From: Oscillospiraceae bacterium
Lineage (GTDB): Bacteria; Bacillota; Clostridia; Oscillospirales; Oscillospiraceae
NCBI GenBank assembly: GCA_017409205.1
Contig: JAFQTF010000049.1
Coordinates: forward strand, 1 to 33,465
DNA length: 33,465 nt
Direction: 5' to 3'
Positions 1 to 33,465 of the stretch are shown piece by piece (position 1 is the stretch's first letter; every line of letters starts with the position of its first letter). The notes beneath the pieces were generated by a model. The model did not search any database, was not told where the DNA came from, and saw only the letters and a list, made by a program, of their open reading frames with translations. The translations under genes were made by a program, and so were the position numbers.

Positions 1-47
1 AAAGAGACTATCTTCTTTCCTTTTACCTTTTCCTGAATGTAAGCCAT
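1..47 (-). CDS. Probable tyrosine integrase, N-terminus only (runs off the left edge)
   Basis: Only 15 complete codons are visible, reading MAYIQEKVKGKKIVS. The ATG at 47 is preceded by an AAAGGA ribosome binding site about 8 bases upstream on the minus strand. Short openings of this kind (MAYI + charged residues + 'KIVSF/Y') are typical of the arm-binding N-terminus of tyrosine recombinases of integrative elements in gut Clostridia. The position supports this: the gene begins about 130 bp beyond the 3' end of a tRNA-Ala gene, the usual place of an integrase next to its attachment site. The catalytic domain lies outside the window, so the family call rests on a few residues plus context. It could also be an unrelated small protein. 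Confidence 0.45.
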   Translation of the reverse strand, partial: MAYIQEKVKGKKIVS

Positions 48-141
48 CTTGACCGTCCTTTCGACGGCTCAGAGGGCGAAAATGACCTCTTCTGTTGACT
101 TTTTTGTTGACCCGGAACTTCAAAAATCCTCAGAAAGTTAG

Positions 142-178
142 AAAAACACCGACTTTTGTGGTAAAAGTCGGTGTTTTT
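142..178 (-). terminator. Intrinsic terminator of the tRNA-Ala gene
   Basis: A perfect 12-bp inverted repeat (146-157 with 163-174, 5-base loop) is followed on the minus strand by a run of five T. It begins about five bases beyond the CCA end of the tRNA. The plus-strand side also carries a run of six T, so it could stop transcription in both directions. Confidence 0.85.
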
Positions 179-254
<76 letters not shown>

Positions 255-284
255 ATATTCAGTTCGCTGTCAGACAGCTTTTGT

Positions 285-312
285 ATTATAACATGTTTCG
301 CAGAATTGTCAA
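285..312 (-). promoter_or_regulatory. Sigma-A promoter of tRNA-Ala
   Basis: On the minus strand TTGACA (307-312) and TATAAT (285-290) are both perfect and separated by 16 bases. The start would fall about 20 bases before the tRNA 5' end at 254. Confidence 0.85.
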
Positions 313-343
313 TACCTTTTTTGAATTTTTTTATTTTTCTTTC

Positions 344-368
344 GGGGCAGGCGATCTTCGCCTGCCCC
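344..368. other. GC-rich hairpin after the YitT gene, without a U-tract
   Basis: A perfect 10-bp inverted repeat, GGGGCAGGCG / CGCCTGCCCC with a 5-base loop, lies 7 bases past the YitT stop codon. On the minus strand it is followed by A-rich sequence rather than T, so it is not a textbook intrinsic terminator. It may protect the mRNA 3' end or act as a weak or Rho-type stop. It separates the YitT gene from the tRNA promoter. Confidence 0.6.
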
Positions 369-375
369 ACGGTGC

Positions 376-1239
376 TCATGGCTTGGTTTCATACTTCTTG
401 CCGTTGCTGAAGCCCCGTCCCCAGACTTCATTGACATGGCTGATGATCATAAAGCAAGTGGGATCGATGTCACGGGCCAGCCGTTCGATTTTCGGAAGTT
501 CGTGGTTGGACACCACACTCATGATAACCTCTGTATCCTGATGCTTGAAGCCACCCTGACCATGGAGCATGGTCACGCCCCGATCCACCCGGGAAAGAAT
601 GGCATCCCGAATCTTTTCCGCCTCGTCACTGATGATCTTTACCTCAGTTTTGCTGGTACCAAGCAGCATCACCTTGTTCAGTGTTATGGAGATCATCAGG
701 ATCAACAGAATGCCATGCAGCAGATCCTCCAGGGGATGAAATGCCATCTGGGTCAGCAGGATGCAGAAATCAAAGCCCCACAGACTGACGGACACCGGGA
801 TCCGGAACTTCTTTTTCAGGATCAGGGGCGGGATATCCATACCGCCGGTGGATGCGCCTGCCCGCATCACGATGCCGATGGCAAGTCCCAGTCCCATACC
901 GGCAAAGAGCACATTCAGCAGTATATCCTCGGTGATCACGATATCCCCCAGAAACCGGTTCAGTCCTTCCAGTGCAATGGGATAGAACAGGGAGCTGATG
1001 ACCGTTGTCATAGCAAACTGCCGTCCCAGAATCCACCAGCCCAGCATCAGCATGGTCACATTGAATGTGAAAATAAACATGGTCAGCGGAACACCAAAGA
1101 AGGCATTCATCACCAGAGCGATACCTGTAGTGCCGCAGCTCATCAGATTGGCCGGCAGCACAAACAGTTTTACCGACAGGGCGTACAACAGGTTGCCCGC
1201 CAGCACCAGCAAAAGATTCAGCCATTTTTTGCAGTTCAT
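376..1239 (-). CDS. YitT family membrane protein (YitT_membrane + DUF2179)
   Basis: The 287-residue product has five or six hydrophobic segments in the first two thirds (for example LLYALSVKLFVLPANLMSCG and LFAGMGLGLAIGIVMRAGAS). The glycine-rich GASTGGMDI turn is characteristic of the YitT membrane domain. A soluble C-terminal domain of about 90 residues matches DUF2179 (TEVKIIS...VTMLHGQGGF...TEVIMSVVSNHEL). Members are common in Firmicutes as several paralogues; their substrate or function is not established. The start at 1239 is chosen over an in-frame ATG eight codons upstream because GGAGGGG ends five bases before it. It is transcribed alone from a promoter at 1322-1349, behind a leader with a terminator-like hairpin. 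Confidence 0.9.
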   Translation of the reverse strand: MNCKKWLNLLLVLAGNLLYALSVKLFVLPANLMSCGTTGIALVMNAFFGVPLTMFIFTFNVTMLMLGWWILGRQFAMTTVISSLFYPIALEGLNRFLGDIVITEDILLNVLFAGMGLGLAIGIVMRAGASTGGMDIPPLILKKKFRIPVSVSLWGFDFCILLTQMAFHPLEDLLHGILLILMISITLNKVMLLGTSKTEVKIISDEAEKIRDAILSRVDRGVTMLHGQGGFKHQDTEVIMSVVSNHELPKIERLARDIDPTCFMIISHVNEVWGRGFSNGKKYETKP

Positions 1240-1253
1240 ATCTACCCCTCCAA

Positions 1254-1310
1254 GAAAAAACACGTCTGCCAGAACTTTTCCCTGACAAACGTGGATCGAG
1301 GCATGTGCCT
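1254..1310 (-). promoter_or_regulatory. Structured leader of the YitT gene with a terminator-like hairpin
   Basis: Reading the minus strand, the roughly 75-base leader first holds a small hairpin (AGGC-ACAT-GCCT, 1299-1310). A strong 11-bp hairpin follows (1282-1292 with 1262-1272, two G-U pairs, 9-base loop). One base later comes a run of six T (1255-1260), and the GGAGGGG ribosome binding site comes right after. The order hairpin, U-run, SD is that of an attenuator or riboswitch expression platform. No known riboswitch aptamer is recognised and the upstream part is short. Confidence 0.5.
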
Positions 1311-1321
1311 AATACAGAGTC

Positions 1322-1349
1322 ATTTTACTATAAATTTTAGAAACGTCAA
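1322..1349 (-). promoter_or_regulatory. Sigma-A promoter of the YitT gene
   Basis: On the minus strand TTGACG (1344-1349), a 16-base spacer and TAAAAT (1322-1327). The predicted start near 1315 gives a leader of about 75 bases. Confidence 0.65.
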
Positions 1350-1400
1350 TATCCTGTTTTCAAAATACCGGATCATGGTCTGTGCGGCCATCTCTCTGCA

Positions 1401-1434
1401 GCAAAACATCCCCGAAGCTTTCGCTTCGGGGATG
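1401..1434 (-). terminator. Terminator of the rlmB / pseudo-ATPase operon
   Basis: A perfect 12-bp stem (1407-1418 with 1423-1434) closed by a GAAA tetraloop on the minus strand, followed by TTTT. It starts 9 bases after the stop codon at 1443. Confidence 0.85.
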
Positions 1435-1442
1435 CAGACGTA

Positions 1443-3830
1443 TTAAACAGCTCGTGTCCATTCCGTAAGCAGCAGGCCGGGAATCATCCACACCAGCTGA
1501 TACAGCAGCACATGGGTGGGGGTCAGCAGATCCGTAATGCCCATATATGCCAGTGCAGCCATGATCAGCATACCCAGAATACCGCCCACCAGATGGATCG
1601 CCACACCCAGACGTGAAGCTGTCCGCAGCGCCTTCGCACCGCTGACAGCATAGGCATAGGATGCCAGATCATCCCGGGTAGCCAGTGCCAGCGCCGGTGC
1701 CTCAGGATCCACTGCTTCTACGCCCAGTTCTCCGCGAACCGTCTGGTCAGGGAAGGCAATGCGGCGGGTATTCACACTGAACTTTGCCCGCAGCAGGCTA
1801 TCCGTCAGCATAAAGTCACAGCCGGTCAGCACAGGCTTGATATTTCTGTTTCCGCACAGGGAAATAATACCTGCGGCAGAAGAACGCATCTTGGCATAGG
1901 AAATGGCAAACACAGCACTGAGCTGGCCGTCAATGGCGGCATATACCGCCTGGTTGACCATTGTACCCTCCGGGATCTCCACACCCATATCCTGGAGGAA
2001 GTCCAGAGTGCCCAGCAGCACAGGCTCATCACAGACCTCGCCGCCAATGCCGCCGCTGCCATAGTCCCGGAAATTGGCAACGCTGTGCTCCACACCATTG
2101 CGGCTTTCCAGCATATTCCGGAAAACATTCACCAGACCGCCGCCGGCAACACCGATCAGGGAAGTGGTATAGGACACCACTTCATCGGGATCCCGGTCGC
2201 CATAGAATTTCACACCGTTGAGCTTGGTGGTATTGGCGGGGAACAGATCCTCATCCCGCAGGGGGAATGCCGCCTTGCCGCACAGTCCCTTAACGCCCTG
2301 CCAGCCGCAGAACACAGTGCCTACCATGTGCAGCCGCCGCTCCAGCAGAGATGCCGGACGGGTCAGGGATACAAAGAAGCTGGCAGGAACCGCCACCAGC
2401 AGGCTGGTAGCAAAGATCTGGATGCCCATGCTCAAGCCATGGGTCATACCTGCAAACACAGCAATGCCAATGCATAGCAGGAAGCTGAACAGACAGTAGA
2501 TGCTCTGCACCTTTTCAGGGCCGGAGGGACGGTTGTACCGGTCCATGAACTCCTCAACGTCGCCATCCCGGCGAAGGATGCCCGGCAGACCTTCATAGAA
2601 ATCGGATTCCTTTACCAGTGCATTGAGCCGGACAGCCTTACGCAGACTATCCATCTGGGCCATTTCCGTGGTGTGACGCTGGTACCGGGCCCAGAGCGCC
2701 ATGGTGATCTCCAGACTGAATGCTGCGCAGCAGGGCACCCGCAATTCAGAAAGGCAGAACACCGCATCGGCACAGCAGGCGGCAAAGGTAATACCCAGCA
2801 TGGTATTGATGGTAAACCGGCCTCTGAACAGCTCTCCAATGCCGTCCATCAGCTGGCCGCAACCAAGGAAGGCAGACAGCAGCATTGCCAGAACCTGGCT
2901 GAAGATCACAAACCGCAGCCGGTTTTCGGGGATCATGTCCAGGGAATACATGGTGGTGGCAATGACGCACAATACCACCAGAACCAGATTCAGACCGATG
3001 GCGATCTGCATACCGGCAACACCGATTTCAGAAAGCTCGTAATACCGCTTTTCGGGACCCGCCACCAGTTTCTTCTTCAGCTCCCGCAGGCGGGTACGGG
3101 GGTTATAGATAATTCTGGCCTCTTCCTTCTGCTGTTCCTGAACCTCTGCAGCCATGGCAGCCACATCCCGGTCCAGAACCAGCGGATCCATGCGGATGGT
3201 AACATCATCGCCTGCGGCAGCCTCCTCTTCCGTTTCCGAAGAGAAGTGGGATGCAAAATCATCCACCCGGATGGTTTCATCTTCCGGCACAGCTGCCTGT
3301 GCGCCGGTCTGTTCCATGATCTGGGCAATCAGTTCGTTCATCCGGATGGTATCCATGGGGGGCTCCTCTTCCGGTGCTTTCCCAGATACTGTCTCCGGCA
3401 GATCGACCCGGATGGTGTCCGCAGAGGCCATCTGCTCCGGAAGTTCCCGGGGCTGCTCTTTGGCCAGTTCATCGATGAGTTCGTTCATCCGGATGGTGTC
3501 CATAGGCACAGAGGCTTCCTCCTCTGTCTTTTCCTCCTTCACCGCTTCCGCACCAGCCGGCTCCTCCGGCACAGCTGCAGGTTCTTCCGGCTGGACAGGC
3601 TCCACCTCTGCCAGACTGGCGATCAGATGGTTCATGCGAATGGTGTCCATGGGAGCAGATGCAGGCGCTTCTTCCGGTGCATCGGAGGAGCTTCCGTTTT
3701 CCCAGTCACCCAGCAGCTGTGCCAGATCATCGGACAGTTCCCCCAGATCCTCACCAGCTTCCGGCAAATCCTGGAATTCCCCCAGAATATCATCCAGATC
3801 AAATTCCTGTAATTCTTTATTGTCTTGCAT
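1443..3830 (-). CDS. Degenerate P-type ATPase-like membrane protein with N-terminal DTIRM repeats
   Basis: The product has 795 residues. Residues 1-240 are acidic and low-complexity, with six [D/V]TIR[M/V] motifs (Thr at 63, 112, 139, 161, 187, 211), three in the long form PMDTIRMN[H/E]LI spaced 49 residues apart. Residues 270-380 carry hydrophobic pairs, 445-490 another pair and 740-790 a final pair, the layout of a P1B-type ATPase. The segment VAVPASFFVSLTRPASLL (479-496) sits where the CPC helix belongs. AAFPLRDEDLF (520-530) replaces the DKTGT loop, VLTGCD (667-672) recalls the P-domain TGD motif, and DPEAPALALA (708-717) recalls GDGxNDxPAL. The actuator domain is largely missing. It therefore appears unable to autophosphorylate or bind metal in the canonical way. 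It follows rlmB by 20 bases in one operon. The gene is intact with GGAGG before its start, so it is not a decayed pseudogene. Homology is read by eye; function is unknown. Confidence 0.7.
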   Translation of the reverse strand: MQDNKELQEFDLDDILGEFQDLPEAGEDLGELSDDLAQLLGDWENGSSSDAPEEAPASAPMDTIRMNHLIASLAEVEPVQPEEPAAVPEEPAGAEAVKEEKTEEEASVPMDTIRMNELIDELAKEQPRELPEQMASADTIRVDLPETVSGKAPEEEPPMDTIRMNELIAQIMEQTGAQAAVPEDETIRVDDFASHFSSETEEEAAAGDDVTIRMDPLVLDRDVAAMAAEVQEQQKEEARIIYNPRTRLRELKKKLVAGPEKRYYELSEIGVAGMQIAIGLNLVLVVLCVIATTMYSLDMIPENRLRFVIFSQVLAMLLSAFLGCGQLMDGIGELFRGRFTINTMLGITFAACCADAVFCLSELRVPCCAAFSLEITMALWARYQRHTTEMAQMDSLRKAVRLNALVKESDFYEGLPGILRRDGDVEEFMDRYNRPSGPEKVQSIYCLFSFLLCIGIAVFAGMTHGLSMGIQIFATSLLVAVPASFFVSLTRPASLLERRLHMVGTVFCGWQGVKGLCGKAAFPLRDEDLFPANTTKLNGVKFYGDRDPDEVVSYTTSLIGVAGGGLVNVFRNMLESRNGVEHSVANFRDYGSGGIGGEVCDEPVLLGTLDFLQDMGVEIPEGTMVNQAVYAAIDGQLSAVFAISYAKMRSSAAGIISLCGNRNIKPVLTGCDFMLTDSLLRAKFSVNTRRIAFPDQTVRGELGVEAVDPEAPALALATRDDLASYAYAVSGAKALRTASRLGVAIHLVGGILGMLIMAALAYMGITDLLTPTHVLLYQLVWMIPGLLLTEWTRAV

Positions 3831-3850
3831 ATTGCGTTCCTCCTGGGATA

Positions 3851-4684
3851 TTAGCCAAGGCGCTGACGCACCGCTTCATACAGCAGAATGGATGCAGCAG
3901 CGGAAGCATTCAGGGAAGAGATCTTTCCCTTCATGGGAATGTGTACCATGACATCGCAGTTCTTCCGCACCAGCTGGCTCATACCGTCGCCTTCATTGCC
4001 GATGACGATGGCCGCAGGGCCGGTAAGATCCGCCTTGTACATGGGAATGGAACCCTCGGCAGCGGTGCCGAAGATCCAGACACCCTTTTCCTTCAGTTCG
4101 CTGATGGCATTGTTGATATTGGTAACTCTTGCCACCTTCATATACTCCACCGCACCGGCAGAAGCCTTCGCCACGGTGGCTGTCAGGCCGACACTGCGGC
4201 GCTTGGGAATGATGATGCCATGGGCACCGGCACATTCGGCGCTCCGCATAATGGCGCCCAGATTGTGGGGGTCACTGAGTTCATCGCAAATCACCAGCAG
4301 CGGTGCTTCTCCCCGGGATGCAGCCTCCTCCAGCAGATCATCGATGGTAAAATAATCGTGGGCGGCTGCCAGTGCGATAATGCCCTGATGGGCCCGGGTG
4401 GTGGACATTTGATCCAGCTTCCGGCGGTCAACAGGCACCACCACGGCACCAGCCTCCTTGGCCTGGGCAGCAAGGCGCTGCAGACCCCGGTCGGTATCGC
4501 CGGCCGCCACAAAGACCTTGTCGATGGTACGTCCTGCCTTCAGTGCTTCGGTCAGGGCATTGCGGCCTTCCAGCTGGCCCTCCACTTCCTCCACGGCTGC
4601 AGGGCGCTCGGCAAAACGGTCAGCCCGGCGGGGAGCCTCCCTGCGCTGATTATCACGTCCCTGAGGACGGCGTTTTTCGTTCAT
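3851..4684 (-). CDS. rlmB: TrmH-family 23S rRNA 2'-O-ribose methyltransferase (RlmB-like)
   Basis: A SPOUT methyltransferase of 277 residues that would use S-adenosylmethionine to methylate a ribose in rRNA, in E. coli G2251 of 23S rRNA. After a basic disordered start come the substrate-binding domain (EGRNALTEALKAG...DKVFVA) and the SPOUT core with its three motifs: DPHNLGAIMRSAECAGAHG, IVIGNEGDGMS and SSLNASAAASILLYE, the last two forming the knotted cofactor site. The start at 4684 is chosen because GGAGG lies six bases upstream; an earlier in-frame ATG lacks one. It leads a two-gene operon with the P-type ATPase-like gene. Target specificity within the TrmH family cannot be fixed from sequence, so another rRNA or tRNA site is possible. 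Confidence 0.88.
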   Translation of the reverse strand: MNEKRRPQGRDNQRREAPRRADRFAERPAAVEEVEGQLEGRNALTEALKAGRTIDKVFVAAGDTDRGLQRLAAQAKEAGAVVVPVDRRKLDQMSTTRAHQGIIALAAAHDYFTIDDLLEEAASRGEAPLLVICDELSDPHNLGAIMRSAECAGAHGIIIPKRRSVGLTATVAKASAGAVEYMKVARVTNINNAISELKEKGVWIFGTAAEGSIPMYKADLTGPAAIVIGNEGDGMSQLVRKNCDVMVHIPMKGKISSLNASAAASILLYEAVRQRLG

Positions 4685-4742
4685 AGATATCCTCCATATC
4701 GGCAAAAGAGCCGTTTTCCTGCACATACTTATAGATGATAGC

Positions 4743-4771
4743 ATTGTAACAGAAAAACTTCATTTTCTCAA
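4743..4771 (-). promoter_or_regulatory. Sigma-A promoter of rlmB
   Basis: On the minus strand TTGAGA (4766-4771), a 17-base spacer and TACAAT (4743-4748). The start would be near 4736, giving a leader of about 50 bases. It is divergent from the ftsH promoter. Confidence 0.7.
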
Positions 4772-4851
4772 CTGATTTTTCCGCTCATCAAAAAATTTAA
4801 CAAATCATAGGAAATTCACAGAAAGTTTACCGCCCAAAGACGATTCCTTCG

Positions 4852-4880
4852 TTGCTTACTACTCAAAAATATGCTATGAT
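4852..4880 (+). promoter_or_regulatory. Sigma-A promoter of ftsH
   Basis: TTGCTT (4852-4857), a 17-base spacer and TATGAT (4875-4880), with the start codon at 4915. This places the +1 close to the AAGGAGG site. Confidence 0.65.
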
Positions 4881-4914
4881 GGGCAAAATGTTTATGCCCC
4901 AAGGAGGCAAATTC

Positions 4915-6828
4915 ATGGAAAACAATCACAAAGATTCCCACAATCAGAAACCAAATCCGGAAAATGACCGCGGCAAACACATCGGCACCGCCGTCATTAT
5001 TTCCCTGGCGCTCATTCTTCTGTTCACCTGGGTATATAATACCATCTCCGACAGTCAGTATACCCAGACCACCTACACCGATTTCCTGCAGGCCATGGAA
5101 TCCGGCAACCTGTCCGAAGTCGTGATCGGGCCCGACCGGATCCTCTACATGACCAAGGAGGAGGCTGCCAAGGAACCTGCCCAGCAGAAGGCCAGTTACA
5201 CCGGCCTGCCCGTGGGCATTGATGGCGATGCCCTGCTGCGGGAGCTCCACGCCATGGGTGTGGACGGTGACTCCAAGATCCTGGAGGATAACTCCCTGAT
5301 CATATCCATTCTGTACTACGCCATGATGTTCGCCATTCTGTTCTTCTTCATGCGCAGTATGACCCGGCGCATGGGCGGCGAAGGCATGATGGGCGGCTTC
5401 GGGAAATCCAAGGCCAAGGTCTATATGGAGAAACAGACCGGCGTCACCTTCAAGGATGTGGCCGGTCAGGACGAGGCCAAGGAGAGCCTGCAGGAGATCA
5501 TCGATTTCCTCCACAATCCCCAGAAGTACACCGCCATCGGCGCAAAACTGCCCAAGGGTGCCCTGCTGGTGGGCTCTCCCGGTACCGGCAAAACCCTGCT
5601 TGCCAAGGCTGTGGCCGGTGAAGCAGATGTCCCCTTCTTCTCCATTTCCGGCTCCGACTTCGTGGAAATGTTCGTGGGCATGGGCGCCAGCCGCGTCCGT
5701 GACCTGTTCCAGCAGGCCCAGAAGGTGGCTCCCTGCATCATCTTCATCGATGAGATCGACGCTGTGGGCCGCAGCCGTGACAACCGCTACGGCTCCAACT
5801 CCGAACAGGAGCAGACCCTGAACCAGCTGCTGAACGAGATCGACGGCTTTGAGCCCAGCAAGGGTATCGTGTGTCTGGCCGCCACCAACCGGCCCGAAAT
5901 TCTGGACAAGGCGCTGCTCCGCCCCGGCCGGTTCGACCGCCGGATCATCGTGGACCGTCCCAATCTCCAGGGCCGTCTGGATACCCTGAAGGTCCACACC
6001 CGGAAGATCAAGCTCAGTGAAGATGTGGATCTGCGGAAGATCGCCCAGGCTACCGCCGGTGCCGTTGGCGCCGACCTGGCCAATCTGGTAAACGAAGCTG
6101 CCCTCCGGGCTGTCCGCAAGGGCCGTAAGGCTGTCAATCAGGAGGACCTGCTGGTTTCCTTCGAGACTGTCATTGCCGGTACCGAGAAAAAGAACACTGT
6201 GCTGACCGATATGGAAAAGCGGCTGGTCTCCTATCACGAGGTGGGCCACGCTCTGGTTGCCGCTCTGGAAAAACATTCCCAGCCCGTTTCCAAGATCACC
6301 ATCGTTCCCCACACCTCCGGCGCTCTGGGCTACACCATGCAGATGCCCGAGGAAGAAAAGTTCCTCAGCACTGCCGATGAGCTGCGCACTGAGCTGAAGA
6401 CCCTGCTGGGCGGCCGTGCAGCGGAGCAGGTGGTGTTCGGCGTGCAGACCACCGGCGCATCCAACGATATCCAGCGTGCCACCGGCCTTGCCCGGGCCAT
6501 GGTAACCCAGTACGGTATGAGCGAAAAACTGGGCCTTATGTCCACCGCCTCCACCTCCAACCAGTATCTGGATGGTCAGGCCTACATGGACTGCTCCCAG
6601 GCTACTGCCCATGAGGTAGATCAGGAGGTCAAGGCCATTCTGGACAAGGCCTATACCGAGGCCAAGCGGATCCTGACAGAAAACCGCAGCCTGCTGGACG
6701 AGGTCTCCGAATATCTGCTGGTGAAGGAAACCATCACCGGTGACGAATTGATGGCCTACGTCAACGCTGACAAAAAGCAGCTGCCCGAAAATACCGAAGA
6801 AGTTACCGAAGAGGCTATCGAAGAATAA
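4915..6828 (+). CDS. ftsH: ATP-dependent zinc metalloprotease FtsH
   Basis: A membrane-bound AAA+ protease of 637 residues that unfolds and degrades membrane and unstable cytoplasmic proteins as a hexamer. Two membrane segments (about 25-41 and 126-147) flank a small extracytoplasmic domain. The AAA domain has Walker A GSPGTGKT (220-227), Walker B IIFIDEID and the second region of homology RPGRFDRR. The peptidase domain has the zinc site HEVGH (441-445) with the third ligand Asp518 in GASNDIQ. An acidic Glu-rich tail closes the protein. The start is set by AAGGAGG 8 bases upstream; a longer in-frame reading to 4852 overlaps the promoter and is rejected. It is monocistronic, with its own promoter and a terminator 8 bases past the stop. 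Confidence 0.97.
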
Positions 6829-6835
6829 TCCCCAG

Positions 6836-6867
6836 CCGCGGCAGGTTAAATCCTGCCGCGGTTTTTT
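6836..6867 (+). terminator. Terminator of ftsH
   Basis: A 10-bp GC-rich stem (6836-6845 with 6852-6861, 6-base loop) followed by TTTTTT. Confidence 0.92.
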
Positions 6868-6879
6868 CAAAAATCTCAC

Positions 6880-6908
6880 TAGGCAAATGAAAACAAATGT
6901 GCTATGAT
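6880..6908 (+). promoter_or_regulatory. Probable promoter of the small-ORF/ruvCAB operon
   Basis: A TATGAT -10 box (6903-6908) lies 17 bases after a poor -35 (TAGGCA, 6880-6885). It stands between the ftsH terminator and the GAGGTGA site of the first gene. The -10 box is the same as that of ftsH. Confidence 0.5.
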
Positions 6909-6927
6909 AGCAGTTGAGGTGATTTTT

Positions 6928-7077
6928 ATGGACAATTCCAAGGAAAATACCATTCCCGAGCAGGAGGGCTATGTGCCCCGGCCTGCATGGCAGGTATGGG
7001 CAGCCCGGGCCGGTCTTGTGATTTTTATCGGTATCGTGATCCTGCAGATCCTCCAGATCGCGGGGGCCGGACGCTGA
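6928..7077 (+). CDS. Small single-span membrane peptide, translationally coupled to ruvC
   Basis: A 49-residue reading frame with GAGGTGA six bases before its ATG. The first 25 residues are hydrophilic (MDNSKENTIPEQEGYVPRPA...). Residues 26-46 form one hydrophobic helix, beginning after WQVWAARAG and ending in IAGAGR, so the N-terminus is probably cytoplasmic or the helix an anchor. Its TGA at 7075-7077 shares one base with the ruvC ATG (TGATG), a classic arrangement for coupled translation. The family is not recognised. It may be a membrane partner of the operon or simply a leader peptide that sets ruvC translation. The coding call rests on the RBS, the helix and the exact overlap. Confidence 0.7.
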   Translation: MDNSKENTIPEQEGYVPRPAWQVWAARAGLVIFIGIVILQILQIAGAGR

Positions 7078-7580
7078 TGAAGATCCTGGGCATCGATCCC
7101 GGCTACGGTATCACCGGCTTTGGCCTGGTGGAGGCCCAGCGCAGCCAGTTTCGCCTCCTGAACTGCGGCGCCATCACCACCCCCGCCAATACGGAATTTG
7201 CCTGGCGTCTGGAAGTCATATATAAGGACATGGTAGAACTGCTCCGGGTAGCGCAGCCCGATGTGGTAGCCATTGAAGAACTGTTTTTCGGCCACAATGT
7301 TACCACCGGCATCAATGTGGCCCAGAGTCGGGGCGTCATTCTCCTTGCCATCCGGCAGGCCGGCATCCCCTTCTATGAATACAAGCCCATGCAGGTCAAG
7401 CAGGCCGTTGTGGGCTACGGCAACGCCACCAAGCATCAGGTGCAGGACATGACCAAGCGGCTGCTCCATCTGTCCGCCATGCCCAAGCCGGACGATGCCG
7501 CCGACGCCATTGCCATCGCATTGTGCCACGCCCGCTCCGCCACATCTCTGCTGGCCCAGGCACAGAATCAACTGAAATAA
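7077..7580 (+). CDS. ruvC: Holliday junction endonuclease RuvC
   Basis: A dimeric resolvase of 167 residues that cuts Holliday junctions symmetrically, together with the RuvAB branch-migration motor. The four acidic catalytic residues are present: Asp7 in GIDPGYG, Glu67 in VAIEELFF, and Asp140 and Asp143 in PKPDDAADAIAIALCH. Length is normal for the family. It overlaps the upstream small gene by one base and precedes ruvA by 13 bases, so the three ruv genes are co-transcribed. The start is the ATG in the TGATG overlap, which gives the canonical MKILGIDPG opening. Confidence 0.97.
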   Translation: MKILGIDPGYGITGFGLVEAQRSQFRLLNCGAITTPANTEFAWRLEVIYKDMVELLRVAQPDVVAIEELFFGHNVTTGINVAQSRGVILLAIRQAGIPFYEYKPMQVKQAVVGYGNATKHQVQDMTKRLLHLSAMPKPDDAADAIAIALCHARSATSLLAQAQNQLK

Positions 7581-7593
7581 CGGGAGGTTTCCC

Positions 7594-8199
7594 ATGATTT
7601 ATTATGTTTCCGGCCCTGTGACCATTCTGGAACCCGGCATGGCCGTCATCGACTGCGGCGGTGTTGGATATGGCTGCCGTATCACCGCCTATACTGCATC
7701 CCAGCTGAAGCTGAATCAGAATGCCCGGCTGTATGTCACCGAATCCATCCGGGAGGATGCCTACGACCTCTATGGTTTCTCCAGCAGAGAGGAGCAGCGC
7801 TGCTATGAGCTGCTGACCTCCGTCAATGGTGTGGGCCCCAAAGCCGCCATGGCAATCCTCTCCTCCGGCGGCCCCCAGAACTTTACTCTGGCCGTTATGA
7901 CAGGGGACGAAAAAATGCTCACTGCCGCGCAGGGCGTTGGTAAGAAGATCGCCCAGCGCATCATTCTGGAGCTGAAGGACAAGATCGGCGGAGGCGGTAT
8001 GGAGCTGGACTTCTCCACCGGACCTGCTGCAACAGCTCCCGTACAGAAGGGCAACAATGCCGCCATGGCCCATGCGGCGCTGCAGGAGCTGGGCTATTCC
8101 CCCGCAGAGATCAACGCCGCCCTGAAAGGCGTGGATCCCAATGCTTCCACCGAAGATATGGTTCGCCATGCCCTGCGGGCGATGGTGATGAAAGGATAA
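7594..8199 (+). CDS. ruvA: Holliday junction branch migration complex subunit RuvA
   Basis: The DNA-binding subunit (201 residues) that forms tetramers on four-way junctions and loads RuvB. The N-terminal OB fold (MIYYVSGPV...DCGGVGYGCRI) is followed by helix-hairpin-helix motifs (LLTSVNGVGPKAAMAILS and AAQGVGKKIAQRIILELKDKI). After a flexible linker near 140-150 comes the C-terminal three-helix domain that touches RuvB (AHAALQELGYSPAEINAAL). CGGGAGG lies shortly before the ATG. The order ruvC-ruvA-ruvB is a common Firmicutes arrangement. Confidence 0.97.
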   Translation: MIYYVSGPVTILEPGMAVIDCGGVGYGCRITAYTASQLKLNQNARLYVTESIREDAYDLYGFSSREEQRCYELLTSVNGVGPKAAMAILSSGGPQNFTLAVMTGDEKMLTAAQGVGKKIAQRIILELKDKIGGGGMELDFSTGPAATAPVQKGNNAAMAHAALQELGYSPAEINAALKGVDPNASTEDMVRHALRAMVMKG

Positions 8200-8202
8200 T
8201 AT

Positions 8203-9240
8203 ATGAGCCTTGAATTCTCTCAGGAACTGGATACCCCCATCATTTCCCCCGCCTTTGCCCCGCAGGACGCCGGCGAGATCGGTCTGCGGCCCAAGCTGCT
8301 CAGCGACTATACCGGTCAGGAGAAAGCCAAGGGCAATCTGGCAATTTACATCGAAGCCGCCCGGCGGCGAGGAGAACCTCTGGATCACACCCTGCTCTAC
8401 GGCCCTCCCGGTCTGGGCAAAACCACGCTGGCCGGTGTCATCGCCAATGAGATGGGCGTCAATATCCGGGTTACCTCCGGTCCCGCCATCGAAAAGCCCG
8501 GTGATCTGGCTGCCCTGCTGACCAATCTGAATCCCGGCGACATTCTGTTCATTGATGAGATCCACCGTCTGAACCGGGTGGTCGAGGAGATCCTCTATCC
8601 CGCCATGGAAGACTTCGCCATCGACATCATCGTAGGCAAAGGCCCCAGCGCCAACTCCATCCGGCTGGATCTGCCCAAGTTCACCCTGGTGGGCGCCACC
8701 ACCCGGGCCGGTCAGCTGTCCGCCCCTCTGCGTGACCGTTTCGGCGTCAATCTCCGGCTGGAGCTGTACACACCCGAGGAGCTGGCAAAGATCGTCACCC
8801 GCTCCGCCACCATTCTGGGCATGCCCATTGATCCCCGGGGCGCTTATGAGATCGCCTCCCGGAGCCGCGGAACCCCCCGAATCGCCAACCGGTTCCTGCG
8901 CCGGGTTCGGGACTTCGCAGAAGTCATGGGTGACGGCACCATCACCAAGGAGGCTGCCGATCTGGCGTTGGAACGGCTGGAAGTGGATCATCTGGGTCTT
9001 GACAACATCGACCGCCGGATGCTTACTGCCATCATCCAGAATTACGCCGGCGGCCCTGTGGGACTGGAAACGCTGGCTGCTACCATCGGCGAGGAGGCAG
9101 TGACGCTGGAGGATGTTTACGAACCCTATCTGATGCAGCTGGGCTTCCTGACCCGGACTCCCCGTGGCCGCTGTGTCACCGCACTGGCCTATGAGCACCT
9201 GCATATTCCCTATGAAGGACAGGCTCAGTTTTCCATCTAA
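8203..9240 (+). CDS. ruvB: Holliday junction branch migration helicase RuvB
   Basis: An AAA+ ATPase of 345 residues that forms hexamers and pumps DNA through the RuvA tetramer. Walker A is GPPGLGKT (67-74) and Walker B is [10 protein letters not shown] (Asp118, Glu119). The sensor-1 segment [20 protein letters not shown] is typical of RuvB. The C-terminal winged helix holds [15 protein letters not shown] and ends [10 protein letters not shown]. It starts three bases after the ruvA stop with AAAGGA just upstream, and is the last gene of the operon. Confidence 0.97.
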
Positions 9241-9246
9241 TACCCG

Positions 9247-9279
9247 GCTCCGGAGGCAGATGCCTCCGGAGCTTCCATA
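9247..9279 (+). terminator. Probable terminator of the ruv operon
   Basis: A perfect 11-bp stem (9247-9257 with 9262-9272, loop AGAT) starts six bases after the ruvB stop. The following tract is only moderately T-rich (TTCCATATTTT), so termination may be partial. Confidence 0.7.
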
Positions 9280-9335
9280 TTTTGCTGTCAGGCTGCATAA
9301 AACTGTATTTTTTCGGGCAAAACTATTAGAAACGA

Positions 9336-9364
9336 TTGACAAAATCCCCCTGTTTGTGTATAAT
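9336..9364 (+). promoter_or_regulatory. Near-perfect sigma-A promoter of the zinc-ribbon gene
   Basis: TTGACA (9336-9341), a 17-base spacer and TATAAT (9359-9364). The +1 near 9371 leaves a leader of about 97 bases containing a small hairpin (GGCA-GTTTA-TGCC). Confidence 0.9.
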
Positions 9365-9467
9365 CCGATTTGTGGCAGTTTATGCCATCATTAATCCGAC
9401 CCTGCGTTATCACCAATTTCCTTTGGCTTTCACGGGGCAACACTTAACCGAAGAGAGGTATTTTCCA

Positions 9468-9746
9468 ATGTACGAAGACAAGACTTTAGTTTGCAAGGAT
9501 TGCGGCAATGAGTTCGTGTTCACCGCTGGTGAGCAGGCTTTCTACGCAGAGCGCGGCTTCCAGAATGAGCCCAAGGCCTGCAAGGAGTGCCGTAATGCCC
9601 GCAAGAACGCTACCCGTGGCCCCCGTGAGTTCTTCACCGCTACCTGCGCTCGCTGCGGCGGCGAAGCAAAGGTTCCCTTCCAGCCCAAGTCCGACCGTCC
9701 CGTTTTCTGCAGCGAGTGCTTCGCTCAGATGCGTGCCAACGGCTAA
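9468..9746 (+). CDS. Small protein with two tandem zinc ribbons
   Basis: 92 residues with eight cysteines in four CxxC pairs: C9/C12 with C38/C41, and C60/C63 with C81/C84. The first half fits the 'probable zinc-ribbon' family (LVCKDCGNEFVFTAGEQAF...NEPKACKECR). The second is a CxxCG...PF.P...RPVFCSECF ribbon common as an add-on in Firmicutes. No enzymatic domain is present, so a nucleic-acid or protein binding role is likely, but the exact function is not known. The start is set by a GAGAGG site nine bases before the ATG. The consensus promoter, a highly biased codon choice and a strong terminator point to abundant expression as a single gene. Confidence 0.9.
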   Translation: MYEDKTLVCKDCGNEFVFTAGEQAFYAERGFQNEPKACKECRNARKNATRGPREFFTATCARCGGEAKVPFQPKSDRPVFCSECFAQMRANG

Positions 9747-9764
9747 TTGCTGAAAAAGAAAATC

Positions 9765-9795
9765 ACCGGAAAAGGCAATGCCTTTTCCGGTTTTT
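9765..9795 (+). terminator. Terminator of the zinc-ribbon gene
   Basis: A perfect 12-bp stem (9765-9776 with 9780-9791, 3-base loop) followed by a T-run. Confidence 0.9.
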
Positions 9796-9841
9796 CTTTG
9801 TTTGGATTTCCCGTTTTCCCATCTGTGAACTGCAAAATATA

Positions 9842-9910
9842 GCGGAAAAACCCGAAGGGATTTTCCGCCAAATTCAAATGAGGACAAATGCAAGGCATTT
9901 GTCCTCATTT
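9842..9910 (-). terminator. Double hairpin downstream of the pot operon
   Basis: Two inverted repeats lie in tandem. One is a perfect 16-bp stem with a 3-base loop (9876-9891 with 9895-9910). The other is a 12-bp stem with one mismatch and a GAA loop (9842-9853 with 9857-9868), whose minus-strand right arm includes GGGTTTTT. They start 9 bases after the potCD stop and probably end that transcript. The long perfect palindrome could alternatively be a dispersed repeat unit. Confidence 0.65.
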
Positions 9911-9918
9911 CGATTCGA

Positions 9919-11829
9919 TCATCCGTTGCGGACTTCCATAAACAGGCCTTCCACATACCGGGAAATATCCTCCGGCAGATAGGCATAGCTGGAGCCATGA
10001 GCCAGGATCTCATCGCTGGGGTAGGAGACAGGATCGAAAACCGTTTCCGGATCCATGTAGTCCTTGGCAGCGGAGAGGGGGGTGGAGTAGCAGATCCAGT
10101 CCATGTTGGCACCGGCGATCTCCGGGTCGCACAGGAAGTTGATGAACAGCTCCGCTGCTTCCTTTTCCTTGGCGCAGGTGGGGATGCACATGGCGTCGAT
10201 GAACAGGTTGAAGCCCTGGCTCTCCGGCAGATAGAAGGCAAGATTTTCGTTCTCGCCCATCATGGTCAGACAGTCGCCGGCATAGTAGGGGGCGATCCAG
10301 GCTTCCTCGTTCTGCATGGTGGCGAAGATCTCGTCCATGACATACTGCTGCAGCACCGGCTTCTGGGCCAGCAGCTTGTCGGCGCAGGCCTGCAGCTCTG
10401 CCTTGTCGGTGGTGTTCACATCATAACCCAGCAGATACTGGGCAATGCCGAAAGCGTCCCGGGAGTTGCCGAACATCAGGATCTTTCCGGCATACTTTTC
10501 ATTCCACAGAACTTCCCAGCCGGTGACGTCCGCTTCATCCACATACTTGGTATTGTACAGGATGCCCACGGTACCCCAGGTATAGGGCACGGAGTAACGG
10601 TTCTCCGGGTCATAGGAAGTATTGCGGAAGCTTTCGTCGATGTACTGATAGTTGGGGATATTGTCGAAATCCAGAGGCAGCAGCATATCCTCACTGATGA
10701 GCCGGGCGATCATATAGTCAGAGGGAATGATCACATCCACGGTAATGCCGCCGTTGGAAAGCTTGGAGTACATGATCTCATTGGAGTCATAGGTGGAATA
10801 GTTGACCTTGATATGGGGATACCGGGTCTCGAATTCTCTGATGACCTCCATGGAGTCATCACTGCCATCGGCAATGTATTGGCCCCAGTTGTAAACGTTC
10901 AGGGTGATCTGCTCCTGAGGCTTGGCAAAGAAAATCAGGTAGCCGCTGATGACCAGCAGCACGCAGGCCAGCGCGCCGGCAGCCACCCGCCGGAAGGTGC
11001 GCATGGCTTTTGTCTCCACCTTGCTGCGGCGGACGGTCTTGTTCCGGTCGGCCCGGATCTGCAGCAGATTCATTGCCACCATCAGCACGAAGATCAGCAG
11101 GAACAGCAGGGTAAACATAGCATAGACCTTGGGCTGGATGGGCTTTTTGGTGTAGGAGTAGATCTCCACAGGCAGGGTGACAAAGTCCAGACCGCTGACG
11201 AAGTAGCTGATGACGAAGTCATCCAGACTCATGGTGAAGGCCATGATGGCACCGGAGACGATGCCGGGCATGATCTCGTGGAGCGTCACTTTAAAAAAGG
11301 CCTGCAGCGGGGTGCAGCCCAAGTCCATGGCGGCATCCGTCAGGGAGTTGTCCATCTGCTGCAGCTTGGGCATCACATTCAAAATGACATAAGGCAGATT
11401 GAAGGTAATGTGGGCAATCAGCAGCGTCCAGAAGGTCAGGGCGTCCCGCTGGCCCAGCATCCTGGTGCCCACGAATACGAACAGCAGGGAGAGGCTGACA
11501 CCGGTGACGATGTCCGGGTTGGTCATGGGGATATTGGTCAGGCTCATGACCACTTTGCGCATTCTGGGCTTCAGATTGTGGATGCCCACGGCAGCCACAG
11601 TGCCAAAGGTGGTGGCAACCACGGTGGAAATAATGGAAACCACCAGGGAGTTGCGCAGCAGCTGCAGCAGGTGTGCATCCTGAAACAGCTCCACATACCG
11701 GTGGAGGGTGAAGCCTTCAAAATTGGCAATATCCTTGCCGGTATTGAAGGAGGCCACGATCAGCACCGCCATGGGGATATACAGGAAAATGAAGATCAGA
11801 ATGGTGAGGATGCGGTTTGTCTTCTTCAT
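9919..11829 (-). CDS. potCD: Fused polyamine ABC transporter permease and substrate-binding protein (PotC-PotD)
   Basis: 636 residues. The first ~265 are a PotC-type permease with six membrane helices and the EAA loop DAAMDLGCTPLQAFFKVTLHEI that docks the ATPase. A basic cytoplasmic stretch follows, then one more helix (about 286-306, ALACVLLVISGYLIFFA). The remaining ~325 residues are a PotD-like binding protein (LNVYNWGQYI, VDVIIPSDYMI, YTWGTVGILYN, EEAWIAPYYAGD, NLFIDAMCIP). The receptor is thus tethered by a helix instead of a lipid anchor; no lipobox is seen. Import of spermidine or putrescine is inferred from family resemblance and the neighbouring potA and potB. The ATG overlaps the potB stop by four bases (ATGA). 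Such fusions occur in other Firmicutes. Confidence 0.92.
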   Translation of the reverse strand: MKKTNRILTILIFIFLYIPMAVLIVASFNTGKDIANFEGFTLHRYVELFQDAHLLQLLRNSLVVSIISTVVATTFGTVAAVGIHNLKPRMRKVVMSLTNIPMTNPDIVTGVSLSLLFVFVGTRMLGQRDALTFWTLLIAHITFNLPYVILNVMPKLQQMDNSLTDAAMDLGCTPLQAFFKVTLHEIMPGIVSGAIMAFTMSLDDFVISYFVSGLDFVTLPVEIYSYTKKPIQPKVYAMFTLLFLLIFVLMVAMNLLQIRADRNKTVRRSKVETKAMRTFRRVAAGALACVLLVISGYLIFFAKPQEQITLNVYNWGQYIADGSDDSMEVIREFETRYPHIKVNYSTYDSNEIMYSKLSNGGITVDVIIPSDYMIARLISEDMLLPLDFDNIPNYQYIDESFRNTSYDPENRYSVPYTWGTVGILYNTKYVDEADVTGWEVLWNEKYAGKILMFGNSRDAFGIAQYLLGYDVNTTDKAELQACADKLLAQKPVLQQYVMDEIFATMQNEEAWIAPYYAGDCLTMMGENENLAFYLPESQGFNLFIDAMCIPTCAKEKEAAELFINFLCDPEIAGANMDWICYSTPLSAAKDYMDPETVFDPVSYPSDEILAHGSSYAYLPEDISRYVEGLFMEVRNG

Positions 11830-12647
11830 GCGATGACACCGCCTTCCTCGTCAGCGCCGAACCGGTTCATGATGCCGGTGCAGACAAACACCAGGATCAT
11901 CAGCACCAGGCTGAGGGCGGCACCCAGGTTGGGGTTGTTGCCCTGCTTGAACTGACGTTCAATGACGTCGCCGATGAGCACGGTATCGGTTCCGCCCAGC
12001 TTCTGGGAAATATAGAAGGTGGAGACAGCAGGAACGAAGACCATGGTAATGCCGGAGAGAATACCGGGCACACTGAGCGGCAGGGTCACGCGGCGGAACA
12101 CCTGAACGGTATTGCAGCCAAGATCCTCGGCAGCTTCGATGAGCCGGGGATTGATCTTCACAATGGTGGAGTACAGGGGCAGGATCATATAAGGCAGGTA
12201 GTTGTACACCATGCCCAGCACCACCGCACCGGGGGTACGGATCAGCTGCATCCGGCCGATGCCGATCATTTCCAGAAAATCATTGATGATGCCGGTATCC
12301 TGCAGCAGGCCAACCCAAGCCAGGGTGCGCAGCAGGAAGCTCATGCACATGGGCAGCATCACCAGCATATACAGGATCTTCTGGGCCACAGCGCCCTGAT
12401 GGGCGATGAAGTAGGCCACAGGATAGCCCAGCAGCAGGCAGATGAAGGCGGAGATCAGGGAGTACAGGATAGACTCCCACAGAACGCCCCAGTACATATT
12501 CAGGTCCCGCAGATTTCCCAGCGAGAATACGCCGGTGGCGGGATCTGTCAGGGCGTAGTAGGCCACCACACCCAGAGGGATCAGGGTAAATGCCAGCATC
12601 CACAGAATATAGGGAGTGCTGAGCAGGATCGCATTATTCTTCTTCAT
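11826..12647 (-). CDS. potB: Polyamine ABC transporter permease PotB
   Basis: An inner-membrane permease of 273 residues with six predicted helices and the EAA loop [20 protein letters not shown]. It pairs with the PotC half of the next gene. The start at 12647 (MKKNNAILL) is preferred over an in-frame ATG three codons upstream because GGAGG lies nine bases before it and abuts the earlier ATG. The gene starts inside the end of potA (14-base overlap) and its stop overlaps the next start, so the three genes are tightly coupled. Confidence 0.93.
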
Positions 12648-13755
12648 CCCCGGCATCCTCCGTCAGCTCGTCATACTCGGCAGAGTAGGAGCTGTAGTCG
12701 CCAAACATGCCAGAGTATTCGCTCTTGTGCATGATGTGGATGTCCTCGGGATTCAGGCGAATACCGATGGTGGAGCCAACGGCGTGGAAATCCGTGGTCT
12801 GGATCAGCCATTTGAAGCCCCGGAAGTCCACAATAATATCGTAGTTCAGGCCCTTGAAGGTAACGGAGGTAACGGTACCCACCAGATGGCCCTCGCTCTG
12901 AGGCACGATATCGATGTCCTCGGGACGGATGACCACGTCTACGGGTTCATTGGGGGCAAAGCCCTTGTCCACACAGACGAAGGTGCGGCCAAAGAAACGG
13001 ACCTTGTAATCCGCCAGCATCACGCCGTCCAGAATGTTGGATTCGCCGATGAAGTCGGCCACGAAGGCATTCTTTGGCTCATTATAGATATCCTCAGGCC
13101 TGCCGATCTGCTGGATGCGGCCCTTGTCCATGACCACCACGGTATCGGACATGGAAAGTGCTTCCTCCTGATCATGGGTGACATAGATGAAGGTGATGCC
13201 GGTGGCCTGCTGGATCCGCTTCAGTTCGTTCTGCATATCCTTGCGCAGACGCAGGTCCAGAGCTGCCAGCGGTTCATCCAGCAGAAGGACCTTGGGCTGG
13301 TTCACCAGCGCCCGGGCGATGGCAACACGCTGCTGCTGACCGCCGGAAAGATTGTCAATGCGACGGTTTTCATAGCCCTTCAGGCTGACGATCTCCAGCA
13401 TCTCCGTCACGCGGCGGTCAATTTCGTCCTTGGGAAGCTTGGCTACCTTCAGGCCGAAGGCGATGTTGTCGTACACGTCCAGATGCGGGAACAGTGCATA
13501 CCGCTGGAACACGGTATTGACCTGTCGTTTGTAGGGCGGCACATCGTTGATGACCTTTCCGTCAAACAGCACCTTGCCGGATGTGGGTGTCAGGAAACCG
13601 CCGATGATCCGCAGAGTGGTGGACTTGCCGCAGCCGGAGGGGCCCAGCAGTGTGAGGAATTCATGGTCGTTAAAGTAAAGGTTGATGTCGTCGAGAATAC
13701 GCTCCCCGTCGAACTCCATGACAAGATTCTGGAGTCTGATGAGTTCCTTGGACAT
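12634..13755 (-). CDS. potA: Polyamine ABC transporter ATP-binding protein PotA
   Basis: The motor subunit, 373 residues. Walker [10 protein letters not shown] is at 38-46, the signature LSGGQQQR at 136-143, Walker B LLLDEP at 157-162, and the switch His in [12 protein letters not shown]-terminal TOBE-type regulatory domain follows (about 235-350). The protein ends in an unusual acidic tail ([14 protein letters not shown]), whose coding sequence also contains the potB ribosome binding site and start. GGGGGAGG precedes the ATG. First gene of the potA-potB-potCD operon. Confidence 0.95.
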
Positions 13756-13781
13756 TATCCTCCCCCGTTTCTTTATCTAGA

Positions 13782-13833
13782 TATCGTCATAATTTGACAA
13801 ATATAACTATATCGTAAAATTTATCGTTGTCAA
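13782..13833 (-). promoter_or_regulatory. pot operon promoter with ACGATA direct repeats
   Basis: On the minus strand TTGACA (13828-13833), a 16-base spacer and TATAGT (13806-13811). The hexamer ACGATA occurs three times: twice within the promoter spacer region, 12 bases apart (13822-13827 and 13810-13815), and once downstream of the start (13782-13787). This pattern resembles an operator, but no regulator gene is adjacent. Confidence 0.55.
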
Positions 13834-13884
13834 TCGCTTTGGCAAAAATATTTGTATCCAAGTGATGGAATACAGCCCCAGCGC

Positions 13885-13919
13885 AAAAAAAGCGCCGCTG
13901 TGATAACTCACAGCGGCGC
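13885..13919 (-). terminator. Terminator of the small P-loop gene
   Basis: A perfect 12-bp stem (13892-13903 with 13908-13919, loop of 4) followed on the minus strand by seven T. Confidence 0.92.
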
Positions 13920-13932
13920 CGCTCGGGAAGGA

Positions 13933-14334
13933 TTAGATGTACTTCTTGATGCCCTCGGGAGCCTCATCGGGATCCTCGGAGACGGTCATGGTGATTTCCA
14001 TGCTGTTGTCTTCTGCGAACTTGGCGCACCATGCAACAAAGTCCTCGGCAGCAGCGTTGCCGATGGTCTTGTACAGGTTGTCGATAAACACATGGGTAAT
14101 ATCGAAGTTGCCGGCGTGCAGACCGCTCAGGAAGCCCTTCAGCATCTCGGGAGACTTGATGCCGTACTCCTTGGAGTCAACCAGACGAACCTTATAGGTA
14201 ACATCATAGGTCAGCTTCTTGCCGTACTCGATGCACACAACATCGCCGTGGGCTTCTGCCACTGCGTCATGGATAGCGTCGATCAGCTTCTTGGTCTTAC
14301 CGGAGCCCTTCAGGCCCATAATCACTTTAATCAT
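13933..14334 (-). CDS. Small P-loop NTPase-like protein of unknown function
   Basis: 133 residues opening with a clear Walker A, MGLKGSGKTKKLID (GLKGSGKT at 7-14). A Walker B-like strand HVFIDNL lies near residue 85. The rest has no signature I can assign. Similar short proteins in Clostridia are sometimes labelled as PilT-like, without evidence of a pilus role, and no pilus genes occur here. AAAGGAGG precedes the start, and the gene has its own promoter and a strong terminator, so it is a single-gene unit. Nucleotide binding is likely; the function is unknown. Confidence 0.85.
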   Translation of the reverse strand: MIKVIMGLKGSGKTKKLIDAIHDAVAEAHGDVVCIEYGKKLTYDVTYKVRLVDSKEYGIKSPEMLKGFLSGLHAGNFDITHVFIDNLYKTIGNAAAEDFVAWCAKFAEDNSMEITMTVSEDPDEAPEGIKKYI

Positions 14335-14378
14335 CGGAATGTCCTCCTTTGCTATGCCAGAATTCTTGGCTTATGCAC

Positions 14379-14407
14379 ATTCTACCAGTTATCGCATTAA
14401 TTTGCAA
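14379..14407 (-). promoter_or_regulatory. Sigma-A promoter of the small P-loop gene
   Basis: On the minus strand TTGCAA (14402-14407), a 17-base spacer and TAGAAT (14379-14384). Confidence 0.65.
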
Positions 14408-14443
14408 CACCTAATTTATGAATTCATTGTGAGTTTTTTCTTT

Positions 14444-15748
14444 TCAGTTTTCATAGCCCTGCTTGCCCAGAAGTGTGAACATATTCCGCTTGTAGGCCTC
14501 CACACCGGGCTGATTGAAGGGATTGACTCCCAGAACATAGGCAGATACGCCGCAGCTGAGCTGCAGGAAGAAGAACAGCTCGCCCACCTTCCGGTCATCC
14601 AGCACGCCGCAGTCCATGAGGATCACCGGCACACCGCCGTCCACATGGGCGGCAATGGTGCCCTGGCAGGCCATCTCATCCACAAAATCCAGCGTCCGGC
14701 CTTCCAGATAATTCAGGCCGTCCAGATTTTTCCAGTCACCGCCGATGGTGTACTGCTTTTCCGGCGGATCGAACCGGACCACGGTTTCAAACAGATTCCG
14801 CTGGCCCTGCTGGATCATCTGGCCCAGTGAATGGAGATCCGCGGTAAATTCCACAGACACAGGAAAAAGGCCCTTTCCTTTCTTGCCCTCGGACTCTCCG
14901 AAGAGCTGCTGCCACCAGCCGCCGAACATCTTAAAGCCCGGCTCGAAGGACTCGAACAGTTCAATCGCCTTGCCGCTGCGCAGCAGCACATTGCGCACAG
15001 CCGCATACTGCCACACCGGGTTTTCAAAGGAGCGAAGGTCATACATCTCCTTGGCGTCTGCCGCACCGTTCAGCACCTGCAGGATATCGATACCCGCCAC
15101 CGCCATGGGCAGCAGACCCACCGCCGTCAGCACAGAGAACCGGCCTCCCACACCGGCGGGGATCACAAAAGTTTCCCAGCCTTCCCCGGAAGCCATCTGA
15201 TGCAGGGCGCCCTTGCAGGGATCCGTTACGGCATAGATCCGCTTGTTTGCCTCGTCTGTGCCGTATCTCCGCTCCAGCATCCAGCGCAGCCCCCGGAAGG
15301 CAATGGCAGGCTCCGTGGTGGTACCGGACTTGGAAATGACGATCACGGAAAAATCCTTTCCTTCCAGCAATCTCACCAGTTCATTCCAGTGCCGGGTACT
15401 TAAAGAATTGCCTGCAAAGAAGATCTGCGGATCCCCTTTTCCCCTGCCGATATTGCGGTTGGGGCCCTGCAGCAGTTCAATGGCTGCCCGGGGGCCCAGG
15501 TAGCTGCCGCCGATGCCTACCACAACGCAGACCTCAGAATCCCTGCGGATGGTTTCCGCCGCTTTCAGGATACGGCTGATCTCTTTGGTGGGCTCCCGGA
15601 CAGGCAGCTTCAGCCAGTCCCGGAATTCACTGCCGGCGCCGGTGCCTTCCTGCAGCATGATATGGGCATCCGAAACCTCCCGCTCGATGGCCAGCAGGTC
15701 AGGAAGCGCAATCTCACCCCATACATTGGAAATATCGACTTTGATCAT
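14444..15748 (-). CDS. pgi: Glucose-6-phosphate isomerase, short bacterial type
   Basis: Interconverts glucose-6-phosphate and fructose-6-phosphate. The 434-residue length fits the short (Bacillus-like, ~450 residue) subfamily. The phosphate-binding segments are VVVGIGGSYLGPRAA and VISKSGTTTEPAIAFR. PAGVGGRFSVLT, the catalytic Glu in FGESEG, the His in DLHSLGQ and the Lys in VEAYKRNMF are all present. The start at 15748 has AAAGGA 11 bases upstream, slightly far; no better start is seen. It is divergent from the ROK kinase gene, and a second, unrelated-looking Pgi lies at 17045-18625. No clear terminator follows the stop. Confidence 0.93.
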   Translation of the reverse strand: MIKVDISNVWGEIALPDLLAIEREVSDAHIMLQEGTGAGSEFRDWLKLPVREPTKEISRILKAAETIRRDSEVCVVVGIGGSYLGPRAAIELLQGPNRNIGRGKGDPQIFFAGNSLSTRHWNELVRLLEGKDFSVIVISKSGTTTEPAIAFRGLRWMLERRYGTDEANKRIYAVTDPCKGALHQMASGEGWETFVIPAGVGGRFSVLTAVGLLPMAVAGIDILQVLNGAADAKEMYDLRSFENPVWQYAAVRNVLLRSGKAIELFESFEPGFKMFGGWWQQLFGESEGKKGKGLFPVSVEFTADLHSLGQMIQQGQRNLFETVVRFDPPEKQYTIGGDWKNLDGLNYLEGRTLDFVDEMACQGTIAAHVDGGVPVILMDCGVLDDRKVGELFFFLQLSCGVSAYVLGVNPFNQPGVEAYKRNMFTLLGKQGYEN

Positions 15749-15786
15749 GGCACAGTCATTCCTTTCCCTTATATCTCTTTATAAAT

Positions 15787-15815
15787 ATGTTACAATAAAT
15801 TGGATATGAACGCAA
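15787..15815 (-). promoter_or_regulatory. Possible promoter of the short pgi
   Basis: On the minus strand TTGCGT (15810-15815), a 17-base spacer and TAACAT (15787-15792). A moderate match. Confidence 0.4.
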
Positions 15816-15887
15816 GTGTCCCCGGATAAAGATTCATTATCTTTTCATTTTTTGCCATTTCCCTCTGGCTTTTTTTCGGAAAGCATG

Positions 15888-15893
15888 TATAAT
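15888..15893 (+). promoter_or_regulatory. -10 box of the ROK glucokinase gene
   Basis: A perfect TATAAT lies 39 bases before the start codon. The -35 region (TGGCTT at a 16-base spacing) is poor, so the promoter may need an activator or depend on the -10 alone. Confidence 0.5.
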
Positions 15894-15931
15894 GGAATCG
15901 TTACCAAATTATCATTCCGGAGGTATATCCT

Positions 15932-16876
15932 ATGAAATACGGTTTTGGCATCGATCTTGGCGGCACCACCGTGAAGATCGCCTATTTTGACGAACTGGGC
16001 ACCATGCTGGACAAGTGGGAGATCCCCACCGTCACCGCCAACGCAGGTGCACAGATCCTGCCCGACATTGCAGCATCCATCAGAGGCTATCTGGAAGAAA
16101 AGAACATCGACCCCGCTTCCATTCTGGGTCTGGGCATCGGCGTTCCCGGTCCCGTCAACAGCAGAGGCGTTGTCAACAAGTGCATCAATCTGGGCTGGGG
16201 TGTATTCAACATCGCGGAAGAACTGTCCGGCCTCACCGGCTTCCCTGTAAAGGCCGGCAATGACGCCAATGTTGCCGCACTGGGCGAATACTGGAAGGGC
16301 GGCGGCGCCGGCTGCGACAACATGGTATTCGTAACTCTGGGCACCGGTGTTGGCGGCGGCATTGTCATCGGCGGCCAGCTGCTTCACGGCACCCACGGCT
16401 CCGGCGCAGAAATCGGCCACATGGTGCTGAATCCCCGGGAGACCGTGCAGTGCAACTGTGGTAAGTACGGCTGTGTGGAGCAGTACTGCTCTGCCACAGG
16501 TATTGCCCGGCTGGCAAAAAACCATCTGGCAGCCACCGATGCGCCCTCTTCCCTGCGCAGTCTGGAAGCCGTCACCGCCAAGGACATCTTCGATGCCGGC
16601 AAGGCCGGTGATGCTGTTGCGCTGGAGATTCTGGCACAGTACTATGACTACATGGGCCAGTTCCTGGGCAGCCTGTGCTCTGCCGTGGATCCCGAAGTCG
16701 TGGTTCTGGGCGGCGGCGTCAGCAAGGCAGGTCAGGTGCTGATCGATGGCGTGGAGCCCTACTTCCACAAGTATGTCTTCCATGCTGCCAGCGAAGTGAA
16801 GTTTGCCCTGGCATCCCTCTTTAACGATGCCGGTGCCTACGGTGCCTTCAAGCTGGCACTGGATGCCTTCCACTAA
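15932..16876 (+). CDS. glcK: ROK-family glucokinase
   Basis: Phosphorylates glucose to glucose-6-phosphate with ATP. The 314-residue protein starts with the ATP phosphate-binding motif GIDLGGTTVK. It has the catalytic Asp in AGNDANVAALGE, the second glycine loop TLGTGVGGGIVIGG, the sugar-binding Glu/His in GAEIGHMVLN and the ROK zinc site CNCGKYGC (174-181). GGAGG precedes the ATG. Lying between two glucose-6-phosphate isomerase genes supports glucose as the substrate, although ROK kinases of other hexoses share these motifs. It has its own terminator. Confidence 0.9.
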   Translation: MKYGFGIDLGGTTVKIAYFDELGTMLDKWEIPTVTANAGAQILPDIAASIRGYLEEKNIDPASILGLGIGVPGPVNSRGVVNKCINLGWGVFNIAEELSGLTGFPVKAGNDANVAALGEYWKGGGAGCDNMVFVTLGTGVGGGIVIGGQLLHGTHGSGAEIGHMVLNPRETVQCNCGKYGCVEQYCSATGIARLAKNHLAATDAPSSLRSLEAVTAKDIFDAGKAGDAVALEILAQYYDYMGQFLGSLCSAVDPEVVVLGGGVSKAGQVLIDGVEPYFHKYVFHAASEVKFALASLFNDAGAYGAFKLALDAFH

Positions 16877-16896
16877 GTCCGTATACACCGATTCAG

Positions 16897-16925
16897 GCAG
16901 GCTCCCCCGGGAGCCTGCTTTTTTT
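16897..16925 (+). terminator. Terminator of the ROK glucokinase gene
   Basis: A 10-bp stem (16897-16906 with 16909-16918) followed by seven T. Confidence 0.92.
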
Positions 16926-16960
16926 GTCCGAAAAAAATTGTAAATGTTCCACATATTTTC

Positions 16961-16989
16961 TTGAAATTTCCCACAGATGGTAGTATAAT
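16961..16989 (+). promoter_or_regulatory. Sigma-A promoter of the long pgi
   Basis: TTGAAA (16961-16966), a 17-base spacer and TATAAT (16984-16989). Confidence 0.85.
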
Positions 16990-17044
16990 TTTTATTAGTG
17001 CAAAAATCAAACCAACCATTTGTATAATATAGGAGGAGATCCCC

Positions 17045-18625
17045 ATGATTACCTGGAAAAACATGGACACTCTGGCTGCCTATGCTGAGCTGCAGGCCGC
17101 TGAGAAGGTCAACCTGGCTGCCGCCATGTCCGGCGAGAACGGCGCAGAGCGCGTGAAGAACTATACCGTTCCCATGGGCGCAGGCCTGGACTTCAACTTC
17201 GGTGCCCGTCCCGTCGATGACAACATTCTGGCCATTATGGCAGCTTTTGCCAAGGAGCAGCAGCTGACCGAGAAGTTCGCCGCCCTCTATAACGGCGAAG
17301 TGGTCAACACCGGTGAGAAGCGCCGTGTCCTGCACCACATGTGCCGCGGCCAGCTGGGCGAGGCTGTTCAGGCTGACGGCGTGGACAAGCGGGAATTCTA
17401 CGTTGGCGAGCAGACGAAGATCGCCGAATTCGCTAACAAGGTACATAATGGCGAGATCCTCAATGCCGCCGGCGAAAAGTTCACCACCGTCTGCCAGATC
17501 GGCATCGGCGGCAGCGACCTGGGCCCCCGGGCCATCTACCTGGCTCTGGAGAACTGGGCAAAGGTCACCGGCAATCTGAAGATGAAGGCTGCCTTCATTT
17601 CCAATGTCGATCCTGACGATGCTGCCGGCGTTCTGGCAAATCTGGATCTGGCCCATACCCTGTTTGTGCTGGTTTCCAAGTCCGGCACCACCCTGGAAAC
17701 CCTGACCAATGAGTCCTTCGTCAAGGATGCACTGATCAGCGCCGGTCTGAATCCTGCAAACCACATGGCCTGCGTCACTTCCGAGACCTCTCCTCTGGCT
17801 GCTTCTCCCGACTATCTGGCAGCCTTCTTCATGGATGACTACATCGGCGGCCGTTTCTCCTCTTCCTCCGGCGTGGGCGGCTGTGTCCTGAGCCTGGCCT
17901 TCGGCCCCCAGGTCTTTGCCGACTTCCTGAATGGCGCCGCTGAGGCTGACGTTCTGGCAAAGAACGAAGATCTGCTGAAGAACCCCGCTATGCTGGACGC
18001 TCTGATCGGTGTTTACGAGCGCAATGTTCTGGGCTATCCCAACACCGCTGTCCTGCCCTACTCCCAGGCTCTGAGCCGTTTCCCCGCTCACCTGCAGCAG
18101 CTGGACATGGAATCCAACGGCAAGTCCGTCAACCGCTTCGGTGAGCCCGTGAACTATGTCACCGGCCCCATCATCTTCGGCGAGCCCGGCACCAACGGTC
18201 AGCACTCCTTCTATCAGCTGCTGCACCAGGGCACCGGCATCGTTCCTCTGCAGTTCGTCGGCTTCAAGAACAGCCAGATGGCAAAGGACGTTGTGATCCA
18301 GGGTTCCACCAGCCAGCAGAAGCTGTGCGCCAACGTGGCTGCACAGATCGTAGCCTTCGCCTGCGGCAAGGATGATACCGATCTGAACAAAAAGTTCCAG
18401 GGTGGCCGTCCCAGCAGCATCATCATCGGCGAAAAGCTGACTCCCGCTTCCCTGGGCGCACTGCTGGCCCATTTCGAAAACAAGGTCATGTTCCAGGGCT
18501 TCGCATGGAACATCAACTCCTTCGACCAGGAAGGCGTCCAGCTGGGCAAGGTTCTGGCCAAGAAGGTTCTGGCCCACGACACCGATGGTGCTCTGAAGGT
18601 CTACTCCGATCTGCTGAACATCTGA
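17045..18625 (+). CDS. pgi: Glucose-6-phosphate isomerase, long type
   Basis: A second glucose-6-phosphate isomerase, 526 residues, close to the long (E. coli/eukaryote-like) subfamily in size. Diagnostic segments: QIGIGGSDLGPRAIYLAL, VLVSKSGTTLETL, GGRFSSSSGVGGCVLSLAFG, FPAHLQQLDMESNGKS, the catalytic FGEPGTNGQHSFYQLLHQGT and, near the end, NSFDQEGVQLGKVL with the active-site Lys. AGGAGG lies seven bases before the ATG, behind a near-consensus promoter. Codon use is strongly biased as in the pgk and EF-G-like genes, so this is probably the main, highly expressed enzyme. It shares little with the 434-residue Pgi at 14444-15748 beyond the family motifs. Confidence 0.95.
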   Translation: MITWKNMDTLAAYAELQAAEKVNLAAAMSGENGAERVKNYTVPMGAGLDFNFGARPVDDNILAIMAAFAKEQQLTEKFAALYNGEVVNTGEKRRVLHHMCRGQLGEAVQADGVDKREFYVGEQTKIAEFANKVHNGEILNAAGEKFTTVCQIGIGGSDLGPRAIYLALENWAKVTGNLKMKAAFISNVDPDDAAGVLANLDLAHTLFVLVSKSGTTLETLTNESFVKDALISAGLNPANHMACVTSETSPLAASPDYLAAFFMDDYIGGRFSSSSGVGGCVLSLAFGPQVFADFLNGAAEADVLAKNEDLLKNPAMLDALIGVYERNVLGYPNTAVLPYSQALSRFPAHLQQLDMESNGKSVNRFGEPVNYVTGPIIFGEPGTNGQHSFYQLLHQGTGIVPLQFVGFKNSQMAKDVVIQGSTSQQKLCANVAAQIVAFACGKDDTDLNKKFQGGRPSSIIIGEKLTPASLGALLAHFENKVMFQGFAWNINSFDQEGVQLGKVLAKKVLAHDTDGALKVYSDLLNI

Positions 18626-18640
18626 TTTTCCAACACTGCA

Positions 18641-18672
18641 GCGCCCGGTCCTTATGGACCGGGCGCTTTTTT
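18641..18672 (+). terminator. Terminator of the long pgi
   Basis: A perfect 11-bp GC-rich stem (18641-18651 with 18656-18666, loop TTAT) followed by six T. Confidence 0.93.
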
Positions 18673-18779
18673 GTCCGCTTGACATCTGCAGATATAACCG
18701 ATCGGTTCGCGGCATGGCTTGCTCCCGGTCAGCCATATCCTTTCGAAGCCGGCGGTCAGAAGCATCCTCTACTATTATT

Positions 18780-18812
18780 ATAAAATATCTGCCGCCGGAG
18801 AACCGGCGGCAG
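18780..18812 (-). terminator. Terminator of the LytM gene
   Basis: A perfect 10-bp stem CTGCCGCCGG/CCGGCGGCAG (18789-18798 with 18803-18812), followed on the minus strand by ATATTTTATAA. It starts 17 bases after the stop codon. Confidence 0.7.
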
Positions 18813-18829
18813 GCTGGGGCAGCAGTATT

Positions 18830-19519
18830 CTATTCACCAAGGGACAGAAACTCTGCCGGGTCCACAGGCATATTCTGATGGGTGACACTGAAATGGACAT
18901 GACTGCCCATGGTAGTTTCCAGCAGAGCTGTGCTGCCTGCATAGCCAATGGTCTGTCCGGCGCTGACCGTATCTCCGGCACTGACAGCCAGTTCCTCCTG
19001 CAGACTGGAATAGGTGGTAGTGTAGCCGCCCTCATGCCGGATCACCACGGTGCTGCCCATGGCATCATCCTCATAGGCTGCATACACCGTTCCGTCGGCT
19101 GCTGCACAGACCGGCGTTCCCTCCTCCGCGCCGAAATCCACACCGTTGTGAACCCGCCAGTCGCGGGTCGTCTCATTGTAGCTCAGCGCCTCCATGGAAT
19201 ATCCGAAGATCTCCTGACCGGACACAGGATGCTGCACCTTCATGCCCGTTTTCTCTGTTGGCTGTGTGGTGGTCTCCGGCGTGGTGGGCTGGGAGATCTG
19301 GGTTGGCTGGGGCTGGGTGGCGATTACAGGAATGTCCTCTTCCCGGGCCATTGTTCCCACAGGAATGGCTTCCGTCTCCCGGAGCAGCACCTCTTCCTCA
19401 GCTGCAGTGTTCTGATGATATACATAGCTCGTGATCCCGATGGCGGCTGCGCACAGGATCAGGGCTATGTAGTAGCCCTTTCCGTTCCAGCCCCGGCCGG
19501 GGTTTTTGTTTTCGCTCAT
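18830..19519 (-). CDS. Membrane-anchored M23 (LytM) endopeptidase, SpoIIQ-like
   Basis: 229 residues: a short cytoplasmic N-terminus, one membrane helix (17-34), a Thr/Gln/Pro-rich linker (60-92) and a LytM domain. The zinc site is complete: His124 and Asp128 in WRVHNGVDFG, and His207/His209 in GSHVHFSV. The lead-in HPVSGQEIF...LSYNETTRDW before the first His is typical of clostridial SpoIIQ. That forespore protein pairs with SpoIIIAH across the intermembrane space; clostridial versions keep the metal site that Bacillus SpoIIQ lost. The start at 19519 is chosen by GGAGG nine bases upstream. A sigma-F/G-like promoter directly precedes it, supporting a sporulation role. A vegetative cell-wall hydrolase is the alternative. 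Confidence 0.85.
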   Translation of the reverse strand: MSENKNPGRGWNGKGYYIALILCAAAIGITSYVYHQNTAAEEEVLLRETEAIPVGTMAREEDIPVIATQPQPTQISQPTTPETTTQPTEKTGMKVQHPVSGQEIFGYSMEALSYNETTRDWRVHNGVDFGAEEGTPVCAAADGTVYAAYEDDAMGSTVVIRHEGGYTTTYSSLQEELAVSAGDTVSAGQTIGYAGSTALLETTMGSHVHFSVTHQNMPVDPAEFLSLGE

Positions 19520-19539
19520 TAATAAGCACCTCCGAGGCA

Positions 19540-19569
19540 GAGTATTGCCAGCCGTTTCCGAAATTAAAC
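19540..19569 (-). promoter_or_regulatory. Candidate sigma-F/sigma-G promoter of the LytM gene
   Basis: On the minus strand GTTTA (19565-19569), a 15-base spacer and GGCAATACTC (19540-19549). This fits the forespore consensus GYWTA-(15/16)-GGNRANAHTR except for the last base. No good sigma-A promoter is seen here. It would give a leader of roughly 15-20 bases. Confidence 0.5.
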
Positions 19570-19638
19570 CTTTCCGATATATCCCGCATAGATAAATAAT
19601 CGTTTTGGGCAAGTCGGTCATTTGTCAGAATACGGGGA

Positions 19639-19666
19639 TTGCAATCTGCTGTATTTCTGTTACAAT
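19639..19666 (+). promoter_or_regulatory. Sigma-A promoter of the MATE gene
   Basis: TTGCAA (19639-19644), a 16-base spacer and TACAAT (19661-19666). Confidence 0.65.
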
Positions 19667-19698
19667 ATTTTATATATAACTTTTTGCAAGGAGAAAAC

Positions 19699-21066
19699 AT
19701 GAGCACGCAAGTTTTGAAGGAAAATAAAATGGGCGTCATGCCCATCGGCAGGCTGCTGATAAATATGGCTCTGCCCATGATCATTTCCATGCTGGTCCAG
19801 GCACTTTACAATGTGGTGGACAGCATCTATGTCTCCCAGATTTCCGAAAGCGCCGTTACGGCCCTGTCTCTGGCCTTCCCGGTACAGAATCTGCAGATCG
19901 GTTTTGCCGTGGGTATCGGTGTGGGTATCAATTCCCTGCTGAGCAAGAGCCTGGGCGAGAAAAATCAGGAGGCTGTGAATCTGGCCGCCGGAAACGGTAT
20001 TGTGCTGATGTTCATCGTCACCGCTGCCTTTATGCTGTTCGGTATATTCGGTGTCCGTCCCTACTATGAAATGCAGTCCACTGTGGCACAAACCGTGGAG
20101 GGCGGTATTGCCTACACCCGCATCTGCTGCCTGTTCGTGCTGGGTTCTTTCATGCAGATCCTGAGCGAACGTCTGCTGCAGTCCACCGGCCGTACGGTGC
20201 TGAGCATGATCACCCAGGCCACCGGTGCCATCACCAACATCATTCTGGATCCTATTTTCATCTTCGGCTGGTTTGGCCTGCCTGCCATGGGCATCGCCGG
20301 CGCCGCCATCGCCACAGTCATCGGCCAGTGGGTTGGCGCCATTCTGGGTCTGTATTTCAATGAGAAGTTCAATCCCGAGGTGCAGTTCGGCCGCCGCTAT
20401 GCCAAGCTGGACGGCAAGACCGTGAAGATGATCCTGACTGTAGGCATTCCCTCCATCATCATGAACGGCATCGGCTCCATCATGAATTTCGGTATGAACC
20501 AGATCCTGCAGGGCTTTACCGAAACCGCCACCAGTGTCTTCGGCATTTACTTCAAGCTGCAGAGCTTCTTCTTCATGCCTCTGTTTGGTCTGAACGGTGC
20601 AACCATCTCCATCATTGCCTATAATTATGGCGCCCGGAGACCGGATCGCATGGTAAAGACCCTGAAGCTGGCTGCAGGTACCGGTCTGACACTGATGCTG
20701 GTGGGCCTTACCGTATTCCAGCTGGCGCCGGATCTGCTGCTGGGCATGTTCAATCCCAGTGACACCTTCCTGGAGATCGGCCGGGCCTGCCTGCGGACCA
20801 TCAGCTGGAGCTTCCCGGTGGCAGCTGTGTGCATCATCCTGGGCGCCAGCTTCCAGGCGCTGGGCAACGGCATCTATTCCACCATCACCTCCCTTTGCCG
20901 TCAGATGTTCGTACTGCTGCCGGTGGCTTACTTCATGAGCCTGACCGGAAACGTAAACAACGTCTGGCTGGCCTACCCCATCGCAGAAATCGTCAGCGGC
21001 TGCGTCACCGCCTACTTCTTCCGGCGGATCTACCGTCAGAAGATCAAGCCCCTGTTCCATCTGTAA
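19699..21066 (+). CDS. MATE family efflux transporter
   Basis: 455 residues with about twelve membrane helices in two similar halves, as in the NorM/DinF/MepA group of Na+- or H+-driven drug and toxin exporters. Recognisable segments are the N-terminal PIGRLLINMALPMIISMLVQ, VVDSIYVSQISESAVTALSLAFP, GIGVGINSLLSKSLGEKN and, in the second half, FGLNGATISIIAYNYGAR. The start is set by AAGGAGA before ATGAGC; the upstream in-frame codons overlap the promoter. Substrate cannot be predicted. Single gene. Confidence 0.94.
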   Translation: MSTQVLKENKMGVMPIGRLLINMALPMIISMLVQALYNVVDSIYVSQISESAVTALSLAFPVQNLQIGFAVGIGVGINSLLSKSLGEKNQEAVNLAAGNGIVLMFIVTAAFMLFGIFGVRPYYEMQSTVAQTVEGGIAYTRICCLFVLGSFMQILSERLLQSTGRTVLSMITQATGAITNIILDPIFIFGWFGLPAMGIAGAAIATVIGQWVGAILGLYFNEKFNPEVQFGRRYAKLDGKTVKMILTVGIPSIIMNGIGSIMNFGMNQILQGFTETATSVFGIYFKLQSFFFMPLFGLNGATISIIAYNYGARRPDRMVKTLKLAAGTGLTLMLVGLTVFQLAPDLLLGMFNPSDTFLEIGRACLRTISWSFPVAAVCIILGASFQALGNGIYSTITSLCRQMFVLLPVAYFMSLTGNVNNVWLAYPIAEIVSGCVTAYFFRRIYRQKIKPLFHL

Positions 21067-21072
21067 TCAAGC

Positions 21073-21102
21073 GCCGCCTGCGGAAGCCATGCCGCAGGCG
21101 GC
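21073..21102 (+). terminator. Probable terminator of the MATE gene
   Basis: An 11-bp GC-rich stem (21073-21083 with 21092-21102, 8-base loop) seven bases after the stop. The T-tract is poor (TTGCC). Confidence 0.55.
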
Positions 21103-21280
21103 TTGCCATATTCCGTCAAACTGTCCCCCATTCCGGTTTCCCAAAGGCCGGAAACTGTCTTTCCGGGATGTACATTGTATACTACGCCGAATGTTTCTCC
21201 GTTTTTTTGTTTGTTTTGCACAGAAAGACATGTGTCCATGTGCCATTTTACACAATTTTCCGTCGGAGCAAAAGAAATCA
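21103..21280. other. Intergenic stretch between the MATE and EF-G-like genes
   Basis: About 180 bases before the EF-G-like promoter. It contains a T-rich patch (around 21200-21220). Open frames on both strands lack ribosome binding sites and recognisable domains. I see no gene or known RNA here. Confidence 0.4.
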
Positions 21281-21309
21281 TTGAAATCTATACGGATTTC
21301 ATGTATAAT
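21281..21309 (+). promoter_or_regulatory. Sigma-A promoter of the EF-G-like gene
   Basis: TTGAAA (21281-21286), a 17-base spacer and TATAAT (21304-21309). The roughly 60-base leader has a 7-bp hairpin (GGAAGGA-CCG-TCCTTCC) just before the ribosome binding site. Confidence 0.85.
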
Positions 21310-21375
21310 GGCACCATTCGGGTGTCTGGAGCCCAAATGGAAGGACCGTCCTTCCCGAAAGGAGTAAAAACGACT

Positions 21376-23439
21376 ATGTACACTGTTAACGCAATCCGTA
21401 ACATCTGCCTTCTGGGCCACAGCGGCAGCGGTAAGTCTGCCCTGGCTGAGAGCTTACTTTACATCACCGGTGCCATCGACCGTATGGGCAAGAACGCCGA
21501 CGGCAACACCGTAAGCGACTACGATCCTGAAGAGATCCGCCGCAATATTTCCATCTCTACCTCCGTCATCCCCCTGGAGTACAAGAACGTCAAGATCAAT
21601 GTTCTGGACACCCCCGGTGCTTTCGACTTCTCCGGTGCTGTCATGGAAGCTCTGCGCGCAGCTGACGCCGCTATTCTGGTCATGTCTGCCAAGGACGGCA
21701 TCACTGTCGGCTTTGAAAAGGCATGGAAGTACTGCGAAGAGCGCAACATGCCCCGCATGATCTTCATCACCAAGGTTGACGAGGACAATTCCGATTACAA
21801 CGCCACTTTCGAAGCTCTGCGCGAGAAGTACGGCAACAAGATCGCTCCCGTGGTGGCTCCTATCTGGAACGCTTCCCATAAGATCACCGGCGTCATCGAC
21901 ATCCTGAACAAGCGCGCATGGGAATCCGTTGGCCTGAAGCGTGCCGAGATCGATATCCCCGCCGACAAGGAGTCCGTTGTGGAAGAGTTCCACGATGCTC
22001 TGAAGGAAGCTGTCGCCGAGACCGATGAAGAGCTGATGGACCGTTTCTTCGAAGGTGACGACTTCACCTACGCAGAAATGATCAAGGGCCTGTACACCGG
22101 CGTCCGTGAGCTGAGCCTGTTCCCCGTGCTGTGCGGCTCCTCCGTCACCACTCTGGGCACCACTCTGCTGCTGGACTACATCACTGATCTGCTGCCCAAT
22201 CCCGTTCAGGGCAATTACCACAAGGCTACCACCGCCGATGGCAAGGTCGAAGAGTTCGTTGTCTCTCCCCAGGCTGCTCCCGCTGCCTTCGTCTTCAAGA
22301 CCGTTTCCGATCAGTTCGGCAAGTACTCCTTCGTGAAGGTCCTGTCCGGCGAGATCACCCCCGATACCACTCTGGTCAACGCCCGCACCGGCGAGACCGA
22401 AAAGCTGGGCCGTATGTACATCATGTGCGGCAAGAAGGCTACTGAAGTCAAGGTCCTGTCCTGCGGCGATATCGGCGCCTTCGGCAAGATGGACAAGGTC
22501 AAGACTGGCGACACCCTGTGTGATCCCCGTAAGGTCGTCTCCCTGAAGCAGATCCCCTACGCTGCTCCCTGCTACTCCATGGCCATCGCTCCCAAGACCC
22601 GCGGTCAGGAAGAAAAGGTCGGCACCGGCCTGAACCGTCTGAACGAAGAAGATCCCAGCTTCACCCTGGTCAACAATGCCGAGACCCATCAGCTGGTTCT
22701 GTCCGGCTCCGGCGATCAGCAGCTGGACGTCCTGGTTTCCAAGCTGAAGAGCCGCTTCGGCGTTGACGCTGTCCTGTCTCCCGCAAAGGTGGCATACCGC
22801 GAAAAGATCAAGAATAAGGTGGAGGCCCACGGCCGTCACAAGAAGCAGACCGGCGGCTCCGGCCAGTTCGGTGACGTTTGGGTTCGCTTCGAGCCTCAGG
22901 AAGAGCAGGATGAGCTGATCTTCGCCGAGGAAGTCTTTGGCGGCTCCGTCCCCAGAAACTTCTACCCCGCTGTTGAAAAGGGTATCCAGGAAGCTGTCCT
23001 GAAGGGCCCCCTGGCAGGTTACCCCATGGTCAACCTGAAGGCTGTCCTGTACGATGGCTCCTACCACCCCGTTGACTCCAACGAAATGGCATTCAAGCTG
23101 GCTGCTATCCTGGCTTACAAGGAAGCTATGCCCAAGGCCAACCCCACCCTGCTGGAGCCCATCGGCGCTCTGGCCGTCACCGTCCCCGAGGATTACGTCG
23201 GCGATGTCATGGGCGACCTGAGCAAGCGCCGCGGCCGTCCCATGGGCATGAACCCTGACTCCGATGGCAACACCGTCATCGAGGCTGAGGTCCCCATGGC
23301 TGAGATGAGCTCCTATGCCATCGACCTGCGCGCCATGACCCAGGCCCGCGGCTCCTTCACCATGCGCTTCGAGCGTTATGAGGAAGTGCCCAAGCAGTAT
23401 CAGGCCAAGATCATCGAAGACGCCAAGAACGAGGATTAA
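21376..23439 (+). CDS. EF-G paralogue (translational GTPase, FusA2-like)
   Basis: 687 residues with the five-domain layout of elongation factor G. The G-domain motifs differ from canonical EF-G: G1 is GHSGSGKS (14-21, not AHIDAGKT), G3 is DTPGAFDFSG (78-87, not DTPGHVDF) and G4 is TKVD (132-135, not NKMD). Domain IV carries HGRHKKQTGGSGQFGDVWV and domain V ends MTQARGSFTMRFERYEEVP. These variants mark the auxiliary EF-G family found beside true EF-G in many Firmicutes. Its role is unsettled, so translocation should not be assumed. The start is set by AAAGGAG 11 bases upstream; the open frame extends further up but across the promoter. No tufA, rpsL or rpsG is nearby, further evidence it is not the main EF-G. 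Codon bias and promoter suggest high expression. Confidence 0.9.
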   Translation: MYTVNAIRNICLLGHSGSGKSALAESLLYITGAIDRMGKNADGNTVSDYDPEEIRRNISISTSVIPLEYKNVKINVLDTPGAFDFSGAVMEALRAADAAILVMSAKDGITVGFEKAWKYCEERNMPRMIFITKVDEDNSDYNATFEALREKYGNKIAPVVAPIWNASHKITGVIDILNKRAWESVGLKRAEIDIPADKESVVEEFHDALKEAVAETDEELMDRFFEGDDFTYAEMIKGLYTGVRELSLFPVLCGSSVTTLGTTLLLDYITDLLPNPVQGNYHKATTADGKVEEFVVSPQAAPAAFVFKTVSDQFGKYSFVKVLSGEITPDTTLVNARTGETEKLGRMYIMCGKKATEVKVLSCGDIGAFGKMDKVKTGDTLCDPRKVVSLKQIPYAAPCYSMAIAPKTRGQEEKVGTGLNRLNEEDPSFTLVNNAETHQLVLSGSGDQQLDVLVSKLKSRFGVDAVLSPAKVAYREKIKNKVEAHGRHKKQTGGSGQFGDVWVRFEPQEEQDELIFAEEVFGGSVPRNFYPAVEKGIQEAVLKGPLAGYPMVNLKAVLYDGSYHPVDSNEMAFKLAAILAYKEAMPKANPTLLEPIGALAVTVPEDYVGDVMGDLSKRRGRPMGMNPDSDGNTVIEAEVPMAEMSSYAIDLRAMTQARGSFTMRFERYEEVPKQYQAKIIEDAKNED

Positions 23440-23452
23440 TTCCATAAATAAG

Positions 23453-23484
23453 ACCGGCACGGGAACTTCCCGTGCCGGTTTTTT
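23453..23484 (+). terminator. Terminator between the convergent EF-G-like and P1B-ATPase genes
   Basis: A perfect 12-bp stem (23453-23464 with 23468-23479, 3-base loop) followed by TTTTTT on the plus strand. It may also serve the converging minus-strand gene, where the tract after the stem is TCTTATT. Confidence 0.92.
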
Positions 23485-23502
23485 CTTTCTGAAGTTAAAC
23501 GA

Positions 23503-25974
23503 TCATTTGTCGTTTTTTCTATAAAGCATCCGGATGGAATTCAGCACACACAGCATAGCCACGCCGGAATCGGCAAAGACTGCCAGCCACATGGAAGCAT
23601 GACCGAAGAGGCCCAGAATCATGACTGCAAATTTGATGGCAAGGGCAAAGACCACATTCTGCCATGCCACCGTCTGGGTCTTTTTCGCGATCTCCAGTGC
23701 CTGAGGAATGGCTGCCGGGTCAGAGGTCATGAACACCACATCCGCCGCCTCAATGGCGGCATCCGCGCCGCTGCCCATGGCACAGCCTACATCGGCACCG
23801 GCCAGAACAGGGGCATCGTTGATGCCGTCACCCACAAACATCACACCGCCGGTCTCCTGCCGGATCTGCTGCAGCCGCTCCAGCTTCTGGTGCGGCAACA
23901 GCCCGGCATGTACACCATCCAGGCCCAGTTCCCGGCCCACAGCCTCCGCAGTCTGTTCACTGTCACCGGTAAGCATAACCGTAACATACCCTCCGGATCT
24001 CAGATCCTGCACCGCTTCCGCAGAACCTTTCTTCAGGCTGTCTGCGATCCGGACAAATCCGGCATAAACGCCCTCCACTGCCACCAGAACGATGGTGCCC
24101 CGGGCCTGTACCGCATCAAATACGACACCGTTTTCTTCCAGCAGCCGGGAATTGCCGCAGAGCACCGTCTTTCCGTCCAGCACTGCCCGGATGCCCTGTC
24201 CGGCGATCTCCTCCAGCGCTTCCGGCACTTTCAGGATCAGTCCCTTTTCCCGGGCAGCCGCAGAGATGCTGACGGCAATGGGATGGCTGGACTGCTGCTC
24301 ACAGGAGGCGCAGAGCGCCAGCAGTTCGTCACCGCCCTCCACCTGCTGCACAGAGAAATCACCCTTTGTCAGGGTACCGGTCTTATCCATGACCACGGCC
24401 TTCACAGCGCCCATGGCTTCCATGGACTGGCCGCCCTTGAACAGGATACCCTTCCGGCTGCCCACGCCAATGCCTGCAAAGAAGGCCAGGGGAACAGACA
24501 ACACCAGAGCACAGGGGCAGCTCATAACCAGGAAGGTCAGCGCCGTATAGACCCAGTAGTGCCAGTCACCCGTCACAAGAGAGGGGATCACCGCAACAGC
24601 GGCTGCCCCGAAAACCACGATGGGGGTATATATTCTGGCAAAACGGGTGATAAACCGGTCAATTTTCGGTTTGCTGGCAGCTGCGTTTTCCACGCTGTCC
24701 AGAATCCGGGTAACCATGGATTCCGACAGCGGCTTTTCCACCTTCACCGTCAGCTGACCGGAGATATTGATGCAGCCGGACATCACACTGTCCCCTGCCG
24801 TTACCCGGACCGGCACTGGCTCGCCGGTGATGGGCGCCGTATCGATGCGGCTTTCGCCGCTGACCACTGTACCATCCAGCGGGATCCGGTCACCGGGCCG
24901 TACCAGCACTGTTGCTCCGGGGAGTACCCGTTCGGCCGGAGTGACCCGCACCTTGCCCCGAACCAGCAGGTTCACCGTCTCCGGCCGCAGATCAATGGCT
25001 TCCATGATCTGGCTGCGGCTGCGTTCCACTGCCCGGTGCTCAAAGTATTCTCCCACCCGATAGAACAGCATAACGCCCACAGCCTCAGGCGCCTCGCCAA
25101 TGAGAAATGCGCCCAGGGTGGCAACACTCATCAGGAAATTCTCATCAAACACATGGCCCTTCACCATATTTTTGGCTGCTGTAGCCAAAATCTCCCGTCC
25201 CAGCAGAATATAGGCAGTGATGCAGCTGATGAGCGCAGGGATACCGGCCCCCAGGTGATCCAGGACCAGTCCCAGAACAAAGAGCGCCGCGCCCAGAAGC
25301 AGAACCGTTTTCTCAGAAACCGGCTGTCTCTCCTTCTTTTCCCGGGATCCTGCGTCAGCTTCCGATCTGGCTGCAATAACGATGCCGTCTTCCACAGTAC
25401 GGGCCAACGCCTGAAGTTCCGGGATCAGAACATCCGGATTCTCTGCCGTCAGCCGCAGCTGTCTGGTGGCAAAGGTGATGGTTGCCTCCATTACGCCGGG
25501 ATGTGCATTGAATTTGGCTTCCATTTTGGCCGCGCAGTTGGCACAGCCAAGATTTTCCATCAGATAAATGCGGGTGACACCGCCGGAATGAACCGGCTTT
25601 TCATGACTACATTCATGATGATGGGCATGCCCGCAGCCGCAGTCGTGATAATGTGTATGATGCTCATGACCGCAGTCGCAGTCGTGATGATGTGTATGAT
25701 GCTCATGACCGCAGTCGCAGTCGTGATGATGTACATGGGCTTCCGCCGTGGGATCCTCCCGGGGAACAATGACAATTCCGTCCTCCACCGTCCGGGCCAG
25801 CGTCTGAAGCTCCGGAATCAGGGCATCCGGATCCTCTGCTGTCAGCCGCAGCTGTCTGGTGGCAAAGGTGATGGTCGCCTCCTTCACACCGGGATGTGCA
25901 TTGAATTTGGCTTCCATTTTGGCCGCACAGTTGGCGCAGCCCAAATGCTCCATACGATATATTTTCTTTTCCAC
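23503..25974 (-). CDS. Zn2+/Cd2+/Pb2+-exporting P1B-type ATPase with duplicated metal-binding domain
   Basis: 823 residues. Two N-terminal HMA-like domains (4-70 and 134-201, each GCANCAAKME) are almost identical. They are separated by a His/Cys-rich linker (80-126) of three 13-residue units. The core has eight predicted membrane helices, the actuator motif TGEPVPV, CPC at 486-488 in MSCPCALVLS, the phosphorylated Asp530 in DKTGTLT, and GDGINDAPVL. The last helices show NVVFALAIK and FADSGVAMLC, matching the N(x7)K...DxG pattern of the Zn/Cd/Pb subgroup. The start is a GTG at 25974, because AAGGGAGG ends seven bases before it; an ATG 14 codons earlier has no SD. It is CadA/ZntA-like and probably metal-regulated, but no regulator gene is adjacent. 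Confidence 0.95.
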   Translation of the reverse strand: MEKKIYRMEHLGCANCAAKMEAKFNAHPGVKEATITFATRQLRLTAEDPDALIPELQTLARTVEDGIVIVPREDPTAEAHVHHHDCDCGHEHHTHHHDCDCGHEHHTHYHDCGCGHAHHHECSHEKPVHSGGVTRIYLMENLGCANCAAKMEAKFNAHPGVMEATITFATRQLRLTAENPDVLIPELQALARTVEDGIVIAARSEADAGSREKKERQPVSEKTVLLLGAALFVLGLVLDHLGAGIPALISCITAYILLGREILATAAKNMVKGHVFDENFLMSVATLGAFLIGEAPEAVGVMLFYRVGEYFEHRAVERSRSQIMEAIDLRPETVNLLVRGKVRVTPAERVLPGATVLVRPGDRIPLDGTVVSGESRIDTAPITGEPVPVRVTAGDSVMSGCINISGQLTVKVEKPLSESMVTRILDSVENAAASKPKIDRFITRFARIYTPIVVFGAAAVAVIPSLVTGDWHYWVYTALTFLVMSCPCALVLSVPLAFFAGIGVGSRKGILFKGGQSMEAMGAVKAVVMDKTGTLTKGDFSVQQVEGGDELLALCASCEQQSSHPIAVSISAAAREKGLILKVPEALEEIAGQGIRAVLDGKTVLCGNSRLLEENGVVFDAVQARGTIVLVAVEGVYAGFVRIADSLKKGSAEAVQDLRSGGYVTVMLTGDSEQTAEAVGRELGLDGVHAGLLPHQKLERLQQIRQETGGVMFVGDGINDAPVLAGADVGCAMGSGADAAIEAADVVFMTSDPAAIPQALEIAKKTQTVAWQNVVFALAIKFAVMILGLFGHASMWLAVFADSGVAMLCVLNSIRMLYRKNDK
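25615..25731 (-). repeat. Three tandem 39-bp repeats encoding a His/Cys-rich linker
   Basis: Within the P1B-ATPase gene three consecutive 39-bp units encode HHHDCDCGHEHHT, the same again, and a diverged HYHDCGCGHAHHH. The first two are almost identical at DNA level, which indicates recent expansion. These residues are likely to bind several metal ions. Confidence 0.9.
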
Positions 25975-26000
25975 GAAATCGCCTCCCTTTATTTCGATAT

Positions 26001-26056
26001 ATGAGCAATCATTCATGTGTTATCATCAGTATACTACTGCCGGGACTGTCTGTCAA
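26001..26056 (-). promoter_or_regulatory. P1B-ATPase promoter with a possible metal-repressor operator
   Basis: On the minus strand TTGACA (26051-26056), a 17-base spacer and TATACT (26028-26033). Just downstream of the expected start is an imperfect inverted repeat ATGAATGATTGCTCAT (26001-26016), similar in size and AT-richness to ArsR/SmtB-type operators. The promoter is clear; the operator is a guess. Confidence 0.6.
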
Positions 26057-26190
26057 TAGCGGCACAGAAATAATTCCGATGCCTGCCGACTGATTATGGA
26101 ATCAGCAATGGCCTTTGTATCAGGCCGCCGGTCACCATGTCATCACAGGGCAATGCAACGTTCCGACATGATGACCGCGGGGAACGCCTG

Positions 26191-26286
26191 TCACTTCTTC
26201 CGGTTTTCCATGTGGCCGGACTGAACTACCGGCAGTTTGGGATCCACTGCCTCCCAGGGCAGTGGCTTTTTCTCCTCTTCCCGCAT
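26191..26286 (-). CDS. Possible 31-residue hydrophilic peptide
   Basis: An ATG at 26286 follows a good GAGGTGA ribosome binding site five bases upstream on the minus strand. The 31-codon frame ends in TGA at 26191. The peptide is charged at both ends (MREEEKKPLPWEAVDP... to ...HMENRKK), with one Trp and no membrane segment. I do not recognise a family. Its upstream promoter is not clear. Coding status rests only on the RBS and the charge-rich composition. Confidence 0.4.
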   Translation of the reverse strand: MREEEKKPLPWEAVDPKLPVVQSGHMENRKK

Positions 26287-26383
26287 TCTATCACCTCAGC
26301 TACAGGTTTCCCATTCCGGAGAAAATGATTCAGGATTAACACTTCACAAACATTTCCGGAAACTTTCCATAACATTTCCCCTG

Positions 26384-26389
26384 TACAAT
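26384..26389 (+). promoter_or_regulatory. Possible -10 box of the SDR gene
   Basis: TACAAT about 60 bases before the start codon. The -35 match at 16-17 bases upstream is weak. Confidence 0.3.
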
Positions 26390-26450
26390 GATGCCACCAA
26401 AACAAAAACGGCCAACCGCCGCACAACACTGAACAAAGGGGATTATGATT

Positions 26451-27791
26451 ATGAACACCAACCGTTACTATCTTCTCACCGGCGCCGCAGGCTTTCTGGG
26501 CACCAATATCTGTATGCAGCTTCTGGAAAAGGGCTGCAAGGTCCGGGCACTGGTTCTGCGGGGCGACAAGTCCGTAAAGTACATTCCCTCCGAAGTGGAG
26601 GTGGTCATGGGCGACCTGACCGACGCTGCTTCTCTGGAACCCTTCTTCACCGTTCCCGAGGGCTGCACCTCCGTCATCATCCACTGTGCCTCCATGGTCA
26701 CCGTGAATCCCAACTATTCCGAGAAGCTTATGGCCGTCAATGTGGGCGGTACCCGGAACATCATCACCAAGGTTCTGAATCATCCCGAGTGTGAGAAGAT
26801 GGTTTATGTCTCCTCCACCGGCGCCATTCCCGAAGAACCCCACGGCACCAAGATCAGGGAAGTCAGCAAATTTACCCCCTGCGATCCCAAGAGGGTGGTC
26901 GGCGCTTACTCCCAGTCCAAGGCCGCTGCCACGCAGATGGTTCTGGACGCTGTTCAGGTTATGGGCCTGAAGGCCTGTGTTGTCCATCCCTCCGGCATTC
27001 TGGGTCCCAATGACCACGCCATCGGTGAAACCACCGGCACATTGCTCCAGATCATCAAGGGCGAGATGCCCATGGGTATGCAGGGCAGCTTCAATCTCTG
27101 CGACGTCCGGGATCTGGCTGCCGGCACCATCGCCGCCATTGACAAGGGCCGTATCGGCGAATGCTACATCCTGGCCAACAAGACCGTCACCCTGAAGGAT
27201 ATGTGCGATATGCTGCACAGAGAATGCAACGCCAAGCAGATCAAGTTCTATCTGCCCCTGGATCTTGCCGACAAGATCGCAGCCGGTCTGGAAAAGCAGG
27301 CAGAAAAGACCGGCAAGATGCCCCTGATGACCACCTTCTCTGTGTACAATCTGGCCAGAAACAACGAGTTTGACTATTCCAAAGCAGAATCCGAACTGGG
27401 CTATACCACCCGTTCCTACGAGGAGACCATCCATGACGAAGTTCAGTGGATGATCGCCGAAGGGCTCATCGATGGCAACGGCGTCACCGAAAAACCCACC
27501 CTCATGACCAATGAGCAGATCCGGGAAGGCGGCTATATGGAGGACATCGTCCGTGCCACCGAGCACGACTTCAGCATCCCCGAAGTCGACCCCATGGAAG
27601 CCTACAAAGCCATCGAGACCGGTGTGGTTTCCGGCTACAAAAAGATCGAGGACAGCGTGGTTTCCGGTTACAAAAAGATCGAAGACAGCGTTATTACCGG
27701 CTACAGGAAAATCGAAGACACATTTGTCCAAAAATTCCTGGCCCGGGACGGAGAGACCACTGAGGATGTCAAAGAGCGCCTCAACAAGTAA
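26451..27791 (+). CDS. Extended SDR (NAD-dependent epimerase/dehydratase-like) with C-terminal 11-residue repeats
   Basis: 446 residues. The N-terminal Rossmann fold has TGAAGFLG (10-17). The catalytic pair is Y153xxxK157 in AYSQSKAAATQ, with a Ser in YVSSTGAIPE, as in extended short-chain dehydrogenases such as dihydroflavonol-reductase-like proteins. VVHPSGILGPND is the usual substrate-loop motif. After the catalytic domain (about 330 residues) comes a region absent from typical SDRs. It ends in four 11-residue units, the first degenerate (PMEAYKAIETG) and three of the form VVSGYKKIEDS (27624-27722), likely a long amphipathic helix. The second ATG (26451) is preferred because AAAGGGG lies nine bases before it, against three for the first. 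Substrate unknown. Confidence 0.88.
   Translation: MNTNRYYLLTGAAGFLGTNICMQLLEKGCKVRALVLRGDKSVKYIPSEVEVVMGDLTDAASLEPFFTVPEGCTSVIIHCASMVTVNPNYSEKLMAVNVGGTRNIITKVLNHPECEKMVYVSSTGAIPEEPHGTKIREVSKFTPCDPKRVVGAYSQSKAAATQMVLDAVQVMGLKACVVHPSGILGPNDHAIGETTGTLLQIIKGEMPMGMQGSFNLCDVRDLAAGTIAAIDKGRIGECYILANKTVTLKDMCDMLHRECNAKQIKFYLPLDLADKIAAGLEKQAEKTGKMPLMTTFSVYNLARNNEFDYSKAESELGYTTRSYEETIHDEVQWMIAEGLIDGNGVTEKPTLMTNEQIREGGYMEDIVRATEHDFSIPEVDPMEAYKAIETGVVSGYKKIEDSVVSGYKKIEDSVITGYRKIEDTFVQKFLARDGETTEDVKERLNK
27624..27722 (+). repeat. Three 33-bp repeats encoding VVSGYKKIEDS-type units
   Basis: Units at 27624-27656, 27657-27689 and 27690-27722 encode VVSGYKKIEDS, VVSGYKKIEDS and VITGYRKIEDT. A degenerate fourth unit precedes them (27591-27623). 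Codons differ between units, so the repeat is kept at protein level. Confidence 0.88.
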
Positions 27792-27799
27792 TGGGCACA

Positions 27800-27831
27800 A
27801 AAGCGGGAGATTCGCACATCTCCCGCTTTTT
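27800..27831 (+). terminator. Terminator of the SDR gene
   Basis: An 11-bp stem (27801-27811 with 27818-27828, 6-base loop) ending in a T-run, ten bases after the stop. Confidence 0.9.
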
Positions 27832-27866
27832 CCGTGAACAGAAACAAAACTTTAACATATTACTGC

Positions 27867-27872
27867 TATACT
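27867..27872 (+). promoter_or_regulatory. -10 box of the two-component operon
   Basis: TATACT 28 bases before the response-regulator start. No good -35 is seen in the AT-rich sequence before it, which fits a promoter needing an activator. Confidence 0.4.
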
Positions 27873-27899
27873 GGTAAAAAACCAACAGGAGGCTCTGCC

Positions 27900-28571
27900 A
27901 TGTTCCACATATTGGTCGTGGAGGACGACCGGGACTTAAACCGAAGCGTCTGCTCTTTCTTAAATCACAGCGGCTACACTGCCACCGGCTGCCTGGGTGC
28001 GGAGGAAGCTTATGATGCCATGTACGAGACAGTTTTTGACCTGATCGTTTCCGACATCATGATGCCCGGCATCGACGGCTTTGAATTCGTCCGGACAGTG
28101 CGCAGTCTGAATGACAATATCCCCATCCTGTTCATGACCGCCCGGGATGATTTCGCCGCCAAGCAGCGGGGCTTCCGGGTGGGCGTGGATGATTATATGG
28201 TAAAGCCCATCGATCTGGACGAGCTTTTCCTGCGGATCGGCGCTCTGCTGCGCCGTGCCAAGATTGCATCCTCCCGCCGCCTGACGGTCGGCCGCTTCAC
28301 CATGGATGCTGACGAGCGTACCGCCTATCTGGATGACGAAGAGATCAGTCTGACCAACCGGGAATTCAGCCTGCTGTACAAGCTGCTGTCCTATCCCAAA
28401 AAGACCTTCACCCGGCAGCAGCTGATGGACGAGTTCTGGGACGCAGACACAGCCTCCAGCCCCCGGACGGTGGACGTTTACATGACCAAGCTGCGCAGCA
28501 AACTCTCCGGCTGTGAGGACTTTGAGATCAAGACGGTTCACGGGCTGGGCTATAAGGCGGTGATCAAATGA
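27900..28571 (+). CDS. OmpR/PhoB-family response regulator
   Basis: 223 residues. The receiver domain has the acidic pocket VVEDD (Glu8-Asp10), phospho-acceptor Asp52 in IVSDIMMPG, Thr80 in FMTARDD and Lys102 in YMVKPID. The C-terminal winged helix (about 125-222) has the OmpR signature LTNREFSLLYKLL...SSPRTVDVYMTKLRSKL...TVHGLGYKAVI. AGGAGG precedes the ATG. It overlaps the kinase gene by four bases (ATGA) and heads a four-gene operon. Its direct target could be the lipoprotein promoter at 31044, which carries 11-bp repeats. Confidence 0.95.
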   Translation: MFHILVVEDDRDLNRSVCSFLNHSGYTATGCLGAEEAYDAMYETVFDLIVSDIMMPGIDGFEFVRTVRSLNDNIPILFMTARDDFAAKQRGFRVGVDDYMVKPIDLDELFLRIGALLRRAKIASSRRLTVGRFTMDADERTAYLDDEEISLTNREFSLLYKLLSYPKKTFTRQQLMDEFWDADTASSPRTVDVYMTKLRSKLSGCEDFEIKTVHGLGYKAVIK

Positions 28572-29638
28572 GCGGGCGATGGAAGCACCACCTGAAAAAC
28601 GGGATCATCAGCTTCTTCGTATTTTTTATTCTTGTGACCTTTGTGGTGACCTGCTGTTTTGTTTTGTTTCTGACCACCATGCAGGATAATCTCACCATTC
28701 CCCTGACGGAAATGCACCTGCAGCTGGCCGCCAAGCTGACTTTCGGCAATATTCTGCTGCTGAGCCTGCTGTTCTCCACCGTTGACGGTGTGCGCCGTCA
28801 CTTTACCGTGGACATTCCGGTGAACAAGATCCTCACCGCCACGGACAAGGTGATGCAGGGGGATTTCACTGTCCGAATCCAGGAGTCAAAGCGCAACAGC
28901 ATGTACGGCTTCAACCGCATCATCCACAATTTCAATGCCATGACCGCAGAGCTTTCCGGCACCGAAACCCTGCGCACCGACTTTATTGCCAATGTCTCCC
29001 ATGAACTGAAAACCCCGCTTACCGTCATACAGAACTACGGCACCCTGCTGCAGCAGCCGGGACTTGCGGAAGATGACCGGACAGAATATGCCCGGGTCAT
29101 CACTGCCTCCTCCCGGCGTCTGGCAGAGCTGATCTCCAACATTCTGAAACTGAACCGGCTGGAAAACCAGCAGATTTTCCCGGAGGCCGAGGAATACGAC
29201 CTTTCCGAACAGCTGTGCCGGAGTATTCTGCTGTTTGAGGAAATCTGGGAGAAAAAGGACATCGATCTGGACGTTCAGATCCCCGATGGCATCCGGGTAA
29301 AATCCGATCCGGATCTTTGGGAGCTGGTATGGAACAATCTTCTGTCCAACGCCATGAAGTTCACCCCGGAAGGAGGCCACGTCTCCCTCCGGCTGACAGT
29401 GGAGGATCACTTTGCCGAGGTTACCGTATCCGACACCGGCTGCGGTATGACTGCCGAGCAGGGACGCCATATTTTCGAAAAATTCTATCAGGCAGATACT
29501 TCCCACGCTGTCCGGGGCAACGGTCTGGGGCTGGCGCTGGTGAAGCGGGTAGTGGACATCACCGGCAGTACCATCTCCGTTCAAAGCACTCCGGGAAAGG
29601 GCAGCACCTTTACCGTCCGGATGGGAGGCGTCCTGTGA
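28568..29638 (+). CDS. Intramembrane-sensing histidine kinase
   Basis: 356 residues with two membrane helices (about 13-36 and 53-72) joined by only some 15 residues, so there is no real extracellular sensor. Such kinases usually sense membrane stress or a partner transporter. HAMP-like sequence (80-130) leads to the phosphorylated His145 in FIANVSHELKTPL. The ATPase domain has the N box NNLLSNAMKFTPEGG, G1 DTGCGM and G2 GNGLGLALVK. Start and end overlap the neighbouring genes by four bases each. Confidence 0.94.
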   Translation: MSGRWKHHLKNGIISFFVFFILVTFVVTCCFVLFLTTMQDNLTIPLTEMHLQLAAKLTFGNILLLSLLFSTVDGVRRHFTVDIPVNKILTATDKVMQGDFTVRIQESKRNSMYGFNRIIHNFNAMTAELSGTETLRTDFIANVSHELKTPLTVIQNYGTLLQQPGLAEDDRTEYARVITASSRRLAELISNILKLNRLENQQIFPEAEEYDLSEQLCRSILLFEEIWEKKDIDLDVQIPDGIRVKSDPDLWELVWNNLLSNAMKFTPEGGHVSLRLTVEDHFAEVTVSDTGCGMTAEQGRHIFEKFYQADTSHAVRGNGLGLALVKRVVDITGSTISVQSTPGKGSTFTVRMGGVL

Positions 29639-30624
29639 AAAAGAATACATTTGCCGCTGTCTGGAACCGCTTCCTTCACTGGAAGGGCTGGACATCCTGG
29701 CTCCACTGGAAGGGCTGGAAGGCCATCGCCCGATGGAAGCTCTGGGGAAATATTGCCCGGTGGCCCGGCTGGAAGGCGCTGCTCTGGCCCCATCCGGTGA
29801 TCATCGCGTTGATGACCATTCTCTCCACCGCCGCCCTGATCTGGGTATTTGCCTATCATCAGGAAACCAACCCACTGGCTTATCTTTTTTACTGCTGTGC
29901 CTTCTATGCCCTGCTGACGGTATGCCTGCGGATCCCTTCCGCCGTAAAATGGTGCCGGCAGGCTGCCGCCAGCAGCCCCTGGCTGCAGAAATATGCCGCC
30001 GGCAGTGAAAACCGGTTCCGGGCCAGACTGTACCGGGATCAGTTCATCAGCTTTCTGTACGGCCTCTTCAAGATTCTTTACGGATATTTCAGCGCCTCTT
30101 TCTGGATCGCCGCCGACGGCGGCTACCATCTGCTTCAGGGCATCCTTCAGCTGGCTGTAATCCTGCGCCGCAGGAATCACCCCGGAGCGGATATTCAGTG
30201 GAAAACCTACCGCCTGTGCGGCATGCTGATCCTGATAATGTCGGTTCCCATCGCCGGCATGGTATGGCTGGCAGTCTCCACCGGCGCCCACAAGGAATAT
30301 CCCGGCTTTCTGATCTTCATCACCGCCCTCTTTGCATTTTATAAACTTCCCAGCGCCTTTGTCCGTGTGGCAAAAGACCGCCGCCATACCGCCCCTCTGG
30401 ATTCCGCCATCCGGCTGCTGAAACTGTCGCAGGCTCTGTTTGCCATGTTTTCCCTGCAGGTTTCCATGATCTTCCAGTTTGGCGGCAGCTCGGATTTCGC
30501 CGTCCTCATGAATTCCCTTACCGGAACCGCTGTCTGGACCATGATCTCCGGTATGGGCATCTATATGCTCCGGCGGGGGCACCGGGATTTGAATCAATAT
30601 CTTCAGGAGAACTGCCATGAATAA
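29635..30624 (+). CDS. Multi-span membrane protein with Trp-rich N-terminus
   Basis: 329 residues, starting at a GTG (29635) that overlaps the kinase stop by four bases, with GGGAGG six bases upstream. The first 50 residues hold about ten tryptophans in repeated LHWKGW / ARWKLW / ARWPGWK patterns, likely an interfacial amphipathic segment. Seven or so hydrophobic helices follow (for example VIIALMTILSTAALIWVFAY and LFKILYGYFSASFWIAADG). No domain is recognised. Its place directly after an intramembrane-sensing kinase suggests a membrane partner or sensor for the kinase, or a module acting with the small protein that follows. Confidence 0.85.
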   Translation: MKKNTFAAVWNRFLHWKGWTSWLHWKGWKAIARWKLWGNIARWPGWKALLWPHPVIIALMTILSTAALIWVFAYHQETNPLAYLFYCCAFYALLTVCLRIPSAVKWCRQAAASSPWLQKYAAGSENRFRARLYRDQFISFLYGLFKILYGYFSASFWIAADGGYHLLQGILQLAVILRRRNHPGADIQWKTYRLCGMLILIMSVPIAGMVWLAVSTGAHKEYPGFLIFITALFAFYKLPSAFVRVAKDRRHTAPLDSAIRLLKLSQALFAMFSLQVSMIFQFGGSSDFAVLMNSLTGTAVWTMISGMGIYMLRRGHRDLNQYLQENCHE

Positions 30625-30988
30625 CGACAATTCCTTTGAATATACCTACTCCGCCAGGGAGCAGGAAGAACTGCTGAAGATCCGGGAAAAGTACCTTCCC
30701 CGGCAGGAAAGCAGGCTGGATCAGCTGCGCCGTCTGGACAGCAGCGTCACCAAAAAGGCCACTGCTGCCGCCCTTTCCCTGGGTATTCCCAGCAGTCTGG
30801 TGCTGGGCACCGGTATGAGCTGCTGTATTGTCTGGGGCGACGCTCTGATGCTGCCCGGCATCGCCGTGGGCATCCTGGGCATTGCCGGTATGGCGCTGTC
30901 CTATCCGCTTTACACCCGGACAATCCGGAAGGAACGGGCACGGATCGCACCGGAGATCCTGCGGCTGACCGAAGAGCCGCACCTGTAA
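30617..30988 (+). CDS. Small two-helix membrane protein, conserved in Clostridia, function unknown
   Basis: 123 residues: a charged N-terminus (FEYTYSAREQEELLKIREKYLP), two hydrophobic helices (about 48-70 and 78-97), and a basic C-terminus ending in ARIAPEILRLTEE. I recognise the pattern (YTYSA...IR.KYLP...LRRLD...TKK) from uncharacterised Firmicutes proteins but know of no experimental role. It overlaps the previous gene by eight bases, with AGGAGA upstream, and ends the two-component operon. Confidence 0.85.
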   Translation: MNNDNSFEYTYSAREQEELLKIREKYLPRQESRLDQLRRLDSSVTKKATAAALSLGIPSSLVLGTGMSCCIVWGDALMLPGIAVGILGIAGMALSYPLYTRTIRKERARIAPEILRLTEEPHL

Positions 30989-31000
30989 CAGCCTGCAAAT

Positions 31001-31033
31001 TCTTAATTTTTCTGTAAATTTTCTGTAATTCCT
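31001..31033 (+). promoter_or_regulatory. Three 11-bp direct repeats upstream of the lipoprotein promoter
   Basis: The units TCTTAATTTTT (31001-31011), CTGTAAATTTT (31012-31022) and CTGTAATTCCT (31023-31033) are head to tail. The last ends 10 bases before the -35 box. Helical-turn spacing is typical of OmpR-family response-regulator sites. The regulator at 27900 is the natural candidate. Confidence 0.5.
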
Positions 31034-31043
31034 CCCCCAGCAG

Positions 31044-31072
31044 TTGCAAACCGACAATTTGTGCGTTATAAT
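31044..31072 (+). promoter_or_regulatory. Sigma-A promoter of the lipoprotein gene
   Basis: TTGCAA (31044-31049), a 17-base spacer and TATAAT (31067-31072). The leader is about 75 bases. Confidence 0.75.
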
Positions 31073-31154
31073 GTCAGAACAAAGCAGGAATTCAGGCCTG
31101 ACTGCGCCTGCAGCAACCGTCCCTTTGCCTGTGAGAAATAAGGAGGAACACCAC

Positions 31155-32048
31155 ATGAAAAAGAATATTTTCTCCATCATGCTGCTGATCGTTATGATCG
31201 CTGCCCTGATGGTTTCCGCAACGGGCTGCGGCAAGAATGAAGAAGCCGCTGATGAAGCCGCTCTCCGGATCGCTGAACTTGAGCAGCAGAATGCTGATCT
31301 TCAGAAGCAGATCGAGGCCCTGACCGCTGAGCTCAACGGTATGAAGCAGCGGGCTGCCCTGCAGAACTGGAATCTGACGGCCGATGCCTGGAACGATGGC
31401 AACGGCGCCACCGTCACCTTCACCGCCACCCCCATCAACTATGTGGAGGGCCAGCGGGCTGCTCTCAGCATCCGCATGGGTGACCTGGAAGCCGAAAGCA
31501 CCAACTGCGTCTGGGATGGCTCCTCTTTTGTCGGCTCTGTGGAGCTGAGCGCTGCCGACGGCTACAGCTACTACTGTATTCTGACCAATCTGGACGGTTC
31601 TCAGGAAGAGATCGTCCTGAATTCCCCCGAGAACACCACCAACGAGACGCTGGTCTATCTGGGTTCCAATCTGACGACCTATGCCAACATGGTCGTGGAA
31701 GACTGGTCCTCCGCCAATGGCAAGCTGGTCATCGGCTCCGGCTACATCCAGGCCCAGATGCCCCGCCTGTCTGCCGGCGGCACCGCCCCCTCCGTCACCA
31801 GAACCGAGCTGGTCCTGCACCTGAACGGAGAAGAAGTGGACCGTCAGGAGGTTGTGCTGACTGCCGGAGAAGGCAAAAATAGCTACGAAACCACGGTCAG
31901 CAACCTTTCCTTCTCTGTTCCCGCCATGGAAGATGAGCATCAGCTGGATCTGTGGCTGGAAATCACACTGAGCAACGGCAACATCGTCTCCGCCTCCGGC
32001 GGCAGCTGGTACAGCAACAGCGGCGAACTGCAGCTGGTAGTCGGCTGA
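31155..32048 (+). CDS. Secreted lipoprotein with coiled coil, function unknown
   Basis: 297 residues. A signal peptide with a lipobox-like ATGC ending at Cys25 predicts lipid anchoring outside the membrane. Residues 35-66 form a short coiled coil (LRIAELEQQNADLQKQIEAL). The rest is rich in beta-type, Thr/Ser/Asn/Gly-rich sequence with two similar-looking halves (WNLTADAWNDGNGATVTF and YANMVVEDWSSANGKLVI), perhaps Ig-like folds. No enzyme motif is seen. AAGGAGG sets the start. The gene has its own promoter and terminator and lies just after the two-component operon, so it may be its regulated output. Confidence 0.88.
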   Translation: MKKNIFSIMLLIVMIAALMVSATGCGKNEEAADEAALRIAELEQQNADLQKQIEALTAELNGMKQRAALQNWNLTADAWNDGNGATVTFTATPINYVEGQRAALSIRMGDLEAESTNCVWDGSSFVGSVELSAADGYSYYCILTNLDGSQEEIVLNSPENTTNETLVYLGSNLTTYANMVVEDWSSANGKLVIGSGYIQAQMPRLSAGGTAPSVTRTELVLHLNGEEVDRQEVVLTAGEGKNSYETTVSNLSFSVPAMEDEHQLDLWLEITLSNGNIVSASGGSWYSNSGELQLVVG

Positions 32049-32062
32049 TATCCCATCGTTAT

Positions 32063-32093
32063 ACACACCTCCTCCGGGAGGTGTGTTTTTTTT
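32063..32093 (+). terminator. Terminator of the lipoprotein gene
   Basis: A 10-bp stem (32063-32072 with 32077-32086) ending in a run of eight T. Confidence 0.93.
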
Positions 32094-32222
32094 GCGGTTT
32101 ATTGTTTTTTTAAGACTTTTCCCAACCTCAGGCCCCTTCTAACATTTTCCACAAATTTCTGCTCCCCGGTGCAAATTTTATGTGAATACTATAAAAAAGT
32201 CTGAAATATAAGTATTTTTGGA

Positions 32223-32251
32223 TTGATTTTATAATATGTTTGGCATACAAT
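32223..32251 (+). promoter_or_regulatory. Promoter of trmL (and perhaps pgk)
   Basis: TTGATT (32223-32228), a 17-base spacer and TACAAT (32246-32251). The sequence before it (32094-32222) is AT-rich and has no other recognisable element. A TATAAT at 32230 lacks a -35. Confidence 0.55.
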
Positions 32252-32312
32252 AAGACACGAGCGGATTTCAGGGAAAATCGGCTCCGGACAAAATCGAACC
32301 GAGGTGAAGGCA

Positions 32313-32807
32313 ATGCTGAACATCGTGCTGGTGGAACCCGAGATTCCACAGAACTGCGGCAACATTGCCCGTACCTGCGCTGCCACCGGCTGCCGCCTGC
32401 ATCTGATCCGTCCTCTGGGCTTCGACATTTCCGAGAAAGCCGTCCGCCGGGCCGGTCTTGACTACTGGCACATGGTGGAGGTTTTCGACTATGAAAACAT
32501 GGCGGATTTCTTCGCCAGAAATGATGTGCAGGAAATGTGGTGCCTGTCCACAAAAGCACCCCGGTGCCATGTGGAAGCGGATTACCATGACGGCTGCTAC
32601 CTGTTCTTCGGCAAGGAGACCAAAGGTCTGCCGGAAGATTTTCTGGATGCCCATTATGATTCCTGTGTGCGCATCCCCATGCGCAGCGATGCCCGGAGCC
32701 TGAATCTGAGCAACGCTGTGGCAATTACCGTTTACGAGGCCCTGCGCCATCTGGACTTTCCGGGACTGCAGGACTATGGAAAAATGCGGGAACCATCCCG
32801 CCATTAG
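32313..32807 (+). CDS. trmL: tRNA (cytidine/uridine-34-2'-O)-methyltransferase TrmL
   Basis: A small SPOUT methyltransferase (164 residues) that methylates the wobble ribose of certain leucine tRNAs. Motifs: the opening [20 protein letters not shown], the cofactor-knot segment [12 protein letters not shown], and IPM...[17 protein letters not shown]. Length matches the minimal SPOUT fold of TrmL without an extra domain. The ATG at 32313 is chosen because GAGGTG lies six bases upstream; a GTG three codons earlier is part of that site. It stands 17 bases before pgk. Confidence 0.92.
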
Positions 32808-32824
32808 ATTATGGAGGAAATACC

Positions 32825-33465
32825 ATGAACTACAACAAGAAGTCTATCGAAGACATCGAAGTAGCAGGCAAGCGCGTTCTGTGCCGCTGCGACTTCAACG
32901 TTCCCACCAAAAACGGCAAGATCACTTCCGACAAGCGTATCGTTGCCGCTATGCCCACCATCAAGTATCTGGTCGAGCATGACGCCAAGGTCATCCTGTG
33001 CTCCCACATGGGCAAGCCCAAGGGCGAATGGAAGCCCGAGCTGAGCCTGAAGGTGGTTGCCGAGCGCATCTCCGAGCTGCTGGGCAAGGAAGTCATCATG
33101 GCTTCCGACGTTGCCGGCGAAGACTCCAAGGCAAAGGCTGCTGCCCTGAACAACGGCGATGTCATGCTGCTGGAGAACACCCGCTACATCAAGGGCGAGA
33201 CCAAGAACGATCCCGAGCTGAGCAAGGCTCTGGCTGATCTGGCTGACATCTTCGTCAACGATGCTTTCGGCACCGCTCACCGCGCTCACTCTTCCACCGC
33301 CGGTGTTGCTGACCACCTGCCCGCTGTCTGCGGCTACCTGGTCCAGAAGGAAGTTTCCATCATGGGCAAGGCTCTGGCCAACCCCGAGCGTCCCTTCGTC
33401 GCCATCCTGGGCGGCGCCAAGGTTGCTGACAAGCTGAACGTCATCAACAACCTGCTGGAGAAGGT
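32825..33465 (+). CDS. pgk: Phosphoglycerate kinase, N-terminal part (runs off the right edge)
   Basis: Transfers phosphate from 1,3-bisphosphoglycerate to ADP in glycolysis. About 213 residues are visible, covering the N-domain that binds the phosphoglycerate: RCDFNVP (Asp23, Asn25), SHMGKPKGE (the usual HLGRP loop, with Met and Lys variants), [25 protein letters not shown] and the hinge region [23 protein letters not shown] lies just before the ATG. It follows trmL by 17 bases and may share its transcript. Codon bias indicates high expression. Confidence 0.96.

Follow-up and report, generated by a model that had tools for sequence, protein, structure and literature searches.

The motifs DKTGT, TGE, CPC and GDGxxND have catalytic roles in P-type ATPases, and pseudoenzymes are familiar among kinases and other enzymes. 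An exact-term search of one open-access library found no description of a dead P-type ATPase family. FHA domains, as a general rule, recognize phosphothreonine. Their choice of ligand depends on the pT+3 residue, as described in PMC5549992. In mycobacteria the envelope factors MurJ/MviN, CwlM and FhaA are, by the account in PMC6180346, under phosphothreonine-based control that involves a PASTA kinase and an FHA domain; MurJ carries a pseudokinase domain, and CwlM phosphopeptides (NDRPTGTFTFAELLA) bind the FHA domain of FhaA. Streptococci reportedly lack FHA domains, yet the kinase juxtamembrane region is phosphorylated there, and for this reason the authors expect other readers (PMC12077195).

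We analysed a gene in a window of 33,465 nucleotides (the whole stretch of DNA studied; contig JAFQTF010000049.1 of an Oscillospiraceae bacterium), whose product, judged by its sequence, is almost certainly a dead ATPase, an old pseudoenzyme of P1B descent. The gene (1443..3830, on the minus strand, like all of its parts and rlmB) encodes 795 residues from an ATG and, as had been read from the DNA, its frame is unbroken. It was the sole match in its own 1.76-Mb genome (76.6% complete), i.e. it is single-copy. It begins with an N-terminal acidic tail (residues 1–244; 3099..3830) with 66 D/E and 15 K/R, the gain of some 240 acidic residues noted earlier, followed by a conserved juxtamembrane stretch, RELKKKLVAGPEKRYYEL (residues 249–266; 3033..3086), in which P259 and E260 are invariant in 44 sequences. 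The first group of membrane helices (residues ~266–385; 2676..3035) is supported by hydropathy for 266–365 and by eye for 366–385. A short loop (residues ~386–440; 2511..2675), in which the TGE columns of the alignment are gapped, takes the place of the actuator domain. VAVPAS (2379..2396) stands at the place of the CPC helix with its Pro kept. A P/N-like cytoplasmic region (1626..2366), defined by profile matches to P1B ATPases, contains RDEDLF (2241..2258) at the place of DKTGT and TGCD (1815..1826) at that of TGD. The last membrane helix pair (residues ~736–791; 1458..1625) was found by hydropathy for 737–771 and by eye for the last helix, and LYQLVW is conserved in this region. Directly upstream, 20 nt away and on the same strand, lies an rlmB-type SpoU methylase gene (3851..4744; Pfam).

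As a single sequence, the 795-residue protein matched nothing in Pfam, and NCBIfam gave one match, weak and irrelevant (E 0.63). The relationship to P1B ATPases that had been proposed by eye was borne out by profiles. A profile of 23 order members (A3) matched the LpCopA structure 3rfu with E 5.4e-28, a profile of 44 genus members (A2) matched the ATP7B-type copper ATPase 7si3 with E 1.8e-7, and the two halves of the family matched each other with E 8.5e-69; the homology to P-type ATPases covers the M3–M4 and P/N regions. The NCBIfam CopA model was matched by 14 of the 23 order members (best E 2.9e-16, accepting E up to 0.1). The Pfam E1-E2_ATPase model gave a weak match in 2 of these 23 (best E 0.65) and none in the 44 genus members. 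The window also encodes a canonical Zn/Cd-type P1B ATPase (23503–26016, minus strand) with TGE, CPC, DKTGT, TGD and GDGIND, which makes it a ready comparison for the dead protein; it has, by eye, two heavy-metal-binding-like segments with His-rich repeats between them, of which Pfam HMA marks one. Against this protein, hhalign gave 98.5% for A3 and 89.8% for A2, and plain BLASTP gave nothing significant. Ordinary P-type ATPases (PF00122) were present in 59 of 60 relatives.

We compared the cores (the last 570–600 residues) of 141 sequences, 44 of the genus and 97 of the order, counting columns in a family alignment that included a true archaeal ATPase (L009). The sequence-only reading had placed CPC, DKTGT and TGD by eye where the alignments also put them. 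At GDGxNDAPAL, the window's PALALA stretch aligns just past a gap, and the GDGxxND residues themselves are deleted in the family. That reading had also taken homologues with DKTGT as the sign of a merely decaying copy, and DKTG was found in none of the 141 cores; neither was GDGxxD. (One order member, L043, has DKTGS at residue 191 of its tail, outside the core.) The TGE columns were gaps in 44/44 genus and, depending on the column, 89–94 of 97 order sequences, and the tripeptide occurred anywhere in the core in 16/141, near a chance estimate of ~10; what is left of the actuator domain is a loop of ~55–75 residues, a range set by where the preceding helix is taken to end. The Pro of M4 is kept in 44/44 genus and 68/97 order sequences, but CPC is not: the window has VPA in its place, and CPS occurs somewhere in 2 of the 141 (G321 and G429). 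The loss of the catalytic motifs that had been claimed holds in the relatives compared here.

Other positions were traced in the same way. Asp occupies the catalytic Asp column in 26/97 order sequences and falls outside the six commonest residues there in the genus; one column further on, Asp occurs in 26/44 and 64/97, respectively. The N-domain His column has no His in the genus (0/44), and His is not among its six commonest residues in the order, whereas GxG retains its Gly in 44/44 and 95/97. The Asp of TGD is kept in 40/44 and 94/97.

The core is under purifying selection, with dN/dS of 0.05–0.24 in 13 pairs, and the tail is looser (0.17–0.66 in 13 pairs). The core values argue that function was changed rather than lost. 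Of 60 related genomes, the window's own included, 59 have a homologue, the sole miss being a genome that is 55% complete. Across the order, 142 of 147 genomes contained the family at E 1e-40 or better; the five below this cut-off (G348, G374, G395, G406 and G428) may hold weaker homologues. This spread, together with the core dN/dS, upholds the earlier view that the changes look selected. At E 1e-35 or better, a scan of the class matched 15 of 291 genomes, 12 of them within the order, and the score, coverage and length of the other three matches resemble those of ordinary CopA. L009 and a ClpB-like false match, recognized by eye (L069), were kept out of the family counts. Read from these sequences, the family is a P1B-ATPase relative that lost its catalytic and metal-binding motifs before the order diversified. 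Since it is kept by 142 of 147 genomes, the protein probably matters to the gut bacteria of this order.

The gene keeps the same upstream neighbour in most loci: in 134 of 144, rlmB directly precedes it on the same strand. Of the remaining ten, six have too little upstream sequence and four fail the adjacency rule (overlapping stop-to-stop frames in two, a split gene downstream in one and no rlmB match in the last). Downstream of the pseudo-ATPase, an EF-G-like gene was found in 11 loci, including L044:6163-8277 and L061:5537-7681, with two confirmed by Pfam. The window's own EF-G-like gene is elsewhere (21103–23439, plus strand), adjoining the canonical ATPase. In L058 and L044 the family gene is seemingly split into two ORFs, and one genome (G017) has two family copies (L063 and L066), both with tails free of the strict DTIR motif defined below.

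We then turned to the tail. The sequence-only reading had described six copies of [D/V]TIR[M/V] at steps of roughly 22–27 residues, with one step seemingly skipped. Six copies there are, with the consensus corrected to [D/E/V]TIR[M/V]: DTIRM at Thr63 (3633..3647) and Thr112 (3486..3500), DTIRV at Thr139 (3405..3419), DTIRM at Thr161 (3339..3353), ETIRV at Thr186, previously numbered 187 (3264..3278), and VTIRM at Thr211, followed by D-P-L (3189..3203). The other five threonines had been numbered correctly. The steps are 49, 27, 22, 25 and 25 residues. Six copies are well above chance (mean of 0.00045 and maximum of 1 in 20000 shuffles). Part of this number is, however, internal duplication, as three of the six lie on 32-nt direct repeats (within 3328..3653, minus strand, at 147-nt steps, 84–91% alike) that encode DTIRMN(E/H)LI copies.

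Beyond the window, the strict motif [DENQ]-T-[IV]-R-Phi-[DENQ] numbered 34 copies, spread over 25 of the 44 genus tails, where shuffles gave 0.03. In the same tails its Ser and reversed forms had no copies and its Lys form one. It was absent from the other 19 genus tails and from all 23 order tails (two of them with 0 and 17 residues). Elsewhere in the genomes, the 37 listed loci with the motif (L070–L106) otherwise have it in frame only in unrelated or very short ORFs. A looser form, [DENQ]-T-x-x-Phi, occurs at 86 sites in 39 of 44 genus tails, including at least 14 of the 19 without the strict one. These looser sites prefer D at −1, I/V at +1, R at +2, L/F/M at +3, D at +4, P at +5 (26 of 86 sites) and V/L/I at +6, and hydrophobicity at the tail sites peaks at T+1, T+3 and T+6. 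The form T-x-x-[FMY]-x-P-[VILA], picked after seeing these tails, has 28 copies in the genus against 0.65 expected, with one copy of its Ser form; simple shuffles, which ignore local composition, underlie the motif expectations. The tail motif, taken as a sequence pattern, is non-random and threonine-centred and looks like a kinase or FHA site.

A second motif lies at the very N terminus. In the window it reads FDLDDILGEF (residues 10–19; 3774..3803), and FSLDDILAEF-like motifs were present in 42 of the 44 tails of the genus and in 45 of 89 from outside it, with a shuffle mean of 0.12 for each set. A search of the first 90 residues of ORFs in 226 records found none outside the family, as judged by locus and length. 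The order-wide family, the pairing with rlmB and this second motif, absent from the sequence-only reading, are stronger facts than the six repeats. Some tails differ in kind: L042 (G048), G354 and G431 have TGR[IV]-like repeat arrays, spaced a few residues apart and unlike the acidic tails of the genus, and the tail of L006:5983-8220 has an [EA]TRR[IRM] array at 10-residue steps beside a DTIRLD site.

The threonine motif fits threonine phosphorylation by a PASTA kinase, as far as a pattern of residues can suggest. PASTA domains were found in 60 of 60 related genomes, though this domain may also occur in penicillin-binding proteins; in the window's own genome two adjoining genes were read by eye as a PP2C phosphatase and a PASTA kinase. 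FHA domains were found in 41 of the 60 genomes. One of them, in the window's own genome (L131:5277-6986, minus strand), is part of a fusion with an FtsW/RodA/SpoVE polymerase, and the neighbouring gene (L131:3892-5292, minus strand) encodes a penicillin-binding transpeptidase. Among the 37 genus genomes, 35 matched the polymerase. G017 gave no FHA hit, its match had no FHA part and the FtsW/RodA part contained an internal stop, so the count for the fusion is 34 of 37.

The fusion also occurred in 2 of 23 other order genomes. As it was promising in the genus and in two more genomes, we tested it on 99 order genomes, of which 90 gave usable tails and nine were dropped (ORF off the contig, or tail shorter than 60 residues). 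It is patchy, with 33 of 147 order genomes carrying it (E below 1e-100). Outside the genus, T-x-x-Phi occurred at 1.43 times the expected number in 28 tails from genomes with the fusion and 1.40 times in 60 tails without it, an equal excess (p = 0.49) that led us to reject the fusion as a general reader. The T-x-x-[FMY]-x-P-[VILA] form numbered 3 against 0.53 and 4 against 0.84 in these two sets, respectively, and S-x-x-Phi stood at 1.16 and 0.89 times expectation. Enrichment of T-x-x-Phi was little or nil in some families (1.03 and 1.28 in f17, 1.06 and 0.88 in f23), and the ratio was 0.83 in f1 tails without the fusion. S-x-[RK]-Phi was enriched in the 28 fusion-bearing tails (29 against 13.4). 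Together with the weak values in f17 and f23, this makes threonine specificity clear in the genus but not universal. A threonine-specific motif with a hydrophobic +3 residue was found in the genus, and in weaker form in the pooled order tails, with some families lacking it.

A preserved body with a flexible, threonine-marked tail suggests a signalling or scaffolding job. The preference for Thr and the +3 rule in the genus lead us to infer phosphothreonine control. We propose that the dead core may serve as a membrane-anchored binding platform, whose long tail would hold FSLDDILAEF as a motif for docking a partner, together with at least one [DE]-T-x-x-Phi site. The threonines of these sites would be substrates of a PrkC-type PASTA kinase, and a phosphothreonine reader would then bind the phosphorylated tail; the best candidate reader in the genus is the FHA domain fused to the FtsW/RodA-type peptidoglycan polymerase. 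With a kinase-marked tail and such a reader, the protein would tie envelope growth to kinase signalling. We hold these steps with different confidence. That the protein is a kinase-responsive scaffold is a tentative reading, to which we give somewhat less than an even chance, and the same caution attaches to phosphorylation of the tail threonines by a kinase, which is plausible but falls a little short of probable. That an FHA domain reads the tail phosphothreonines is unlikely. The full scheme, in which a transport ATPase became a kinase-controlled scaffold across the order and the FHA–FtsW/RodA protein of the genus reads the tail and recruits the dead pump to cell-wall synthesis, is a shade less likely again. 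If true, it would amount to the conversion of a pump fold into a signalling platform; the tail supplies concrete candidate phosphosites and a concrete candidate reader.

The same tail could work without a kinase. The Thr motifs may be plain docking peptides that bind a folded partner and are not phosphorylated, which would leave a scaffold free of kinase control; we consider this unlikely but a serious contender. The residue preferences flanking the Thr would suit such peptides, amphipathic helices are conceivable for copies such as DTIRMNELIDEL, and the separate FSLDDILAEF motif itself suggests docking use of the tail. However, in the genus Thr is never swapped for Ser in the strict motif while positions +1 to +6 vary, and the common Pro at +5 favours an extended peptide over a helix. 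That the protein has kept or gained another activity, as a HAD-type phosphatase or as a passive membrane channel or sensor, is improbable. The retained TGD Asp, the frequent Asp one column past that of DKTGT and the nearly invariant Gly of GxG speak for it, but the scarcity of Asp in the catalytic column, the complete loss of GDGxxD and the N-domain His, lacking in the genus and not a common residue in the order, speak against it.

The gene neighbourhood bears on the kinase-responsive scaffold from another side. The neighbours, rlmB and, in 11 loci, the EF-G-like gene, point to translation rather than the envelope and count against that reading. They would instead suit a membrane tether that acts with RlmB in translation or ribosome maturation, an idea whose support is gene adjacency and which is weakened by the wide occurrence of rlmB without a pseudo-ATPase partner; we rate it as quite improbable. 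Finally, the loss of the catalytic motifs could by itself be taken for a decaying pump gene. Its retention in nearly every genome of the order and the low dN/dS of the core rule this out, leaving it virtually no chance.

Compared with the P1B ATPases CopA and ZntA, the family shares profile homology, the order of helices, the M4 proline, the TGD Asp and the N-domain Gly. Unlike them, it has no DKTGT, TGE, CPC or GDGxxND, its actuator domain is reduced to a loop, and it has a long N-terminal tail with short motifs. The FHA–FtsW/RodA fusion of the window's own genome places a candidate phosphothreonine reader in the same cell, one that has no order-wide statistical link to the motif. The proposed scheme recalls, as an analogy only, the mycobacterial envelope factors: in that case a flippase carries a kinase domain as the pseudoenzyme, whereas the present one would be a dead ATPase bearing candidate phosphorylation sites in its own tail.
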